Shown piece after piece: positions 1-64,000 of a stretch of 64,000 nt of DNA (position 1 is its first letter; every line of letters starts with the position of its first letter). Under the pieces are notes generated by a model, which worked only from the letters and a program-made list of their open reading frames with translations, made no database searches and was not told the origin of the DNA. Location: positions 62,001 through 126,000 of the forward strand of contig NZ_FMUJ01000004.1 in the NCBI RefSeq assembly GCF_900100965.1, in the 5' to 3' direction. Both the position numbers and the translations under genes were made by a program. The DNA is from Variovorax sp. EL159. Its GTDB lineage: Bacteria; Pseudomonadota; Gammaproteobacteria; Burkholderiales; Burkholderiaceae_C.

Positions 1-54
1 CCAGCCGAGCATGCGCTCGCGGGTGTCTTCGGCAATTTCGGGTTCGCGGTACAT
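1..54 (-). CDS. 5' fragment of an unidentified gene
   Basis: Only the first 18 codons are inside the window (MYREPEIAEDTRERMLGW); the rest lies beyond the left edge. It starts 25 bp after the stop of the DUF3100 gene on the same strand, so the two probably share a transcript. The fragment is too short to assign a family; a metabolic partner of the membrane protein is only a guess from position. Confidence 0.5.
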   Translation of the reverse strand, partial: MYREPEIAEDTRERMLGW

Positions 55-79
55 GGCGGTCTCTCTCGTGGTCGTGGGG

Positions 80-1432
80 TCAATGGAAGAATTCGGCGAT
101 GACGGTCGCGCCGAGAAAGGTACCGGCCGTGGCGGTGAGCGACACCACCACGATGCGCCAGCCCAGTTGGCGGAACACCGGCAGGTCTTTCGCGACGGAG
201 AAGCCGGCCAGCGCCAGCACCGGCGTGGTGAAGGCCAGGAAGTTGAGCTTGGCGGTCAGCGCGATCAGCGCGTCGGAGAACGGAAACAGGCCCGGAATGC
301 CGACCACCGTTGCCACCACCGACAGCACCAGCACCATCGGCAGGCGCGGCACGAGGCGCTTGATGCCCTCGACCACCAGCGCGATCGCCACCACCGCGGC
401 CATGCCTTCGAGCGACACCAGCATCGGCACCTTGTAGGTCAGCGAGTTGCCGATGAGCACGCCGCCGCCCACCACCGCCCAGGCGATGAACGTGTCGCGC
501 ATCGGCATGGCACCACCATGCGACGGCAGGCCCGCCTGCGTGCCCTGCGGCATGGCGCCCGTGTCGGAAGCACCCTGCGCGCCGCGCTTCGACAAACGGC
601 CCAGCACCGGTTCGAGCTTGCCGTAGAGCCACGAGCACAACGGCAGCGACAGGAACAGCGTGAAGTAGAAGCCGACCACGGTGGTCAGCAGGTTCGACGC
701 GGCCGCGATCGCGGTGAGCTGCGGCAGCATCTCGGCCGGCTGCTGCGCGGCGATGGCGCCCAGCGCCGCGGCCATCAGGCTGCCCGAACCCACGCCCGCG
801 CCCATGGCCAGCGAACGTGGATCGAAGATGTGCAGGCTGGCGATGAAGCCCGCCAGCACCGCGATGAACAGCGCGCCCAGCACGGTGCCGGTGATGTACT
901 CGGCCAGCACGCCGCGGCCTTCGGGCGAGGCCATGCCGTACTTCTCGCCAATGATCACGAGGTTGCCCTCGCGGCCCACCGAGAAAGTGGCGCCCACGGC
1001 TTCGCGCTTGATGCCCAGCAGCAGCGCCAGCGGCAGGCCGAGGGCCAGCGTGCCGAGGGCATGGCCGAACTCCTGGAACAGCAGCGCCCAACCCGCCTGC
1101 TTGACCTGCGGCAGCGCCGCGCCCACCGTCAGGCCCAGTTTCACGACGAACAGCAGCAGGCCCGCATTGAGCAGGCCACCCGCAAACGACTGCTGCGCAG
1201 GCGCCACGCGCACCACGCCCGGCACGCGGCGCTGCGCGATGCCCCAGACCGCCGCGATCAGCAATGCCCACAGCATCGGCAGCAGCGCCACCTTGCCGGG
1301 CCCGACGCTGAATTGCACCGGGCCGATGAGTTCGGCCACCGCCACGATGGCGAGGGTCACGAGCGCGAGCCTGAGTTTTCCCGAGGCGGTCGCCGGGGCC
1401 ATGGTGTCGAGCGTGGAGGCGGCAGAGGTCAT
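80..1432 (-). CDS. DUF3100 family integral membrane protein
   Basis: The product is 450 residues long, almost entirely hydrophobic, with roughly ten predicted membrane segments separated by short Gly/Ala-rich loops and one polar loop near residues 280-315. It matches what I know of DUF3100, a family of uncharacterised inner-membrane proteins that look like carriers. A transport role is inference. It is divergent from a LysR regulator that starts 115 bp away, the usual arrangement for a LysR-controlled target, and is followed on the same strand by a gene cut off at the window edge. No substrate can be read from the sequence. Confidence 0.75.
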   Translation of the reverse strand: MTSAASTLDTMAPATASGKLRLALVTLAIVAVAELIGPVQFSVGPGKVALLPMLWALLIAAVWGIAQRRVPGVVRVAPAQQSFAGGLLNAGLLLFVVKLGLTVGAALPQVKQAGWALLFQEFGHALGTLALGLPLALLLGIKREAVGATFSVGREGNLVIIGEKYGMASPEGRGVLAEYITGTVLGALFIAVLAGFIASLHIFDPRSLAMGAGVGSGSLMAAALGAIAAQQPAEMLPQLTAIAAASNLLTTVVGFYFTLFLSLPLCSWLYGKLEPVLGRLSKRGAQGASDTGAMPQGTQAGLPSHGGAMPMRDTFIAWAVVGGGVLIGNSLTYKVPMLVSLEGMAAVVAIALVVEGIKRLVPRLPMVLVLSVVATVVGIPGLFPFSDALIALTAKLNFLAFTTPVLALAGFSVAKDLPVFRQLGWRIVVVSLTATAGTFLGATVIAEFFH

Positions 1433-1516
1433 GTGTGGGGGCTTCTTCTGGCGAGGTGCCGGCGAGTTTCGGGCTGCAGAGCACTTGCATCAATGACAGC
1501 AAATGAGGATATTTGG

Positions 1517-1529
1517 TGCATTGAATGCA
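1517..1529. promoter_or_regulatory. candidate LysR operator (TGCATTGAATGCA)
   Basis: A perfect 6-1-6 palindrome lies 18 bp before the LysR start codon, in the space shared with the DUF3100 gene. A related half site, TTGCATCAATG, lies about 30 bp further left. Position and symmetry fit a LysR-type binding region; no binding is shown. Confidence 0.35.
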
Positions 1530-1547
1530 ACACTCGAAGCACCCGCC

Positions 1548-2516
1548 ATGGACGACAAACTCGACACCCGCCGCGTGCGCTACTTCATCCAGGTGCTCGA
1601 AAGCGGCTCGGTGCGCGGCGCCGCCGACGTGCTCGACATGGACCCTTCCGCCGTCAGCCGCGCCATCGGCATTCTTGAAAAGGAATGCGGCGTGCCGCTG
1701 CTGGAGCGCCACGGCCGCGGCGTGGTGCCCACCGACGCGGGCCAGATGCTGGCCGGCTACGTGCGGCGCCAGCAGAACCAGAAGCAGCACCTGCTGGCGC
1801 AGATGGACAGCATCCGCAAGATCGAGCGCGGCCACATCGACATCGTGGCGGGCGAAGGCTATGTCGACTGGTTGATGCGCCACAGCCTGCGCGACTTCAT
1901 GACCACGCATCCGAAGATCACCATCGACCTGGACGTGGCCAGCACCGACGAGATCGTGCGGCGCATCGTCGAGGAGCGCGCCCACATCGGCATGCTGTTC
2001 CAGCCGCCGAAGGACGAGCGGCTGACCTCGCACCAGTCGCATGCGCAGCCCATCCAGACGATGGTGCCGGCCTCGCACCCGCTCGCGCGGCTCGGCCGCC
2101 CGCTCAAGCTGGCCGACCTGCTGCCCTACCCGGGCGCCACGCTGCACCGCAACTTCGGCGTGCGCCAGCACATCGAGGCCGCCGAGATCAGCGAAGGCGT
2201 GCGGCTGCCCGCGCTGCTCACCACCACGTCGTTCAGCGCGCTCGGGCATTTCGTGTCGGCCGGGCTGGGCTACACGCTGGGCACGCGGATCTCGCTCACA
2301 CCCAACGCGGACAACACCACGCTGGTCGAGCTGCCGATGAAGAACCCGCTGCTGTCGCAGGGGCGCTCGCACATCGTCTCGCGGCATGGCCGCATGCTGT
2401 CGCCGGCGGCAGCGGCGCTGCTGCGGCAGATCGTGACCGACATGCGCCGCTATGCCGACCTGGCGACGGGGAAAGAAAAGCGAGCGGCCCCGCGCGCACG
2501 CGGCGTGGCCGCCTGA
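1548..2516 (+). CDS. LysR family transcriptional regulator
   Basis: This 322-residue protein has the typical N-terminal winged helix-turn-helix (residues about 8-66, with the AVSRAIGILEKECGVPLLER signature) followed by a type 2 periplasmic-binding-protein effector domain. I chose the ATG at 1548 because it opens the standard LysR N-terminus; an in-frame ATG at 1503 would add 15 atypical residues. It is divergent from the DUF3100 gene, which is its most likely target. The C-terminal tail after residue 310 is Lys/Arg/Ala-rich and probably disordered. The effector is unknown. Confidence 0.85.
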   Translation: MDDKLDTRRVRYFIQVLESGSVRGAADVLDMDPSAVSRAIGILEKECGVPLLERHGRGVVPTDAGQMLAGYVRRQQNQKQHLLAQMDSIRKIERGHIDIVAGEGYVDWLMRHSLRDFMTTHPKITIDLDVASTDEIVRRIVEERAHIGMLFQPPKDERLTSHQSHAQPIQTMVPASHPLARLGRPLKLADLLPYPGATLHRNFGVRQHIEAAEISEGVRLPALLTTTSFSALGHFVSAGLGYTLGTRISLTPNADNTTLVELPMKNPLLSQGRSHIVSRHGRMLSPAAAALLRQIVTDMRRYADLATGKEKRAAPRARGVAA

Positions 2517-2557
2517 GCGTTGCGCACCGGGGCCTTTCGGTGTTCTGATCGGCCCCC

Positions 2558-3016
2558 ATGTCCTACGTCATTCCGCTTTTCATCCATCTGCTCTGCGCCG
2601 CCTTCTGGGTCGGCGGCATGGCGACCATGCACTTCGCGGTGCGCCCCGCTGCCGTCGCCACGCTGGAGCCGCCCTTGCGCCTGCGCATGATGGCCGCGAC
2701 GCTGCGGCGCTTCTTCGTCGGCGTGGACGCGTCCGTCACGCTGCTGTTCCTGAGCGGCGTGGGCATGATCATGGTGACCGGCGGCTTTCGCGCGATGCAC
2801 TGGCGCATCGAAGCCATGATGAGCATCGCGATCGTGATGGCCGCCATCTATGTCTACATCCGCGCCTCGGTGTTCCGGGCGCTGCGGCGCGCGGTGGAAG
2901 AAAGCGCCTGGCCCAAGGCGGCTTCGCTGCTCAACACGGTGCGGCAGCTGGTGGGCATGAACCTGGTGCTGGGCGTGGTGGTGTTCGGGGTGGCGACCAT
3001 CGGGCGCGCGGGCTGA
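2558..3016 (+). CDS. CopD-like four-helix membrane protein
   Basis: A 152-residue inner-membrane protein with four hydrophobic segments (about residues 5-25, 50-75, 85-110, 125-148). The opening and the pattern HLLCAAFWVGGM resemble CopD/copper-resistance-D-like and related small membrane proteins. It follows the LysR gene by 41 bp on the same strand, but no functional tie is evident. No metal-binding His/Met cluster stands out, so a role in copper handling is not established. Confidence 0.6.
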   Translation: MSYVIPLFIHLLCAAFWVGGMATMHFAVRPAAVATLEPPLRLRMMAATLRRFFVGVDASVTLLFLSGVGMIMVTGGFRAMHWRIEAMMSIAIVMAAIYVYIRASVFRALRRAVEESAWPKAASLLNTVRQLVGMNLVLGVVVFGVATIGRAG

Positions 3017-3041
3017 GCCGGCGCGCGCCCTTCTCCAGACG

Positions 3042-3065
3042 CCCGGCACACTGGTGTGCGCCGGG
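3042..3065. terminator. GC-rich hairpin between convergent genes
   Basis: An inverted repeat pairs CCCGGCACAC with GTGTGCGCCGGG around a very short loop, between the convergent CopD-like and ohr genes. There is no T-tract on either side, so it may be a weak or factor-assisted terminator, or only a stable hairpin. Confidence 0.3.
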
Positions 3066-3089
3066 TGGCAGTGGCGATAACGACGACGT

Positions 3090-3506
3090 TCAAGCCAGTT
3101 GCAGATCGACCTCGATGTTGCCGCGCGTGAGCTTGGAGTACGGGCAGGTCTGGTGCGCCGTGTCGATGATGGCGCGTGCGGTGTCGCGCTCGATGCCGGG
3201 CAGGCTCACGCGCAGGCGCGCCTGCAGGAAGTACGAACCGTCGGTGTTGGCCAGGTCCACTTCGGCATCGACCGCGAGGTCGGCGGGCAGCTTGATCTTC
3301 AGCTTGCCGGCCGCCAGGCCCATGGCACCGATGAAGCAGGCCGACCAGCCGGCCGCGAACAGCTGCTCGGGGTTGGTGCCGGCGCCCGAGGTGCCGGGCG
3401 GCGACAACTGGATGTCGAGGCGCCCGTCGTCGCTGCGCGATGCGCCGTCGCGTCCGCCCGTGGTGTGGGTCTTGCCGGTGTAGAGGATCTTTGCGGTGGA
3501 GCTCAT
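3090..3506 (-). CDS. ohr: organic hydroperoxide resistance protein Ohr
   Basis: This 138-residue OsmC/Ohr-family thiol peroxidase reduces organic hydroperoxides, usually with lipoyl-protein or dithiol donors in the cytoplasm. The two catalytic cysteines are present (C57 in GWSACFIGAMG, C121 in TCPYSK), as are the family's conserved Arg19 and the Glu of NPEQLFAAGW. Length matches the family. The ATG at 3506 gives the standard MSSTAKILYTGKTHT start; an upstream in-frame start would add 45 residues of unrelated sequence. The usual MarR-type repressor OhrR is not adjacent, so control must come from elsewhere or be constitutive. Confidence 0.92.
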   Translation of the reverse strand: MSSTAKILYTGKTHTTGGRDGASRSDDGRLDIQLSPPGTSGAGTNPEQLFAAGWSACFIGAMGLAAGKLKIKLPADLAVDAEVDLANTDGSYFLQARLRVSLPGIERDTARAIIDTAHQTCPYSKLTRGNIEVDLQLA

Positions 3507-3710
3507 GGAGATTCCTTGCAGGGGTGGCCCGCCAGCAGGGGTCTTTCCTGCTGCACGGGGTCGCCGGGATGGCGATGCATGGATTGAATCCGTGGGCTGT
3601 ATCCGCGATGTGTCGAGCCGGGTGCACTTTTGCGTGCGCATGTGTGCGGCGGGCGGCCAGACACACTGGCGTACAAAAACCCGATGCGCGGCAAGCCGGG
3701 CGGCGGCGAA

Positions 3711-4139
3711 TCAGTGCGCCACACCCTTGAGTTCGACGCTGTTGCCGTCCGGGTCGCTGAGGTAGATCGACGGGCCGTTGCCTTCGGCGCCGAAGTTGTT
3801 CTGCACCTCGCCGTGCACCGGCACACCGTGCTGCGCCATGCGCGCGCGGATCGCGGCTTCGTCGAAGGGTTCGATGCGCAGGCAGAGGTGGTCGACGTTG
3901 CGGCCTTCCACGCCTGCCAGCGCGCCGCCCTGCTTTCCCAGCGGGCCGTCGGGCGTGACGAGGTCGATCAGGCTGGCACCCGCGCGCAGGTGCACGAGCC
4001 CCAGGTCGTCGCGGCGCTTTTCGACGGTGCAGCCCAGCACGTCGCAGTAGAAGGCGATCGATCGATCGACGTCTTTCACGCGCAGCACGACATGGTCGAT
4101 GCGCAGCACCGAGAACGGTGGGCGCATCGGGCTCGTCAT
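3711..4139 (-). CDS. VOC (glyoxalase/dioxygenase-fold) family protein
   Basis: A 142-residue single-domain protein with the paired beta-alpha-beta-beta-beta modules of the vicinal-oxygen-chelate superfamily. Likely metal ligands are His in LRIDHVVLRV, His in VDHLCLRIE and Glu in NSVELKG. The family includes glyoxalase-, epimerase- and resistance-type enzymes; the substrate cannot be told. It begins 16 bp after the stop of the CoA-transferase gene on the same strand and so is the third gene of the gcdH operon. Start ATG at 4139 avoids an N-terminal extension that would overlap the upstream gene. Confidence 0.8.
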   Translation of the reverse strand: MTSPMRPPFSVLRIDHVVLRVKDVDRSIAFYCDVLGCTVEKRRDDLGLVHLRAGASLIDLVTPDGPLGKQGGALAGVEGRNVDHLCLRIEPFDEAAIRARMAQHGVPVHGEVQNNFGAEGNGPSIYLSDPDGNSVELKGVAH

Positions 4140-4155
4140 GCCATCGACCTTTTCT

Positions 4156-5394
4156 TCAGACGACGCCGGCCGAACGCAGGGCCTCGAAGCGCGTGGCGTC
4201 GATGCCCATTTCGGCCAGCACTTCCTGCGTGTGCTGGCCCAGCGCCGGCGGTGCATGGCGCAGCACCGGCGGCGTGGCCGTCAGGCGCAACGGGCTCGCC
4301 ACGCCGGTGATGCTGGCAATGCCGTCGCCCGCATCGCGCGGCAGCGTGACCGCCAGGCCGCGCGACTTGACCTGCGCATCGTCGAAGGCCTGCGCGATGT
4401 CGTTGATGGGGCCGCAGGGCACGGCCTTGTCTTCGAGCAGCGTGACCCAGTCGGCGGTGGTGCGGGTGCGGGTGAGCTCTTCCATCATCGGAATGAGCAC
4501 GCCGCGGTGCTTCACGCGCAAGGTGTTGGTGGCAAAGCGCGCGTCGGCCGCCCACTCTGCGTGGCCGGCCGCTTCGCAGAAACGCGCGAACTGGCCGTTG
4601 TTGCCGATGGCCAGCAGCATCGATCCGTCTTGCGTCGGAAAGTCCTTGTAGGGCGCCAGGCTCGGGTGCGTGTTGCCCTGGCGCTGCGGTGCCTTGCCGG
4701 TGTTGAGGAACGCGCTCGCCTGGTTGGCGAGGATGGCCATGCCCACGTCGAGCAGCGCCATGTCGATGTGCTGGCCTTCGCCGGTGCGGTCGCGCACCTG
4801 CAGTGCGGCCAGTATGGCGGTGCTGGCGTACACGCCGGTGAACAGGTCGGTGAGCGCCACGCCCACGCGCAGCGGGCCGCCGCCGGGCACGTCGTCGGGG
4901 CGGCCGGTGATGCTCATCATGCCGGTCATGGCCTGGATCATCAGGTCGTAGCCCGCGCGCTCGGCATACGGGCCGTCGTGGCCAAAGCCGGTCACGCTGC
5001 AGTAGATGAGGCGCGGGTTGGCCGCGCGCAGGCTCTCGTGGTCGAGGCCGTATTGCTTCAAGCCACCGGTCTTGAAGTTCTCGACCACGATGTCGGCCTG
5101 CGCCGCCATCTGCTTGAGCAGCGCCTGCCCGTCGGGCGTGGCCATGTCGATGGTGACCGAACGTTTGTTGCGGTTGCAGGACGTGAAGTAGCTGGCCTGG
5201 TCGGTGTCGTTGCCGTTCGCGTCCTTGATGAACGGCGGGCCCCAGGTGCGGGTGTCGTCGCCCACGCCGGGGCGCTCGATCTTGACGACGTCGGCCCCCA
5301 GGTCCGCGAGGATCTGCGTGCACCACGGGCCCGCGAGCACGCGGGACAGATCGAGGACCTTGATGCCGTCCAGGGCTGCGGGCTTGGTGCTCAT
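4156..5394 (-). CDS. family III (CaiB/BaiF) CoA-transferase, probable succinyl-CoA:glutarate CoA-transferase
   Basis: A 412-residue CaiB/BaiF CoA-transferase. The N-terminal motif GIKVLDLSRVLAGPWCTQIL is typical, and Asp183 in ALTDLFTG aligns with the catalytic aspartate that carries the acyl group in this family. The gene starts 8 bp after the gcdH stop codon, the arrangement seen for glutarate CoA-transferases that activate glutarate for glutaryl-CoA dehydrogenase. The specific substrate is inferred from this neighbour. The pair would turn glutarate (from lysine or dicarboxylic acid catabolism) into crotonyl-CoA. Confidence 0.85.
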   Translation of the reverse strand: MSTKPAALDGIKVLDLSRVLAGPWCTQILADLGADVVKIERPGVGDDTRTWGPPFIKDANGNDTDQASYFTSCNRNKRSVTIDMATPDGQALLKQMAAQADIVVENFKTGGLKQYGLDHESLRAANPRLIYCSVTGFGHDGPYAERAGYDLMIQAMTGMMSITGRPDDVPGGGPLRVGVALTDLFTGVYASTAILAALQVRDRTGEGQHIDMALLDVGMAILANQASAFLNTGKAPQRQGNTHPSLAPYKDFPTQDGSMLLAIGNNGQFARFCEAAGHAEWAADARFATNTLRVKHRGVLIPMMEELTRTRTTADWVTLLEDKAVPCGPINDIAQAFDDAQVKSRGLAVTLPRDAGDGIASITGVASPLRLTATPPVLRHAPPALGQHTQEVLAEMGIDATRFEALRSAGVV

Positions 5395-5402
5395 GCGCTC
5401 GT

Positions 5403-6602
5403 TCAGTTGGCGAAAGCGGCGATGCCGGTGATGGCGCGGCCCAGGATGAGCGCGTGGATGTCGTGCGTGCCTTCGTAGGTGTTGACCACTTCGAGGTTCA
5501 CCAGATGGCGGGCCACGCCGAACTCGTCGCTGATGCCGTTGCCGCCCATCATGTCGCGCGCCAGGCGGGCGATGTCCAGGGCCTTGCCGCAGTTGTTGCG
5601 CTTCATGATCGAGGTGATCTCGACCGAGGCCGTGCCTTCGTCCTTCATGCGGCCCAGGCGGAGGCTCCCTTGCAGGCCCAGCGTGATCTCGGTCTGCATG
5701 TCGGCCAGCTTCTTCTGGATGAGCTGGTTGGCGGCGAGCGGGCGGCCGAACTGCTTGCGGTCGAGCGTGTACTGGCGGGCGCGGTGCCAGCAGTCTTCGG
5801 CGGCGCCGAGCGCACCCCACGAGATGCCGTAGCGGGCGCTGTTCAGGCAGGTGAACGGGCCCTTCAGGCCCTGCACTTCGGGGAAGGCGTTTTCTTCGGG
5901 GCAGAACACGCCGTCCATCACGATCTCGCCGGTGATGCTGGCGCGCAGGCCGACCTTGCCGTGGATCGCGGGGGCCGAGAGGCCCTTCATGCCCTTCTCG
6001 AGCACGAAGCCGCGGATCGGGCCGACCGTGCCGCTTTCGCTGACTTCCTTGGCCCACACGACGAACACGTCGGCGATGGGCGAATTGCTGATCCACATCT
6101 TGGCGCCGCTGAGCGAGTAGCCGCCCGGCACCTTCTTGGCACGCGTGACCATGCTGCCGGGGTCGGAGCCGTGGTCGGGTTCGGTCAGGCCGAAGCAGCC
6201 GATCCATTCGCCGGTGGCGAGCTTGGGCAGGTACTTCTGCTTTTGCGCTTCGGTGCCGAATTCGAAGATCGGCACCATCACCAGCGAGCTTTGCACGCTG
6301 GCCATCGAGCGGTAGCCCGAATCGACGCGCTCGACTTCGCGGGCGATCAGGCCGTAGGCCACGTAGTTGAGGCCGGGGCCGCCGTACTGCTCGGGGATCG
6401 TCGGGCCGAGCAGGCCGAGCGCGCCCATTTCGCGAAAGATGGCGGGGTCGGTCTCACCGGTGCGGAAGCCCTCGATGACGCGGGGCGCCAGGCGCTCCTG
6501 GCAGTAGGCATTGGCCGCGTCGCGGATCATGCGTTCTTCGTCGGTCAGTTGCTGGTCGAGAAGAAGGGGATCGTCCCAGTGGAATTGCGCTTTGGCGGCC
6601 AT
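5403..6602 (-). CDS. gcdH: glutaryl-CoA dehydrogenase
   Basis: This 399-residue FAD-dependent acyl-CoA dehydrogenase oxidises and decarboxylates glutaryl-CoA to crotonyl-CoA. The C-terminal signature [20 protein letters not shown] carries the catalytic base (about Glu377), and the motif [11 protein letters not shown] holds the Arg that binds the glutaryl carboxylate; both mark GcdH rather than ordinary acyl-CoA dehydrogenases. Length is normal. It is the first gene of a three-gene unit (gcdH, CoA-transferase, VOC protein) divergent from a LysR gene, as in glutarate operons of other proteobacteria. Confidence 0.95.
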
Positions 6603-6718
6603 GTGCTGTCTCCGGAAAGAGGGGAAAAAGAGAAAAGAGGGGGATGGCCTCGATCCTAGCCACGCGAGGGAACGGGTGCAAACGATGAATCCTCACCCAG
6701 ATATGCGTTCGTAGAATG

Positions 6719-6728
6719 TCTTGCAAGA
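6719..6728. promoter_or_regulatory. candidate LysR operator (TCTTGCAAGA)
   Basis: A perfect 10-bp palindrome sits near the middle of the 185-bp gap between gcdH and the divergent LysR gene, with near-symmetric flanks (ATG before, TGT after). It is the clearest dyad in the gap and therefore the best candidate for the regulator's site. This is inference from symmetry and position. Confidence 0.3.
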
Positions 6729-6787
6729 TGTTCGAGCCGTTCTTTCATTGGTAAGACTGCTCCTCCATACATACACCCGAGGCATAC

Positions 6788-7690
6788 ATGCGCCGCAAGA
6801 TTCCACCCCTGCAAACCCTCGTGTGCTTCGACGCCGCCGCGCGCCACGAGAGCTACACCCGCGCCGCGCAGGAACTCGCGCTCACGCAGAGCGCGGTGTC
6901 GCGCCAGATCGGCACGCTCGAAACCTTCCTGGGCGTCGCCCTCTTTCGCCGCACGCGGCACGGCGTGGCGCTCACCGCGAGCGGCGCGGCCTATGCAAGG
7001 CAGATCACCAAGCGGCTCGAAGCGATGGAGCGCGACACGCTCGATGCGATGGCGCACCAGGGCGAAGGCGGTTCGCTCTCGCTGGCGGCCGTGCCCACCT
7101 TCGCCACGCGCTGGCTGATGCCGCGGCTGAAGGGATTCGCCGCGCTGCAGCCCGACGTGGTGGTGCACATCGAGACGCGCACCCGCCCCTTTCTCTTTGC
7201 CGATGCGGAATTCGATGCGGCGCTTTATGCCGGCACGCCCGCGCAGGTCGAGAACTGGGCCGGCACGCATGCGTTGCTGCTGATGCATGAAGACGTGGTG
7301 CCGGTGTGCAGCCCGTCGCTGTTGCCGCGCGGCAAAGCCGTGGCGCCGGCGGCCATCGCGAAGATGCCGCTGCTGCAGCAAAGCACACGGCCCGACGGCT
7401 GGCGCCAGTGGTTCGACGCGCAGCAGGTCGATGCGCCCAATGCGCGCGGCGGGCCGCGCTACGAGCTGTTCTCGATATTGGCCGCCGCCGCCTCGCACGG
7501 CCTGGGCGTGGCGCTGATGCCGACGATGCTGGTGGCCGACGAACTGGCGCGGGGTGAACTGGTGGTGGCGTGCCCACGGCCGCTGTCAGGCGAGCGCAAC
7601 TACTACCTCGTGACACCGGAGCGCGCCGACCAGCGGCCGCTGCTGAAGTTCTTCAGCGACTGGCTGCTGGCGCAGGCGCGGCAGGGCTGA
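6788..7690 (+). CDS. LysR regulator, GcvA-like, probable regulator of glutarate use
   Basis: A 300-residue LysR protein of the GcvA type: it opens with RRKIPPLQTLVCFDAAARH and has the helix-turn-helix QSAVSRQIGTLETFLGVALF within the first 65 residues, followed by an effector domain. It is divergent from gcdH, matching the GcdR-gcdH layout of pseudomonads, so glutarate or glutaryl-CoA is the likely signal. The ATG at 6788 gives the standard start. Confidence 0.85.
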   Translation: MRRKIPPLQTLVCFDAAARHESYTRAAQELALTQSAVSRQIGTLETFLGVALFRRTRHGVALTASGAAYARQITKRLEAMERDTLDAMAHQGEGGSLSLAAVPTFATRWLMPRLKGFAALQPDVVVHIETRTRPFLFADAEFDAALYAGTPAQVENWAGTHALLLMHEDVVPVCSPSLLPRGKAVAPAAIAKMPLLQQSTRPDGWRQWFDAQQVDAPNARGGPRYELFSILAAAASHGLGVALMPTMLVADELARGELVVACPRPLSGERNYYLVTPERADQRPLLKFFSDWLLAQARQG

Positions 7691-7749
7691 CGCGCTGCCC
7701 TGCCCTCTGAATGCCTGGCGGCCGAGAACGATTCCGGACGCCATGCGCA

Positions 7750-8250
7750 TCAGCCCTTTGCGGGCCGGACGCCTTCCCGGGCATAGGCCTCGATCAACGC
7801 GGGAAAGGCGTCCATCGCGGGCAAGGCGCCAAAGCTGTGCTTCGCGAGCGTCGTGGCCCAGGGCAGCTTCTCGTCGGTCCAGGTTTCGACGAAGGGCTCT
7901 ACCCATGCGTGCCGGTCGAGCATCGACGACCGGAGGTTGACGAAGTAGTCCATGCCTTCGGTGCGCGTGAACATCCAGCTCTTGCAGTGCGGGCAGAAGA
8001 AGTGGTGCGAGTCGCCGTGCAACCCGCCGATGACGGGCTCGCCCGACACCACCTCGAAGCCCTGCGCGGGAATGGCGAGCGAGAGCGAGAAGGCGCTCGC
8101 GCTCATGGTCTGGCAGCCGGTGCAATGGCACGCCATCGACAGCAGCGGCGGCGCGGTGATGCGCAGGCGCACCTGGCCGCAGCGGCAGCCGCCGGACCAG
8201 GGGAGTTGCCAGCCGTCGGCTGGGTCAGGGGATGAATTCGAGGTGCTCAT
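7750..8250 (-). CDS. GFA (glutathione-dependent formaldehyde-activating/CENP-V) family protein
   Basis: A 166-residue zinc-binding protein. The GFA cysteine pattern is present: GGCRCGQVRLR, MACHCTGCQT and FFCPHCKSW. The family is named after a formaldehyde-glutathione adduct enzyme, but most members have no proven reaction. Its ATG overlaps the stop codon of the zeta-toxin-like gene by 4 bp (ATGA), so it is translated from the same message. A link between a GFA protein and a toxin-like kinase is odd and may only reflect operon assembly. Confidence 0.82.
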   Translation of the reverse strand: MSTSNSSPDPADGWQLPWSGGCRCGQVRLRITAPPLLSMACHCTGCQTMSASAFSLSLAIPAQGFEVVSGEPVIGGLHGDSHHFFCPHCKSWMFTRTEGMDYFVNLRSSMLDRHAWVEPFVETWTDEKLPWATTLAKHSFGALPAMDAFPALIEAYAREGVRPAKG

Positions 8251-9065
8251 GGGGTGCTCTGGCTCTGTGGTTGTTGCGGCGGTGGCGTGGCCTTCTTGGG
8301 CCGCGAGGCGCGTGGCGGTTTGAAGGGGCCGGCGACTTTTTCGAGCCAGGGGTCGCACACGGCCCGCAGTTCCGGGTCCACATCGAACTGGGGGTCTCGC
8401 GCGTCGAAAAGAACCGATCTTTTCGCCTGCGCCCGCACCAGCGCGAATGCATTCTTTTCAGAGCGGCTGTTGTCGAACATGAGCGTCATGTTCGCGATCT
8501 GCGTCGCGTGCCCGACCGCGGCCTGCGTGCGCGGAAACCGCTCGATGAGCTTCTTGTGCTCCACGCCGTGGCCGCCCTGCTGCTTGCGGGTGCTCACGCG
8601 AAAGACGGACATGTCGACCGAGACGAGCCCCACGAACAGCAGGACGACGAAGTAGCCCGCCGCCTGCATCGCGCGGATGTCGTCGGCCTTCGACGCATGG
8701 CCGCCGCCGGGCAATGGCTTCCAGTGGGAAAAGACCGTCTCGAATGCGAACGGCATGCGCTGGTCCATCACGAGGCTCTTGAAGGCGCGCACGCCTTCCT
8801 GCGACAGGACCTGCCATTTCTCGTCGTCATCGCGCAGGCGCTGGGCCCATGCGGGGATGTGGCCGGTGCGATGGTCGGCGTCGGGCAGGATGGACATCAT
8901 CATCCGGTCCGCATTGATCAGCGGCATCTGCAGCGACGCCGCCAGCCGCGAGTACCAGAGGGTGGACTTGCCCGACCCGTTGTGGCCGGCCAGCACGAAG
9001 GCCACCGGACGCGGGCCGCGCGTCTGCTCCAGCAGCTTGTCGAGCTTCGGGGGACGGCGGCTCAC
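8247..9065 (-). CDS. zeta-toxin-like P-loop kinase
   Basis: A 272-residue protein with the zeta-toxin/COG4185 kinase layout: Walker A GHNGSGKST at residues 27-35, a substrate-binding NAD (residues 51-53) and the FETVFSH motif (residues 108-114) equivalent to the ETT loop of zeta toxins. Known family members phosphorylate UDP-N-acetylglucosamine or other small molecules; several chromosomal ones are not toxins. The C-terminal 25 residues are Pro/Gln/Lys-rich. I place the start at a GTG (9065) that overlaps the preceding gene's stop (GTGA), which implies translational coupling. The upstream 115-residue gene is a candidate antitoxin by position only. Confidence 0.75.
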   Translation of the reverse strand: MSRRPPKLDKLLEQTRGPRPVAFVLAGHNGSGKSTLWYSRLAASLQMPLINADRMMMSILPDADHRTGHIPAWAQRLRDDDEKWQVLSQEGVRAFKSLVMDQRMPFAFETVFSHWKPLPGGGHASKADDIRAMQAAGYFVVLLFVGLVSVDMSVFRVSTRKQQGGHGVEHKKLIERFPRTQAAVGHATQIANMTLMFDNSRSEKNAFALVRAQAKRSVLFDARDPQFDVDPELRAVCDPWLEKVAGPFKPPRASRPKKATPPPQQPQSQSTP

Positions 9066-9409
9066 GCCTTGCTCGCGCGGAACCTGCCTTCGACCAGCCG
9101 GCCGATGACCTTCGTGCCATCGGCGGCCTCGCGAACGACCCGGGTCGGGTCTTGCGGGTAGGCGTAGTAGGCGAATATCTTGGCCGCGTTGGGCCCGCGA
9201 AAGACGTCCGCCCTGTCGATGCCCGGCTTGTTGAGCGCGCGGGCCGCCTTCTTCAGCAGCACCGTCGTGTTGTCCTCGGGGCGAACGACCGGGCGAGGCG
9301 CCTTGCCGACCTTGACCAGTTCCATACCCCGCCCCAGCGTCGCGACCGACCGGCCCTGGACCAGTGGCCCTTTCGCGCTGTCGCGTGCGGTAGTTTTTTC
9401 GCGTGTCAT
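9062..9409 (-). CDS. small protein of unknown function, candidate antitoxin partner
   Basis: A 115-residue basic protein with no motif I recognise. The first third is Lys/Arg-rich and contains KKAARALNKPGIDRADVF; the last third has KIFAYYAYPQDPTRVVR. It overlaps the zeta-like kinase gene by 4 bp and precedes it, which is the usual order for an antitoxin gene. It does not look like the three-helix epsilon antitoxin or a known DNA-binding antitoxin. ATG at 9409 was chosen over a TTG 18 bp upstream. Confidence 0.6.
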   Translation of the reverse strand: MTREKTTARDSAKGPLVQGRSVATLGRGMELVKVGKAPRPVVRPEDNTTVLLKKAARALNKPGIDRADVFRGPNAAKIFAYYAYPQDPTRVVREAADGTKVIGRLVEGRFRASKA

Positions 9410-9558
9410 GCGTGAATGATCGCTCAAAACGGCGGTTGGCGACTCGTGTGGACGTGGCCGTTTTGCCCCGCGGAAAAGAGCGGCGCCCCCTGCGTCCTTC
9501 GGAAACCCTTGTCCGGAAACGGCGAGCGGCGCGCGGCCGGAGGCAAGACACTGCAGTC

Positions 9559-10269
9559 ATGACAACCCCCGCTTCCCACATCGAGGCCCTCGACTGGCCC
9601 GAGATCGAGACTGCGCTTGCCACGCGCGGCTGCGCCACCACCGGCCCGCTGTTCACGCCGAAGGAATGCGCCGCGCTCGCCGCGATGTACGACCAGCCCG
9701 CGCGCTTTCGCAGCCGCGTGGTCATGCAACGCCACGGCTTCGGCCAGGGCGAGTACCAGTACTTCGCGAACCCGCTGCCGTCATCGCTCGCCGCGTGGCG
9801 CAGCGCGCTGTACGAGCGCCTTGCACCACTGGCCAACGCCTGGGCCGCGGCTATGGGCCAGCCCGCCGACTACCCGGCGGACCATGCCGCCTACCTCGCG
9901 CGCTGCCACGCGGCGGGCCAGTTGCGCCCCACCCCGCTGCTGCTGCGCTACGACGAGGGCGACTACAACTGCCTGCACCAGGACCTGTACGGCGACCTGC
10001 AGTTTCCGCTGCAGCTCACCGTGCTGCTGAGCGATCCGCGCGAAGACTTCACGGGCGGCGAGTTCGTGCTGACCGAGCAGCGCCCGCGCATGCAGTCGCG
10101 CGCGGAAGTGGTGTCGCTCGCGCAGGGCGAGGCGGTGATCTTCGCGGTCAACCAGCGGCCGGTGACGGGCACGCGCGGCACCTACCGCGTGACGATGCGG
10201 CACGGCGTGAGCCGCGTGCGCTCGGGGCGGCGGCACACGCTGGGCATCATCTTTCACGACGCGCGCTGA
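9559..10269 (+). CDS. 2OG-Fe(II) oxygenase superfamily protein
   Basis: A 236-residue protein with a 2-oxoglutarate/iron dioxygenase facial triad: HQD in NCLHQDLYGD and the distal His in TMRHGVSRV, followed by Arg residues suited to bind 2-oxoglutarate. It resembles a set of uncharacterised proteobacterial proteins (COG3826 type) rather than AlkB. It stands alone between the toxin-like operon (divergent) and the sensor operon (convergent). The substrate is unknown. The ATG at 9559 was chosen because the upstream in-frame extension is Arg-rich and overlaps the neighbouring promoter region. Confidence 0.78.
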   Translation: MTTPASHIEALDWPEIETALATRGCATTGPLFTPKECAALAAMYDQPARFRSRVVMQRHGFGQGEYQYFANPLPSSLAAWRSALYERLAPLANAWAAAMGQPADYPADHAAYLARCHAAGQLRPTPLLLRYDEGDYNCLHQDLYGDLQFPLQLTVLLSDPREDFTGGEFVLTEQRPRMQSRAEVVSLAQGEAVIFAVNQRPVTGTRGTYRVTMRHGVSRVRSGRRHTLGIIFHDAR

Positions 10270-10335
10270 GCGCCGCTTTCTTCAGAAGACAGCAGTGCGC
10301 GCAAGCCGTGAAGGCCATTGCGCGCAACGCCCCGG

Positions 10336-10860
10336 TCAGGGCTTGACTCGCGGAACGTTCACGTGGAACGGCCCCTGCAGCGCGGGCAGTGCCTGCGCAA
10401 AGCGCTCGCGGTCGACCGGGGGCAGCGTGGCCGCATAGGCCGTCACGTAGGCCTCGATCCGTTCACGGAACTCGATGTCGGCGGCGCGGGTGCGCGCCAG
10501 CGCGGCATCGATCGCCGGACGGTTGGGCACGGGCGCCGACAACAGGCGCGAGGCCTCCAGGCGGGCTTCGCGGCTGGATCGCGTCAGCCCGGCGTTGTCG
10601 CGCAGCAGTTCGCGCAGGCCGCTGCGGAAGGCCTGGCGTTGCGCGGGCGACAGGCCGTCGGCGGCGGCGGGCAGGCTCCGCGCCTTGGCCGGCGCGGCAC
10701 CGTCCGCCGAGGCTTGCGCGGCCGGCCTGTCATGGTGCCGCGCGTGCTGGTCGCTCCACAGGAACCAGGCGCTGCTTGCGATGCCGCCGGCGAGGAATAC
10801 GTTGAGCAGGAGGGACACCAGCGTCCAGTTGATCCCGCGTTGGGGTCGTTCGTCGTTCAC
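10336..10860 (-). CDS. periplasmic heavy-metal sensor/CpxP-Spy-like membrane-anchored protein
   Basis: A 174-residue protein with one N-terminal membrane anchor (WTLVSLLLNVFLAGGIASSAW) and a helical periplasmic domain carrying the LSPAQRQAFRSGLRELLRDN and AALARTRAADIEFRERIEAY segments typical of the heavy-metal-sensor (CnrX/CpxP-like) fold. The start is a GTG at 10860 overlapping the preceding stop (GTGA). As third gene of a sigma/anti-sigma/sensor set, it probably relays envelope stress to the anti-sigma factor. The classic His ligands of CnrX are not obvious. Confidence 0.75.
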   Translation of the reverse strand: MNDERPQRGINWTLVSLLLNVFLAGGIASSAWFLWSDQHARHHDRPAAQASADGAAPAKARSLPAAADGLSPAQRQAFRSGLRELLRDNAGLTRSSREARLEASRLLSAPVPNRPAIDAALARTRAADIEFRERIEAYVTAYAATLPPVDRERFAQALPALQGPFHVNVPRVKP

Positions 10861-11303
10861 TCGTCGCTCCAGTCTGCAGTGTTGCCGGCATCGAAAGTCG
10901 TGGCGGCCCAGTCCCTGTCCATTCCCGTCGGGCGCCCTGGCGGCGCGATGGCCGACAGGGCAAGGCCGAACACCAGCGCGCCGGCGGCGGCGGTGCCCAC
11001 GAGGCCGACGCCCGCGGCCCACGCGCCAGCCCCCCACCATTCGCCAAGCCAGCGCCCGACGCGCCCGCGCTTCGCGCCGTGGGCGGGCGCGCCGGCCAGC
11101 GCGGCCTGAATAAGAGCTGCGCTTGGAGACGCGACGGCGCTGGCGTCCAGCAACGCATCGAGCTCCGCGGCGCGCGCCAGGATCGTCCGGGCCGAGGCGT
11201 CGCGTTCGAGCAGCGCCTGCGCATCCGCACGCTCGGCGTCCGGCCAGCGGCGCAGCTCGGCCCCCCAGGCATCGGCGAGTTCTTCAAAGCGTTCGGGCGT
11301 CAT
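10857..11303 (-). CDS. anti-sigma factor-like membrane protein
   Basis: A 147-residue protein with a cytoplasmic N-terminal half (MTPERFEELADAWGAELRRW onward), one transmembrane segment near residues 93-118 and a short periplasmic tail. The gene overlaps the ECF sigma gene by 4 bp (ATGA) and the sensor gene by 4 bp (GTGA). Position, topology and coupling identify it as the probable anti-sigma factor. It lacks the His-Cys-Cys zinc motif of ZAS-type anti-sigma factors. Confidence 0.72.
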   Translation of the reverse strand: MTPERFEELADAWGAELRRWPDAERADAQALLERDASARTILARAAELDALLDASAVASPSAALIQAALAGAPAHGAKRGRVGRWLGEWWGAGAWAAGVGLVGTAAAGALVFGLALSAIAPPGRPTGMDRDWAATTFDAGNTADWSDE

Positions 11304-11863
11304 GGTCGGGTCTCCATCAGTTCTGCGCGCAGGTTGCGGCGCGCACGCGCAAGCAGGCTCTCGAGCGCATCGATAGAAATGCACATGAGCTCGGAGATGT
11401 CCGCGTGGGACAGTTCCTGGTAGTACTGAAGCACGATGGCTTCGCGCTGGCGGGCGGGCAGCCGCGCCAATGCGGATGCGACACGCTGGTCGCGCTGCGC
11501 ATGGCCACAGTGCTGTTCCGGCGTCGGGGCCGCGTCCGCATGGTCCGGCAGCGCATCCACGGCCTGCTCGTGACGGGCCGCGCCTCCGCGCAGCCGGTCA
11601 TAACAGAGATTGAGCACGACGCGGTGCAGCCAGGTGTCGAAGTGGGCTTCTCCGCGCCGCCATTTCGGGGCCTGCTTCCAGATGCGGACAAACGCCTCCT
11701 GCGTGACCTCTTCGGCTTCACCGCGCCGCCCGAGCAGACGCTGGGCCAGCGCCAGCAGGCGCGGCAGCTTGCGCGCCACCAGTTCGCGCGCCGCCTGCGG
11801 CTCGTTGCGGCCGAGGCGCTGCAGCAGGTCCTCGTCGGGGTCGTGTGAGTCTGGATCAGCCAC
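11300..11863 (-). CDS. ECF (sigma-70 family group 4) RNA polymerase sigma factor
   Basis: A 187-residue ECF sigma factor. Region 2 lies about residues 20-90 (with EVTQEAFVRIWKQAPKW and TWLHRVVLNLCYDRLR) and region 4 about residues 125-180 (LPARQREAIVLQYYQELSHA and a helix-turn-helix). The start is a GTG at 11863; no ATG is available in frame downstream of the nearest stop. It leads the sigma, anti-sigma, sensor set. The upstream envelope genes on the same strand are likely targets, but no ECF promoter consensus can be assigned with certainty. Confidence 0.92.
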   Translation of the reverse strand: MADPDSHDPDEDLLQRLGRNEPQAARELVARKLPRLLALAQRLLGRRGEAEEVTQEAFVRIWKQAPKWRRGEAHFDTWLHRVVLNLCYDRLRGGAARHEQAVDALPDHADAAPTPEQHCGHAQRDQRVASALARLPARQREAIVLQYYQELSHADISELMCISIDALESLLARARRNLRAELMETRP

Positions 11864-11911
11864 TGGACAAGACCGGTTGGAGATCGGGGCGTTGCGGGGC
11901 GGCGAACAGGT

Positions 11912-12121
11912 TCAAGGCGGATGCCCCGGTTGGCCGTTCGGCGGATTCTCCGCCTTCGCCTCGCGCTGCACCGGCATGCGGCCGGCCATGGCGATGCGCA
12001 GGATCGGCACCGGTTGGAAGGCCATGCCGGGCGCGAGATGCGCGAACACCGGCACGGGCAGCGGCCCGACCGATGCCAGCCAGGCGAGGCCGATGACAAG
12101 AATCACGGATCTCGGGTCCAT
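11912..12121 (-). CDS. small secreted protein of unknown function
   Basis: A 69-residue frame starts at ATG 12121 with a signal-like N-terminus (MDPRSVILVIGLAWLASVG), followed by a Pro/Met-rich region and a polar tail ending in PPNGQPGHPP. It lies between the envelope-protein gene and the sigma gene, 48 bp before the latter, on the same strand. Reading-frame length and third-position GC support coding, but there is no family evidence. Confidence 0.45.
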   Translation of the reverse strand: MDPRSVILVIGLAWLASVGPLPVPVFAHLAPGMAFQPVPILRIAMAGRMPVQREAKAENPPNGQPGHPP

Positions 12122-12164
12122 GGGCGTCTGCGTCGACAGGAAGACAACACGACAGCACGCCGGA

Positions 12165-12479
12165 TCAACGCCACCCGCGATGCCAGCCGTAGTGGGGGTG
12201 ATACCAGCCCCAGCCATAGTGGACGTGGTAGTGCCACACATAGCCGGGCCCCGGGATCGCATAGGTCGGCCGGACGTAGACCACACCCGCCGGTGCGACG
12301 TAGACGGGCCGGGCCACCACCACACGCGGCGCCACGTAGACAGGTCGGGCAACGACCACGGGCGGTGGAACGACGACGACGGGCTGGGCCTGCGCGGGCA
12401 CCGCCGTCGCGAGAACGCCGATCAGGGCCAGCAGGCTGGCACCGAGGGCCGGAAGAAGGCTTTTCGTTTTCGATTTCAT
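12165..12479 (-). CDS. secreted Val/Pro-rich protein with His/Trp-rich C-terminus
   Basis: A 104-residue exported protein. After a Sec signal peptide (cleaved near AVPAQA-QP) comes a repeated unit VVVARPVYVAP, then a C-terminal block rich in Trp, His, Tyr and Gly (YHVHYGWGWYHPHYGWHRGW, residues about 83-102). The next gene upstream encodes a paralogue with the same tail. The His-rich tail could bind a metal, which would fit the heavy-metal-sensor-type system downstream, but that is inference. I know similar short 'YXWGW' envelope proteins only as hypothetical. Confidence 0.7.
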   Translation of the reverse strand: MKSKTKSLLPALGASLLALIGVLATAVPAQAQPVVVVPPPVVVARPVYVAPRVVVARPVYVAPAGVVYVRPTYAIPGPGYVWHYHVHYGWGWYHPHYGWHRGWR

Positions 12480-12532
12480 GGATGAACCCTGTTGGTCATG
12501 GGAAGCAAACGCAGGACGAGACGGCCCGGCCA

Positions 12533-12760
12533 TCAGTACCACCCGCGATGCCAGCCGTAGGTCGGGTGGTGCCAGCCCCAGCCGTAATGAACGTGGTAGC
12601 GCCACACATAGCCTGGCGCGGGCATCGCGTAGGTCGGCGCGACATAGGCCACGCCGGCCGGCGCAACGTAGGCCGGGCGGATGGTGGCGGGCGCGACCAC
12701 GCAACCGGTCAATACAAACGCGGAGACGGTCGCGACGACAAGGGACGAGCGGAGGAACAG
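12533..12760 (-). CDS. small lipoprotein, paralogue of the His/Trp-rich envelope protein
   Basis: A 75-residue lipoprotein with the lipobox FVLTGC and the same Ala-Pro-Ala-Gly-Val repeat and C-terminal YHVHYGWGWHHPTYGWHRGW block as its neighbour. The most convincing start is a CTG at 12760, placed 8 bp after a clear AAGGAG ribosome-binding site; no ATG, GTG or TTG gives a sensible signal peptide. CTG starts are rare, so the start needs proof. The gene lies 53 bp upstream of its paralogue, indicating a tandem duplication. Confidence 0.6.
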   Translation of the reverse strand: MFLRSSLVVATVSAFVLTGCVVAPATIRPAYVAPAGVAYVAPTYAMPAPGYVWRYHVHYGWGWHHPTYGWHRGWY

Positions 12761-13119
12761 CGGAAAAACTCCTTGGAGCGCAGAAACAGCGCAATGCTTG
12801 AACGGAGGCAGTCGCCGGAATCCGTCGCTCGATCTGCAAATTTTTTTCGGATGACCGATCCGAAGGCCTGTGCCGGTCGTCAACAGCTCAAAGCACCGGG
12901 AAGCAGTGCCAACCCCATCGCATCCGCGTGCCCGGCCAAAGCCGGGAGCCCCTTCAGGCTGTGCAATACCGCACACAAAGCCGAAGTCGAGCGAAAATCG
13001 CGCCCACATCCGGCGCCCACCAGGATCCCCGACACCAACGATCGGGGCCGTGGGCCCACCGGATGTCGACCCGCGGCCGTACCGCAGCGGGTGCGTTCGA
13101 GTGGTCGTCAGGGAGCTGT
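12761..13119. other. 359-bp gap between divergent genes with an inverted repeat
   Basis: No convincing gene is present. At 12846-12864 there is a perfect inverted repeat, TTCGGAT-GACCG-ATCCGAA, preceded on the plus strand by a run of eight T. Because the T-run comes before the hairpin it is not a terminator in either direction; it may be an operator for the lipoprotein gene or for the nucleotide cyclase gene. The rest shows nothing I can name. Confidence 0.35.
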
Positions 13120-15078
13120 ATGAACATCAACTCGTCCGGAAATCCGGGTGTGGCGGGAGAGCCGCCGTTTGAATTTGCCGCCGCGGGGGCCTCGTCACCC
13201 ATCGCGGCGCTGGCCGTGCCGCCGGGGCGATCTCGCCGCTTCAGGGTGGACGTGGGCACCATCGTCAGTGCCGTGGCCCTGGCCCAGTCGCTGATGCTGG
13301 TCTCGCTGGGCTATTGGGGCTCGCAGCGGCTGGTGTCGCGCATCGGGGTCTCGGCGCACAAGGCCAACCACGACCGCACCGAGGATAAGGTGCTGGCCTT
13401 CCTCAAGAAGGCCGAGTCGGTCGTCGATGCGGTGGCCAGCGCCCCCAGCCTGCAACCCGCGGGCGAGCAGGTCGACAAGACGTCGGAGCTCCTGTGGACG
13501 CTGCTGGAGCAGTCACCCGAACTCGACAGCATCTACGTGGCCAACGACGCGGGCCAGATGCTGATGGCCCTGCGCTACCCCACCCCCGCCATGCGGCACA
13601 TCGCGCGCGGCCCCGACTTCACGACCGAGACCTGGCACTACAAGCTGCCGCTGGAGGCCGAGGCCGACGCGCAGAGCCGCTACGCCACGCAGCGCATCGA
13701 GGCCTACCGCAGCAACTACGACCCGACGAAGCGCGGCTGGTTCGTGCAGGCCGGCGCGGCACTGGGCCCGGTGTGGACCAAGCCCTATGTGTTCGCCGCC
13801 GCGCAGGAGCTGGGGGTGACCTACGCGCAGCCCAGCCGCCGCAGCTACGCTGGCGGCAGCTCGCAGGCGCTGGTGGTGGCCGGCGACGTGTCGCTGGGCC
13901 GGCTGTCGGAGTTCGTGCGGCTCTTCAGCAGCGACGGCTCCGGCGACAGCGCCCTCTTGAGCGCCGACTTCCAGGTGCTCGCGCGCAGCGACATGCCCGG
14001 CGTCCTGCATCGGCTGGAGGCGCCGACGGGCGTGCTCGGTGCGCTGCACGACCACATGGTGGCCGCGGGCACGGCGGGCACCGGCGCCGACACGGACTTC
14101 GCCTTCTCCTACGACGGGCGGCACTACCTGGTGCAGACCTCGCGGATACCCGCCACCGGCTGGCAGCTGGTGAGCTGGGTGCCCGAAGACATGCTGCTGG
14201 GCGGCCTGCGGCGCGCGGTGCTGTGGTCGCTGCTGCTGGCGCTGGCGTTCCTGGCGCTGGCGCTGTTCCTGTCGCTGAAGCTGTCGAAGCTGGTGACGTC
14301 GCCGGTCGAGAACCTCTCGCACATCGCACGCCGCATCGGCATGCTGGAGCTGGACAACCTGCCGCGCGAACCCAGCCGCGTGCTGGAGATCCAGCACCTG
14401 GACCAGGCGCTCGACGATTCCGCGCGCAGCCTCAAGGCCTTCAGCAAGTTCGTGCCGGTGGACGTGATCAACCAGCTGATCGACGAGGGGCACGCGCTCG
14501 CGCCGAGCGGATCGCCGCGCCGCGTGACGGTGATGTTCACCGACGTGGAGGGCTTCACCTCGATCTCGGAGTCGCTCGACACCGACGTGCTGGTCGGCAT
14601 GCTCACCGAGTACTTCAACCTGGCGGCGGGCGTGTTCACACGGCACGGCGGCGTGATCGACAAGTTCATCGGCGACGGCATCATGGTGCTGTGGGGCGCG
14701 CCCGCGGACCTGAAGGACGCGGAATACAAGGCCTGCCTTGCCGCGCTCGAACTGCACGTGGGCATGAGCGAGCTCAACCGCAAGTGGCGCACCGATGGCC
14801 TGCCCGAGTTCCGCACGCGCATCGGCATGCACACGGGCGTGGTGATCGCGGGGATCCTGGGCTCGAACGACCGGTTGTCTTACACGGCGTTCGGCGACGT
14901 GGTCAACGTGGCCAGCCGCATCGAAGGCATCAACAAACAGTTGGGCACGCAGATGCTGATGTCGGAGGTCACCTTCGAGGGGCTGAAGGGCCGGTTGTGC
15001 ACGCGGCGCATCGAAGAGCTGGTCGAATTGCGCGGCCGGCAGACGCGCATGGTGCTCTACGAGCTGCAAACGTCATAG
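13120..15078 (+). CDS. membrane-bound class III adenylate/guanylate cyclase with periplasmic sensor domain
   Basis: A 652-residue protein: cytoplasmic N-terminus, TM1 at about 45-66, a periplasmic Cache-like sensor domain (about 70-360, with the segment YDPTKRGWFVQAGAA typical of dCache domains), TM2 at about 365-388, a short HAMP-like linker, and a class III cyclase domain (about 467-640). Both metal-binding aspartates are present (Asp475 in VMFTDVEGFTS, Asp519 in KFIGDGIMVLWG), and the GDVVNVASRIEG motif provides the transition-state Asn/Arg. It should make a cyclic nucleotide in response to an extracytoplasmic ligand. The start ATG at 13120 has a GGGAG site 5 bp upstream. Confidence 0.88.
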   Translation: MNINSSGNPGVAGEPPFEFAAAGASSPIAALAVPPGRSRRFRVDVGTIVSAVALAQSLMLVSLGYWGSQRLVSRIGVSAHKANHDRTEDKVLAFLKKAESVVDAVASAPSLQPAGEQVDKTSELLWTLLEQSPELDSIYVANDAGQMLMALRYPTPAMRHIARGPDFTTETWHYKLPLEAEADAQSRYATQRIEAYRSNYDPTKRGWFVQAGAALGPVWTKPYVFAAAQELGVTYAQPSRRSYAGGSSQALVVAGDVSLGRLSEFVRLFSSDGSGDSALLSADFQVLARSDMPGVLHRLEAPTGVLGALHDHMVAAGTAGTGADTDFAFSYDGRHYLVQTSRIPATGWQLVSWVPEDMLLGGLRRAVLWSLLLALAFLALALFLSLKLSKLVTSPVENLSHIARRIGMLELDNLPREPSRVLEIQHLDQALDDSARSLKAFSKFVPVDVINQLIDEGHALAPSGSPRRVTVMFTDVEGFTSISESLDTDVLVGMLTEYFNLAAGVFTRHGGVIDKFIGDGIMVLWGAPADLKDAEYKACLAALELHVGMSELNRKWRTDGLPEFRTRIGMHTGVVIAGILGSNDRLSYTAFGDVVNVASRIEGINKQLGTQMLMSEVTFEGLKGRLCTRRIEELVELRGRQTRMVLYELQTS

Positions 15079-15172
15079 GCTCTCCCCCAGGCTTCGCGCA
15101 CTTCGTGTCGCTTCTCCAACCCCCTTCCGGGGGCAACACCTGAGGCCCGGCAAAGCCGGTTCCTCGGTGTTC
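15079..15172 (+). repeat. intergenic repeat family B, copy 1
   Basis: A 94-bp element begins directly at the stop codon of the cyclase gene with GCTCTCCCCCAGGCTTCGCG. A second copy is at 42748-42842. The last part (15135-15171) folds into a 37-nt hairpin: AACACC pairs with GGTGTT, GAGG with CCTC and CCGGC with GCCGG. In the other copy the same positions differ by paired changes that keep the stem. It may act as a transcript 3'-end structure, since both copies follow a stop codon, although there is no T-tract. Confidence 0.75.
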
Positions 15173-15193
15173 CGCGAATGAATATCCCGCCGA

Positions 15194-15643
15194 TCAGCGC
15201 GGCGCCTGGGTCACGCGCACCAGCATCAGGTTGGCGGTGGTGCCGTTGCCCTGCGTGAGCACCGAGTACTGCGTGTCGTTAATGAACAGCAGTTGGTCGC
15301 CACGCGAGATGCGCGCCGACACCGCGTAGCGCATACGCGGGTCGATGCGCGCGGGGTCCACGGTCAGCTCGTAGGCCAGGGGCGGCTGCTTGCCGTTGGC
15401 CTTGAAGCGCTGCTCGGCGAGGGTCACCGAGGGTGCGTCCATGCGCGACACGTCGAGCAGTTGCACCACGACCTCGGCCGAAGGATCGAGCGCGATGCGC
15501 TCGCGGTAGGCCACCGTGCCGGTCACGCGCAGTGGCGCGGCGCCAGCCGATGGGGCTGGCGTCGACGAAGGCGACGCGCAGGCGCTCAACAAGGAGGCGC
15601 CGGCAACGGCGGAAAGCATCAGGAGGCTGGTACGTCTTTTCAT
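15194..15643 (-). CDS. YbaY family lipoprotein
   Basis: A 149-residue lipoprotein with a signal peptide ending in lipobox LLSACAS and a beta-sandwich domain starting at VTGTVAYRERIALDPSAEVVV, the pattern of the YbaY family of outer-membrane or periplasmic lipoproteins. The function is unknown in general. It starts 8 bp after the acetoacetyl-CoA synthetase stop and is probably read from the same transcript, though no functional link is apparent. Confidence 0.8.
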   Translation of the reverse strand: MKRRTSLLMLSAVAGASLLSACASPSSTPAPSAGAAPLRVTGTVAYRERIALDPSAEVVVQLLDVSRMDAPSVTLAEQRFKANGKQPPLAYELTVDPARIDPRMRYAVSARISRGDQLLFINDTQYSVLTQGNGTTANLMLVRVTQAPR

Positions 15644-15651
15644 GCGCCCCA

Positions 15652-17646
15652 TTATGCGGAGGCACGCTGTGCGGCGAAAGCCACATACCAATCCAGGCTT
15701 CCGGGGTTTGCCATGGCCTCGCGGTTGACCACCTTCTCGATCGGCTGGCCCAGCAGCAGCTTCTTGATCGGCAGCTCCTGCTTCTTGCCCGAGAGCGTGC
15801 GCGGGATCTCGGCCACCTGGAAGATGTCGTTGGGCACGAAGCGCGGCGACAGCGAGGTCTTGATCGCGTTGTTCAGCCGCGCGCGCATCGCGTCGTCGAG
15901 CGCCACGCCGGGGCGCAGCACGACGAACAGCGGCATGTAGCTGTCGCGGCCCAGGTATTCGAGATCGACCACCATCGAGTCGAGTACTTCGGGCAGCCCC
16001 TCGACCGCGCTGTAGATCTCGCTGGTGCCCATGCGCAGGCCCTGGCGGTTGATGGTGGCGTCGCTGCGGCCGTAGATGATGCAGCCGCCGTCTTCGCCGA
16101 TCTTGATCCAGTCGCCGTGGCGCCATACGCCGGGGTAGGTGTCGAAGTAGCTCGACAGGTAGCGCGCGTTGCCTTCGTCGCCCCAGAAGTACAGCGGCAT
16201 CGACGGAATGGCCTTGGTGCACACCAGCTCGCCGACCTCGCCGATGACGGGCTGGCCCTGTTCGTTCCAGGCCTCGACCGCGTGGCCGAGTTCGCGGCAT
16301 TGCATCTGGCCGGGCACTTCGGGCAGGTCGCGATGGCCACCGACGAAGGCGCCGCAGAAGTCGGTGCCGCCGGAGATGTTGCACCACCACACCTCCTTCG
16401 AGCCCGCATCGAGGATCTGCTTCGAGCCCCAGCGCTGCACCTCTTCGGGCAGCGGCGAGCCGGTGCTGCCGAGTGCGCGCACGCGCGAGAGATCGCCGCA
16501 GTCCTTCGCGACAAGGCCCGCCTTCATGCAGTTGGTGAAGTAGGCCGCGCCCGCGCCGAAGAAGGTGACCTTGTGCCGCGCGACAAAACGCCACAGCACG
16601 CTCCAGTCGGGCTTCTCCTTGCTGCCCGCCGGGTTGCCGTCGTAGATGCAGATGGTGGCGCCGAAGGCCAGGCCCGAGAGCTGCGAGTTCCACATCACCC
16701 AGCCGGTGGAGCTGTACCAGTGGTAGCGCTCGCCGAAGTTGTTGGCGCCATAGCTTGCGCCCACGTCGTTGTGCAGGCCGCAGGCATGCATGGTGAGGAT
16801 GATGCCGCCCTGCCCGTGCACGATGGGCTTGGGCAGGCCGGTGGTGCCGCTCGAATAGACGATCCAGATCGGGTGGTCGAAGGGCAGCCACTCGGGCTCG
16901 AAGGCGGCCACCTCTGCGTCGTTGCGTGCGATGGCCTGCGTCCATTCGACATCGTGCGGCACCGCGCTCGCGGCGAACGGCGACTTCACGAGCAGCAGCT
17001 TCTGCACGCTGGGCAACTGGCCGCGCAGCTCCTGCAGCACCGCGCTGCGGTCGAGCGGCTTGCCGCCGTAGTGCACGCCGTCGACGGCGATCAGCACCTT
17101 GGGCTCGATCTGGCGAAAGCGGTCGGTGACGGCGGCGGTGCCCATGTCGGGCGCGCACACGCTCCAGATCGCGCCGATGCTGGAGCACGCGAGAAAGGCC
17201 ACCATGGTCTCGGGCACGTTGGGCATGTAGGCCGCGACGCGGTCGCCGCGCTGCACGCCGAGCGACTTGAGCGTGAGCGCCACCGCAGCCACCTGGCGGC
17301 GCAACTCGGGCCACGACAGCTCGCGCACTTCGCCGAGTTCGTTGTCGCTCACGATGGCCGGCATGCCGGCGGCGTGGGCCACATCGGCGTGGCGCAGCAC
17401 TTCGCGCGCGTAGTTGACCTGGGCACCGGGGAACCAGCGCGCGGTGGGCATGCGCGGCTGCGCGAGCACGGCGGTGTGCGGCGTGGGCGAGCGCAGGCCG
17501 GCGTAGTCCCAGATGCTCTGCCAGAAGGCATCGAGCTCGGTGACCGACCAGCGCCACATCGCGTCGTAGCTGTCGAACGAGAGGCCGCGCGTGTCGCGCA
17601 GCCAGTTTTGATAGAGGCGGATCTGGGGGATGTTGGGGGCGGACAT
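15652..17646 (-). CDS. aacS: acetoacetyl-CoA synthetase (acetoacetate-CoA ligase)
   Basis: A 664-residue AMP-forming ligase that activates acetoacetate to acetoacetyl-CoA in the cytoplasm. It has the family's acyl-CoA-synthetase N-terminal region (YQNWLRDTRGLSFDSYDAMW), the AMP-binding motif YSSGTTGLPKPIVHG and a C-terminal domain ending with the conserved Lys region (PRTLSGKKQELPIKKLL). The length and the WWCNISGGTDFCGAFVGG segment are typical of AacS rather than acetyl-CoA synthetase. It is divergent from a TetR gene whose operon encodes fumarylacetoacetase, which releases acetoacetate, so the two transcripts are probably co-regulated. Confidence 0.93.
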   Translation of the reverse strand: MSAPNIPQIRLYQNWLRDTRGLSFDSYDAMWRWSVTELDAFWQSIWDYAGLRSPTPHTAVLAQPRMPTARWFPGAQVNYAREVLRHADVAHAAGMPAIVSDNELGEVRELSWPELRRQVAAVALTLKSLGVQRGDRVAAYMPNVPETMVAFLACSSIGAIWSVCAPDMGTAAVTDRFRQIEPKVLIAVDGVHYGGKPLDRSAVLQELRGQLPSVQKLLLVKSPFAASAVPHDVEWTQAIARNDAEVAAFEPEWLPFDHPIWIVYSSGTTGLPKPIVHGQGGIILTMHACGLHNDVGASYGANNFGERYHWYSSTGWVMWNSQLSGLAFGATICIYDGNPAGSKEKPDWSVLWRFVARHKVTFFGAGAAYFTNCMKAGLVAKDCGDLSRVRALGSTGSPLPEEVQRWGSKQILDAGSKEVWWCNISGGTDFCGAFVGGHRDLPEVPGQMQCRELGHAVEAWNEQGQPVIGEVGELVCTKAIPSMPLYFWGDEGNARYLSSYFDTYPGVWRHGDWIKIGEDGGCIIYGRSDATINRQGLRMGTSEIYSAVEGLPEVLDSMVVDLEYLGRDSYMPLFVVLRPGVALDDAMRARLNNAIKTSLSPRFVPNDIFQVAEIPRTLSGKKQELPIKKLLLGQPIEKVVNREAMANPGSLDWYVAFAAQRASA

Positions 17647-17700
17647 GCACCGAGCGTAGCGCTGCGAACGAGCGTGCTCAATCGGGGTTGACCTCAGGGT

Positions 17701-17737
17701 TTGTACGTGTGTTCAATAATTTTGTACAAGCGTTCAA
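17701..17737. promoter_or_regulatory. two tandem TetR-type operator candidates
   Basis: Two imperfect palindromes of the form TTGNAC-N4-GTNCAA lie at 17701-17716 and 17722-17737 (TTGTACGTGTGTTCAA and TTGTACAAGCGTTCAA), 21 bp apart start to start, that is two helical turns on the same DNA face. They lie just before the TetR gene and in the space shared with aacS. Such an arrangement fits autorepression and joint control of both sides. Confidence 0.6.
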
Positions 17738-17746
17738 TACGCCCCC

Positions 17747-18478
17747 ATGAACGTCCGTACGCCGACCGTCAAACGCGCTGCCTCCCGCGCCGCGGCCATC
17801 ACCGCCGAGGCCGCGCGGCCCGACCGCAAGCAGGCCATCCTGCTGGCGGCCGAGAAGCTCTTCGCACAGCACGGCTACCACGTGGTGACGATCCGCCAGA
17901 TCGCCGAAGAAGCCGGCGTGCCGCTGGCGCTGGTGGGCTACTACTACGGCCAGAAGCACGAGCTGTTTCACGCGATCTTCGAGCACTGGAGCCACACCGT
18001 CGAGGCGCGGCTCGCAGGGCTGGCCGCAGTGGACATCGACCCCGACGACACGCGCACGCTGCCGCGCATCATCGAAGCCTTCACCGCGCCCGTGCTGACG
18101 CTGCGCGCCAGCTCCGAAGGCGAGTACTACGCACTGCTGGTGGCCCGCGAGCTGTACCACGCCACCGAAGAAGCCGACCGCGTGCTGCGCGCCTACTTCG
18201 ACCCGCTGGCCGAGGCGTACATCGATGCGCTGCACCTCGCGCTGCCGCACGCCACGCGCGGCCAGGCCGCCTGGGGCTACCAGTTCGCACTGGGCTCGCT
18301 GCTGCACCACCTGAACGACAGCCGCATCGAACGGCTCTCGCGCGGCGAGAACACGCGCGCCGACCCCGCCGTGGCGCCGATGCTGGTGAACTTCATCGTC
18401 GGCGGCCTGCGCGCCGCGCTGCCACGGCCCAAGACCCCACGCGCGAACAAAACCACCCCCAGGAGACAAAAGCCATGA
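17747..18478 (+). CDS. TetR/AcrR family transcriptional regulator
   Basis: A 243-residue TetR regulator. The DNA-binding domain spans about residues 25-72 (AILLAAEKLFAQHGYHVVTI, then the recognition helix region PLALVGYYYGQK), followed by an all-helical ligand domain. It is the first gene of a cotranscribed set: its stop codon overlaps the ATG of the transporter binding protein. Two tandem palindromes immediately upstream are likely operators. The ligand may be an aromatic acid or ring-cleavage product handled by the downstream enzymes; this is inference. Confidence 0.88.
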   Translation: MNVRTPTVKRAASRAAAITAEAARPDRKQAILLAAEKLFAQHGYHVVTIRQIAEEAGVPLALVGYYYGQKHELFHAIFEHWSHTVEARLAGLAAVDIDPDDTRTLPRIIEAFTAPVLTLRASSEGEYYALLVARELYHATEEADRVLRAYFDPLAEAYIDALHLALPHATRGQAAWGYQFALGSLLHHLNDSRIERLSRGENTRADPAVAPMLVNFIVGGLRAALPRPKTPRANKTTPRRQKP

Positions 18479-19422
18479 TGAAAAGACGCACCCTGCTGTC
18501 GGTGCTCGCGGCCGCATCGGCCAGCGCCGCACTGCCCTCGCGCGCGCAGCAGTCCAACCCGAAGATCGTGTTCGGCTACACGGCGGTGACCGACTTCGCC
18601 TCTGTCTTCGTGGCGGCCGAAGAGGGCTACTTCAAGAAGCGCAGCCTCGACGTCGAGCTCAAGTTCATTCCGCTCAACTCCACCATTCCTGCTGCACTGC
18701 AATCCGACTCGCTGCAGATCGGCGGGCCCACGCCTTCGGTCTTCCTGCAGGCGGTCGACGGCGGGCTCGACCTGGTGCTGGTGGCCGGCGGCGGCCTCAC
18801 CTCGAAGACGATCACCGGCTTCGGCCTCGTGGCGCGTGCGGGCTCGGGCATCAAGAGCGCACAGGACTGCGTCGGCAAGAAGATCGGCGTGCCGGGCCTG
18901 GGCGCCTTCCTGCACGTGACCTTTCGCGCGTGGTTGAAAGACAGCGGCGTGGACTACCGCAAGGTCAACTTCGTCGAAGCCGCATTCCCGCAGCATGCCG
19001 ACCTGCTGCGCGGCGGCTCGGTCGATGCGGTGGTGTCGGCCGATCCGTTCATGAGCCGCATCACCGAGAGCGGCGCGGGCTATGTGGCCTCGTACTACTC
19101 GACCTTCCTGCCCGAGAACAACCAGACCATCGTGCATGCCGCCAAGCGCGAGTGGGTCGCGAAGAACCCGGCGACCGCACGTGCCTTCCGCGAGGCGCTG
19201 GTCGAATCGGCCGCCTTCATCCAGCAGCCGAAGAACGACGCGAAGGTGCGCGCGAGCATCGGCAAGTACATCAAGCTGCCGCCCGAAGTGCTGGCCAAGG
19301 TGCAGGTCTCGCCACCGGGCCCGGTCGTCACCGACAAGCAGCTGGGCTACTGGACCGGGCTGATGAAGGAGCAGGACATGCTCAAGACCCCCATCGACGT
19401 CGCAAAGCTGATCGCCAAGTGA
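18475..19422 (+). CDS. ABC transporter substrate-binding protein (NMT1/SsuA/TauA-like)
   Basis: A 315-residue periplasmic binding protein with an Arg-Arg-containing signal (MMKRRTLLSVLAAAS) cleaved near PSRAQQ; the signal could be Tat type. The mature part has the NMT1/SsuA fold pattern, including GYTAVTDFASVFVAAEEGYF and the segment KIGVPGLGAFLHVTFRAWL. Its ATG overlaps the TetR stop, and a ribosome site AGGAGA lies 10 bp upstream inside the TetR gene. The substrate is unknown; the linked cyclase-family hydrolase and fumarylacetoacetase suggest an aromatic or acyl-acetone compound. Confidence 0.85.
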   Translation: MMKRRTLLSVLAAASASAALPSRAQQSNPKIVFGYTAVTDFASVFVAAEEGYFKKRSLDVELKFIPLNSTIPAALQSDSLQIGGPTPSVFLQAVDGGLDLVLVAGGGLTSKTITGFGLVARAGSGIKSAQDCVGKKIGVPGLGAFLHVTFRAWLKDSGVDYRKVNFVEAAFPQHADLLRGGSVDAVVSADPFMSRITESGAGYVASYYSTFLPENNQTIVHAAKREWVAKNPATARAFREALVESAAFIQQPKNDAKVRASIGKYIKLPPEVLAKVQVSPPGPVVTDKQLGYWTGLMKEQDMLKTPIDVAKLIAK

Positions 19423-20279
19423 TCGCCGCACCCGCTCCCGTCGTCGCACGCGCCGCGCTGTCGACCGGTGCGGCCCTTCATCCGCCAGCCAGCACCACGA
19501 TGCCCGCCACACCCTTTCTGCGCTTCGACGGCGTGACCATCCGTCTCGGCGGCCGCGAGATCTTGTCGCCCACTTCCTTCGACGTGGCACGCGGCGAGTT
19601 CGTCTGCATCGTCGGCCCCAGCGGCTGCGGCAAGACCACGCTGCTGCGCGCGGCCAGCGGCCTCGTCACGGCCAGCGCCGGCGAGGTGCGGCGCAACGGC
19701 GTGAAGATGACCGAGCCGTCGCGCGAAGTGGCCTTCGTGTTCCAGGACTACGGCCGCGCGCTGCTGCCTTGGCGCACGGTGGAAGGCAATGTGAGCCTGG
19801 CGCTCGAAGCCGCCGGCGTGCCCGTGGCCGAACGTGCGCCGCGCATCGCCGACGTGCTGGGCAAGGTGGGCCTGGCGAAGCACGCGCACAAGTTTCCGGT
19901 GCAGCTGTCGGGCGGTATGCAGCAGCGCGCGCAGATCGCCCGCTGCCTCGCGCAGAAGCCCGAGCTGATGATGATGGACGAGCCCTTCGGCGCGCTCGAC
20001 GCACTCACGCGCCAGAGCCTTCAGGACGAGCTGGCGCGGCTGGTGCGCGACGACGGGCTCACGGTGCTGTTCGTCACGCACGATCTCGAAGAGGCCATCT
20101 ACCTGGGCGACCGCGTGATCGCGCTGCAGGCCAACCCCGGGCCGGGCCGGCCCAGCCTGGCGCGGATGATCGACGTGAAGATCCCGCGCCCGCGCGACCA
20201 GCTCACGACGAAGGAGCATCCCGAATACCTGCAGTTGCGGCGTGAGCTGTTCGCCTTCATCGAGCAGGGCCATGACTGA
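19419..20279 (+). CDS. ABC transporter ATP-binding protein (SsuB/TauB-like)
   Basis: An ATPase with Walker A GPSGCGKTT, Q-loop FVFQDYGRALLPWR, signature LSGGMQQRAQIARC and Walker B ELMMMDEPFGALD, typical of nitrate/sulfonate/taurine importers. Translation may begin at the GTG at 19419, which overlaps the upstream stop codon by 4 bp, giving a 286-residue protein with an Ala/Pro-rich leader. The ATG at 19500 would give 259 residues with a conventional N-terminus and is a real alternative. It overlaps the next permease gene by 8 bp. Confidence 0.88.
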   Translation: MIAAPAPVVARAALSTGAALHPPASTTMPATPFLRFDGVTIRLGGREILSPTSFDVARGEFVCIVGPSGCGKTTLLRAASGLVTASAGEVRRNGVKMTEPSREVAFVFQDYGRALLPWRTVEGNVSLALEAAGVPVAERAPRIADVLGKVGLAKHAHKFPVQLSGGMQQRAQIARCLAQKPELMMMDEPFGALDALTRQSLQDELARLVRDDGLTVLFVTHDLEEAIYLGDRVIALQANPGPGRPSLARMIDVKIPRPRDQLTTKEHPEYLQLRRELFAFIEQGHD

Positions 20280-21042
20280 GAACCGCCTCTTGCGCTGGCT
20301 GCGGCCGTGGGTGTTCCCTGCCCTGCTGGTCGGCGCCTTCGAGTGGTACGCGCGGCGCGCGGCCGCATTGGGCAGCGATGCGATCGCGCCGCCGAGCGCT
20401 GCCGTCAAGGCCTTTGTCGGTGCGGCCCTCGACGGTTCGCTGTGGCAGGCGACGGGCTTCACGCTCGGCACCGCCGCGCTCGGCCTGCTGCTGGGCGCGG
20501 TGCTCGGCATTGCGCTGGGGCTGCTGCTTGGCCTCTCGCGCCGCGCGGCGCAACTGGGCGCGATGTCGATCGAGGTGCTGCGGCCCGTGCCGTCCGTTGC
20601 GTTGATTCCTTTGGCGATGCTCGGCTTCGGTTTCGGCGTGCGCATGGAACTGGCGATCGTCGCCTTCGCCACCTTCTGGCCGCTGCTGGTGCTGGTGCAA
20701 TCGGCCGTGCAGCAGATCGAGCCCCGCTTGCTCGAAGTGAGCCGCGTGCTCGGCCTGACGGCACGCGAGCGGGCTTTCAAGATCGTGCTGCCGGCCATCG
20801 TGCCGCGCCTGTTCGTCGCGCTGCGGCTCGGCGTGGCGGTGGCGCTGGTGGTCGCGGTCACTGTGGAGATCGCGGCCAACCCCAACGGCATGGGCTACGC
20901 GATGATGATTGCGCAACAGAGCTTCGACCCCGCGCTGATGCTCGCGTGGCTGGGATGGATCGGCGTGGTGGGCTTCGCGGTCAACGCGGGCATGCTGCTT
21001 TTGCAGCGCGTGGTCGCGCGGCGCATGGGGGTGTTGTCATGA
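20272..21042 (+). CDS. ABC transporter permease (SsuC/TauC-like), first of two
   Basis: A 256-residue permease with about six membrane segments and the EAA loop (EVSRVLGLTARERAFKIVLPA) that contacts the ATPase. It is followed by a second permease overlapping by 4 bp, so the importer probably uses a heterodimeric membrane domain instead of the homodimer usual for SsuC. Start ATG at 20272 lies inside the 3' end of the ATPase gene. Confidence 0.87.
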   Translation: MTENRLLRWLRPWVFPALLVGAFEWYARRAAALGSDAIAPPSAAVKAFVGAALDGSLWQATGFTLGTAALGLLLGAVLGIALGLLLGLSRRAAQLGAMSIEVLRPVPSVALIPLAMLGFGFGVRMELAIVAFATFWPLLVLVQSAVQQIEPRLLEVSRVLGLTARERAFKIVLPAIVPRLFVALRLGVAVALVVAVTVEIAANPNGMGYAMMIAQQSFDPALMLAWLGWIGVVGFAVNAGMLLLQRVVARRMGVLS

Positions 21043-21830
21043 ACGGCAACGACCGCAGCCGCTTCGGCATGAACTGGCTCGGCTCGTTCGCCGTGCTGTG
21101 CGCGCTGATTGCGCTCTGGTGGATCGCGAGCAACGCCGGCTGGGTCAGCCGCGTGTTCCTGCCCACGCCGCAAGCCACCTTCGCGAGCCTGCTCGAAGGG
21201 CTCAACCTTGCTGGCGATTCTGGCAACGGCGAGTTGCTCGCCTTCACGCAGGCAACGGTGGGCCGCATGGTCGAGGGCTGGCTGCTGGCTTCGTTGTTCG
21301 GCGTGGTGCTGGGCGCGGCCATCGGCGTGTCGCCGGCGGTGCGCGCGTGGGTGCAGCCCACGCTCGAGTTCATTCGCCCGTTGCCCGCGTCGGCGCTGCT
21401 GCCGCTGGCCATTTCGATCTTTGGCCTGAACCCCGGCATGGTGCTGTTCGTGGTGGCCTTCGGCGCGATGTGGCCGGTGCTGCTGGCCACGGTGCACGGC
21501 TTCGCGGCGGTGGAGCCGCGCCTGTCGGAAGTGGCGCGCTGCCTGCAGATGTCGCGCGCCGCGTACATCTGGAAGATGGGCCTGCCCAATGCCATGCCCG
21601 ACATCCTGGCCGGCATGCGGCTCGCGTTGACCATCGCGCTGATCGTCGCGGTGGTGGGCGAAATGATCGCCTCACAGAACGGGCTGGGCCAGGCCATCCT
21701 GCTGGCGGCTCGCGCCTTTCGCGCCAGCGATCTCTTTGCCGGCATCGTGCTGCTCGGGCTCATCGGCTTCGCGAGCAATGCACTGTTGGCCTTTGCAGAA
21801 AAGCGGCTGCTGCGCTGGCAGCACCCCTGA
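21039..21830 (+). CDS. ABC transporter permease (SsuC/TauC-like), second of two
   Basis: A 263-residue permease with six predicted membrane segments and an EAA loop (EVARCLQMSRAAYIWKMGLPN). Its ATG overlaps the stop of the first permease (ATGA). The two permeases are clearly related but diverged, as in thiamine-precursor-type and some aromatic-acid importers. It ends 43 bp before the cyclase-family gene on the same strand. Confidence 0.87.
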   Translation: MNGNDRSRFGMNWLGSFAVLCALIALWWIASNAGWVSRVFLPTPQATFASLLEGLNLAGDSGNGELLAFTQATVGRMVEGWLLASLFGVVLGAAIGVSPAVRAWVQPTLEFIRPLPASALLPLAISIFGLNPGMVLFVVAFGAMWPVLLATVHGFAAVEPRLSEVARCLQMSRAAYIWKMGLPNAMPDILAGMRLALTIALIVAVVGEMIASQNGLGQAILLAARAFRASDLFAGIVLLGLIGFASNALLAFAEKRLLRWQHP

Positions 21831-21873
21831 TTCCTTCACACCGACAACCACACACCCCACAAGGAGCCCCGCC

Positions 21874-22680
21874 ATGCCACGCAAGTTCGTCGACCTCTCG
21901 ATCTTTCTCGAAAACGATGTGCTGTCCGACCCGCCCGCCTTCGCGCCGAAGATCCAGTACTTCACGCACGAGCAGACCTACGAGCAGATCGAGCCCTTCT
22001 TTCCGGGCCTGAAGAAAGAAGACCTGCCCGACGGCGAAGGCTGGGCGGTGGAGCTGGTGCAGCTGTCGACGCACAACGGCACGCACCTCGATGCGCCCTA
22101 TCACTTTCACTCGACCATGGACAAGGCGCTGGGCGAGAAGAAGCCCGCCATCGCCATCCACGACGTGCCGCTCGAATGGTGCTTCCAGCCGGGCGTGAAG
22201 CTCGACTTTCGCCACTTCGCCGACGGCTACGTGGTCACGGCCGACGACGTCGAGGCCGAGCTCAAGCGCATCGGCCACACGCTGAGCCCATTGGAGATCG
22301 TGGTGGTCAACACGCGTGCCGGCTCGCGCTATGGCAACCCCGACTACGTGTCGGCCGGCGCCGGCATGGGCTACGAAGCCACCATGTACCTGCTGGAGCG
22401 CGGCGTGCGCCTCACCGGCACCGACGCGTGGAGCTGGGACGCGCCCTTCGTGCACACCGCCAAGAAGTACGGCGAGACGCACGACGCCTCGCTGATCTGG
22501 GAAGGCCACAAGGCCGGCCGCGACATCGGCTACTGCCACATCGAGAAACTGCACAACCTCGAAGTGCTGCCGCCCACGGGCTTCTTCATCAGCTGCTTTC
22601 CGCACAAGATCCGCGGCGCATCGGCGGGCTGGACGCGCGCGGTCGCGATCTTCGACGACGCGCTGATGGCGTCGGTCTGA
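21874..22680 (+). CDS. cyclase family protein (kynurenine-formamidase-like metal hydrolase)
   Basis: A 268-residue protein with the cyclase-family metal motif HNGTHLDAPYHF (residues about 67-78). The superfamily includes kynurenine formamidase, polyketide cyclases and isatin hydrolase, all Zn/Mn enzymes that open amide or ester rings or deprotonate activated substrates. AAGGAG lies 8 bp before the ATG. As the gene sits between an importer and fumarylacetoacetase, it probably hydrolyses a ring or amide in the imported compound; the exact reaction cannot be read. Confidence 0.82.
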   Translation: MPRKFVDLSIFLENDVLSDPPAFAPKIQYFTHEQTYEQIEPFFPGLKKEDLPDGEGWAVELVQLSTHNGTHLDAPYHFHSTMDKALGEKKPAIAIHDVPLEWCFQPGVKLDFRHFADGYVVTADDVEAELKRIGHTLSPLEIVVVNTRAGSRYGNPDYVSAGAGMGYEATMYLLERGVRLTGTDAWSWDAPFVHTAKKYGETHDASLIWEGHKAGRDIGYCHIEKLHNLEVLPPTGFFISCFPHKIRGASAGWTRAVAIFDDALMASV

Positions 22681-22724
22681 ACGCACGAACGAATGAACGA
22701 ATCGAACAGCGAAAGACACCGCCC

Positions 22725-24050
22725 ATGATCGCGCTCAACCACACGCACGACGCCAGCGCCCGCAGCTGGGTCGAATCGGCCAACGTCGCAGGCACCGACT
22801 TTCCGATCCAGAACCTGCCCTATGCGATGTTTCGCCGCATCGGCAGCCCCGAGCCGTTTCGCGGCGGCGTGGCCATCGGCGACCAGGTGCTCGACCTGGC
22901 GGCGCTGGCCACGAGCGCGCATGTCGACGGGCTCGCGCTCGATGCGGCGCGCGCGGCCGCGCAGCCGGCGCTGAACGACTTCTTCGCGCTCGGCGCGCCC
23001 GCATGGCAGGCGCTGCGCCACGCGGTCTTCGCGCTGCTGCGAAGCGACGCACCGGCGGCCACGGTGCACGAACTGCGCAGCCGATGCCTCGTGTCGCAGG
23101 CCGAGGTCGAATACACCGTGCCCGCGCGCATCGGCGACTACACCGACTTCTACACGTCGATCGACCATGCGCTGAACATCACGCGGCTGTTCAACCCAGA
23201 AGGCGACGTGACGCCGAACTTCCGCTGGATTCCGACCGCGTACCACGGGCGCGTGTCGACCATCGGCGTGAGCGGGCAGCGCTTTCACCGGCCGATGGGG
23301 CAGACGATGGCGCCCGGCGCCAAGGCGCCCACGTACCACGCCTGTGCGCGGCTCGACTACGAGCTCGAGCTCGGCGTGTGGATCGGCGAAGGCAACGCGG
23401 CCGGCGAGCCGATTCCGCTCGAACGCGCGGAAGAACACATCTTCGGCATCTGCCTGCTCAACGACTGGTCGGCGCGCGACATCCAGTTCTGGGAGATGGC
23501 ACCGCTCGGGCCATTCCTTGCGAAGAACTTCGCGACAACGATCTCGCCGTGGATCGTGACGATGGAAGAGCTCGCGCCCTATCGCCAGGCCTGGACCCGC
23601 CCGGCCGATGAGCCCCAGCCGCTGGCCTATCTGGAGAACGCTGAAAACCGCGAGAGCGGTGCGATCGACATCCGGCTCGAAGTCTGGCTCGAAAGCGAGA
23701 AGGCGCGCCAGGACAAGAGCGGCCCTTCGCGCCTGTCGGGCACCAGCTTCAGGCACCAGTACTGGAGCGTGGCGCAGATGGTGGCGCACCACACGATGGG
23801 CGGCTGCAAGCTGAACCCGGGCGACCTGTTCGGCAGCGGCACGATCTCGGGCCCCGGCCCTGGCGAAGCCGGCGCGATCATCGAACTGACGCGCGCGGGG
23901 CAGACCCCCGTCGCGTTGGCGAATGGTGAACAGCGCGGTTTTCTGGAAGACGGCGACGCCGTGCTGTTGCGCGGCTGGTGCGAAAAACCCGGACATGCGC
24001 GCATCGGGTTCGGGGAAAGCCGGGGGACGGTGTTGGCGGCGAAGGGCTGA
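22725..24050 (+). CDS. fahA: fumarylacetoacetase
   Basis: A 441-residue full-length FAH (N-terminal SH3-like domain plus catalytic domain). The catalytic domain begins near YTVPARIGDYTDFYTSIDHA and contains FRWIPTAYHGRVSTIGVSG, NDWSARDIQFWEMAPLGPFL and HHTMGGCKLNPGDLFGSGTI, all hallmark segments of true fumarylacetoacetases. The enzyme hydrolyses fumarylacetoacetate to fumarate and acetoacetate in tyrosine/homogentisate catabolism. No homogentisate dioxygenase is in the window, so a related 3,5-diketo acid could be the actual substrate. Last gene of the TetR operon. Confidence 0.9.
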   Translation: MIALNHTHDASARSWVESANVAGTDFPIQNLPYAMFRRIGSPEPFRGGVAIGDQVLDLAALATSAHVDGLALDAARAAAQPALNDFFALGAPAWQALRHAVFALLRSDAPAATVHELRSRCLVSQAEVEYTVPARIGDYTDFYTSIDHALNITRLFNPEGDVTPNFRWIPTAYHGRVSTIGVSGQRFHRPMGQTMAPGAKAPTYHACARLDYELELGVWIGEGNAAGEPIPLERAEEHIFGICLLNDWSARDIQFWEMAPLGPFLAKNFATTISPWIVTMEELAPYRQAWTRPADEPQPLAYLENAENRESGAIDIRLEVWLESEKARQDKSGPSRLSGTSFRHQYWSVAQMVAHHTMGGCKLNPGDLFGSGTISGPGPGEAGAIIELTRAGQTPVALANGEQRGFLEDGDAVLLRGWCEKPGHARIGFGESRGTVLAAKG

Positions 24051-24075
24051 CGCAGCCGCAAAACCACACAGGCGG

Positions 24076-24104
24076 TTGACGCCGCCGTAAACACTATTTA
24101 CAGT
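24076..24104 (+). promoter_or_regulatory. sigma-70-like promoter TTGACG-N17-TACAGT
   Basis: A -35 element TTGACG (24076-24081) and a -10 element TACAGT (24099-24104) are separated by exactly 17 bp just after the fumarylacetoacetase stop. It would start a transcript near 24111, some 300 bp before the RNA ligase gene. Confidence 0.5.
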
Positions 24105-24170
24105 CCGACTCCTTCGCGGATCTGTCCGCACAGATTCGACACCCATTCACACACACCTGCCGTCTTCATC

Positions 24171-24308
24171 GTGAACCCCACGCCGGTCATCGCCATCGCC
24201 CACAACGCCTGCCCCACATCGGGCAGAGCGTTCGCGCGCGGCGCGGCCTATCAGGGCGCGATCAATCAGCAGGACCATCACGCCACACCGGGCGGAGGCG
24301 GCGCGTAG
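24171..24308 (+). CDS. possible 45-residue leader peptide
   Basis: A GTG-initiated frame inside the candidate leader RNA reads VNPTPVIAIAHNACPTSGRA onward and ends HHATPGGGGA. Third codon positions are almost all G or C, as in real genes here, but that is weak evidence in GC-rich DNA. There is no Shine-Dalgarno sequence before the GTG. I list it because it ends 29 bp before the terminator hairpin, a spacing that would allow attenuation. Confidence 0.2.
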   Translation: MNPTPVIAIAHNACPTSGRAFARGAAYQGAINQQDHHATPGGGGA

Positions 24309-24337
24309 CGCGCACACCTCTTCGACTCTCTTTCTTC

Positions 24338-24380
24338 AGAGGCCCGGCAACCGAATGGTTCCGGGCCTCTTTTCATTTTT
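24338..24380 (+). terminator. intrinsic terminator before the RNA ligase gene
   Basis: AGAGGCCCGG pairs with CCGGGCCTCT around a 13-nt loop and is followed by TTTCATTTTT. This is a strong Rho-independent terminator lying only 38 bp before the RNA ligase start codon, so ligase expression needs read-through or a further promoter in a very short space. Confidence 0.8.
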
Positions 24381-24417
24381 CGTCACCATCATTCATCACC
24401 ACAGGGAGAAAACAACC

Positions 24418-25458
24418 ATGCGCAAACTTGCCACCGTCCGCACCGTCGACACCATCCGCCCGATCCCCGGCGCCGATGCGATCGAATGCGCGGTTGTCGA
24501 AGGCTGGACCGTCGTCATCAAGAAGGGCGAGTTCGCCGTCGGCGACCGGGGCCTGTTCTTCGAGATCGACGCGTTCCTGCCGCTCGACGACCCGCGCTTC
24601 GCCTTTCTGGAGAAGTCCGCGATCACCTGGAACGAGCGACGCGGCGTGCGGCTTCGCACGATGAAGCTGCGCGGCCAGATCTCGCAAGGGCTGATCCTGC
24701 CGCTGTCGCAGTTCGCCGAGATCGACGCGCTGGCACTGGCCGATCCGGCGCTGCGTCAACGTGATTGGGCTGCGCTTTTCGGCGTCGAGAAATGGGAGCC
24801 TGTGATCCCCGCGTGCCTGTCGGGCGAGGTGGAAGGCGCATTCCCGTCCTTCATCGCCAAGACCGACCAGGAACGGATCCAGAACCTGCCCGAGGTTCTT
24901 GCCGCGGGCGACGCGCATGTGTTCGAAGTCACGGTCAAGCTCGACGGATCGAGCATGACCGTGTTCCACAACGCAGGCGCGCTCGGGGTCTGTGGCCGCA
25001 ACTGGCAGCTGCGCGAAACGGCCGGCAACAGCCTGTGGCGCGTGGCGCGGCAAGACCGCCTGCTCGAAGCCTTGGCGACGCTGGGTCGCAACGTGGCGCT
25101 GCAGGGCGAGATCATCGGCGAGGGCATCCAGGGCAACCCGGAAAAGCTGCGCGGCCAGGCGTTCCACGTCTTCGACGTGTTCGACATCGACCGGAGCAGC
25201 TACTGCGGCATGGAAGAGCGCAGTGCCCTCCTCGACCTTCTGCGCGAGCTGGGGGCAACGGTTCGCACCGTTCCGCTGCTCGAAGTGACCACGCTCGATC
25301 GCTTCGGCGGATCGATGGCCGAGGTGCTGGCGTTCGCCGAGGGGCCGTCGCTCAACCCGGCCTGCGCCCGCGAAGGCCTGGTGTTCAAGCGGCTGGACGG
25401 CGGGTTGTCTTTCAAGGCGATCTCGAACAGCTACCTGCTGAAGCATTCGGACCGTTGA
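24418..25458 (+). CDS. ATP-dependent RNA ligase, DRB0094/Rnl5 family
   Basis: A 346-residue protein with an N-terminal domain typical of the Deinococcus DRB0094 family (MRKLATVRTVDTIRPIPGAD, VIKKGEFAVGDRGLFFEID) and a nucleotidyltransferase domain: motif I KLDGSS with the AMP-accepting Lys at residue 174, a motif III region FHVFDVFDI, motif IV EGLVFKR and motif V-like SFKAIS. Members seal 3'-OH/5'-PO4 nicks in RNA-containing duplexes. Biological targets are not settled. It sits 72 bp from a convergent tRNA-Gly gene. A ribosome site AGGGAGAA precedes the ATG. Confidence 0.88.
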   Translation: MRKLATVRTVDTIRPIPGADAIECAVVEGWTVVIKKGEFAVGDRGLFFEIDAFLPLDDPRFAFLEKSAITWNERRGVRLRTMKLRGQISQGLILPLSQFAEIDALALADPALRQRDWAALFGVEKWEPVIPACLSGEVEGAFPSFIAKTDQERIQNLPEVLAAGDAHVFEVTVKLDGSSMTVFHNAGALGVCGRNWQLRETAGNSLWRVARQDRLLEALATLGRNVALQGEIIGEGIQGNPEKLRGQAFHVFDVFDIDRSSYCGMEERSALLDLLRELGATVRTVPLLEVTTLDRFGGSMAEVLAFAEGPSLNPACAREGLVFKRLDGGLSFKAISNSYLLKHSDR

Positions 25459-25491
25459 GCCAGGCGCCATGGGCGTGCAAGGCGCCCAAAG

Positions 25492-25520
25492 AAAAAGGCC
25501 ACCGGTGAGGTGGCCTTTTT
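25492..25520. terminator. bidirectional intrinsic terminator
   Basis: AAAAAGGCCACC pairs with GGTGGCCTTTTT around a 5-nt loop, between the convergent RNA ligase and tRNA-Gly genes. A-tract and T-tract flank the stem, so it can stop transcription in both directions. Confidence 0.85.
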
Positions 25521-25529
25521 CATGCGATT

Positions 25530-25605
25530 TGGAGCGGGAAAAGAGTCTCGAACTCTCGACCTCAACCTTGGCAAGGTTGCGCTCTACCAACTGAGCTATT
25601 CCCGC
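25530..25605 (-). tRNA. tRNA-Gly (anticodon GCC)
   Basis: A 76-nt cloverleaf with acceptor stem GCGGGAA/TTCCCGC, D-loop AGTTGGTA, anticodon stem CAACC/GGTTG enclosing TTGCCAA, T-loop TTCGAGA, discriminator T and an encoded CCA end. The anticodon GCC reads GGC/GGT glycine codons. Confidence 0.97.
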
Positions 25606-25619
25606 GTGACAAGCCTCGA

Positions 25620-25625
25620 ATTATA
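25620..25625 (-). promoter_or_regulatory. -10 element (TATAAT) of the tRNA-Gly promoter
   Basis: A perfect minus-strand TATAAT ends 14 bp before the mature 5' end of the tRNA. The -35 region is only A-rich. The spacing fits a short 5' leader. Nothing else is evident in the rest of the gap to 25729. Confidence 0.6.
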
Positions 25626-25729
25626 GGGGAATTTTTGGCTCATTTTTCCGACCCCGCACATCAAAGGCGTTTTGTGGCGATGTCCTCCCCGTCTTGAGGG
25701 AGTGCGGGCTCGATCTTGCCCTCTGGAAA

Positions 25730-26644
25730 TCAGGCGCCGAACACCAGCGAACGATGCACCGCCACGCCCGCGAGCACCCCGTCGGAAGACGCGCGCGTGG
25801 CGTTCTGGAACGGCATCGCGATGTCGCCCGCGGCGTACACGCCCGGTACCGTGGTGGCCTTGAACGCATCGGTGCGGACCATCGGGCCGAAGGGGCCGTC
25901 GTCGATGGCGCAACCGAGCTGCTCCGCGAGCGGGCTGCCCATGCGCGGCTGCGGCGCCACATACAGCGCGTCGATGGGCAGCAGCCGGCCGTCGTCGATG
26001 CGCACGCCCGCAAGATCGGGCGCCGAGCCTTCGAGACCGACGACACGCCCCGGCTCGATGGTCACGCCGCGCGACTGCAGCTTCTGGCGCGTCTCGCCGT
26101 CGACTGCATCGGCGTTGCCATTCAGGAAGAGCGTGGTCGGCCCCCATTCGGCGATGAGCAGCGCGTGGTCGGGCGGCATCGGGGCAGCGAAGAGCACGCC
26201 CAGTCGCCGGTCGCTGAACTCGTAGCCGTGGCAATAGGGACAGTGCAGCACGCTGGTGCCCCAGCGCTCGCGCACACCGTCGATGTCGGGCAGGCCGTCC
26301 TGCACGCCGAAGGCCAGCAAGAGGCGGTCGGCCGACAGCGGCGCGTCGCGGCCCTGCAGCGACACCGTGAAGCCGCCCGCGCCATCGGCCTTCGCGGCAA
26401 CGGCGCTGCCCTCGACGAAAGTGACGGACGGATAGGCCAGCACCTTGGCGCGCGCCTGGGCAATCATCTGCAGCGGCGGCACGCCGTCCTGCCCGAAGAA
26501 GCCGTGCGACTGCGCAGTGAAGCGGTTGCGCGGCGCGCCGGCGTCCACCACGCACACCTTCTTGCGCGCGCGGGCGAGTTGCATCGCAGCGGAAAGGCCG
26601 GCAAAGCTGCCGCCCACGACAAGAGCGTCATAGCGCATGTTCAA
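25730..26644 (-). CDS. NAD(P)/FAD-dependent oxidoreductase, thioredoxin-reductase-like
   Basis: A 304-residue flavoprotein with an N-terminal FAD-binding motif ([20 protein letters not shown]), a redox-active CPYC pair at residues 135-138 in the TrxR position, and the C-terminal [14 protein letters not shown] motif. It is shorter in the NAD domain than standard TrxB (which uses CATC), so the electron acceptor is uncertain. The gene overlaps the Rrf2 gene by 17 bp; Rrf2 plus TrxR-like flavoprotein is a known repeated pairing. Confidence 0.85.
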
Positions 26645-27089
26645 TGTCCTTCAAGGTGAGGCCGCCGCCCGTCATGCGGCGATGAAAGTCTTTGGAAAGA
26701 TCGGCCAGCGTGATGCTGTTGAAGCGCTTGAGCAGCAGGGCCTCGGCCTCGTCGCAGACGCCGTCGAGCGCCGCGTTCACGGCCTGCTCGACCGCGCACC
26801 CCGGGTTTTCGGTGCGGTTGCCCATGGCCAGCAGCGCAGGCGCGCCGACCGCGTTGTGGATGTCGCCCAGCGTCACGCGGGACAAGGTGCACGACAGCAC
26901 CCAGCCGCCGCCGTGGCCCTTGGCCGAACTCACGAACCCGGCCTGCCGCAGGCCGGCCATGACCCGGCGCACGACGACGGGGTTCGTGTGCATCGCCTTC
27001 GCCAGGGTTTCGGAAGTGACGGGGCCATCCATCTCGGCCATGTGCAGCAGCACGTGGAGAACGGCTGAAAGCTTGCTGTCTCGTTTCAT
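26628..27089 (-). CDS. Rrf2 family transcriptional regulator
   Basis: A 153-residue winged-helix regulator: [20 protein letters not shown], then [20 protein letters not shown] and the wing [19 protein letters not shown]. Cysteines occur at several places (SCTL, NPGCAVE, GVCDEAE) but not in the IscR spacing, so an iron-sulfur cluster is uncertain. It leads a two-gene unit with the flavoprotein, which is its likely target, possibly as a redox or NO sensor. Confidence 0.88.
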
Positions 27090-27106
27090 GCAACATTATT
27101 AGTTGC
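27090..27106. promoter_or_regulatory. candidate Rrf2 operator (GCAAC-N7-GTTGC)
   Basis: An inverted repeat with 5-bp arms around ATTATTA lies directly against the Rrf2 start codon, in the gap shared with the divergent AraC-type gene. The AT-rich centre also provides a TAATAAT run for a promoter. Autoregulation is plausible; not shown. Confidence 0.35.
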
Positions 27107-27202
27107 GTGTGTTTGACATGGCGGCTCACGGGGTTTTTCCGCATCCACCTCAAGTCGCCCCGCTGCTACGAGAATCCATCCGGTCGCCCGTCGCTCAACG
27201 CC

Positions 27203-28411
27203 ATGACATCTGCCCCCGCCACCCTGCTCGACGCCGCCCTGCGCGGCGTCCTGCTGGCATTGCTGTTCGTGCTCGCCGTGGTGCTGGCGCGCGACCGCCC
27301 TCGCCTGCCGGCCGCGCGTGCGGGCGTGGCGTTGACCCTGGGGCTGGGCATCCAGGTCATCGGCGCCACGCCGTTGTTCGAGGCGCTGGTGCCGCGCCTC
27401 TGGCAAGCGCCGCTGGTCGCCGTCTCGGTCGGCAATGCGGTGCTGTTCTGGGTGTTCGTGCAGGCGCTGTTCGACGACGACTTCGTGCTGCGCCCCCGGC
27501 ACGTGATCGCGTGGCTCGCGGTCGCGGCGCTGGCGGCGCTCAATTGCGCGGTCGTGGCCGGCAGCGCCTCGGTGCTGGCGCCGATCACGCTGGGCCTGCA
27601 GCGCGCGGTGCCGCTGGTGTTTGCCGTGCTCGCAGCGATGGCCGCGGCGTCGCAGTGGCGCGCCGACCTGGTGGAGGGGCGCCGGCGGTTGCGCGTGTTC
27701 ATCGTGGTGACGGGCGTCGGCTACAGCATCGGGATGCTGGTCGTGCGCCTGGCATCGCCGCGCGGGCAGTTGTCGCAGCTGTCGGCCACGGCGGATGCGG
27801 CGATGCTGTTGCTGATCGTGGCGGTCGTCGCGTGGCGGATGCTGCGGCTGGCGGGGTCGGAGCTGTTCCCGGCCGCGCTTGGGCACGTGGCGATTCCGGT
27901 CGCCGCGCCAGACGCGCCACCGGGCTCGATCGCGCTGGCCAATGAACGCATGCCGCCCGAAGAAGCTGCCACGCCCGCCGCGGCCGAGCCTTCGCCCCCA
28001 CCGCATCCCGCACCTGAACCGGCACCCACGCCAAGCCCCGACGCCGAGCCCGACCCCGCCGAAGACCGCCTCGCCGAATCCCTGCAGCGCGCGATGGCCG
28101 TCGACCGCGCCTACCGCAGCGAAGACCTGAGCATCGCCAGCCTCGCCGCACGGCTGGCGGTGCCCGAGTACCGGCTGCGGCGGCTCATCAACCAGCGCCT
28201 GGGCCATCGCAACTTCAACGCCTTCGTCAACGGCTTCCGGCTGGCCGAGGCAACGGCCGCGCTGGCCGATCCGCTCAAGCGCGAACTGCCCGTCCTGACC
28301 ATCGCGCTGACGGCGGGCTTCCAGTCCATCGGCCCGTTCAACCGCGCCTTCAAGACCGCCACCGGCCTCACGCCCACTGAATTCCGCAGGCAAAAGCTGG
28401 CCGAATCCTGA
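27203..28411 (+). CDS. membrane-anchored AraC family regulator
   Basis: A 402-residue protein with about six to seven N-terminal membrane segments (residues 5-225), a Pro/Ala/Glu-rich linker (about 230-288) and a C-terminal AraC DNA-binding domain (about 295-400: LSIASLAARLAVPEYRLRRL, then ALTAGFQSIGPFNRAFKTAT and LTPTEFRRQ). The layout is that of 7TM-type sensors fused to AraC domains, which sense something in or outside the membrane and bind DNA from there. ATG at 27203 starts the first membrane segment; the upstream in-frame ATG adds a non-hydrophobic leader. Confidence 0.82.
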   Translation: MTSAPATLLDAALRGVLLALLFVLAVVLARDRPRLPAARAGVALTLGLGIQVIGATPLFEALVPRLWQAPLVAVSVGNAVLFWVFVQALFDDDFVLRPRHVIAWLAVAALAALNCAVVAGSASVLAPITLGLQRAVPLVFAVLAAMAAASQWRADLVEGRRRLRVFIVVTGVGYSIGMLVVRLASPRGQLSQLSATADAAMLLLIVAVVAWRMLRLAGSELFPAALGHVAIPVAAPDAPPGSIALANERMPPEEAATPAAAEPSPPPHPAPEPAPTPSPDAEPDPAEDRLAESLQRAMAVDRAYRSEDLSIASLAARLAVPEYRLRRLINQRLGHRNFNAFVNGFRLAEATAALADPLKRELPVLTIALTAGFQSIGPFNRAFKTATGLTPTEFRRQKLAES

Positions 28412-28420
28412 AATCGGCCA

Positions 28421-28448
28421 GCCGAAAGCCGCGTTTGCGGCTTTCGGC
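28421..28448 (+). terminator. strong hairpin after the AraC-type gene
   Basis: GCCGAAAGCCGC and GCGGCTTTCGGC pair perfectly (12 bp) around a GTTT loop, 10 bp after the stop codon. There is no T-tract afterwards, so termination efficiency is uncertain. Confidence 0.5.
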
Positions 28449-28526
28449 AAGACGTGGCGGGCACGCCGCGGCATCGTCCGTGTCGCCGGGGGCATGGGCC
28501 TTCGATGACAAGGAGTTCGATCCGCC

Positions 28527-29570
28527 ATGCGACGCTTTTCTTTTCTCTTCTTCTGGCCCGTGGCGCTGCTGCTGGCCTTTCTTTCGGGCCCGGCGCGGGC
28601 GGCGATGGGTCTGGCGGAAATTCCCGCGACCGCCACCGACGGCCCGGTCACGGTCTTCTACCCGTCGAGCGACGCGGCGCAGCCGACCCGGCGCGCGCGC
28701 TTCATGCTGGACGTGGCAGTGCAAGGCACGCCCGTTCGCGGCAACGGCCGGCTGGTCGTGGTCTCGCACGGTTCGGGCGGTGCGCCGTGGGTGCATGCCG
28801 ACCTGGCACGCAGCCTGGTCGATGCCGGCTTCATCGTCGCCATGCCCGAGCACCGTGCCGACAACTACAAGGACGACAGCGACCCCGGCCCCGACAGCTG
28901 GACGATGCGGCCGGCCGAGGTGTCGCGCGCCATCGATGCGGTGGGGCGCGATGCGCGCTTCGCGCCGCTGCTCCAGCTCGACAAGGTCGGTATGTACGGC
29001 ATGTCGGCCGGCGGCCATACAGCGTTGAGCCTGGCCGGTGGACGCTGGTCACCCGCCGCGTTCAAGCAGCACTGCGAAGCAGACCTGGAGGCGGACTTCC
29101 AGTCCTGCGTCGGCCTGATCACGCGGCTGACGGGCGGCATGCTCGACGGCATCAAGAAGTGGGGCGCGCTGCTCGTGATCGGCCACCGCTTCCAGGACGC
29201 CACGCCGCGCGAACACGACGACCCGCGCATCGCGGCCATCGTGGCGGGCGTGCCCGCTGCGGCGGATTTCGACATGGCCTCGCTGGCCGCACCGCGCGTG
29301 CCGCTGGGCCTGATCACCGCGCGGCAAGACAGCTGGCTGATCCCGCGCTTTCACAGCGACCGCGTGCTCGCGGCCTGCCTGCCGCGCTGCGAACTGATCG
29401 CCGACATGCCGACGGGCGGGCACGGCGCGTTGCTGTCGCCACCGCCGCCCGGACTCACAGGGCTGATCGGCGACATGCTCAATGACCCGCCGGGCTTCGA
29501 CCGCGCCAGCGTGCTGCCGGAAGTGAATCGCAAGACCACGGCGTTCTTCAATATGCACCTGCTGCCCTGA
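28527..29570 (+). CDS. secreted alpha/beta hydrolase (PAF-acetylhydrolase/dienelactone-hydrolase-like)
   Basis: A 347-residue exported protein with a signal peptide (cleaved near GPARAAMG), the oxyanion strand LVVVSHGSGGAPW, nucleophile elbow YGMSAGGH and a late catalytic His in PTGGHGALLSP. It resembles the predicted dienelactone-hydrolase-like or lipase family found as periplasmic esterases. Substrate unknown. Possible target of the membrane AraC regulator upstream, with which it shares direction. Confidence 0.8.
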   Translation: MRRFSFLFFWPVALLLAFLSGPARAAMGLAEIPATATDGPVTVFYPSSDAAQPTRRARFMLDVAVQGTPVRGNGRLVVVSHGSGGAPWVHADLARSLVDAGFIVAMPEHRADNYKDDSDPGPDSWTMRPAEVSRAIDAVGRDARFAPLLQLDKVGMYGMSAGGHTALSLAGGRWSPAAFKQHCEADLEADFQSCVGLITRLTGGMLDGIKKWGALLVIGHRFQDATPREHDDPRIAAIVAGVPAAADFDMASLAAPRVPLGLITARQDSWLIPRFHSDRVLAACLPRCELIADMPTGGHGALLSPPPPGLTGLIGDMLNDPPGFDRASVLPEVNRKTTAFFNMHLLP

Positions 29571-29749
29571 GCCGGGGAAAGGCGCGGAGCAAACGCGCGA
29601 GCCCGCGTTCCGGACGACGGACCTGTCCCACATGCGTGGACGACAGTCGCGCACACGGCGACATGCGCCGAACCCCTCAGGGTGAGACCCGAACTGGCCC
29701 CAAGCCGGTTCGTTGATCAGTGACCATTCAACGAAAGGAACCGTCACAC

Positions 29750-30238
29750 ATGAAGCAACAACACATTGCATCGATCGTCTCCAGCGCCTTGCTCGCAGGC
29801 CTTCTGGCCATGAGCGGCGCCGCCCAGGCGCAGAACGCCAGCGTGGGCGTCGGCGTGAACGCCGATGTCAACGCATCGGGTGCCGTCAAGGCCGCGCCAG
29901 CCCAAGGCAACGCAGGCGCGGGTGCCGGGGCAGCCGCGGGCGGATCCACCCATACCAATGGCAGCGCAGGCAACGCGGCGAGCGGGCTCGGCGGCACAGT
30001 GGGTGGCGTGGTCGGCGGCGCAACAGGTGCCGTGGGCAATGCAACCAACACCGTCAGCGGGGCCACCGGGGCCGTGGGTGGCGCGACCGGCGCAGCCAGC
30101 GGTCTCACGAACACCGTGGGCGGCACCCTGAACAGTGCGACCGGGGCCGTGGGCTCGGTCGGCGGCGCCGTGAAGCCAGCGGGCACCGGCGTTGGCGCCA
30201 AGGCCAAGGGCTCGAGCGCCGTGGACATCACGAAGTAA
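29750..30238 (+). CDS. Gly/Ala-rich secreted protein of unknown function
   Basis: A 162-residue exported protein: signal peptide cleaved near AAQAQN, then a low-complexity body rich in Gly, Ala, Thr, Val and Asn. Short degenerate units such as GATGAVGNAT and GGTLNSATGAVG recur about every 10-14 residues between residues 70 and 145. The tail is basic. A ribosome site AAAGGAA precedes the ATG, and a strong terminator follows, so it is a monocistronic gene. The repeat style suggests an extended beta or surface-associated structure, but nothing is known. Confidence 0.65.
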   Translation: MKQQHIASIVSSALLAGLLAMSGAAQAQNASVGVGVNADVNASGAVKAAPAQGNAGAGAGAAAGGSTHTNGSAGNAASGLGGTVGGVVGGATGAVGNATNTVSGATGAVGGATGAASGLTNTVGGTLNSATGAVGSVGGAVKPAGTGVGAKAKGSSAVDITK

Positions 30239-30258
30239 TCTCCGCCGGCAAGAAAAGG

Positions 30259-30292
30259 AAAACCCGCAGCGCTCGCGCGTTGCGGGTTTTCT
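30259..30292 (+). terminator. intrinsic terminator
   Basis: AAAACCCGCA pairs with TGCGGGTTTT around a 12-nt loop, 20 bp after the Gly/Ala-rich gene. A- and T-tracts make it usable from both sides, which suits the convergent MaoC-like gene. Confidence 0.85.
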
Positions 30293-30300
30293 GCTTCGCG

Positions 30301-30744
30301 TCAGGCGGTGGCCTGCAGCCTGAACAAGCTGGTGACTTCCACATCCAGCACCATCAGCTCGCGCTGGTTGAAGAGCCGCCAGCGCCACAGCAATATGCCC
30401 AGCGTGGGCCGCTTCTCGGAGCGCCGCACCTCGATGACGTCGGCCACGAGCCGCAAGGCGTCGTCGGGCCGCACCGGATTCGGCCAGCGCACATGCTCGA
30501 GCCCCGGCGATGCGAAAGATTCCGAGCCCGCGAGCGCCGCCTCGACCACGAGCCGCATCGCAATGGAACAGGTGTGCCAGCCGCTGGCGATCAAACCGCC
30601 GAAAGGGCTTTCGGCAGCGGCTTCGGGGTCGGTGTGAAACCACTGCGGGTCGTAGGCCCGCGCGAATTGCAGCAGCTCGGCTTCGGTGAGCACGTAGGGG
30701 CCAGCTTCGATGACCTGGCCCGCGTGGAAGTCGGCGAACTTCAT
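30301..30744 (-). CDS. MaoC family (R)-hydratase-like protein
   Basis: A 147-residue single hot-dog domain with the hydratase motif YDPQWFHTDPEAA followed by SPFGGLIASGWHT, giving the catalytic Asp/His pair of (R)-specific enoyl-CoA hydratases. It starts 10 bp after boxA and is the last gene of the boxC-boxB-boxA unit. MaoC-like proteins are recurrent companions of box clusters; a role in handling the dehydroadipyl-CoA intermediates is plausible but unproven. Confidence 0.83.
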   Translation of the reverse strand: MKFADFHAGQVIEAGPYVLTEAELLQFARAYDPQWFHTDPEAAAESPFGGLIASGWHTCSIAMRLVVEAALAGSESFASPGLEHVRWPNPVRPDDALRLVADVIEVRRSEKRPTLGILLWRWRLFNQRELMVLDVEVTSLFRLQATA

Positions 30745-30754
30745 TCGCCGCAGC

Positions 30755-32050
30755 TTAGTACGTTTCGAGGTGCAGGCGGCCTTCGCGTTTGAGAGCGGCG
30801 CCCACGGTGTCCCAATCGAGCCCCGCATCCTTCGCCACATCGCGCAGCGCAAGCACCACGCCTTCTTCCATGCTCTTGAGGCCGCACACATAGAAGTGGC
30901 TGCTGCCGTCCTTCAGCAGCGCGGCCAGGTCGGCGGCACGCTCGCGCATGAGGTCCTGCACGTAGCGCTTGGGCTGGCCCGGCGTGCGCGAGAAGGCAAG
31001 GTTGATATCGATGAAGTCTTTCGGCAGCGACTGCAGCGGGCCGAAGTACGGCAGCTCCTGCTGCGTGCGCGCGCCGAAGAACAGCATCAGCTTTCCGCCT
31101 TCGAACTTGCCGCTCTTGCGCAGGCGGCGACGCCATTCGGTCATCGCGCGCATGGGGGCGCTGCCGGTGCCGGTGCAGATCATCACGATGTGCGACTTGG
31201 GGTGGTTCGGCATCAGGAACGAGGCGCCGAAGGGCCCCACCACCTGCACCGTGTCGCCCACCTTCAGGTCGCAGACGTAGTTGGAGCACACGCCGCGCAC
31301 CGGGTCGCCCTCGTGGTCCTCGGTCACGCGCTTCACGGTGAGCGAGACGTTGTTGTAGCCGGGCCGCTCGCCATTGCGCGGGCTGGCCACCGAGTACTGG
31401 CGCGCATGGTGGCGCTTGCCGATGGCATCGACGCCCGGCGGCACGATGCCGATGGACTGGCCTTCGAGCACCGGGAACGGCACCACGCCGAAGTCGAGCA
31501 CGATGTGGTGCGTCTCGCTGTCGAAGCCGGCCTCGGTGCAATTGAAATTGCCGACCACGGTGGCGGTCGTCGGGGTCTTCGGCGGAAAGAGGTTGGTGTA
31601 CGCGTGCGCGGCCGACCACGGCGGCACGGTCGCGCCGTACTGCGCGGAATTGAAGAAGACGGCTTCGGCGGGCTCGATGGCCGCCTGGGCTTGCGCCTGC
31701 GTCAGTGCGGGCGCGGCCGCTGCCGGGTCGCCGGCCGCCGCGGCGGAAACGCCCGCGGCCTCGAGCTGCTCGGGCGTCAGCTCGGCGGGCAGTTCGTCCC
31801 AGGTGAGCTGCTCTTCGATGGTGTACGCACGCACCAGCGGCATGGTGCGCCAGTTGTCGATCGAGCCAGTCGGGCACGGCGAGATGCAGGCCATGCAGCC
31901 GTTGCAGACGTCGGCGCGCACAACATAGTTGTTGTCGTCGTGCGTGATCGCGTTGACGGGGCAGGTGGCCTCGCAGGTGTTGCAGCGGATGCAGATCTCG
32001 GGGTCGATCAGGTGCTGCTTGATGACTCCGGCTTCAACGGCCATGTCCAT
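30755..32050 (-). CDS. boxA: benzoyl-CoA 2,3-epoxidase reductase subunit BoxA
   Basis: A 431-residue iron-sulfur flavoprotein that passes NADPH electrons to BoxB. The N-terminus has two 4Fe-4S clusters (Cys 20, 23, 26, 30 and Cys 49, 52, 55, 59), then an Ala/Pro/Gln-rich linker (about residues 90-125) and a ferredoxin-NADP reductase-like module (RQYSVASPR for [16 protein letters not shown] for NADP). Length and order match BoxA. It is separated from boxB by a family A repeat. A ribosome site AGGAGA precedes the start. Confidence 0.95.
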
Positions 32051-32065
32051 GTTGTTCTCCTAGAG

Positions 32066-32165
32066 CCCTCCCCCTCTGGGGGAGGGTTGGGTGGGGGCAA
32101 GCGGCGCTTGTCGTGGTCACGCTGCGGTGCCCCCATCCCTGCCTTCCCCCAGAGGGGGAAGGAGC
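32066..32165 (+). repeat. intergenic repeat family A, copy 1 (between boxB and boxA)
   Basis: A 100-bp element starting CCCTCCCCCTCTGGGGGAGG and ending CCCAGAGGGGGAAGGAGC. Each end is itself a palindrome, and the two halves are inverted repeats of each other. It fills most of the boxB-boxA gap and lies inverted relative to these genes, so its AGGAGC end does not serve them. Other copies: 40620-40730 and 44737-44836. Confidence 0.85.
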
Positions 32166-32181
32166 AATACCTCAATACCCA

Positions 32182-33609
32182 TCAACCGAAACGCACGTAC
32201 TCGAAATCGACCGGCTGGCGGTTGATGCCCATCACCGGCGGCGAGATCCAGCCGGCGAACTTGCCCGGCTCCACCACGCGGCCCATCAACGATGCCACGA
32301 AAGCGAAGTCTTCGGCGCTCGGCAGCCATTCGTCGCGCTTGGCGGCCCATTCGACCTCGTTCACCACGCGGCCTTCGGGCGACATCTTGATGCCGGCGAG
32401 CGCGCCGATCTGGCGGTTGAAGGCCTTGTGCGGCACGACCAGGCGGGTCGGGATGCCGGCCTTTTCCAGCACCTTGTTCCAGCGGCCGACGCCGGCCACC
32501 GAGTCCTTGATGAAGTCGTCGCGCAGCACTTCGTTGAGCGCGTTGAGCATCGGCACGTCCTTCTCGACGAGCTGGCCGTCCTTCACCTCGAGCACCTTGT
32601 AGGTCTGGCCCTTGAGGATGTGGTCGTCGGTGCGCTTGCCTTCTTCATAGCGGCCCTTCAGGCCCGAGCTGTAGAAGATGGCGGCGTTGCTCGACTGGTC
32701 GGCGCCGAACAGGTCGATGGTCACGCTGTAGTGGAAGTTCAGGTAGCGCTGGATGGTGCCCAGGTCGATGCAGCCCGCCGCGCGGATCTTCTGCACGTCG
32801 TCGGTCTTCAGCTCGTTCATGACCTGCGCGGTGCGCGCGATGACGCGCGACACGCCGCTCTCGCCCACGAACATGTGGTGCGCCTCTTCGGTCAGCATGA
32901 ACTTCGTGGTGCGCGCCAGCGGATCGAACGCGCTTTCGGCCAACGCCGAAAGCTGGAACTTGCCGTCGCGGTCGGTGAAGTACGTGAACATGAAGAACGC
33001 GAGCCAGTCGGGCGTGCGTTCGTTGAAGGCACCCAGGATGCGCGGGTTGTTCTCGTCGCCCGAGGTGCGCTGCAGCAGCGCCTCGGCTTCTTCGCGGCCA
33101 TCGCGGCCGAAGTGCTTGTGCAGCAGGTAGACCATCGCCCACAGGTGGCGGCCCTCTTCCACGTTGATCTGGAACAGGTTGCGCAGGTCGTACATCGACG
33201 GTGCGGTCAGGCCCAGGTGGCGCTGCTGCTCGACCGACGCGGGCTCGGTGTCGCCCTGCGTCACGATGATGCGGCGCAGGTTGGCGCGGTGCTCGCCGGG
33301 CACGTCCTGCCAGGCCTTCTCGCCCTTGTGGTCGCCGAAGTGGATCTCGCGGTTCGCATCGCCCGGATTCAGGAAGATGCCCCAGCGGTAGTCGCGCATC
33401 TTCACGTGGCCGAACTGCGCCCAGCCCTGCGGGTCGACGCTCACGGCCGTGCGCAGGTACACCTCGTGGTTGATCGAGCCTTCGGGGCCCACGTCGTCCC
33501 ACCAGTTGATGAAGTTGGGCTGCCAGCCTTCGAGCGCGCGCTGCAGCGTGCGGTCTTCGCCGAGGTTGACGTTGTTGGGGATCTTCTCGCTGTAGTTGAT
33601 CGTGCTCAT
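32182..33609 (-). CDS. boxB: benzoyl-CoA 2,3-epoxidase oxygenase subunit BoxB
   Basis: A 475-residue diiron oxygenase that epoxidises benzoyl-CoA. All six expected metal ligands are found with a constant two-residue offset from the known enzyme: Glu122, Glu152, His155 (NVEEGRHLW), Asp213, Glu242 and His245 (TEEAHHMF). Length is normal. It lies between boxC (33-bp gap) and the repeat upstream of boxA. Confidence 0.96.
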   Translation of the reverse strand: MSTINYSEKIPNNVNLGEDRTLQRALEGWQPNFINWWDDVGPEGSINHEVYLRTAVSVDPQGWAQFGHVKMRDYRWGIFLNPGDANREIHFGDHKGEKAWQDVPGEHRANLRRIIVTQGDTEPASVEQQRHLGLTAPSMYDLRNLFQINVEEGRHLWAMVYLLHKHFGRDGREEAEALLQRTSGDENNPRILGAFNERTPDWLAFFMFTYFTDRDGKFQLSALAESAFDPLARTTKFMLTEEAHHMFVGESGVSRVIARTAQVMNELKTDDVQKIRAAGCIDLGTIQRYLNFHYSVTIDLFGADQSSNAAIFYSSGLKGRYEEGKRTDDHILKGQTYKVLEVKDGQLVEKDVPMLNALNEVLRDDFIKDSVAGVGRWNKVLEKAGIPTRLVVPHKAFNRQIGALAGIKMSPEGRVVNEVEWAAKRDEWLPSAEDFAFVASLMGRVVEPGKFAGWISPPVMGINRQPVDFEYVRFG

Positions 33610-33642
33610 CGTTGTTCCTTGGGTTGTGCGGACTGCCAGTTC

Positions 33643-35319
33643 TCAGACGCGGTTCATGTCGAAGCCGGCTTTCTGGCCGGTGCCATAGACCTTGAGCGCA
33701 CCCTTTTCGCCGACGGCGTTGGGGCGGTTGAAGATCCAGTTCTGCCAGGCGGTGAGCCGGCCGAAGATGCGGGTGGCCATGTTTTCCTTGCTGGCAAAGC
33801 GCAGGTTGGCTTCGAGGCCGGTGAGCGCGTCGGGCGACATCGCGGCACGCTCTTCGATGGCGATGCGGATCTCGTCGTCCCAGTCGATGTCGTCGGGGGC
33901 GGCGGTGACGAGGCCGAGCTTCAGCGCTTCGTCGGCGTCGAGTGGCTTGCCGGCCGCCGCGCGTGCGGCTTCGAGCGGCGCGGCTTCTTCATAGAAGCGA
34001 CGTTGCAGGCGGCTCTGGTCGTTCACCATCGGGAAGAAGCCGAAGTTGAATTCGTTGAGCGTGAGCTTGGGCGCACGCTCGGCGTCGTCGGGCAACGCGA
34101 GCATGTAGCTGCGGTCGGCGGCAAAGGCCAGTTCGGCCAGCATGCCGGCAAAGCACGAACCCGCTTCGACCAGCGCAAAGAGGCTGCGCGAAGAAACATC
34201 GAGGCGCGCCAGCGTGCGGCGCAGCGCGCCGATGGTTTCGCGCACCAGCCAGTGGTCTTTGTTGGCGAGCATCACGGCGTCGGATGCGAGCACGGCAGCG
34301 GCATCGCCTTCGGTCTTGAGCAGCCAGGTGCCGATGTCGAGTTCGTTGGTGCGCAGGTTGAGGATGGCGTCGTCGAGCTCGCGGCACACAGCGAGCGGCC
34401 ACCACGCGGCGCCCGCAGCTTCGATGGCGGCAATGTCGGCCGGCTGCGTACCGGTGGGCGCCTTCACGGTGATCGTGGCGGTGCGCTTGCTGCGGTCGAT
34501 CTGCACGTTGACGTGCGAGTAGGCGATGCCGTCGGCGCTGTCAGTGCGTTCGAGGCGCGTGAGCACCACGCCCTTGCCGCTCGCGGGGCGGTCGCTGCCG
34601 GCGGCGAGTTGCGAAGCACGGTCCTGCACGGCGGCGGCGAATTGCGCGGGCTTGGCCACGGCATCGACGAGGCGCCAGTCGACCGCGCGCTGGCCACGAA
34701 CGCCTTCGACGCTGGTGCAGAAGATGTCGGCGAGGTCATGACGCACGTGGCGCTTGTCGGTCACGCGGGTCAGGCCGCCGGTGCCGGGCAGCACGCCGAG
34801 CAGCGGCACCTCGGGCAGCGAGACGGCGGAGGAGCGGTCGTCCACCAGCAAGATCTCGTCACAGGCCAGTGCCAGTTCGTAGCCGCCGCCGGCGCAGGCG
34901 CCGTTCACGGCCGCGAGGAACTTCAGGCCCGAGTGCTTCGACGAGTCTTCGATGCCGTTGCGCGTTTCATTGGTGAACTTGCAGAAGTTGACCTTCCACG
35001 CATGGCCCGAGACGCCGAGCATGAAGATGTTGGCGCCCGAGCAGAAGATGCGATCCTTGCCGCTGGTGACGATCACGCTGCGCACTTCGGGGTGCTCGAA
35101 GCGCACGCGGTTGAGCGCGTCGTTCAGCTCGATGTCCACGCCCAGGTCGTAGCTGTTGAGCTTGAGCTTGTAGCCGGGGCGGATGCCGCCGTCTTCCGCG
35201 ATGTCGAGCACGAGGCGTGCAATGGCGCCGTCGAAGCTCAGCGACCAGTGGCGGTACTGGCCGGGCTCGGTGCGGTAGTCGACGCGCGGGGGCGCCTGGA
35301 GCGTGGTGGTGTCGGTCAT
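33643..35319 (-). CDS. boxC: 2,3-epoxybenzoyl-CoA dihydrolase BoxC
   Basis: A 558-residue crotonase-superfamily enzyme with two crotonase-like halves, as in BoxC, which opens the epoxide ring and releases formate to give 3,4-dehydroadipyl-CoA semialdehyde. The segments RSVIVTSGKDRIFCSGANIF and AVNGACAGGGYELALACDEI provide the oxyanion hole. The ATG at 35319 follows an AGGAGA site; an upstream in-frame start would cross the promoter. First gene of the leftward box unit. Confidence 0.95.
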   Translation of the reverse strand: MTDTTTLQAPPRVDYRTEPGQYRHWSLSFDGAIARLVLDIAEDGGIRPGYKLKLNSYDLGVDIELNDALNRVRFEHPEVRSVIVTSGKDRIFCSGANIFMLGVSGHAWKVNFCKFTNETRNGIEDSSKHSGLKFLAAVNGACAGGGYELALACDEILLVDDRSSAVSLPEVPLLGVLPGTGGLTRVTDKRHVRHDLADIFCTSVEGVRGQRAVDWRLVDAVAKPAQFAAAVQDRASQLAAGSDRPASGKGVVLTRLERTDSADGIAYSHVNVQIDRSKRTATITVKAPTGTQPADIAAIEAAGAAWWPLAVCRELDDAILNLRTNELDIGTWLLKTEGDAAAVLASDAVMLANKDHWLVRETIGALRRTLARLDVSSRSLFALVEAGSCFAGMLAELAFAADRSYMLALPDDAERAPKLTLNEFNFGFFPMVNDQSRLQRRFYEEAAPLEAARAAAGKPLDADEALKLGLVTAAPDDIDWDDEIRIAIEERAAMSPDALTGLEANLRFASKENMATRIFGRLTAWQNWIFNRPNAVGEKGALKVYGTGQKAGFDMNRV

Positions 35320-35369
35320 GCGGAAGTCTCCTGTGGGGCAGTGTTCGGAAACCGTGAACAGGAAAGATA

Positions 35370-35425
35370 ATGCACTTTCTTGCTCCGATGACATGCATCA
35401 TGCTGCATGCAAACAGGCAAGTCAA
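35370..35425 (-). promoter_or_regulatory. boxC promoter with candidate BoxR site
   Basis: On the minus strand a -35 TTGACT (35420-35425) and -10 CATGAT (35397-35402) are spaced by 17 bp, giving a start near 35390. Just downstream lies ATGCACTTTCTTGCT (35370-35384), and the core region has further TGCA repeats (35394-35410). The same 15-mer pattern is found at the divergent box promoter. TGCA-containing repeats are known operators of the BzdR/BoxR family. Confidence 0.6.
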
Positions 35426-35497
35426 TGCCTGTAGCGCTTTTTTTCAGATTTCGCTGGTGGTCTGAGCACGAGGGCTCGGGGTTTTGATGCGGGGTCA

Positions 35498-35759
35498 TTC
35501 GGGGTGCGTGCACAGGACACCGGGTACTCCCCTCCGCGAATGTCCCCCGGCCTGCGGCCTCCTCCTTTATTTCGCTGCGGGGAGCACCCAGTGCCCTGTG
35601 CACAGTGGGCGCGGCTGTCGTGCCGGCCGATCAACCTGCGCTCTGAACAACGCTCACGCTGGCGGGGTGCCTTGCGCAGCGAAATAAAGGAGGAGGGGCG
35701 AAGCCCCGGGGGACATTCGCGGAGCAAGGCACCCCGTCGGCGTGAGCGCCGCCCCGAAC
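35498..35759 (+). repeat. compound repeat family C, locus 1 (two inverted subunits)
   Basis: The 472-bp gap between boxC and boxR is mostly this 262-bp element. Subunit 1 has arms at 35508-35532 and 35579-35603; subunit 2 has arms at 35652-35675 and 35724-35747. Between each pair of arms is a conserved core that contains CGCGAATGTCCCCC and CTCCTTTATTTCGCTGCG (reversed in subunit 2). Both element ends carry a CCCCGAA terminal motif pointing outward. A second locus is at 52646-52899. The element lies downstream of boxR and would be on its minus-strand transcript. Confidence 0.85.
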
Positions 35760-35791
35760 AGCAGCACCTCAACGACAAACAGAGCAGACAG

Positions 35792-36742
35792 TCAGGCGCC
35801 CAACCCCATCGACTGGCGGGCCACCGCACGCAAGGCCTGGAAGCTCTGCGCCAGCGTCTTGCCGCTGGTGTCCACCGACAGATCGGCCTTTGAATAGAAG
35901 GCTGCACGGCCATTCAGGATGCGACGCAGGTCTTCCATCGCTTCCTTGCTGGCCGCCATCGGACGCGTGTCGCCCTGCGCGGCGACGCGGCCCATGTGCT
36001 CTTCGGGCGCGGCCTGCAGCCACACGGTGGTGCAGTGCGCAAGCAGTTCGTTGAAGGTGGCCGGGTCGGAGACGATGCCGCCCGGCGTGGCGATCACCAC
36101 CTCGCTGTAGATCTGCACGGCCTCTTCAAGCGCGCGGCGCTCGTAGCGGCGGTAGGCGTTGGTGCCGTACAGGTCGTGAATCTCGCGAACGCTGCAGCCG
36201 GCGAGTTTTTCGATCTCGCGGCTCAGCTCGATGAAGGGAATCTCCAGGTCTTCGGCCAGCATCTGCCCCAGCGTCGACTTGCCCGCGCCGCGCAACCCCA
36301 CGAGCGCGATGCGGCGGTGCCGCGCCGGATCGACAGAGGCCGTGCCCAACAGTTCGCCGAGCGCCACGCGCACGCGGCGCAGGTCGGTTTCGCTGCGGTT
36401 CTCGAGCAGCTCGCGGATCAGCAGCCACTCGGGCGAACTGGTCGTCACGTCGCCCACCAGCTCGGCCAGCGAGCAATGCAGCGCGCCGGCCACCTGCTGC
36501 AGCACCAGGATCGAGGCATTGCCGATGCCGTATTCGAGGTTGGCCAGGTGGCGCTCCGACACGTCGGCCGCAATGGCCACCGCCTTGCGCGTGAGGCCGC
36601 GCTGCGCGCGCAGGTTGCGCACGCGATCGCCCAGCGCCGCGAGCAGCGGGTTCCTGGCCTCCCCGGCCGGTGCGGTGGCGCCGGCGTTGCCGCCATTGCC
36701 GTCTTCTGGCGCGGTGGCCAGCACCGCTACATGCTCATTCAT
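35792..36742 (-). CDS. boxR: BoxR, XRE-type regulator fused to a shikimate-kinase-like domain
   Basis: A 316-residue regulator: an XRE helix-turn-helix (residues about 36-92, LTRKAVAIAADVSERHLANL), a linker, and a shikimate-kinase-like domain with Walker A GLRGAGKST (residues 149-157). This fusion is specific to BzdR/BoxR, repressors that respond to benzoyl-CoA. It is placed between the two box transcription units and should control both. The N-terminal 30 residues are Ala/Gly-rich and disordered. Confidence 0.95.
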   Translation of the reverse strand: MNEHVAVLATAPEDGNGGNAGATAPAGEARNPLLAALGDRVRNLRAQRGLTRKAVAIAADVSERHLANLEYGIGNASILVLQQVAGALHCSLAELVGDVTTSSPEWLLIRELLENRSETDLRRVRVALGELLGTASVDPARHRRIALVGLRGAGKSTLGQMLAEDLEIPFIELSREIEKLAGCSVREIHDLYGTNAYRRYERRALEEAVQIYSEVVIATPGGIVSDPATFNELLAHCTTVWLQAAPEEHMGRVAAQGDTRPMAASKEAMEDLRRILNGRAAFYSKADLSVDTSGKTLAQSFQALRAVARQSMGLGA

Positions 36743-36794
36743 GCAATTCCTCGTTCTTCGCCGGGATTGTGCGCGCTCAGGGTAAACACCATAT

Positions 36795-36837
36795 ATGCAC
36801 TATATTGCTTGACACTGATTGTCTCGCTGCTTATTGT
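36795..36837 (+). promoter_or_regulatory. promoter of the boxD/ligase operon with candidate BoxR site
   Basis: A -35 TTGACA (36809-36814) and -10 TATTGT (36832-36837) are spaced by 17 bp. The 15-mer ATGCACTATATTGCT (36795-36809) abuts and overlaps the -35 box by one base. It matches the site downstream of the boxC promoter at 12 of 15 positions or more, so a repressor bound here would block polymerase. Confidence 0.65.
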
Positions 36838-36955
36838 TCGGCCACAAGCAAGATACTGCACGCGCAGCGATCCTGCAAGGTAGTTCATAAGTTCATGGCC
36901 CGCCACAGGGCCCTGGATGTTCGCCCAGCCAGCCTCCACCAAGAAGCCCGCCACG

Positions 36956-37465
36956 ATGTCCGACAGCAGCAACAGCAGCCCCACCGCCACCACGAACGGC
37001 AAGCCCGCATTTCACCAGTTGATTGCCGGCCTGACCGCCGAGATCGCCGGCAAGCCGCTGGACGGCGCGCTCGACCAGTGGCTCAACGCCACGCACGGCG
37101 CGGGCAGTGCGCGCTTCGAGCAGCTGCGCCAGGCCTGCATCGGCGGCGTGGCCGAAGGCTGGCTGTGCGACCGCGAAGGCGGCGGCATCAAGTACGGCCG
37201 GGCCTTCAAGGCCGAAGACGCACTGCACCGTTTCTCGGTCGACGTGGTCGACATGCAGGACATCGCCGGCCCGCATCACACGCATCCGAACGGCGAGATC
37301 GACCTGATCATGCCGCTCGACGACAGCGCCGACGCCACCTTCGATGGCCGCCCCGCGGGCTGGTGCGTCTACGGCCCCGGCACCGCACATCGCCCGACCG
37401 TGGCGCACGGCCGCGCGCTCGTTCTCTATCTCCTGCCCGAAGGGCAGATCAAGTTCACCCCATGA
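36956..37465 (+). CDS. DUF4863 family protein (cupin-like, box-cluster companion)
   Basis: A 169-residue protein with the DUF4863 pattern: an N-terminal helical part (AGLTAEIAGKPLDGALDQWL) and a C-terminal cupin-like part with GPHHTHPNGEIDLIMPL, whose His and Glu residues could bind metal. The family includes 4-hydroxylaminobenzoate lyase-type proteins and often accompanies box genes. First gene of the rightward box operon; its stop overlaps boxD (ATGA). An in-frame ATG at 36917 with a weak AGGG site is an alternative start adding 13 residues. Confidence 0.78.
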   Translation: MSDSSNSSPTATTNGKPAFHQLIAGLTAEIAGKPLDGALDQWLNATHGAGSARFEQLRQACIGGVAEGWLCDREGGGIKYGRAFKAEDALHRFSVDVVDMQDIAGPHHTHPNGEIDLIMPLDDSADATFDGRPAGWCVYGPGTAHRPTVAHGRALVLYLLPEGQIKFTP

Positions 37466-39012
37466 CCGAGCTTCTTTCCAACTACGTCGCCGGCCGCTGG
37501 CAAAGCGGTTCGGGCGCCGGCACGCCCCTGTTCGACCCGGTGCTCGGCACCGAACTCGTTCGCGTCGACGCTACCGGGCTCGATCTGCCGGCCGCCTTTG
37601 CCTTTGCGCGCGAACAGGGCGGCAACGCGCTGCGCGCCCTCACCTATCGCCAGCGTGCCGGCCTGCTCGGCGCGATCGTGAAAGTGCTGCAGGCCCACCG
37701 CGATGCGTACTACGAGATCGCGACCGCCAATTCAGGCACGGTGAAGAACGACTCGGCCGTTGACATCGACGGCGCGATCTTCACGCTCGGCCAGTACGCC
37801 AAGTGGGGCGATGCGCTCGGCGACGTGCGCGCGCTGCGTGATGGCGACGCCGTCAAGCTCGGCAAGGAGCCGGTGTTCCAGTCGCAGCACCTGCAGGTGC
37901 CAACGCATGGCGTGGCGCTGTTCATCAACGCCTTCAACTTCCCTTCGTGGGGCCTGTGGGAAAAGGCCGCGCCCGCGCTGCTGTCGGGCGTGCCGGTGAT
38001 CGTGAAACCCGCCACGGCCACCGCGTGGCTCACGCAGCGCATGGTCAAGGACGTGGTCGATGCGGGCGTGCTGCCTGCCGGTGCGCTCTCGGTCATCTGC
38101 GGCAGTTCGGCCGGATTGATGGATGCGTTGCAGCCCTTCGACGTGGTCTCGTTCACCGGCTCGGCCGAGACGGCTGCGGTGATCCGCTCGCATGCCGCCG
38201 TGGCCCGGCATTCGGTGCGCGCGAACATCGAGGCCGACAGCCTCAACAGCGCCCTGCTGCTGCCCGGTGCCGCGCCCGGCAGCGAGGCCTTCAACCTGCT
38301 CGTGCGCGAAGTGGTGCGCGAGATGACGGTGAAGTCGGGCCAGAAGTGCACCGCCATCCGCCGCATCCTGGTGCCGGCCGAGGTGTACGACGCGGCGGCC
38401 GAAGCCATCGGCGCCAAGCTCGCGGGCATCACCGTCGGCAACCCGCGCAACGAGAGCGTGCGCATGGGTTCGTTGGTGAGCCGCGCCCAACTGAACGCGG
38501 TGCGCGAAGGCCTCGACGCGCTGGCCGCGCAGACCACCGTGCTGCACGACAGCCGCAACAAGCCGCTGGTCGACGCCGACCCGGTCATCGCCGCCTGCAT
38601 CGGCCCGGTGCTGCTGGGCGCGCGCGATGCCGATGCGGCGCAGCGCGTGCACGACGTGGAAGTGTTCGGCCCCGTCGCCACGCTGCTGCCGTACCGCGAT
38701 CTCGCGCACGGCATTGCGCTCGCGCATCGCGGCCAGGGTTCGCTCGTGACGTCTCTCTATGGCAGCGACGACGCGGCGCTGGCGCAGGCCGCGCTGGCCG
38801 TCGCGCCAAGCCACGGCCGCGTGCATGTGATCTCGCCTGAAGTGGCACAGGCCCACACCGGCCACGGCAACGTGATGCCGATGTCGATGCATGGCGGCCC
38901 CGGCCGCGCGGGCGGCGGCGCCGAACTCGGAGGCCTGCGCGCGCTGGACTTCTATCACCGCCGCAGTGCCGTGCAGGCGAGCCCCGGCGTGATCGCCGCG
39001 CTCGGCCTCTAG
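37462..39012 (+). CDS. boxD: 3,4-dehydroadipyl-CoA semialdehyde dehydrogenase BoxD
   Basis: A 516-residue NADP-type aldehyde dehydrogenase of the PaaZ/BoxD branch. The catalytic Cys is Cys296 (SGQKCTAIRR); the cofactor segment is INAFNFPSWGLWEKAAPALL and the family end motif MSMHGGPGRAGGGAELGG is present. It oxidises the BoxC product to 3,4-dehydroadipyl-CoA. The ATG overlaps the upstream stop codon by 4 bp. Confidence 0.94.
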   Translation: MTELLSNYVAGRWQSGSGAGTPLFDPVLGTELVRVDATGLDLPAAFAFAREQGGNALRALTYRQRAGLLGAIVKVLQAHRDAYYEIATANSGTVKNDSAVDIDGAIFTLGQYAKWGDALGDVRALRDGDAVKLGKEPVFQSQHLQVPTHGVALFINAFNFPSWGLWEKAAPALLSGVPVIVKPATATAWLTQRMVKDVVDAGVLPAGALSVICGSSAGLMDALQPFDVVSFTGSAETAAVIRSHAAVARHSVRANIEADSLNSALLLPGAAPGSEAFNLLVREVVREMTVKSGQKCTAIRRILVPAEVYDAAAEAIGAKLAGITVGNPRNESVRMGSLVSRAQLNAVREGLDALAAQTTVLHDSRNKPLVDADPVIAACIGPVLLGARDADAAQRVHDVEVFGPVATLLPYRDLAHGIALAHRGQGSLVTSLYGSDDAALAQAALAVAPSHGRVHVISPEVAQAHTGHGNVMPMSMHGGPGRAGGGAELGGLRALDFYHRRSAVQASPGVIAALGL

Positions 39013-39047
39013 AACAAACGAAGACCCGGCCGAAGGAGACAAGAACC

Positions 39048-40595
39048 ATGACCCTGCCCGCACGATTCAACTTCGCCGAACACCTGTTCGCCCTCAACCG
39101 TGGCCGCGCCGAGCGCACCGCCTACATCGACGATCGCGGCACGCTGGGCTACGGCCAGCTCGAAGACCGCGCGCGCCGCCTCGCCGCCGCGCTGAAGGCC
39201 GCCGGCGTGCGCCGCGAAGAACGCGTGCTGCTGCTGATGCTCGACAGCAGCGACTGGCCCGTGAGCTTTCTCGGCTGCCTCTACGCCGGCATCGTGCCGG
39301 TGGCCGTCAACACGCTGCTCACGCCCGACGACTACGCCTACATGCTCGACCACAGCCGCGCGCAGGCCGTGCTGGTGTCGGGCGCGCTGCTGCCGACGTT
39401 GCAGGACGCGATGGCGCGCGGCGGCCATGAAGTGCACACGCTGATCGTGTCGCAACCCACCGGCCCGTTGCCCGAGGGCGCCAAGGAATTCGAGGCCGCG
39501 CTCGCCGCCGCCGAGCCGCTGGCCGCGCCTGTCACCACGGCATCGGACGACCCGGGCTTCTGGCTGTATTCCTCCGGCTCCACCGGCAAGCCCAAGGGCA
39601 CCGTGCACACGCACACCAACCTGTGGTGGACGGCCGAGTTGTACGGCAAGCCGGTGCTGGCGCTGACCGAAGACGACGTGTGCTTCTCGGCCGCCAAGAT
39701 GTACTTCGCGTATGGCCTGGGCAATGCGCTGACCTTTCCGCTGTCGGTCGGCGCTACGGTCGTGCTGATGGCCGAGCGGCCCACGCCCGATGCCACCTTC
39801 CGCCGTTGGGTGGAGCACAAGCCCACCGTGTTCTTCGGTGCGCCCACGGGCTTCGCGGGCATGCTCGCATCGCCGAAGCTGCCATCGCGCGAAGCGGTGG
39901 CGCTGCGCATGTGCTCATCGGCCGGCGAGGCGCTGCCCGGTGAGATCGCGCAACGCTTCAAGGCGCAGTTCGGCTGCGAGATCATCGATGGCATCGGCTC
40001 GACCGAGATGCTGCACATCTTCATCTCCAACCGGCCCGGCGACATCCGCTACGGCACCACCGGCAAGCCGGTGGACGGCTACGAGGTCGAGCTGCGCGGC
40101 GAAGACGGCCGCCCGGTGCCCGATGGCGAAGTGGGCGACCTCTACATTCGCGGCCCCAGCTCGGCGCTGATGTACTGGACCAACCGCGAGAAGTCGCGCG
40201 AGACCTTCCAGGGCGGCTGGACCAAGAGCGGCGACAAGTACACGCGCGACGCCGACGGCTACTTCACGTATGCGGGCCGCAGCGACGACATGCTGAAGGT
40301 CAGCGGCATCTACGTGTCGCCGTTCGAGGTCGAGGCGACGCTGATGCAGCACCCGGCCGTGCTCGAAGCCGCGGTGATCGGCAAGGAAGACGGTGAAGGC
40401 CTGACGAAGACCAAGGCGTTCGTGGTGTTGAAGGACGGCGGCGCGGTGACGGAGGAAGAGCTGAAGGCCTTCGTGAAGGAACGCCTGGCGCCGTACAAGT
40501 ACCCGCGGTTTCTGGAGTTCGTGGCGGAGCTGCCGAAGACGGCGACGGGGAAGATTCAGCGGTTCAGGTTGCGTGAACGGGAGAAGCAGGCATGA
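39048..40595 (+). CDS. bclA: benzoate-CoA ligase
   Basis: A 515-residue AMP-forming ligase of the benzoate-CoA ligase family. The AMP-binding motif is YSSGSTGKPKGTVHTH; other family segments are KMYFAYGLGNALTFPLSVGA and GSTEMLHIFISNRPGDIRYG, and the catalytic C-terminal Lys lies in LPKTATGKIQRFRLRE. It makes benzoyl-CoA, the substrate of BoxAB and the presumed effector of BoxR. It follows boxD by 35 bp in the same operon. Confidence 0.93.
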   Translation: MTLPARFNFAEHLFALNRGRAERTAYIDDRGTLGYGQLEDRARRLAAALKAAGVRREERVLLLMLDSSDWPVSFLGCLYAGIVPVAVNTLLTPDDYAYMLDHSRAQAVLVSGALLPTLQDAMARGGHEVHTLIVSQPTGPLPEGAKEFEAALAAAEPLAAPVTTASDDPGFWLYSSGSTGKPKGTVHTHTNLWWTAELYGKPVLALTEDDVCFSAAKMYFAYGLGNALTFPLSVGATVVLMAERPTPDATFRRWVEHKPTVFFGAPTGFAGMLASPKLPSREAVALRMCSSAGEALPGEIAQRFKAQFGCEIIDGIGSTEMLHIFISNRPGDIRYGTTGKPVDGYEVELRGEDGRPVPDGEVGDLYIRGPSSALMYWTNREKSRETFQGGWTKSGDKYTRDADGYFTYAGRSDDMLKVSGIYVSPFEVEATLMQHPAVLEAAVIGKEDGEGLTKTKAFVVLKDGGAVTEEELKAFVKERLAPYKYPRFLEFVAELPKTATGKIQRFRLREREKQA

Positions 40596-40619
40596 GTTGG
40601 CCGGCGTCTTTTTCTTCCT

Positions 40620-40730
40620 CCCTCCCCCTCTGGGGGAGGGTCGGGGTGGGGGCATCGGCCTTCGCACACGCACAGCTTTTTCAAGCGCCGCTTGCCCCCA
40701 TCCCAGCCTTCCCCCAAAGGGGGAAGGAGC
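40620..40730 (+). repeat. intergenic repeat family A, copy 2
   Basis: A 111-bp copy filling the gap between the ligase and the hydrolase genes, starting CCCTCCCCCTCTGGGGGAGG and ending with GGGGGAAGGAGC. Left and right halves are inverted repeats (23 bp with four differences). It lies in the same orientation as the genes; its AAGGAG end is 20 bp before the next ATG, with a second site (GGGAG) nearer to it. Confidence 0.88.
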
Positions 40731-40749
40731 AACGGCCGGGAGCCACGCG

Positions 40750-41559
40750 ATGAGCACAACGGACTTCGCCACCATCACCTGGCGCAACCGCCCCGTACAG
40801 ATCGAATGCCAGTGGCTCTCCCCCGAGCGCACCGGCGCGCCTTTGATCGTCTTCCTCCACGAAGGCCTCGGCTCCATCGCGATGTGGAAGGACTTCCCCG
40901 CGCAGGTCTGCAACGCCGCCAACGCGCGCGGCCTTGTCTTCTCGCGCCCCGGCTACGGCCGCTCCACCCCGCGCGCCGACGACGAGATCTGGGACGTCGA
41001 CTTCATGCACCGCCAGGCGCATGAAGTACTGCCCGCGCTCTTCGCCGCACTGAAGCTCGGCGACGAAAAGCCCTGGCTCTTCGGCCACAGCGACGGCGGC
41101 TCCATCGCGCTGCTGTATGCCTCGCGCTTCCCCGAAAAAGTCGAAGGCCTCGTGGTGCTCGCGCCGCACATCTTCGTGGAAGACAAGACCGTCGCGAACA
41201 TCGAGATCGCCCGCACCGCGTACCTGAACACCGACCTGCCGAAGAAGCTCGGCCGCTACCACGACAACGCCGACTCCGCCTTCTGGGGCTGGAACCGCAT
41301 CTGGCTGCATCCGCCCTTTCGCCAATGGAACATCGAGGCCGAACTCGACGCCATCCGCTGCCCGGTGCTGGCCGTGCAGGGCATCGACGACGAGTACGGC
41401 ACGCTGGCGCAGATCCGCGGCATCGCGGCGCGCGTGGGTGGTACTTGCGAGCTGCTCGAAATCCCTGAATGCGGGCATTCCCCACATCGCGATCAGCCGG
41501 AACGTGTCACCGTCGCAACCGCTTCTTTCATCACCAAAAACAGGAGACAAACACCATGA
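40750..41559 (+). CDS. alpha/beta hydrolase of the box cluster
   Basis: A 269-residue alpha/beta hydrolase. It has the oxyanion region VFLHEGLGSIAMW, nucleophile elbow FGHSDGGS, acid Asp in QGIDDEYG and catalytic His in PECGHSPHRDQPE. Its place between ligase and transporter genes suggests a box-pathway support role, for instance hydrolysis of an off-path CoA ester or lactone such as the spontaneous products of epoxybenzoyl-CoA; this is inference. It overlaps the binding-protein gene by 4 bp (ATGA). Confidence 0.82.
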   Translation: MSTTDFATITWRNRPVQIECQWLSPERTGAPLIVFLHEGLGSIAMWKDFPAQVCNAANARGLVFSRPGYGRSTPRADDEIWDVDFMHRQAHEVLPALFAALKLGDEKPWLFGHSDGGSIALLYASRFPEKVEGLVVLAPHIFVEDKTVANIEIARTAYLNTDLPKKLGRYHDNADSAFWGWNRIWLHPPFRQWNIEAELDAIRCPVLAVQGIDDEYGTLAQIRGIAARVGGTCELLEIPECGHSPHRDQPERVTVATASFITKNRRQTP

Positions 41560-42743
41560 CCACCCCCACCCCGGTTCGCACCGCGCGCCTTGCGCTGACC
41601 GCCCTCGCCTTCGCGGCCGCCTTGTGCGGCACGGCAGGCGCGCAAGGCACCGGCAAGCTCAAGGTCGGCCTGATGCTGCCCTACAGCGGCACCTACACCG
41701 CGCTGGGCGTGGCCATCGAGAACGGCTTCAAGCTCTATGTCGACGAGCAAGGCGGCAAGCTCGCCGGCCGTGAGATCGAATACTTCAAGGTCGACGACGA
41801 GTCCGACCCGGCCAAGGCCACCGACAACGTCAACAAGCTCATCAAGCGCGACAACGTCGACGTGATCGTCGGCACCGTGCACTCGGGCGTGGCGATGGCC
41901 ATGGCCAAGGCCGCCAAGGAAAGCGGCACCGTGCTGATCGTGCCGAACGCCGGCGCCGACGCCGTCACGGGCCCGATGTGCGCGCCCAACATCTTCCGCA
42001 GCTCGTTCAGCAACTGGCAGCCGGCCTACGCCATGGGCGAAGTCGCGGCCAAGCAGCAGGGCAAGAAGAAGGTCATGACGATCACCTGGAAGTACGCGGC
42101 CGGCGAAGAGTCGGTCAACGGCTTCAAGGAAGGCTTCGAGAAGGCCGGCGGCAAGGTCGACAAGCAGCTCACGCTGCCCTTCCCCAACGTGGAGTTCCAG
42201 GCGCTGCTGACCGAGATCGCGGCGGCCAAGCCCGATGCGGTGTATGCCTTCTTCGCGGGCGGCGGCGCGGTGAAGTTCGTCAAGGACTACCAGGCCGCAG
42301 GCCTGAACAAGACCATCCCGCTGTACGGCCCCGGCTTCCTGACCGACGGCACGCTCGACGCGCAAGGCGAATCGGCACAAGGCATGCTGACCACGCTGCA
42401 CTACGCCGACGGCCTGAACACCGCGCGCGACAACGCCTTCCGCGTGGCCTATGCCAAGTCGTTCAAGCTGCAACCCGACGTGTACGCGGTGCAGGGCTAC
42501 GACGCGGCGCAGATGCTGGGCGTGGGCCTGAACGCCACCAAGGGCGACATCTCGAAGAAGGCCGAGTTCACCAGCGCCATCGAGAAGGCGAAGATCGACA
42601 GCCCGCGCGGCGCGTTCACGGTGAGCAAGTCGCACAACCCGGTGCAGGACATCTACCTGCGCAAGGTCGAAGGCAAAGAGAACAAGCTGGTGAGCACCGC
42701 GATCAAGGGTCTGGCCGACCCGGCTCGCGGCTGCCGGATGTAA
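41556..42743 (+). CDS. branched-chain-type ABC transporter substrate-binding protein (probable benzoate uptake)
   Basis: A 395-residue LivK-type periplasmic binding protein: signal peptide cleaved near AGAQG, then LKVGLMLPYSGTYTALGVAI and the second-lobe motif KKVMTITWKYAAGEESVNGF. Many aromatic catabolic clusters carry such Liv-type importers. Because it is cotranscribed with benzoate-CoA ligase, benzoate or a related aromatic acid is the likely ligand. It is followed by a family B repeat and then the permeases. Confidence 0.9.
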   Translation: MTTPTPVRTARLALTALAFAAALCGTAGAQGTGKLKVGLMLPYSGTYTALGVAIENGFKLYVDEQGGKLAGREIEYFKVDDESDPAKATDNVNKLIKRDNVDVIVGTVHSGVAMAMAKAAKESGTVLIVPNAGADAVTGPMCAPNIFRSSFSNWQPAYAMGEVAAKQQGKKKVMTITWKYAAGEESVNGFKEGFEKAGGKVDKQLTLPFPNVEFQALLTEIAAAKPDAVYAFFAGGGAVKFVKDYQAAGLNKTIPLYGPGFLTDGTLDAQGESAQGMLTTLHYADGLNTARDNAFRVAYAKSFKLQPDVYAVQGYDAAQMLGVGLNATKGDISKKAEFTSAIEKAKIDSPRGAFTVSKSHNPVQDIYLRKVEGKENKLVSTAIKGLADPARGCRM

Positions 42744-42747
42744 ACGA

Positions 42748-42842
42748 GGCTCTCCCCCAGGCTTCGCGCACTTCGTTTCGCTGCGCCAACCCCTTTGCAG
42801 GGGCGACACCTGCGGCCCGGCACAGCCGGTTCCGCGGTGTCT
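42748..42842 (+). repeat. intergenic repeat family B, copy 2
   Basis: A 95-bp copy starting 5 bp after the binding-protein stop codon, aligned without large gaps to 15079-15172. The 37-nt hairpin (42805-42841) reads GACACC/GGTGTC, GCGG/CCGC and CCGGC/GCCGG. Compared with copy 1, two base pairs are exchanged on both sides of the stem. The position between the abundant binding protein and the permeases fits an expression-balancing structure. Confidence 0.78.
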
Positions 42843-42892
42843 CCCGCAGTGCATCTCCTTCTTGACGATCCCGCCCTGAGAGAACCTCCAAC

Positions 42893-43765
42893 GTGGATTT
42901 CGGAACCTTCCTCGTCCAGTGCCTGAACTCGGTTCAGTACGGGCTTTTGTTATTTCTCGTGGCCTCGGGGCTGACGCTGATCTTCGGGATCATGGGCGTC
43001 ATCAACCTTGCCCACGGCAGCTTCTACATGATCGGCGCGTACATGGCGTTCGCGCTCGCGCCGCTGTTCGGCGACCAGTTTTTGCTGATGCTGGTGGCCG
43101 GCGTGGTGCTGGCGGCCATCTTCGGCTACCTGCTCGAATGGGCCTTCTTCAGCTACCTCTACCAGCGCGACCACCTGCAGCAGGTGCTGATGACCTACGG
43201 GCTCATCCTGGTGTTCGAGGAGCTGCGCTCCATCCTCGTAGGCAACGACGTGCACGGCGTGAAGGTGCCGGCATGGCTCGACGGCAGCTTCGCGCTGGGC
43301 AGCGTCATGAGCTACCCGTGGTATCGCCTCTTCGCGTCGGCCGCCTGCATCGTGCTGGCGGTGGGCCTGTACTTCGTGGTCAACCGCACGCGCCTGGGCA
43401 TGATGATCCGCGCCGGCGCCAGCAACCGCGACATGGTGCGTGGCCTGGGCATCGACGTGAAGCGCCTGTACCGCATCGTGTTCGCGGCCGGCGTGGCGCT
43501 CGCGGCGCTGGCCGGCATGATCGCGGCGCCGATGTCTTCGGTGTATCCGAACATGGGCGCGAGCGTGCTCATCATCTGCTTCGTGCTGGTGGTGATCGGC
43601 GGCATCGGCTCTATTACCGGCGCGCTGCTGGCCTCGCTGCTGGTGGGCTTCGTCGACACCTTCGGCAAGGTGTTCTTCGCGGACCTGAGCGGCATCGGCA
43701 TCTACCTGCTGATGGCCATCGTGCTCATCTGGAAGCCCGAAGGGCTGATGGGGAGGCGGCCATGA
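42893..43765 (+). CDS. branched-chain-type ABC transporter permease (LivH-like)
   Basis: A 290-residue permease with eight or so membrane segments, the LivH motif IMGVINLAHGSFYMIGAY and the C-terminal GGIGSITGALLASLLVG loop. The start is a GTG (42893). It overlaps the LivM-like gene by 4 bp (ATGA). Part of the importer cotranscribed with benzoate-CoA ligase. Confidence 0.92.
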   Translation: MDFGTFLVQCLNSVQYGLLLFLVASGLTLIFGIMGVINLAHGSFYMIGAYMAFALAPLFGDQFLLMLVAGVVLAAIFGYLLEWAFFSYLYQRDHLQQVLMTYGLILVFEELRSILVGNDVHGVKVPAWLDGSFALGSVMSYPWYRLFASAACIVLAVGLYFVVNRTRLGMMIRAGASNRDMVRGLGIDVKRLYRIVFAAGVALAALAGMIAAPMSSVYPNMGASVLIICFVLVVIGGIGSITGALLASLLVGFVDTFGKVFFADLSGIGIYLLMAIVLIWKPEGLMGRRP

Positions 43766-44712
43766 GAAAGAGCGCGCTTCTCGTGCCGCTGCTGTGCGCC
43801 GTGCTCATCGGTGTGGCGGGCCCGTTGATGGGCAACTACATGTCCGACTTCGTCGTGAAGATCATGATTTTGTCGATCTTCGCGCTGAGCCTCGAACTGC
43901 TGGTCGGCATGACCGGCCTCGTGAGCCTGGGCCATGCGGCCTTCTACGGCATCGGCGCGTACGTCACCGTGCTGGCCTCGGGCAGCGAAGGCGGCAACTT
44001 CGCGCTGCTGCTGCCGCTGGCCATGGGCGCGGCGGCGCTGTATGCGCTGTTCGTCGGCGCATTGAGCCTGCGCACGCGCGGCGTGTACTTCATCATGGTG
44101 ACGCTGGCCTTTGCGCAGATGGCCTTCTTCGTGTTCCACGACACCAAGGTCGGTGGCGGCAGCGACGGCATCTACATGTACGTGCGGCCCGCCATCGGCG
44201 CGCTCGACCTGGAGAACCGCTCGGTGCTGTTCTACGTGGTGCTGGCTTCGCTGGTGTTCACCTACGGGCTGCTGGCACTGATCCGTCGCTCGCGCTTCGG
44301 TGCGGCGCTCGCGGGCATCCGCGTGAACGAGCAGCGCATGCGCGCGGCGGGCTTCGCGGTGTACGGCTACAAGCTCGCGGCCTTCGTGCTGGCGGGTGCG
44401 CTGGCCGGGCTCGCGGGCTTTCTGCTGGCCTCGCGCGACGGCGTGGTCAACCCCGAGCTGATGGCCTGGCACAACTCGGGCGAGGTGCTGCTGATGGTGA
44501 TCCTGGGTGGCCTTGGCCATCTGCGCGGCGCGGTGATCGGTGCGATCGCATTCACGCTGCTGAAGGAAATCTTCTCGACGCATGCGGTGATGGGCCCGCT
44601 GGCCGACCACTGGCAACTGACGCTGGGCATCGCGATCATCGTGTTCGTGGCCTTGCTGCCGAAGGGGCTGATCGGGCTGGTGCAGCGGCTGTCGCCGAAG
44701 GGGGCTGCATGA
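43762..44712 (+). CDS. branched-chain-type ABC transporter permease (LivM-like)
   Basis: A 316-residue permease with the LivM segments GMTGLVSLGHAAFYGIGAYV and the conserved loop NEQRMRAAGFAVYGYKLAAF. It pairs with the LivH-like protein to form the membrane channel. It overlaps the LivH-like gene by 4 bp and is separated from the ATPase genes by a family A repeat. Confidence 0.92.
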   Translation: MRKSALLVPLLCAVLIGVAGPLMGNYMSDFVVKIMILSIFALSLELLVGMTGLVSLGHAAFYGIGAYVTVLASGSEGGNFALLLPLAMGAAALYALFVGALSLRTRGVYFIMVTLAFAQMAFFVFHDTKVGGGSDGIYMYVRPAIGALDLENRSVLFYVVLASLVFTYGLLALIRRSRFGAALAGIRVNEQRMRAAGFAVYGYKLAAFVLAGALAGLAGFLLASRDGVVNPELMAWHNSGEVLLMVILGGLGHLRGAVIGAIAFTLLKEIFSTHAVMGPLADHWQLTLGIAIIVFVALLPKGLIGLVQRLSPKGAA

Positions 44713-44736
44713 CCTGCTCCCTCTGCCTGTCTTTCT

Positions 44737-44836
44737 CCCTCCCCCTCTGGGGGAGGGCCGGGGTGGGGGCAAGCGGCGCCACCATCGAGCGCTCTGCCCG
44801 CCCCCATCCCCACCTTCCCCCAAAGGGAGAAGGAGC
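44737..44836 (+). repeat. intergenic repeat family A, copy 3, supplying a ribosome-binding site
   Basis: A 100-bp copy from CCCTCCCCCTCTGGGGGAGG to AAGGGAGAAGGAGC. Its terminal AGGAG (44831-44835) is exactly 7 bp before the ATG of the downstream ATPase gene and is the only Shine-Dalgarno sequence there. The element thus forms the translation start region of that gene. Confidence 0.88.
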
Positions 44837-44842
44837 AAAACC

Positions 44843-45598
44843 ATGAGCACCTCCGCACTGCTTTCCGTTGAAAACCTCACCCGCCGCTTCGGCGGCCTCA
44901 CCGCCGTCAACGCCGTCACGCTCGACCTGCACGTCGGCGAAGTCCACGCGGTGATCGGCACCAACGGCGCCGGCAAGTCCACGCTCATCAACATGCTCTC
45001 GGGCGAGATCGAAGCCTCCGAAGGCCGCATCGCGCTCGATGGCGTCGACATCACCGGCCGCGCGCAATCGCGCCGTGCCCGCGACGGCGTGGGCCGCAGC
45101 TACCAGCGCACCACCATCTTTCCGGAGTTCAGCGTGCACGAGAACTGTCGCCTCGCCGCGCAGGCCGCCACCGCAAAGCCATGGGCGATCTGGCAGTCGT
45201 CGCAACGCTGCGCCACCAGCAATGCATCGGCCGATGCGGCACTCGAAGCCGCAGGCCTGTCGAACGAGGCGCTGCGCATCGCCGGCACGCTCAGCCACGG
45301 CGCGCAACGCCAGCTCGAAGTGGCGATGTGCCTGGCCACCCACCCGCGCGTGCTGCTGCTCGACGAGCCGCTCGCCGGCATGGGCGCCGAAGAAACCGAC
45401 CGCATGCTCACGCTGCTCGTGCGGCTGAAGGCCACGCACGCCATCCTGCTGGTGGAGCACGACATGGACGCGGTGTTCCGCATTGCCGACCGCATCACCG
45501 TGATGGTGAACGGCACCGTCATCGCCACCGGCGACCCGGCCTCGATCCGCGAGAACCCCGAAGTGCGCACCGCCTACCTGGGCGAGGAAAAACACTGA
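44843..45598 (+). CDS. branched-chain-type ABC transporter ATPase (LivG-like)
   Basis: A 251-residue ATPase with Walker A GTNGAGKST, signature LSHGAQRQLEVAMC and Walker B VLLLDEPLAGMG, plus the LivG-specific segment GVGRSYQRTTIFPEFSVHEN. Its ribosome site comes from the adjoining family A repeat. One base separates its stop codon from the LivF-like start. Confidence 0.92.
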   Translation: MSTSALLSVENLTRRFGGLTAVNAVTLDLHVGEVHAVIGTNGAGKSTLINMLSGEIEASEGRIALDGVDITGRAQSRRARDGVGRSYQRTTIFPEFSVHENCRLAAQAATAKPWAIWQSSQRCATSNASADAALEAAGLSNEALRIAGTLSHGAQRQLEVAMCLATHPRVLLLDEPLAGMGAEETDRMLTLLVRLKATHAILLVEHDMDAVFRIADRITVMVNGTVIATGDPASIRENPEVRTAYLGEEKH

Positions 45599-45599
45599 C

Positions 45600-46301
45600 A
45601 TGCTGCTCGTTCGCGACCTCAACACCTACTACGGCAACAGCCACATCCTGCGCGGCGTGCACGCCGGCATTCCGGCGGCCACCTCGGTCGGCCTGCTCGG
45701 ACGCAACGGCATGGGCAAGACCACGCTGATCCGCACGGTGATGGGCTATGTGCGCCCCGCTTCGGGCGAAGTGCAGGTCGACGGCCGCACCGTCACCGGC
45801 CTGCCGCCCGAGAAGATGGCGCGTCTGGGCATCGGCTACGTGCCCGAAGGGCGCGGCATCTTCCCGAACCTGTCGGTGCGCGAGAACCTCGTGATGAGCG
45901 AGCGCGCAGGCATCGACGGCAGGCGCGAGTGGACCTTCGACCGCGTGATGGCGACCTTTCCGCGGCTGGCCGAGCGGCTCTCGCATGGTGGGCAACAACT
46001 GTCGGGCGGCGAGCAGCAAATGCTGTCCATCGGCCGTGCGCTGATGACCAACCCGCGTCTGCTGATCCTCGATGAAGCCACCGAAGGCTTGGCGCCGCTG
46101 ATCGTGGCCGAGATATGGCGCGTGATCAGCGAGATCCGCAGCACCGGCATCGCGACGCTGATCGTGGACCGCGACTACCGCAAGGTGCTGGCGCATACCG
46201 ACCTGGCGGTGGTGATGGAGAAAGGGCAGATCGTGCGGCATGGGGCGTCGGCGGAGTTGTTGGCGGAGCCGGAGGTGCTGGAAGAGCTGTTGGGGGTTTA
46301 A
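45600..46301 (+). CDS. branched-chain-type ABC transporter ATPase (LivF-like)
   Basis: A 233-residue ATPase with Walker A GRNGMGKTT, the LivF motif IGYVPEGRGIFPNLSVREN, signature LSGGEQQMLSIGRAL and Walker B LLILDEATEGLAP. The usual VEQ before the H-loop reads VDRDYRKV, with Asp-Tyr in place of Gln-Asn; this could be a natural variant. It is the last gene of the benzoate operon. Confidence 0.92.
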   Translation: MLLVRDLNTYYGNSHILRGVHAGIPAATSVGLLGRNGMGKTTLIRTVMGYVRPASGEVQVDGRTVTGLPPEKMARLGIGYVPEGRGIFPNLSVRENLVMSERAGIDGRREWTFDRVMATFPRLAERLSHGGQQLSGGEQQMLSIGRALMTNPRLLILDEATEGLAPLIVAEIWRVISEIRSTGIATLIVDRDYRKVLAHTDLAVVMEKGQIVRHGASAELLAEPEVLEELLGV

Positions 46302-46408
46302 GGTTTCGCGTTGTATTTGTCACGTTGACTGAGCGCGCCATGCGGGCGACTCTGGTCACGCGGGATCGGGCTGCGTAGAGTCGCTCAACCCAATAAGGAG
46401 GGAAGTGA

Positions 46409-47200
46409 ATGCTCAAGATCATCAAACAGGTCAGCCTCATTCGAGCGACCAACCCGGCTCATGGAAACATCCAGACCTTCCTGGAGCAATTGGTGGTGGA
46501 AGTGGTGGCAAGCAACTACCGCTACTTTCTCAACGAACACCTGATCAATTCGGTTTCCGATGACAGACAGCCTGAAGCCCGTTGCTGGCCTCCGTTGCTC
46601 GCGAACGAGCGCCAGGTTTCCGGGCTCTTCGCCAACGCGCTGTCTTCCGTCTGTCCGGTGTCGCGCCCGGAGTTCGCGATTCTTCGCCCCGGCGTAGCGG
46701 GCAAGCGTGGAAAGGTCGGCGCGGACCGCAACGGACGCGTCGACTTCTTTGCGACCTACGGCAAGCGGAGCCTCGCGTTGGAGTTGAAGCAGATCTCGAT
46801 TTCCCCCTTGGGCGACGCCGCCGTCAGGCGCGGACTCACTGCACGCTGGAAGAGTGTGGAACGGCAATCGGCGGAGGTGCTGACGCATCTATGTGCCTAC
46901 CGGGACTACTATCCGCATCCGACGTCGGTCGGGCTTATGGTGATCCGTGTAAGCAGAAAAGTTTCTTCGAAAAGAAAGCCCGAGACCGCGCGCTCCGAAG
47001 CCGCCGAGCAAATGCCCTCTGTCCTGCAGCGTGTCCGGCAAAGCATCAAGCCGGACTTTCTTGCGCACTACGTGCCGCCCCTCGAAATGCAGACCTGCTT
47101 GGAGGGAGGCGAGAACGAAAACGAGTACCGGGTCTTTCCCGGCATCATCTTTGCCGCTGTAGTTCACGGCCAGCAACCTGCCAAGAAGAAAAAGCGCTAA
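46409..47200 (+). CDS. orphan protein with a PD-(D/E)XK nuclease-like core
   Basis: A 263-residue protein I cannot place in a family. Near residues 108-132 it reads GRVDFFATYGKRSLALELKQ, an Asp followed after 12 residues by ExK, the active-site pattern of PD-(D/E)XK nucleases and restriction-like folds. The C-terminus is Lys-rich. Several stretches are near 57% G+C, below the surroundings, which hints at acquisition. It has an AAGGAGG site and is preceded by an 8-bp inverted repeat (46346-46353 with 46377-46384). No partner methylase or helicase is adjacent. Confidence 0.6.
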   Translation: MLKIIKQVSLIRATNPAHGNIQTFLEQLVVEVVASNYRYFLNEHLINSVSDDRQPEARCWPPLLANERQVSGLFANALSSVCPVSRPEFAILRPGVAGKRGKVGADRNGRVDFFATYGKRSLALELKQISISPLGDAAVRRGLTARWKSVERQSAEVLTHLCAYRDYYPHPTSVGLMVIRVSRKVSSKRKPETARSEAAEQMPSVLQRVRQSIKPDFLAHYVPPLEMQTCLEGGENENEYRVFPGIIFAAVVHGQQPAKKKKR

Positions 47201-47266
47201 TGCGCCAAGATCATTTGGCATCGGCCCGGCCGTGATGGACAGGGCGCGCGCACCAACCCGAGCAGG

Positions 47267-48160
47267 TCACCGCACTTGCACGATCCCGGCAATGACGGCG
47301 CGCGCCGCCAGCGCCTGCTTCACCGGCAGCAACGGCCAGACGTGGACCATGCCCGTGGCCTCGTGCATCTCGACATGCACGCTCTGCGCCGCGGCACGGT
47401 CGCGCAGTGCCCGACAGTCCGCCAGCAACAGGTCGCGCGTACCGATGAAGACCGTGAGCCGGCCCAGCCCCTGCAGCGCACCATGCAACGGACTCAGGTG
47501 CGGCAGGGCCGGATCCTCGTCGCCGGCCCACCAGCGCCCCGCTTGCGCCAACCCTGGGCGGGCCAGCCATGGGTCGTCGGCTTCGAGCGGGGGAATGGCC
47601 GGGTTCGACACGGTGAGATCGAGCCATGGCGAGATGAGCACGATGTCGCGCGGCTGCGGCAGGCCCAGCTCGGCAAAGCTCTGCGCCAGTGCGAGCGCGA
47701 GGCCACCGCCCGCCGAATCGCCCATCAGCACCAGTTGCCGAGCGTCGTGCGCGGCGGCCAGCGCGCGGTAGACCTCGTTCACCATCGCATAGGCCCGCAG
47801 GTAGGTGTGCTCGGGCGCGAGCGGAAAGATCGGCACGTGCGCCGTGCAGCCGGTGGTCTCGACCAGCTCCGCCATCAGGCGCCAGTGAAAGGGCGATATT
47901 TCGGCCACGTGCGCGCCGCCGTGCAGGTACAGGAGTTGCACCGCTCCCGCACCGGACAGCGGCGCCAGGGTGTAGCAATCATGGCCATCCACCTGCCGCT
48001 TGCCGATCGCACAGCGCTTGCGCACCGAGGCGGGCGGTTCGGCGCTCGCGGCCTTGCGGTCGTGGGCCACGGCCGCGCGCAGGCCTTCGACGCTTTCGAA
48101 ACGCCGACGACGGCCCAGGAGCTTCAGCAATGCGAGGAACAAGGGCCAGGGCAATGTCAT
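47267..48160 (-). CDS. alpha/beta hydrolase of the hormone-sensitive-lipase (HSL) family
   Basis: A 297-residue esterase with the HSL oxyanion motif LYLHGGAHV, nucleophile GDSAGGG, Asp in GTRDLLLADC and His in GMVHVWPLLP. Such enzymes hydrolyse short acyl esters in the cytoplasm. The ATG at 48160 gives the normal start. It runs leftward behind the Crp-type gene (31-bp gap), with which it may be cotranscribed. Confidence 0.85.
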   Translation of the reverse strand: MTLPWPLFLALLKLLGRRRRFESVEGLRAAVAHDRKAASAEPPASVRKRCAIGKRQVDGHDCYTLAPLSGAGAVQLLYLHGGAHVAEISPFHWRLMAELVETTGCTAHVPIFPLAPEHTYLRAYAMVNEVYRALAAAHDARQLVLMGDSAGGGLALALAQSFAELGLPQPRDIVLISPWLDLTVSNPAIPPLEADDPWLARPGLAQAGRWWAGDEDPALPHLSPLHGALQGLGRLTVFIGTRDLLLADCRALRDRAAAQSVHVEMHEATGMVHVWPLLPVKQALAARAVIAGIVQVR

Positions 48161-48191
48161 GAAGGTGCCGCCGTGTCGTTGGGTTGTTTCG

Positions 48192-48899
48192 TCACTCGAT
48201 GAACCGCCGCAGCCCTTCAAGATCGATCACGGTGATGCCCCCGTATTCGATGCGCAGAAAGCCCGCTTCCTTCAACCGGTTCAGCGCCGCATTGCACCGC
48301 TGCCGCGACACGCCCGAGAGGTTCGCGATCTCTTCCTGCGAGGTCTGCAGGTGCGGCTCGCTGCCGGGATGCAGCCACGGATGGAACAGGCCTGCCAGCG
48401 CGCGCGCCACCTGGCTGTCGGCATCGAGCAGCCGGTGCGCCGCGTAGCTGCCCATGAACCAGTGCAGCCGCTCGTTGATCTGCTGCAGCAGGAAGTGGTC
48501 GAACCCGCGCTGCGTGCGGTGCAGCCACTCGAAGGTTTCCAGCGGCAGCTGGGCAACGCGGCTCGGCCGCAGCGCGATGATGTCGGCCGAGCGCGGCAGC
48601 GCGCGCAGCAGCGTGCCTTCGCCAAACCAGCTGCCCACCGACAGGCCGCCCAGCGTCACCGAGCGCCCGTCGCTGGAGGTGATCGACCACTTGAGCAAGC
48701 CCTCCAGCGTGCCGTACCAGTGCGCGGGCGTGTCGCCGCGCCGGCACAGCGCGGCGCCGGCGGCTACCTCGACCTCGCGCATCTCGTCGAGCACGCGCTC
48801 GCCCGCGCTCACGTCGAGCAACGGGAACCAGGCCGATCCCCGCAGCAGTTGCGGGATCGTGAGGGGGGCCGCCTGAACGACGGGCTTGGCCGCTGGCAT
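48192..48899 (-). CDS. Crp/Fnr family transcriptional regulator
   Basis: A 235-residue regulator with an N-terminal cyclic-nucleotide-binding-like beta barrel (residues about 30-140) and a C-terminal helix-turn-helix (TSQEEIANLSGVSRQRCNAA). It has no N-terminal cysteine set for an Fnr iron-sulfur cluster. The barrel lacks a clear RxS/T cAMP phosphate motif, so the ligand is unknown. A cyclase gene in the same window makes a cyclic-nucleotide signal possible but this is speculation. Confidence 0.85.
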   Translation of the reverse strand: MPAAKPVVQAAPLTIPQLLRGSAWFPLLDVSAGERVLDEMREVEVAAGAALCRRGDTPAHWYGTLEGLLKWSITSSDGRSVTLGGLSVGSWFGEGTLLRALPRSADIIALRPSRVAQLPLETFEWLHRTQRGFDHFLLQQINERLHWFMGSYAAHRLLDADSQVARALAGLFHPWLHPGSEPHLQTSQEEIANLSGVSRQRCNAALNRLKEAGFLRIEYGGITVIDLEGLRRFIE

Positions 48900-48946
48900 C
48901 TTCTTGCTTGCGTGTGTGCTTGCTTGTTTATCTATTTGCTCGTCGA

Positions 48947-49330
48947 CTACTGCACGCCCTTGAGCTGCTGCAGCGCCGACTGGGCCGCGCGCAGTTTTTC
49001 TTCGCGGTCGGCGATCTTGTCGGCGCGCCCCTTGCGCTGGGCTTCGCGCAGGTCGCGCTCGCGTTCCACCACCTTGCGCTCCTGGTTGCGGATGCGCCGT
49101 TGGTGTTCCGCCGCCAGCTTTGCGTCGCTGCAATTGCGGCGCACCTCGGCCAGCGCGGTTTCGAGGCCGCGCACGCGGTATTCCTGGCCCTGCGCCTTGG
49201 CCGCCTCGATGTCGCGGCCGATGGCCTCGCGCTTGGCTTCGCAGGTGGTGGCGGCGCTCGCCGGTTGCGCGAGCGTCCAGGTCGAGGTCAGCGCGGCCGC
49301 GACGGCCAACAAAAGGGGCATTGGTTTCAT
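48947..49330 (-). CDS. DUF1090 family periplasmic protein
   Basis: A 127-residue exported protein: signal peptide cleaved near AQPASA, then a highly charged helical body with a long coiled-coil stretch (RRIRNQERKVVERERDLREA) as in DUF1090 proteins (YqjC-type). Function is unknown. The ATG at 49330 is the one that opens the signal peptide. It ends 47 bp before the Crp-type gene on the same strand. Confidence 0.82.
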   Translation of the reverse strand: MKPMPLLLAVAAALTSTWTLAQPASAATTCEAKREAIGRDIEAAKAQGQEYRVRGLETALAEVRRNCSDAKLAAEHQRRIRNQERKVVERERDLREAQRKGRADKIADREEKLRAAQSALQQLKGVQ

Positions 49331-49484
49331 CGGTTTTCCTTCGGATGCGCGACGGCGCACCGCCGACTTTAGCGGCTGGCGCAGCGTAAACCCTGCCCCC
49401 AAATGTCGTCGCGATGACTGAGTGCGAACGCCCTTCAAAAAAATAATGGCACGCCCCTACGAAAGACACCAGGAGTCCCCGAGC

Positions 49485-50405
49485 ATGTCGAAGCGCAAAG
49501 TGATCGTGACCATCGCCCCCACCGGCGGCATGGCGCACAAGTCGCAGAACCCCCACCTGCCCACGCAGCCCGCCGAAATCGCCGCCGACGTGCTGCGCTG
49601 CTGGAACGCCGGCGCCAGCGTGGCGGCGATCCACGCACGCCGCCCCGACGACGGCGCCACCTGCAACGCCGACGTGTACCGCGACATCAACAGCCGCATC
49701 CGCGCAGGTGGCAGCGACATCGTCATCAACAACTCCACCGGCGGCGGCGTGCACGGCGACATGGTCAAGCCGCTGGCGGGCGATCGCTGGGAGATCGCGT
49801 GGGAAGAGCGCATCAAGGGCATGGACGCCGGCGCCGAGATGTGCACGCTGGACGCGACCACGCTCAACCTGAGCTTCGAAGGCAAGCAGATCCTGATGGA
49901 CACGCCTCTCACGCGCGGGCGCGAGCTGGCCGCCGGCATGAAGGCGCGCGGCATCAAGCCCGAGTGGGAGGTGTTCAGCCCCACCCACATCCTGCAGGAC
50001 ACCACCACGCTGATCGAAGAAGGGCATGACGACGAGCCCTACTTCATCAACCTCGTGATGAACGTGCACCGCAACTTCCAGAACGCGATGCCCTACTCGC
50101 CGCGCAACCTGCAGATGATGGTCGACACGCTGCCCAAGGGGGCCATCTTCGGCGTGAGCGGCATCGGCATGTCGCAGCTCGAAGCCAACGTGGCCGCGTT
50201 GCTGCTGGGCGGCCATGCGCGCGTGGGGCTGGAAGACAACCTGTACTTTCGCCACGGCGAGCTGGCCACCAACGTGCAGCTCACCGAGCGCATCGTGCGC
50301 GTGATCCGCGAGCTGGACATGGAAGTGGCCACGCCCGCCGAGGCGCGGCAGATGATGGGCCTGCCGCGCGCGGGCTTGCCGCACCCTGAGTTCGCGCTGG
50401 GCTGA
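49485..50405 (+). CDS. beta-keto acid cleavage enzyme (BKACE, DUF849 family)
   Basis: A 306-residue TIM-barrel protein of the BKACE family, which condenses a beta-keto acid with acetyl-CoA to give acetoacetate and a new CoA ester. The start region [20 protein letters not shown] and the late motif [20 protein letters not shown] fit. In most members a His-x-His pair binds the metal (HLHVRDP); here the region reads [10 protein letters not shown], keeping only the second His and replacing Asp by Arg. It leads a rightward operon with a transporter binding protein and a 3-hydroxyacyl-CoA dehydrogenase. Confidence 0.85.
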
Positions 50406-50440
50406 CAGCCGACAAGAACAACGAACGGAGACAAGAGCAC

Positions 50441-51649
50441 ATGAACATTTCCCGCACCGCACTGGCCATGGCGCTGGGTGCCGCCTTCACCGCGAGCGCC
50501 TCGGCCCAGGTGTCGGACGACGTGATCCGCATCGGCTTGATCAGCGACATGTCGGGCCTGTACCGCGACTACGACGGCCCGGCCGGCGCCGAGGCCATCC
50601 GCATGGCCATCGCCGACATGGGCGGTGCCATCGACGGCAAGAAGATCGAGCTGGTCACGGCCGACCACCAGAACAAGCCCGACATCGCGGCCGCCAAGGC
50701 GCGCGAATGGTTCGACGTGCAAAAGGTCGACATGCTGATCGGTGGCGTCAACTCGGGCGCGGCCATTGCCATGGCAGGCGTGGCGGCCGACAAGAAGAAG
50801 CCGTACTTCGTGGTGGGCTCGGGCGCATCGAGCCTGACCAACGAATACTGCTCGCCCTACACCGTGCACTACGCCTACGACACGGTGGCGATGGCGCGCG
50901 GCACCGCGAGCGCGGTGGTCAAGGCCGGTGGCAAGAGCTGGTACTTCGTGGCGGCCGACTACGCCTTCGGCGCCGCGCTGCAGAGCGATGCGGTCAAGGT
51001 CATCCAGGCCAACGGCGGCACGGTGGCGGGCTCGATCAAGCATCCGCTGGGCGCGAGCGATTTCTCGTCGTTCATGCTGCAGGCGCAGAACTCGAAGGCG
51101 CAGGTGCTGGCGCTCGCGAATGCAGGCGGCGACACGGTGAACGCCATCAAGTCGGCGGCCGAGTTCGGCATCAGCAAGAACATGAAGCTCGCGGGCATGA
51201 TCATCACGATCAACGACGTGCACGCGCTGGGCCTGAAGGCCTCGCAGGGCATGTACCTCACCGACAGCTGGTACTGGAACCAGAGCCCCGAATCGCGCAC
51301 CTGGGCGCGCCGCTTCTTCGACAAGCACAAGCGCATGCCCTCGTCCTTCCACGCCGGCGACTACTCGGCCGCGCTGCAGTACCTGCAGGCGGTCAAGGGC
51401 GCGGGCAGCGACGATGCCGACAAGGTGATGGCGCAGCTGCGCAAGACGAAGTTCAACGACATGTTCGTCAAGGGCGGCTGGCTGCGCGACGACGGGCTGA
51501 TGGTGCACGACATGCACCTGATGCAGGTGAAGACGCCGGCCGAATCGAAGGAACCGTGGGACTACTACAAGGTCGTCGAGCCGATCCCCGGCGAGGCCGC
51601 GTGGACCACCCGGGCCGAAAGCCGCTGCACACGATGGAAGTCGTCATGA
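50441..51649 (+). CDS. ABC transporter substrate-binding protein (LivK-like)
   Basis: A 402-residue binding protein with a signal peptide cleaved near ASASAQ and the Liv-type first-lobe motif IRIGLISDMSGLYRDYDGPA. It has no permease or ATPase genes nearby and must share a membrane complex encoded elsewhere. Its presence between BKACE and a dehydrogenase suggests it supplies their substrate. Its stop codon overlaps the ATG of the next gene. Confidence 0.88.
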   Translation: MNISRTALAMALGAAFTASASAQVSDDVIRIGLISDMSGLYRDYDGPAGAEAIRMAIADMGGAIDGKKIELVTADHQNKPDIAAAKAREWFDVQKVDMLIGGVNSGAAIAMAGVAADKKKPYFVVGSGASSLTNEYCSPYTVHYAYDTVAMARGTASAVVKAGGKSWYFVAADYAFGAALQSDAVKVIQANGGTVAGSIKHPLGASDFSSFMLQAQNSKAQVLALANAGGDTVNAIKSAAEFGISKNMKLAGMIITINDVHALGLKASQGMYLTDSWYWNQSPESRTWARRFFDKHKRMPSSFHAGDYSAALQYLQAVKGAGSDDADKVMAQLRKTKFNDMFVKGGWLRDDGLMVHDMHLMQVKTPAESKEPWDYYKVVEPIPGEAAWTTRAESRCTRWKSS

Positions 51650-52611
51650 ACCCCACCTCCACGCCCATCATCACCACCGAAGTGAAGCGCGTCGCCGTCG
51701 TCGGCACCGGCGTGATCGGCGCGAGCTGGGCTGCGTACTTCCTGGCGCATGGGCTCGACGTGAATGCGACCGACCCGTCGCCGGGCGCGGAAGATCGCCT
51801 GCGCGAAGCGGTGGCGCAGCATTGGCCGACGCTGGAGCGTTTCGGCCTGGCCGACGGTGCATCGGTCGATCGCCTGCGCTTTCACGACAGCCTGGAAGAT
51901 GCCGTGTCTGTCGCCGACTTCGTGCAAGAGAACGGCCCCGAGCGCATGGATTTCAAGATCGACCTGTTCCGCCGCATGGATGCGGCCGCGCCACCCGACA
52001 CCATCCTCGCATCGAGCTCGTCGGGGCTGGCGATCAGCGGCGTGCAGTCGGGCTGCGCGCATCCGCAGCGCGTGGTGCTGGGGCATCCGTTCAATCCGCC
52101 GCACCTGATTCCGCTGGTGGAAGTGATCGGCGGAGAGAAGACTTCCACCGAAGCCATCGAACGCACGATGGCGTTCTATGCGGCCATCGGCAAGCGGCCG
52201 ATCCACGTGAAGCGCGAGGTCAAGGGCCACATCGCGAACCGGCTGCAGGCCGCGTTGTGGCGCGAGGCTTTTCACCTCGTCAACGAGGGCGTGGCAAGCG
52301 TGGCCGACATTGACACGGCCATCGCGCACGGTCCGGGTTTGCGATGGGCGGTGATGGGGCCGTTCATGAACCTGCATCTCTCGGGCGGTGCGGGTGGCAT
52401 CGCGCATGTGCTTGCGCATCTGGGCGGCCCGATCGAGGACTGGTGGAAAGACCTTGGCGCGCCTTCGATGACGGACGAACTCAAGCAGAAGGTGGCACAA
52501 GGCGTGGCTGAGGAATTGGGGCAACGCAAGACGGCAGACCTCGAAGCCGCACGCGACACCCTGCTGTTAGACCTGATTCGCGCCAAGGCTGACACGGGCA
52601 AGCTTGACTAG
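51646..52611 (+). CDS. 3-hydroxyacyl-CoA dehydrogenase family protein (carnitine-dehydrogenase-like)
   Basis: A 321-residue NAD-dependent dehydrogenase with Rossmann motif VAVVGTGVIGASWA, catalytic-domain segments VVLGHPFNPPHLIPLVEVIG and KGHIANRLQAALWREAFHLV. The length and the single C-terminal domain resemble L-carnitine dehydrogenase as well as short 3-hydroxyacyl-CoA dehydrogenases. Paired with BKACE, one reading is 3-hydroxy acid to 3-keto acid oxidation followed by cleavage, as in carnitine breakdown. A role in phenylpropanoid side-chain oxidation is the alternative, given the downstream feruloyl-CoA synthase. Confidence 0.83.
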   Translation: MNPTSTPIITTEVKRVAVVGTGVIGASWAAYFLAHGLDVNATDPSPGAEDRLREAVAQHWPTLERFGLADGASVDRLRFHDSLEDAVSVADFVQENGPERMDFKIDLFRRMDAAAPPDTILASSSSGLAISGVQSGCAHPQRVVLGHPFNPPHLIPLVEVIGGEKTSTEAIERTMAFYAAIGKRPIHVKREVKGHIANRLQAALWREAFHLVNEGVASVADIDTAIAHGPGLRWAVMGPFMNLHLSGGAGGIAHVLAHLGGPIEDWWKDLGAPSMTDELKQKVAQGVAEELGQRKTADLEAARDTLLLDLIRAKADTGKLD

Positions 52612-52645
52612 ATGCAAGCTGGCTCTTCGATTCGTTGCGCTGTCC

Positions 52646-52899
52646 GTTCAGGGTGTGCTCACGCCGATGGTGTGCTCTGCTCCGCGAATGTCCCCCGGGG
52701 CTGCGCCCCTCCTCCTTTATTTCGCTGCGCAGAACACACCATCGACGTGATCGATGGACGTGGCCGTTGATCGGCCCGCACAACCGCAGCGCTCATGTGC
52801 GAATGGCATCGGGTGCTCCCCGCAGCGAAATAAAGGAGGAGCGAAGCGGGGGACATTCGCGGAGGGGAGTACCCGGTGTCATTCGCACGCACCCCGAAC
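52646..52899 (+). repeat. compound repeat family C, locus 2 (two inverted subunits)
   Basis: The 330-bp gap before feruloyl-CoA synthase consists mainly of this 254-bp element. Subunit 3 has arms at 52660-52680 and 52729-52749; subunit 4 has arms at 52797-52821 and 52864-52888. The cores match those of locus 1, and the right boundary GCACGCACCCCGAA matches the left boundary of locus 1 read in reverse. Short unrelated-looking reading frames across it are products of the repeat, not genes. Confidence 0.85.
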
Positions 52900-52941
52900 A
52901 AAAGCGTCGCAGGAACAGCAACGCCCCCATGGAACATTGAA

Positions 52942-54750
52942 ATGACCGACTTCCTCCTCGATGAAAACCTGATCGCCCCACCCCGCACGGTGCGCATCGA
53001 TTTCGACGACGGCTCCTTCGCGCTGCGCTCGCCGATGGCGCTCAAGCCTTATGCACGTTGCATCGGCGAATGGCTGGAACGCTGGGCACGCGAAACCCCC
53101 GATGCGCTGGCCTTCGCGGAACGCGACGACAACGGTGAAGGCTGGCGCAAGCTCGACTACCGCGCCCTGCGCCAGGCCGTCGGCGCGGTCGCGCAAGGCC
53201 TGCTCGACCTGAATCTGCCAACGGGCAAGCCGGTCGTGATCCTCTCGGACAACGCCATCGACCACGCGGTGCTGATGCTGGCAACGATGCACATCGGCCG
53301 CACCGCCTGCTCGCTGTCGAGCGCGTACTCGCGCATGGCCAAGGACCCGTCGCGGCTGCACGGCATGCTGAAGGCGCTCGGGCCTTCGCTGGTCTACGCA
53401 TCGGACGCGAAGGTCTACGGCGGTGCACTCGCCGGTTGTGGTGTCGAGGCGGTCACGGTGTTCAGCCGCAATGCACAAACGCACCCCGGTGCGATGGCCT
53501 TCGAGCAGCTTCTCGCCACGCACGAAACGCCAGCGGTGATGGAAGCCTTCGCCGCCGTCCTGCCCGACACCCACGCCAAGTACCTGCTGACCTCCGGCTC
53601 CACCGGCAAGCCCAAGGTCGTCATCAACACGCACCGCATGCTGTGCGCCAACCAGCAGATGATGGCGCAGACCTGGCGCTTCCTGTCGCACGAAAAGCCG
53701 GTGCTGGTCGACTGGCTGCCCTGGAGCCACACCTTCGGCGCCAACCACAACCTGCACATGGTGCTGTGCCACGGCGGTGCGCTCTACATCGACGAAGGAC
53801 GGCCCGCGCCGGGCCTCATCGAGAAGACGGTGCGCAACCTGCGCGAGGTGAAGCCCACGCTGCTGTTCAACGTGCCGCGCGGCTTCGACATGCTGCTGCC
53901 TTTTCTCGAAGCCGACGACGCGCTGGCCACCGAGGTGTTCGCGCGGCTGCGGCTGGCCTTCTACGCGGCGGCGGCGCTCGCGCCTTCCACGTGGCAACGG
54001 CTCGAAGCGGTGGCGCAGCGCGTGCGGCCCAGGCGGCCGCTGTGGCTCACCACCTCGTGGGGTGCGACCGAGACCTCGCCCGCCATCACCTCCGCGCACT
54101 GGAAGCTCGACGGTGCCGGCTGCATCGGTGCGCCGCTGCCGGGGCTCGAACTCAAGTTCGTGCCCAACGGCGAGAAGCTGGAGATGCGCGTGAAGGGCGT
54201 CTCGGTGTTCCCCGGCTACCGCGATGCACCACGTGAAACCGCCGAGGCTTTCGACGAGGAAGGCTACTACCGCATCGGCGATGCCGGCTTTCTGGCGAAT
54301 CCGGCGCAGCCTGCACATGGCGTGATCTTCAACGGCCGCGTGGCGGAAGACTTCAAGCTCTCGACCGGCACCTGGGTGTCGGTGGGTACGCTGCGCGTGA
54401 AGCTGGTGTCATTGCTCGCGCCGCATGTGCAAGACGTCGTGCTGACCGGCCACGACCGCGACGAGATCGGCATACTGGTGTTCGCCAGCCCGCAAGGCGC
54501 CGCGCTGTCGCCCGAGGCGATGGGCACGCGCATCGCCGAGGTGCTGCGCGCGCTGCAGGACGAAGGCGCGGGCTCGTCGCAATGCCCGGCCTGCGCGCTG
54601 GTGCTGGCCGAGCCGCCGAGCCTGGACGCGGGCGAGATCACCGACAAGGGCTACATCAACCAGCGCGCGGTGCTGACCCGGCGCGCGGCCGAGGTGACGC
54701 GGCTGCATGCGCGCACGCCCGGCGATGCGCAGGTGGTGCGATTGCGCTGA
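52942..54750 (+). CDS. feruloyl-CoA synthase
   Basis: A 602-residue AMP-forming ligase of the feruloyl-CoA synthase type: AMP-binding motif LLTSGSTGKPKVVINTHRML, the family segment DWLPWSHTFGANHNLHMVLC and WLTTSWGATETSPAITSAHW. It activates hydroxycinnamates such as ferulate or p-coumarate. ATG at 52942 was chosen because it follows the repeat element directly; there is only a weak ribosome site (GGAAC). Vanillin-forming genes are not adjacent. Confidence 0.88.
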   Translation: MTDFLLDENLIAPPRTVRIDFDDGSFALRSPMALKPYARCIGEWLERWARETPDALAFAERDDNGEGWRKLDYRALRQAVGAVAQGLLDLNLPTGKPVVILSDNAIDHAVLMLATMHIGRTACSLSSAYSRMAKDPSRLHGMLKALGPSLVYASDAKVYGGALAGCGVEAVTVFSRNAQTHPGAMAFEQLLATHETPAVMEAFAAVLPDTHAKYLLTSGSTGKPKVVINTHRMLCANQQMMAQTWRFLSHEKPVLVDWLPWSHTFGANHNLHMVLCHGGALYIDEGRPAPGLIEKTVRNLREVKPTLLFNVPRGFDMLLPFLEADDALATEVFARLRLAFYAAAALAPSTWQRLEAVAQRVRPRRPLWLTTSWGATETSPAITSAHWKLDGAGCIGAPLPGLELKFVPNGEKLEMRVKGVSVFPGYRDAPRETAEAFDEEGYYRIGDAGFLANPAQPAHGVIFNGRVAEDFKLSTGTWVSVGTLRVKLVSLLAPHVQDVVLTGHDRDEIGILVFASPQGAALSPEAMGTRIAEVLRALQDEGAGSSQCPACALVLAEPPSLDAGEITDKGYINQRAVLTRRAAEVTRLHARTPGDAQVVRLR

Positions 54751-54768
54751 AGCCGGTTGCCGCGCGCT

Positions 54769-55581
54769 TCAGGCGGAGGGCTGTGCCAGCCACTGGCGCC
54801 ACAGCTGCAGCGCCTTGGCCTGGTAGCGCCGCGTCGCCACCAGCAGCGCGGCCCGCGGCTCGGGGGACATGAGTTCGGCCGGCAGCAGCGGATCGCGGAT
54901 CAGGTGCGCGATGACGGCGCGCCCCAGCAACAGCGATTCGCGCACCGCCACTTCGAGCGGCTGGGTGCGCAGGCGCTTCTCGCTGCGTTCGAGCCCCGTC
55001 TGCAGGCGCCGGTAGTTGGTGGCCAGCGTGCGCACGTCCCACAGCTTGCGCGAGGCGGCCTGCGCCGCGTCGTCGAGATCGGCCAGCCGGAACACCAGCG
55101 CCTGCGACGACAGGCCCAGCGCCTGCAGATGCACGCGTTCGGCCGCGAGCCCGCCCGCAAGGTTGTCGGGCCGGATGTGCAGGCGCTCGCGCAGCGGGGC
55201 AAAGCCGCGCAAGGTGAGCGCCAGGCTGTGGTGGCGCCAGGCCGTCTTTTCGGTGCGCGGCACGCTGGCGTCGTGCACCGCGAGCCAGTCGCCCTGCCAT
55301 GCGATGGCCTGCGCCTGCTTGTGCTGCCAGTCGTCGACCGCGCGCGACAAGGCCGGCCCCGCGCGGTTGAGGCTGTAGCTGCCGCGCTCGCCGCGCCCGA
55401 TCTTGCCGTCGCTCGCCAGGCGCGTCAGTCCCACGCGCAGCGTCGTCTCGCCGATGCCCATGAGCGCCCCGGCCCGGCACAGGGCCTGCGAAGTCAGCGT
55501 GTCGCCGTGGGCCACCAGCAGGTCGAGAATCAGGTCGGACGCGCTCGGAACATCGACCGGAACATTACATATCTTGTCCAT
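54769..55581 (-). CDS. PaaX family transcriptional regulator
   Basis: A 270-residue PaaX-like regulator: a winged helix-turn-helix with ALMGIGETTLRVGLTRLASD near residues 38-57, a central PaaX domain with WLAVHDASVPRTEKTAWRHH, and the C-terminal RDPLLPAELMSPEPRAALLV segment. PaaX repressors respond to aryl-CoA thioesters. It is divergent from an enoyl-CoA hydratase and convergent with feruloyl-CoA synthase, so an aryl- or acyl-CoA is the likely effector. Confidence 0.9.
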   Translation of the reverse strand: MDKICNVPVDVPSASDLILDLLVAHGDTLTSQALCRAGALMGIGETTLRVGLTRLASDGKIGRGERGSYSLNRAGPALSRAVDDWQHKQAQAIAWQGDWLAVHDASVPRTEKTAWRHHSLALTLRGFAPLRERLHIRPDNLAGGLAAERVHLQALGLSSQALVFRLADLDDAAQAASRKLWDVRTLATNYRRLQTGLERSEKRLRTQPLEVAVRESLLLGRAVIAHLIRDPLLPAELMSPEPRAALLVATRRYQAKALQLWRQWLAQPSA

Positions 55582-55641
55582 GTTTGCGTAATTTTGAAAT
55601 ATTTCCTACGATGGCCACGAACGATTGAGCATGTAATTTTG
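55561..55641. promoter_or_regulatory. candidate PaaX-type operator sites
   Basis: The divergent gap and the first codons of the regulator hold GTAATTTTG twice (55588-55596 and 55633-55641, the latter as ATGTAATTTTG) and an inverted ATTACAT at 55564-55570. These are the only AT-rich repeats in a GC-rich area and surround both start regions, as expected for autoregulated divergent operons. Confidence 0.4.
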
Positions 55642-55659
55642 CCCCGAAAGGAAACCCTC

Positions 55660-56442
55660 ATGGTCTCCCCTTATGTGAACTACGACGTGAACGGCACGGT
55701 CTGCACCATCACGCTGAACCGCCCCGACAAGCGCAATGCGGTCGACGGCACCGTGGCCGCCGGGCTGCGCGAGGCCTTCGAGCGCTTCGAGGCCGATGAC
55801 GCCTTGCGCGTGGCGGTGCTGACCGGCGCGGGCGGCAACTTCTGCGCGGGCGCCGACCTCACCGCCGTGGGCGACCCCGCACGCCGCAACGAGCTCGATC
55901 CCGATGGCGGCGGCAGCGGGCCGATGGGGCCGACGCGCATGGCGCTGTCGAAGCCGCTGATCGCGGCGCTGAACGGCTATGCGGTGGCGGGCGGGCTCGA
56001 GCTTGCGCTGCTCGCCGACCTGCGCGTGGCCGACGACGACGCCGTGCTCGGCGTGTTCTGCCGCCGCTGGGGCGTGCCGCTGATCGACGGCGGCACGGTG
56101 CGCCTGCCGCGCATCGTGGGCATGGGCCGCGCGCTCGACATGATCCTCACGGGCCGCCCGGTCGGTGCCGCCGAGGCGCTGGCGATGGGCCTGGTCAACC
56201 GCGTCACGCCGCCGGGTGGCGCGCTCGCGGCCGCGCAGGAACTGGCGCGCCAGATCGCCGCCTTCCCGCAGCAATGCATGCTGACCGACCGCGACTCCGC
56301 CTACGGCCAGTGGGACCTGTCGCTGGCCGAGGCCCTGCGGCGCGAAGGCGCGCAGGGCGTGCCGATCGTCTTTGCCGAAGGCCAGGCCGGTGCCGCGCGC
56401 TTCGCCGGCGGCGCCGGGCGCCATGGCGAGTTCAAGCGCTGA
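55660..56442 (+). CDS. enoyl-CoA hydratase/isomerase (crotonase) family protein
   Basis: A 260-residue crotonase with oxyanion-hole segments VLTGAGGNFCAGADLTAVGD and ALNGYAVAGGLELALLADLR. The acid/base Glu pair of classical hydratases is not fully clear (second segment reads GVPLIDGGTVRLPRIVG with Asp-Gly-Gly), so it could be a hydratase or isomerase variant. A good AAAGGAA site precedes the ATG. It is cotranscribed with the acyl-CoA ligase behind it. Confidence 0.86.
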   Translation: MVSPYVNYDVNGTVCTITLNRPDKRNAVDGTVAAGLREAFERFEADDALRVAVLTGAGGNFCAGADLTAVGDPARRNELDPDGGGSGPMGPTRMALSKPLIAALNGYAVAGGLELALLADLRVADDDAVLGVFCRRWGVPLIDGGTVRLPRIVGMGRALDMILTGRPVGAAEALAMGLVNRVTPPGGALAAAQELARQIAAFPQQCMLTDRDSAYGQWDLSLAEALRREGAQGVPIVFAEGQAGAARFAGGAGRHGEFKR

Positions 56443-56485
56443 GCCGCACCGCCCTCCCCCTCCAAGAAACGACAGGAGACTCCAC

Positions 56486-58042
56486 TTGCATTCCACGCCG
56501 TCCGCCACCCCACCCGCCCGTGGCCCGACCTACCTCGACCTGATCCGGCGCGGTGCGCTGCAGCACGGCCCGCGCACGGCCATCGTGTTCGGCGACAAGA
56601 CGCTGAGCTTCACCGAGGTCGATCGCCTCAGCAGCCAGCTCGCGCATGCACTGCACGCGGCCGGTGCGGCGCCGCACACGCGCGTGGCGCTGCTGCTGAA
56701 CAACGGCCTGCACAGCGTGCCGCTGGACTTCGCCTGCGTGAAGGCCGGCATCAACCGCGTGCCGCTCAATTCACGGCTGTCGCTGGCAGAGCACGCGCGC
56801 ATGCTCGCGGAAACAGGCAGCACGCACCTGGTGTTCGGCCCCGACCTCGCCGAGCGCGCGGCCGCCCTGCGCGAGGCCGTGCCCACGCTGGTGTGCATGG
56901 GCATGGGCACGGCCCTGCCCGGCGCCACCGACCTGCTCGCGCAGGCTGCGTCGTGCCCTGCTGAAGCGCCCGCCTTCACGCCTTCGCACGACGACGTGGT
57001 GCTCACGCTCTTCACCTCGGGCACCACCGGCACGCTGAAAGCGGCGCAGCACACGCAGGCTTCTTACGCCGCGATCTGCCGCAACGTGCTGCTGAACCTG
57101 TTGCCGGCCACGCCCGGCGACGCGATGCTGCACGCGGCCTCGCTGATTCACGCCAGCGGCGTGTTCGTGCTGCCCTTCTGGCTGCGCGGCGGGCGCACGG
57201 TCATCCTGCCGGGCTTCGAGCCGGGCCTGTTCCTGCGCACGCTGCAGGCCGAGCGCATCACCGCCATCAACCTCGTGCCGACGATGCTGCAGATGCTGTT
57301 CGAGCACGCCGACATCGCCACCACCGACGTCGAGGCCCTGCGCTACGTGATCTACGGCGCCTCGCCGATGCCGCGCACGGTAATCCAGCGCGCCATGGCG
57401 GCGTGGGGCCGGCACCGCTTCTGGCAGTACTACGGCCAGACCGAAGCGCCGCTGTGCCTGGCGGTGCTGCGGCCCGAAGACCACACCGACGAACTGCTCG
57501 ACGCCTGCGGCCAGCCGGCGCTCGACATCGAGATGCGGCTGATCGACGAAGCGGGCAACGACGTGCCACCGGGCACACCCGGCGAGATCGCGGTGCGCGC
57601 GCCCTCCGCCGTGGCCGGCTACTACAACGCGGCCGCGCTCAATGCCGAGACCTTCGTCGAAGGCGGCTGGGTGCGCACGCGCGATGTGGGCGTGTTCGAC
57701 GAACGCGGCTTCCTGCACCTGAAGGACCGCACCTCGGACATGATCATCAGCGGTGGCTACAACGTCTATCCGCGCGAGGTCGAGAACGCCCTGATGACGC
57801 ACCCCGCCGTGCGCGAATGCGCGGTGATCGGCCTGCCGCACGAGAAGTGGGTCGAGATCGTCACCGCCGTGGTGGTGCTGCGCGCGGGGCAACAGGCGAG
57901 CGAAGCCGAGCTGATCGCGCATGTGGCCGACCAGCTCGCCTCGTACAAGAAGCCGCAGCGCGTGCTGTTCGCCGACGAGATTCCGAAGACGGCCGTGGGC
58001 AAGCTCAATCGCAAGCAGTTGCGCGAGCGCTTCCGGGGTTGA
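56486..58042 (+). CDS. AMP-dependent acyl-CoA synthetase
   Basis: A 518-residue ligase with AMP-binding motif LTLFTSGTTGTLKAAQHT, the YYGQTEAPLC motif and the C-terminal GGYNVYPREVENALMTHPAV and PKTAVGKLNRKQLRER segments. It starts at a TTG (56486) that lies 6 bp after a perfect AGGAGA ribosome site; the next upstream ATG is inside the crotonase gene with no site. The substrate is unspecified; the PaaX-type control suggests an aromatic or phenylalkanoic acid. Confidence 0.87.
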   Translation: MHSTPSATPPARGPTYLDLIRRGALQHGPRTAIVFGDKTLSFTEVDRLSSQLAHALHAAGAAPHTRVALLLNNGLHSVPLDFACVKAGINRVPLNSRLSLAEHARMLAETGSTHLVFGPDLAERAAALREAVPTLVCMGMGTALPGATDLLAQAASCPAEAPAFTPSHDDVVLTLFTSGTTGTLKAAQHTQASYAAICRNVLLNLLPATPGDAMLHAASLIHASGVFVLPFWLRGGRTVILPGFEPGLFLRTLQAERITAINLVPTMLQMLFEHADIATTDVEALRYVIYGASPMPRTVIQRAMAAWGRHRFWQYYGQTEAPLCLAVLRPEDHTDELLDACGQPALDIEMRLIDEAGNDVPPGTPGEIAVRAPSAVAGYYNAAALNAETFVEGGWVRTRDVGVFDERGFLHLKDRTSDMIISGGYNVYPREVENALMTHPAVRECAVIGLPHEKWVEIVTAVVVLRAGQQASEAELIAHVADQLASYKKPQRVLFADEIPKTAVGKLNRKQLRERFRG

Positions 58043-58052
58043 TTGGGGTCGA

Positions 58053-59441
58053 TCAGCCGCCGCGCCGCCGCAACGCGGTGCGCAGTGCCTTCGCGAAACG
58101 CGGGTCGGCCATGGCGCCCACGTTGAAGCGCGACCAGCGCGACACCTGCGTCGAATCGACACTGAAGATGCGGCCCGGCGCCATGACGATCTTGCGCGGC
58201 AGCAGCGCCTTGGCGAAGGCCAGCGAGTCGTCCACGCCGGGCAGCGCGGCCCAGACGTAGAGCGACTGCGGGCTGCGCGCAAAGACTTCGGCATCCACCG
58301 CGTCGAACAGCTTGAGCGCATTGCGCGTGGCTTCGCCGAGCCGGTTCTGCAAACGGTTCAGGTGCCGCTGGTAGTGGCCCTCGCGGAGGATCACGTCGAC
58401 CGTGCGCTCGCTGTACTCCGAGCTGCTCACGTGGATCAGCGCCTTCAGGTCCGCAAGGTCGCTCGCCAGGTCGGCGCCGCAGGCGATGAAGCCCACGCGC
58501 AGCGCGGCCGAGAACGACTTCGAGAAGCTGCCGATGTAGATGGTGCGTTCGAGCTGGTCCAGCGCCGAGAGCCGTGGCAAGGCGGTCGGCTTGAAGTCCG
58601 CCAGCGGATCGTTCTCGACGATCAGCAGGTCGTACTTCTGCGCCAGCTGCAGCACGCGAAACGCCTTGGCCGGCGAGATGTCGGAGCCCGTGGGGTTGTG
58701 CGCCAGCGACTGCGTGAAGAAGAGGCGCGGCCGCTCGGCGATCAGCAGCTGCTCGAGCACATCGAGGTCGGGGCCATCGGCCAGCCGTGGCACGGCGAGC
58801 ATCTGCGCACCCGCGAGCTTGAGCTTGCCGAACAGCGGGTAGTAGCCGGGGTCGTCCACCAGCACCTTGCCGCCCGGCGGCACGAAGTAGCGGATGACGA
58901 TGTCCATCGCCTCGTTGGCGCCATGCGTCAGCACGATCTGCCTCGGCTCGGCGCCGATGCCGAAGTCGGCGAGCTTGCGCACGAGGTGATCGCGCAGCGG
59001 CCCGTAGCCGAAGCGGCTGCCATAGCGGAACAAGGCGCCGAGCCCGGTGCGCACCACCTTCGGGTGGTACTTGTCCAGGCGCACGTCGGCCAGCCATTCG
59101 ACCGGCGGAAAACCGTCGCCCACGGCGATGGCGTCGGGCTGCGTCTTCAGCTGCTCGCGCATGAGCCACACGATGTCCATGGCGCGGCCGAGGCTGCCCG
59201 CGTCTTCTTCCACCGGCCTGGCCGCCTGCTTCTGCGGCAGCACGAAGTAGCCCGAGCCACGGCGCGGCTCGACCAGCCCGCGCGACACCAGCAGCTCGAA
59301 GGCGGCCACGACGGTGTTCTTGGCGTAGCGGTGCAGCTGCGCGAGTTCACGCAGCGAGGGCAGCTTGTCGCCGGCCTTGTAGGCGCCGCTGGCGATCTGG
59401 CGCGCGAGGGTGTCGGCGAGCGAATCGGCGATGGAAGTCAT
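58053..59441 (-). CDS. MocR-type (GntR/aminotransferase) transcriptional regulator
   Basis: A 462-residue fusion: a GntR winged helix-turn-helix (residues about 5-72, GDKLPSLRELAQLHRYAKNT) and a fold-type I aminotransferase domain (about 100-460) with the PLP-binding Lys in IYIGSFSKSFSAALRVGF and NPTGSDISP. It is divergent from the HMG-CoA reductase operon, its most likely target. The effector of MocR proteins is usually an amino compound reacting with PLP, which is unusual for mevalonate use. Confidence 0.9.
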   Translation of the reverse strand: MTSIADSLADTLARQIASGAYKAGDKLPSLRELAQLHRYAKNTVVAAFELLVSRGLVEPRRGSGYFVLPQKQAARPVEEDAGSLGRAMDIVWLMREQLKTQPDAIAVGDGFPPVEWLADVRLDKYHPKVVRTGLGALFRYGSRFGYGPLRDHLVRKLADFGIGAEPRQIVLTHGANEAMDIVIRYFVPPGGKVLVDDPGYYPLFGKLKLAGAQMLAVPRLADGPDLDVLEQLLIAERPRLFFTQSLAHNPTGSDISPAKAFRVLQLAQKYDLLIVENDPLADFKPTALPRLSALDQLERTIYIGSFSKSFSAALRVGFIACGADLASDLADLKALIHVSSSEYSERTVDVILREGHYQRHLNRLQNRLGEATRNALKLFDAVDAEVFARSPQSLYVWAALPGVDDSLAFAKALLPRKIVMAPGRIFSVDSTQVSRWSRFNVGAMADPRFAKALRTALRRRGG

Positions 59442-59449
59442 GGGCGCCG

Positions 59450-59510
59450 ACTGTGACACAGCGCCCTGCCCTCGCGCACCACTGTCCGCACTGTCCCGCC
59501 AAACTGTGCC
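59450..59510. promoter_or_regulatory. ACTGT repeats, candidate MocR operator
   Basis: The 137-bp gap between the MocR and HMG-CoA reductase genes contains four ACTGT boxes (59450, 59481, 59490, 59503), the first within the perfect palindrome CTGTGACACAG (59451-59461). MocR proteins often bind short direct repeats plus an inverted one. The grouping near the regulator's start supports a role in control. Confidence 0.4.
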
Positions 59511-59578
59511 TTCCGCCGGCGGTACAGCCGCCCTAAATTGCCTGCTCCCGAATTCATCTTCCGAAGAGAAAAGCAACG

Positions 59579-60868
59579 ATGGTCGCCGACTCCCGCATTC
59601 CCAACTTCCGCGCACTCACACCCGCGCAGCGCTTCGCCCATATCGCAGAGGCCGCGTCGCTCACCGACGACGAGGTGGCGCTGCTCGCACAACCCGGCGC
59701 ATTGAGCGTGGACCGCGCCAACGGCATGGTCGAGAACGTGATCGGCACCTTCGAGCTGCCGCTGGGCGTGGCCGGCAACTTCACCATCAATGGGCGCGAC
59801 TACCTCGTGCCTATGGCGGTGGAAGAACCGTCGGTGGTGGCGGCCGCATCGTTCATGGCCAAGCTGGCGCGCGAAGGCGGCGGCTTCGAGGCCTCGAGCA
59901 CCGGGCCGCTGATGCGCGCGCAGGTGCAGGTGATCGGCATCACCGACCCGTACGGTGCGCGGCTCGCCTTGCTGCGTGCGCGCGACGAGATCCTGGCCGT
60001 GGCGAACAGCCGCGACAAGGTGCTGATCGGCCTGGGCGGCGGTTGCCGCGACATCGAGGTGCACGTGTTCGGCGACACGCCGCGCGGCGCGATGGTGGTG
60101 ATGCACCTTGTGGTCGACGTGCGCGACGCGATGGGCGCGAACACCGTCAACACGATGGCCGAGGCGGTGTCGCCGCTGGTCGAGAAGCTCACGGGCGGCA
60201 CGGTGCGCCTGCGCATCCTGTCGAACCTGGCCGACCTGCGGCTGGCGCGTGCGCGCGTGCGGCTTGCGCCGTCCGTGCTGGCCACGCGCGAGCGCAGCGG
60301 CGAAGAAGTGGTCGAAGGCGTGATCGACGCGTACACCTTCGCTGCCATCGACCCGTACCGCGCAGCGACGCACAACAAGGGCATCATGAACGGCGTCGAT
60401 CCGGTGATCGTCGCGACCGGCAACGACTGGCGCGCGGTGGAAGCCGGCGCGCATGCGTACGCCTGCCGCAGCGGGCGCTACACCTCGCTGACCACGTGGG
60501 AGAAGGACACGAGCGGCGCGCTGGTCGGCACCATCGAGATGCCGATGCCGGTGGGGCTGGTCGGCGGGGCCACCAAGACGCACCCACTCGCACGGCTCGC
60601 GCTGAAGATCCTCGACGTGAAGTCGGCGCAGGAGCTGGGCGAAGTCGCCGTGGCCGTGGGCCTCGCGCAGAACCTGGGCGCGTTGCGCGCGCTCGCCACC
60701 GAAGGCATCCAGCGCGGCCACATGGCCCTGCATGCCCGCAACATCGCACTGGTCGCGGGCGCCACGGGCGACGAGATCGACAGCATCGCCAAACAGATGG
60801 CGGCCGAGCACGACGTGCGCACCGACCGCGCCGTGGCGCTGCTCGAAGCACTGCGCAAGAAGAAGTAG
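59579..60868 (+). CDS. mvaA: class II (degradative-type) HMG-CoA reductase
   Basis: A 429-residue class II HMG-CoA reductase. Catalytic Glu is in [14 protein letters not shown], Lys in THNKGIMNG, Asp in [14 protein letters not shown] and the C-terminal His in GHMALHARN. Class II enzymes in proteobacteria work in the oxidative direction, turning mevalonate plus CoA into HMG-CoA for catabolism. It leads an operon with a Tct-type transporter. The HMG-CoA lyase needed next is not in the window. Confidence 0.93.
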
Positions 60869-60973
60869 GCACACCGGAAACCCAGCGGGAGAGCCCCGCG
60901 CAACGGACCGCGGCCGATACCGCGGCGGCCGCACACACGGCCGTCGGATAACCACAGACGGAGACATCGAAAA

Positions 60974-61426
60974 ATGAGCGCAGACAGTGCAACGCCCGCC
61001 CGCTGGCGGCTGGTGGAGATATGGGGCGACACGGCCGACCTGGGCCATCTCGCGTGGTCGATCGTCATCGGCGTCGTGGTGAGCCTGGCGGGCTATCTCG
61101 CGGCGAGCCGCGTGCTCATGAGCACCGTGAGCACGCCCGAGCTGGCGCGCGCCTACGCGATGCTCGCCGGCCTGGGCGGCTGCGTGGTGTCGGGCCTGCT
61201 CTGCGCGAAGCTCTTCACGCCGAAGCGCGAGGTGGTCGAAGGCGCCGAGGCCGATCCGCGCTGGCGCGAAGAGGTGCTGGCCGAACTGGCCGGCGAGCAC
61301 GGCGACCTGGGCTCGGTGGACGACCTGCCGCCGTCGGTGGTGCGCGAGATGAAGGAGCTGGAGATCTACGACCTGTTCGCGTCGTACAAGCCCCGCGCTC
61401 GCAATACCGAAGGGGCCGCACCGTGA
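60974..61426 (+). CDS. small membrane subunit of a TctAB-type transporter
   Basis: A 150-residue protein with two membrane segments (LAWSIVIGVVVSLAGYLAAS and AYAMLAGLGGCVVSGLLC) and a charged cytoplasmic C-terminal half (about residues 85-150). It overlaps the large TctA-like gene by 4 bp (GTGA) and so occupies the TctB position, but it has only two instead of four segments and is not a clear TctB. No function beyond a small transporter subunit can be given. Confidence 0.65.
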   Translation: MSADSATPARWRLVEIWGDTADLGHLAWSIVIGVVVSLAGYLAASRVLMSTVSTPELARAYAMLAGLGGCVVSGLLCAKLFTPKREVVEGAEADPRWREEVLAELAGEHGDLGSVDDLPPSVVREMKELEIYDLFASYKPRARNTEGAAP

Positions 61427-62811
61427 TCGAAGCCGCGCTCCTCAACCAGATCCTCGTCGCCACGGGCATGGGCCTCGTGGGCGCCGTCGTGTTCGCGGCC
61501 ATCGGCCTCGTCTCGGGCACCGACGAAACCACCACGCTCGCACCGCTCACACTGCTGGTGGTGCTGCTCGGCGTGCCGCCCGAAGGCGTGTTCACCTTCT
61601 TCCTGGCGGCCGCCGTGGCCAAGCACATGACGCACGCGGTGCCCACCGCGCTGCTCGGCATTCCGGGCGACACCATGGCCACGCCGCTGCTGCAGGACGC
61701 GAACGTACTGCGCAACCTGGGCGTGCCGCACATCGCGCTGCGCAAGATGGTGTCGGGCGCGATCATCGCGGCCTTCATCGCCGTGCCGCTGGCCGTGCTG
61801 TTCGCGGTGCTGCTGGCGCCCTACGGCGCGGCCATCACCAAGGCGGCGCCGTGGATCTTCGTGGTGGCGGCCGTGGCCATTGCCTACTTCTCGAGTGGGC
61901 GCTGGGCCTCGGTGGCCACGCTGGTGCCGTTCGTGATGGTGATCGTGGCGCTGCAGGCGCTCACCGGCAAGTACGGCGTGAAGCTCAGCATCAGCTACTT
62001 TTTGGGCATTGCGATCGGGCCGCTGGTGGCCGACCTGTTCTCGGTGATCTCGCCGGCCGCGCGTGCGCGCATGAAACGCGACAAGGTCCGCACCTTTTCG
62101 CTCGCGCCGGACGTGAAGGGCTGGTCGGGCTACTTTCCCAATCCGTTCAAGGTGCTCGACCGGGGCCAGGTGAAGTGGACCTTTGCGACCGCCGCGATCT
62201 CCAGCGCCACCTTCGTGTTCAGCCCGGTCGCGATGACGGTGGTGCTCGGCGAACTGGTGGGCTCGCGCATCAAGCATGCGTACCACCGCCTCACGACCAC
62301 GCTGGCCGCGCGCAACGGCGTGACCGAGGCGACCTACATCGCCGAGGCACTGATCCCGCTGATCGCCATCGGCCTGCCGCTGAGCCCGGTGGCAGCCGGC
62401 CCGGCGGCGCCGCTCTTCAATGCGCCGCCGGTGTTCACCATCGACTCGGCCACGGGCCAGACGCACAACCTGCACAACCTGCTGAACCACTGGGAGTTTC
62501 TGGGCTACGGCATGCTGGCGGTGGTGCTCGCGGCATTGGTGGCGTATCCGTTCACGATGAACTTCGCGCGCCGCGCGGCGCTGTTCGTCTCGCGCAAAGT
62601 GAGCCACGAGGCGATCATCGCGACCTTCGTCGGGTTGATCGTGGTGATCAGCGTGTGGGAAGGCCAGTTGCTCGGCCTCTTGGTGATCTTGACGATGGGC
62701 CTGCTCGGCGGGCTGCTGTCGCGTGCCATCGGCTTCAACACCGGCGTGCAGTTCATGGGCTACTACACGGCGGTGCTGACAGTGCCGGCGGTGCTCAAGG
62801 CTTTCGGCTAG
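61423..62811 (+). CDS. tripartite tricarboxylate transporter large permease (TctA-like)
   Basis: A 462-residue, GTG-initiated membrane protein with about eleven segments. The TctA-type motif LLGIPGDTMATPLLQDANVL and a second related loop (LPLSPVAAGPAAPLFNAPPV) are present, although the GIPG-T motif reads GIPGD. No periplasmic TctC-type binding protein gene is adjacent. Its operon position after HMG-CoA reductase suggests uptake of mevalonate or a similar hydroxy acid. The 3' end overlaps the convergent AsmA-like gene by 17 bp. Confidence 0.82.
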   Translation: MIEAALLNQILVATGMGLVGAVVFAAIGLVSGTDETTTLAPLTLLVVLLGVPPEGVFTFFLAAAVAKHMTHAVPTALLGIPGDTMATPLLQDANVLRNLGVPHIALRKMVSGAIIAAFIAVPLAVLFAVLLAPYGAAITKAAPWIFVVAAVAIAYFSSGRWASVATLVPFVMVIVALQALTGKYGVKLSISYFLGIAIGPLVADLFSVISPAARARMKRDKVRTFSLAPDVKGWSGYFPNPFKVLDRGQVKWTFATAAISSATFVFSPVAMTVVLGELVGSRIKHAYHRLTTTLAARNGVTEATYIAEALIPLIAIGLPLSPVAAGPAAPLFNAPPVFTIDSATGQTHNLHNLLNHWEFLGYGMLAVVLAALVAYPFTMNFARRAALFVSRKVSHEAIIATFVGLIVVISVWEGQLLGLLVILTMGLLGGLLSRAIGFNTGVQFMGYYTAVLTVPAVLKAFG

Positions 62812-64000
62812 GTCTGGCCGGCGGTTTGGCAGGTGCCGGCTTGCCGCCGCCGAACAGCTTTTCGACCTGCTGCCCCACGCGCGCGCCGATGGCGGTGCCC
62901 ACGCCCGGCAGCACCGCGCTGCCGATGGCCGCGCCCGTGAGCGCGGCGCCGGTCAGCGACAGCTCGGGGTCGCTCACCGTGCCGCCGATCTTGAGCGGCA
63001 CGCCGACCACGCCGTCGACAAGATCGACCGCCACTTCGCCATCGATCTTGCGGTTGAACAGGCGCAGCTTGCCGCTCGCGCTGAGCACGCCCGAGCGCGC
63101 CTGGAGGTTGCTGTACTGCATCACCACGCCGTCGTCGGTGGACTGGGTGTCGAGCGTGCCGGTGAGTTCGTCCAGCGCCGTGCGGCCGCCGCGGCTGATG
63201 CCGGCGGTGCTCACGGCCTTGGCGATGTCCAGCTTGGTGAGCGTGGCGGGCTGGACCGAAAAGGTGGTGCGGGTGTGCAGGCTGCGCATCAGCGCGCCCA
63301 GGTCCTGCGCCTTGTCGGTCTGCGCCTCCAGCGTGGAATGGCCCGAGACCTTGCCCGCCACCGGGGTGCTGCGGCCGAAGGCCTGCACCAGGCTTTCGAT
63401 GTCGATCTGGTGCGGATCGAGCTCGGCCGACGCGCGCAGCTTGCCGTCGGCCAGCGTCTCGAAGCGCGCGACGCCGTTCCAGGTGCCGCCGCCCGCGTCG
63501 ATGCGGGTGCGCCAGCGGTCCTGCCCGGCCTCGCGGTCCAGCCGCAGGCGCACCGGCGGCGACACGCCGGCCCGCTCGATGCGGGCCTGGCGCGGACGCC
63601 ATTCGGGGTCGAAGGCGATCTCGCCGTCGTAGGCCAGCGCGATGTCGCGCCGGTCGATCCAGACCACGTCGCGCCACCGCAGCAGTTCCACGGGGACGGG
63701 CGCCAGCGTCCAGGGCGTGGGCAGCGCGACGAGGTCGCCGCCGCCCTCCGCCGGCTTGGGGCCCTTGCCGCGAAAGGCCTGCACGGAGGTGCGCGGCAGC
63801 ACGAGGCTGTCGATCTCGACGTCGTCGACGGCAATGACGCGGTGCAGCAGCGGCGCGAGCCTCAGCTGCAGCGCGATGCGGCGCAGGGTGATGGGGCGCG
63901 GCTGCTCGGTGGCGATGTCGGTCAGCACCAGCACGGGCGCCGGCAGCAGCGACCAGTGGGCACCGCCGACCTTGAGCGCGACGCCGAAGCGCTTTTCGAA
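62795..64000 (-). CDS. AsmA family protein, 3' part
   Basis: The frame is open to the right window edge, so the N-terminus is missing; at least 401 residues are visible. The AsmA-like C-terminal domain is seen in LTGTLDTQSTDDGVVMQYSN and LFNRKIDGEVAVDLVDGVVG followed by VPLKIGGTVSDPELSLTGAA, then a Pro/Lys-rich tail. AsmA-like proteins are inner-membrane anchored bridge-like proteins thought to move lipids to the outer membrane. It is convergent with the TctA-like gene. Confidence 0.85.
   Translation of the reverse strand, partial: FEKRFGVALKVGGAHWSLLPAPVLVLTDIATEQPRPITLRRIALQLRLAPLLHRVIAVDDVEIDSLVLPRTSVQAFRGKGPKPAEGGGDLVALPTPWTLAPVPVELLRWRDVVWIDRRDIALAYDGEIAFDPEWRPRQARIERAGVSPPVRLRLDREAGQDRWRTRIDAGGGTWNGVARFETLADGKLRASAELDPHQIDIESLVQAFGRSTPVAGKVSGHSTLEAQTDKAQDLGALMRSLHTRTTFSVQPATLTKLDIAKAVSTAGISRGGRTALDELTGTLDTQSTDDGVVMQYSNLQARSGVLSASGKLRLFNRKIDGEVAVDLVDGVVGVPLKIGGTVSDPELSLTGAALTGAAIGSAVLPGVGTAIGARVGQQVEKLFGGGKPAPAKPPARPSRKP

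Follow-up and report, generated by a model that had tools for sequence, protein, structure and literature searches.

Two Inverted Hairpins Downstream of boxR

The stretch of DNA analyzed here, termed the window, comprises 64,000 nucleotides of the genome of Variovorax sp. EL159. Its minus strand carries a putative boxR gene (35792-36742, from the list of open reading frames), which was named in a first-pass annotation and has relatives in Variovorax and Acidovorax, the nearest named ones being from Variovorax. Between boxR and boxC lies an inserted segment of the minus strand (copy 1; 35453-35791), which extends from immediately past the boxR stop codon to the position where the sequence of empty sites picks up; we infer its ends from an alignment against nine empty boxR-boxC intergenic regions. 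The segment contains two hairpins, the inverted subunits A and B, and the strand that carries the 15-nt core GCGAAATAAAGGAGG is referred to as the “core strand”. Subunit A is a hairpin of 97 nt (35508-35604; 104.7 bits with the covariance model R1; fold of -67 kcal/mol) with the minus strand as its core strand and a core-pattern match at 35561-35575. Subunit B is a hairpin of 99 nt (35650-35748; R1, 104.3 bits; -72.5 kcal/mol) with the plus strand as its core strand and a core-pattern match at 35679-35693. A spacer of 45 nt (35605-35649) separates the two, as read from the sequence and from a core-to-core distance that is nearly constant throughout the genome. Subunit B is oriented towards the 3' end of boxR, 43 nt from the stop codon.

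From the outside in, each copy 1 hairpin comprises an outer stem of 25 bp, a 3x3 internal loop and a 5-bp stem GCGAA/TTCGC, followed by an asymmetric loop in which ATAAAGGAGGA faces GGGGGACA and, innermost, a short hairpin. The first-pass annotation had described two inverted subunits with complementary arms of 24-25 bp, which correspond to A and B. Its account of the inner hairpins (GGCC-GCA-GGCC and GGGGC-GAA-GCCCC) and of a purine-rich internal loop also holds, and the reported breaks in the arms, three in the first subunit and two in the second, are seen in the fold of the opposite strand and become G-U pairs on the core strand.

A second copy occupies the intercistronic segment 52612-52941 on the plus strand, from a stop codon to the next start codon. 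Here, subunit B (52656-52754, minus strand; R1, 93.3 bits) starts 44 nt past the stop codon of the upstream gene, and subunit A (52796-52888, plus strand; R1, 99.2 bits) follows after a gap of 41 nt, compared to 45 nt in copy 1. A scan of the window with the core pattern (up to 3 mismatches) yielded 5 matches, where 0.56 are expected; four belong to copies 1 and 2, and the fifth has 3 mismatches and is unpaired. In a scan against Rfam 15, no family reached its gathering score on the element (best, 27.3 bits; 90 needed), and the single accepted match in the window is a tRNA located away from the element.

Copy Number and Arrangement in the Genome

The element is dispersed throughout the 7.0-Mb genome of strain EL159. 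The core pattern has 88 matches with at most 2 mismatches, 74 of them exact, compared to 5 for a reversed control pattern. Five of the matched loci (L078, L081-L084) were dropped as chance core matches inside coding sequence, leaving 83 true subunits. Most of these (64 of 83) form 32 close inverted pairs, and the remaining 19 are single. All close pairs run minus then plus, with a core-to-core distance of 114-118 nt, and no other close arrangement occurs in this genome. By crude frame scoring, the 32 pairs are all situated between called genes. Another genome, G067, contains 35 inverted pairs among the matches listed. Inspection by eye reveals two recurrent arm types, A and B, and every pair consists of one A and one B, while some single subunits retain the arm or a remnant of the partner only.

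A Selected Fold with Changeable Stems

The fold of the subunits is under selection. Each of eight sequences (two copies, two subunits, two strands) folds below all of its own 200 shuffles, with z values of -9.0 and -10.4 for the core strands of copy 1. Among 77 distinct subunits of the EL159 genome, 96.1% of the cells are paired, both sides change in 26 of 36 pairs, and the covariation is reached by none of 500 shuffles and by no slid version. This set was found by the core alone, and therefore is free of a bias towards well-paired copies. Such a bias does affect 44 copies from other genomes, which were selected as model matches of exactly 97 nt; in their ungapped alignment, 99.1% of the cells are paired, and the covariation again exceeds all 500 shuffles and the slid controls. 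Both sets bear out the earlier proposal of a selected fold with freely varying stems. The motif AAGG.GGA, 5' of the inner hairpin, is invariant in the 77 and the 44 copies. Since the stems are changeable and the core is small and constant, the recognized part can be read from sequence alone.

Non-standard pairs are distributed unequally between the strands. When the 77 subunits are read on their core strands, their 31 outer pairs include 198 G-U, 22 A-C and 17 other non-standard cells. Equal frequencies of A-C and G-U, which the first-pass annotation had named as speaking against a selected fold, are thus not observed. The preference holds for both subunits: the G-U to A-C ratio in paired copies is 76:5 for A and 88:11 for B in strain EL159, and 74:1 for A and 104:2 for B in G067 (34 of 35 B subunits counted). 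It amounts to 186:2 in other genomes (82 of 150 model-aligned rows, namely those containing the core) and to 96:0 in the 44 model-picked copies. Recent private changes favour G-U weakly (14 versus 4, one-sided p 0.015, the cells themselves being non-independent; 10 G-U versus 4 A-C in the paired copies of strain EL159 and G067). Two features run against the pattern: an A-C at one pair in 9 of 77 EL159 copies (7 A, 2 B) and one G-G mismatch in 34 of 35 A copies of G067.

Folded as RNA, the core strand gains 9.3-12.4 kcal/mol over the opposite strand, and with DNA parameters its advantage is 6.5-8.0 kcal/mol; single-stranded DNA, too, would prefer G-T over A-C. As the core strands of A and B are on opposite strands, the G-U pairs in both cannot arise from one RNA. 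The simpler reading is that strand-specific recognition of single-stranded DNA accounts for the excess in both subunits. The structured RNA proposed in the first-pass annotation thus stands with regard to the selected fold and the changeable stems. A single RNA of the boxR transcript finds no support: the G-U excess is seen in both subunits on opposite strands, and the repeat is dispersed and missing between the same genes in related genomes.

Empty and Filled Sites

The boxR-boxC region was compared among the best 80 of 313 boxR relatives, taken from named genomes, of which 78 gave a readable region. Six contain the core (L219, L226, L234, L222 in rearranged form, L221 and L240 in part), and L223 has a copy whose core is masked. 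The filled sites were compared by alignment with nine empty ones. For copy 2, the flank was matched in 63 of 81 genus genomes and 30 loci were retrieved: the core is present in 10 (including strain EL159), 2 retain only remnants without it, 16 are bare junctions, and the last 2 hold another repeat. The bare junctions consist of a stop codon, 1-2 nt and a start codon (TGACATG, TGAAATG, TAGAAATG; some of those printed include the first codons of the next gene), and at this locus they are the empty sites. Both remnants (L397, L406) lack the two cores, and by eye the outer arms of B and A are joined to each other in L397.

Other GC-rich dispersed repeats were encountered at the same places elsewhere, in five boxR-boxC regions (L217, L232, L233, L236, L247) and at two copy 2 sites (L414, L416); one of these repeats is also matched twice in the window, at 15092 and 42762. 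Since such repeats occupy the same sites in other genomes, the two junctions may be insertion hot spots.

Many copies in strain EL159 show GTTCRGGGCG and CGCCCYGAAC outside the hairpins (by eye), and these motifs are not evident in the copies printed from other genera. A left-end motif is found past a stop codon in 15 of 67 copies, compared to 0 of 3350 shuffles, which is insufficient to define the true end. TGANATG occurs in 17 right flanks of the 67 copies (shuffling predicts 0.5, and the reverse strand gives 3), and a stop codon followed by ATG within two purines in 25 left flanks (3.3 by shuffling, 5 for the reverse strand). These flanks look as if stop/start junctions had been split. No exact target-site duplication was found, and in part of the copies stop/start remnants flank both sides.

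Distribution among Related Genomes

A search with the covariance model R1 produced matches across the genus, family and order. It detects the element in 65 of 81 genus genomes, with 0 to at least 51 subunits per genome. In the family, 137 of 299 genomes have a match, spread over 76 of 141 genera, and in the order 14 of 300 genomes do, which include three other families and bring the total to four. In these other families the architecture is the same and the arms are unrelated; in more distant genomes the inner five pairs vary as well, e.g., GCGGC/GCCGC in place of GCGAA/TTCGC (by eye). Distant copies retain the core AAAGGAGG...GGGGACA and mostly also the inverted pair, and the distant genome G617 has same-strand neighbours among the subunits listed.

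Gene Context and Orientation

The element shows a strong orientation bias at gene ends, which is newly found here. In strain EL159, 20 of the 32 pairs lie between tandem genes, 9 between convergent and 1 between divergent genes, while 2 are unclear; gene neighbours were assigned by a crude gene caller and some may be misplaced. At 18 of these 20 tandem sites, B points towards the upstream gene's 3' end (two-sided p 0.0004). Of the 35 pairs of G067, 23 have B towards the upstream gene and A away from it, 3 have the reverse arrangement, 7 are convergent and 2 divergent; thus, at tandem sites B faces the upstream 3' end in 23 of 26 cases. When B is faced by a gene end within 300 nt in this genome, the stop codon is at a median distance of 45 nt, and at 36-59 nt in 20 of 29 cases. 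Orientation in G067 has no clear relation to the chromosome half (10 to 6 and 9 to 10), the halves having been set without a located origin. A bias related to transcription is unexpected for a plain REPIN and could hint at a role in mRNA.

Search for a Mobilizing Enzyme

The EL159 genome has a single Y1-type match, which is a RAYT-like gene. Such a gene occurs in 78 of 81 genus genomes, with one match each in 76, and a RAYT relative in 283 of 299 family genomes. RAYT was rejected as the mobilizer, since R1 has no match around 69 RAYT genes of the genus (70 loci, approximately 1-1.5 kb on each side where the contig allows), which represent 69 of the 78 genus genomes that have a Y1 match. Nor is there an association in the family sample, where the element is found in 131 of 283 genomes with a RAYT relative versus 6 of 16 without one (some of the 16 being incomplete). 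In the genus, one RAYT clade tends to go along with high copy number, and in each of the 16 genus genomes that lack an element match, the Y1 match has an E value of 1.8e-11 or weaker. This trend may reflect shared descent, since high-copy exceptions exist, which harbour either a divergent RAYT (G053, G065, G006) or no Y1 match (G018, G035). A second repeat family, considered as the RAYT's own REP, is absent at the 69 RAYT loci and absent too at 30 background loci; hence, this test has little power.

Three widely spaced pairs in strain EL159 were considered as autonomous parents and dismissed, as they look like a cargo element inserted into the spacer. The cargo element in these copies (L325, L326, L327) has a shared leader and differing cargo, which includes defence genes. 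L326 encodes the Gabija proteins GajA and GajB (PADLOC E values 6e-227 and 1e-255; L326:1157-6680, at about 22.5-28.0 kb of C8 in the EL159 genome). L327 encodes a thymidylate synthase, an alpha-glutamyl/putrescinyl thymine pyrophosphorylase-like protein and an HTH/ImmA-IrrE protein, and L325 an ImmA/IrrE-like protein. An 89-aa ORF of the cargo element has no Pfam match; it is present in 3 of 299 family genomes, yet 11 times in G045. In the latter genome, relatives of the cargo element occur without the hairpin repeat (L334, L336, L337, L339) or with it (L331; loci of about 3.2 kb). No parent insertion sequence with the same ends was found among the loci examined.

Mobile Repeat or RNA Element

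The element is probably a non-autonomous mobile repeat of approximately 330 bp, which works like a REPIN and the hairpins of which are read by strand. It consists of two hairpins, A and B, inverted around a short spacer. Each would be read on its own core strand, on which a conserved internal loop (ATAAAGGAGGAG opposite GGGGGACA) and a small inner hairpin sit atop a changeable outer stem. Copying would proceed via a single-stranded DNA intermediate, and an enzyme supplied in trans might recognize each hairpin by strand and insert the unit beside stop codons. Several findings weigh against this reading: the search around the RAYT genes examined yielded no mobilizing gene, no clean target duplication emerged, the orientation is biased with respect to transcription, recent changes favour G-U weakly, some copies carry A-C, G-G or other mismatches, and G617 has same-strand neighbours.

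A fold that acts in RNA, as an intercistronic or 3'-end mRNA element (stabilizer, processing site or terminator), is a credible though rather unlikely alternative. The transcript of the upstream gene would then contain A in the orientation of its core strand and B in reverse, and the orientation would be set by selection acting on inserted copies. The orientation of the element to the upstream gene end agrees with this explanation, as does the scarcity of divergent sites (1 of 32 in strain EL159, 2 of 35 in G067). The better folding of the core strand as RNA agrees with it too, although the core strand is also favoured as DNA. On the other hand, B likewise has a G-U excess on its own core strand, which at most tandem sites is not transcribed with the upstream gene. 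Moreover, a terminator scan found no terminator-like site in the copy 1 hairpins; the one detected (plus strand, 35461-35480) lies in the flank of the segment and is antisense to the upstream gene.

Two further explanations were weighed against a strand-read mobile repeat. An ordinary MITE, i.e., an internally deleted insertion sequence that is mobilized by a DDE transposase and has GTTCRGGGCG...CGCCCYGAAC as its terminal inverted repeats, would fit the short inverted ends seen by eye outside both hairpins of many EL159 copies and the presence/absence polymorphism. We regard it as improbable: the logic of terminal inverted repeats requires neither 25-bp covarying stems nor a G-U strand bias, no such ends are apparent in the copies printed from other genera, no parent element is present among the loci examined, and the three wide pairs resemble unrelated cargo inserted into the spacer. 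Hairpin-templated DNA correction occurs in quasi-palindromes, and it might maintain the complementarity of the arms without selection for the fold. It should yield perfect pairs rather than standing G-U on one strand (198 G-U versus 22 A-C), and the near-constancy of the unpaired core across families would be left unexplained, which renders correction very improbable.

Going beyond a mobile repeat that works like a REPIN, the element might represent a new class of mobile element, which inserts in one orientation at stop/start junctions, carries paired strand-specific hairpins and is moved by an enzyme other than RAYT or any known transposase. We hold this to be unlikely; if true, both neighbouring genes would stay intact upon insertion. 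The REPIN work consulted does not explain a strong orientation bias beside stop codons, and the question arises whether a mobile enzyme senses gene ends, or whether selection retains copies that act as 3'-end elements.

Comparison with Known Systems

No description of the repeat was found in a search of largely open-access literature (REPIN/RAYT, Variovorax, Comamonadaceae, core sequence), and neither the genera nor GGAG turned up in word searches of PMC3733652 and PMC6006769. According to PMC3116915, PMC2817692 and PMC8266576, REPs and REPINs are palindromic intergenic units, which form inverted pairs at fixed spacing, reach a high and patchy copy number and undergo complementary stem changes, and their singlets are broken doublets. 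The element resembles REPINs and BIMEs, which are mobilized by RAYT (TnpA-REP): it is also a many-copy intergenic palindrome in inverted doublets at fixed spacing, patchy in abundance, with complementary stem changes and singlets. In PMC8266576, TnpA-REP binds the REP hairpin and not the inverse strand, and a REP unit has a length of 20-50 nt. Against this range, the unit of the element is about 97 nt long with nested stems. The element further lacks a GTAG or GTGG head (GGAG could be a variant head), no copy is near the RAYT genes examined, its presence is independent of RAYT in the family sample, and unlike REPINs it is strongly biased in orientation to the upstream gene. Since it departs from REPINs in unit length, head sequence and RAYT linkage, we describe it as REPIN-like and do not file it as a REPIN.

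Prokaryotic MITEs are short, non-coding, non-autonomous and located at polymorphic sites. The element shares all of these features, yet each of its halves is a conserved hairpin, and neither a parent insertion sequence nor a clean target duplication was found. With the ends of IS200/IS605 elements, it would have in common a hairpin that is read on one strand of single-stranded DNA and thereby favours G-T over A-C; it differs from them in that the core strand is the plus strand for one hairpin and the minus strand for the other.
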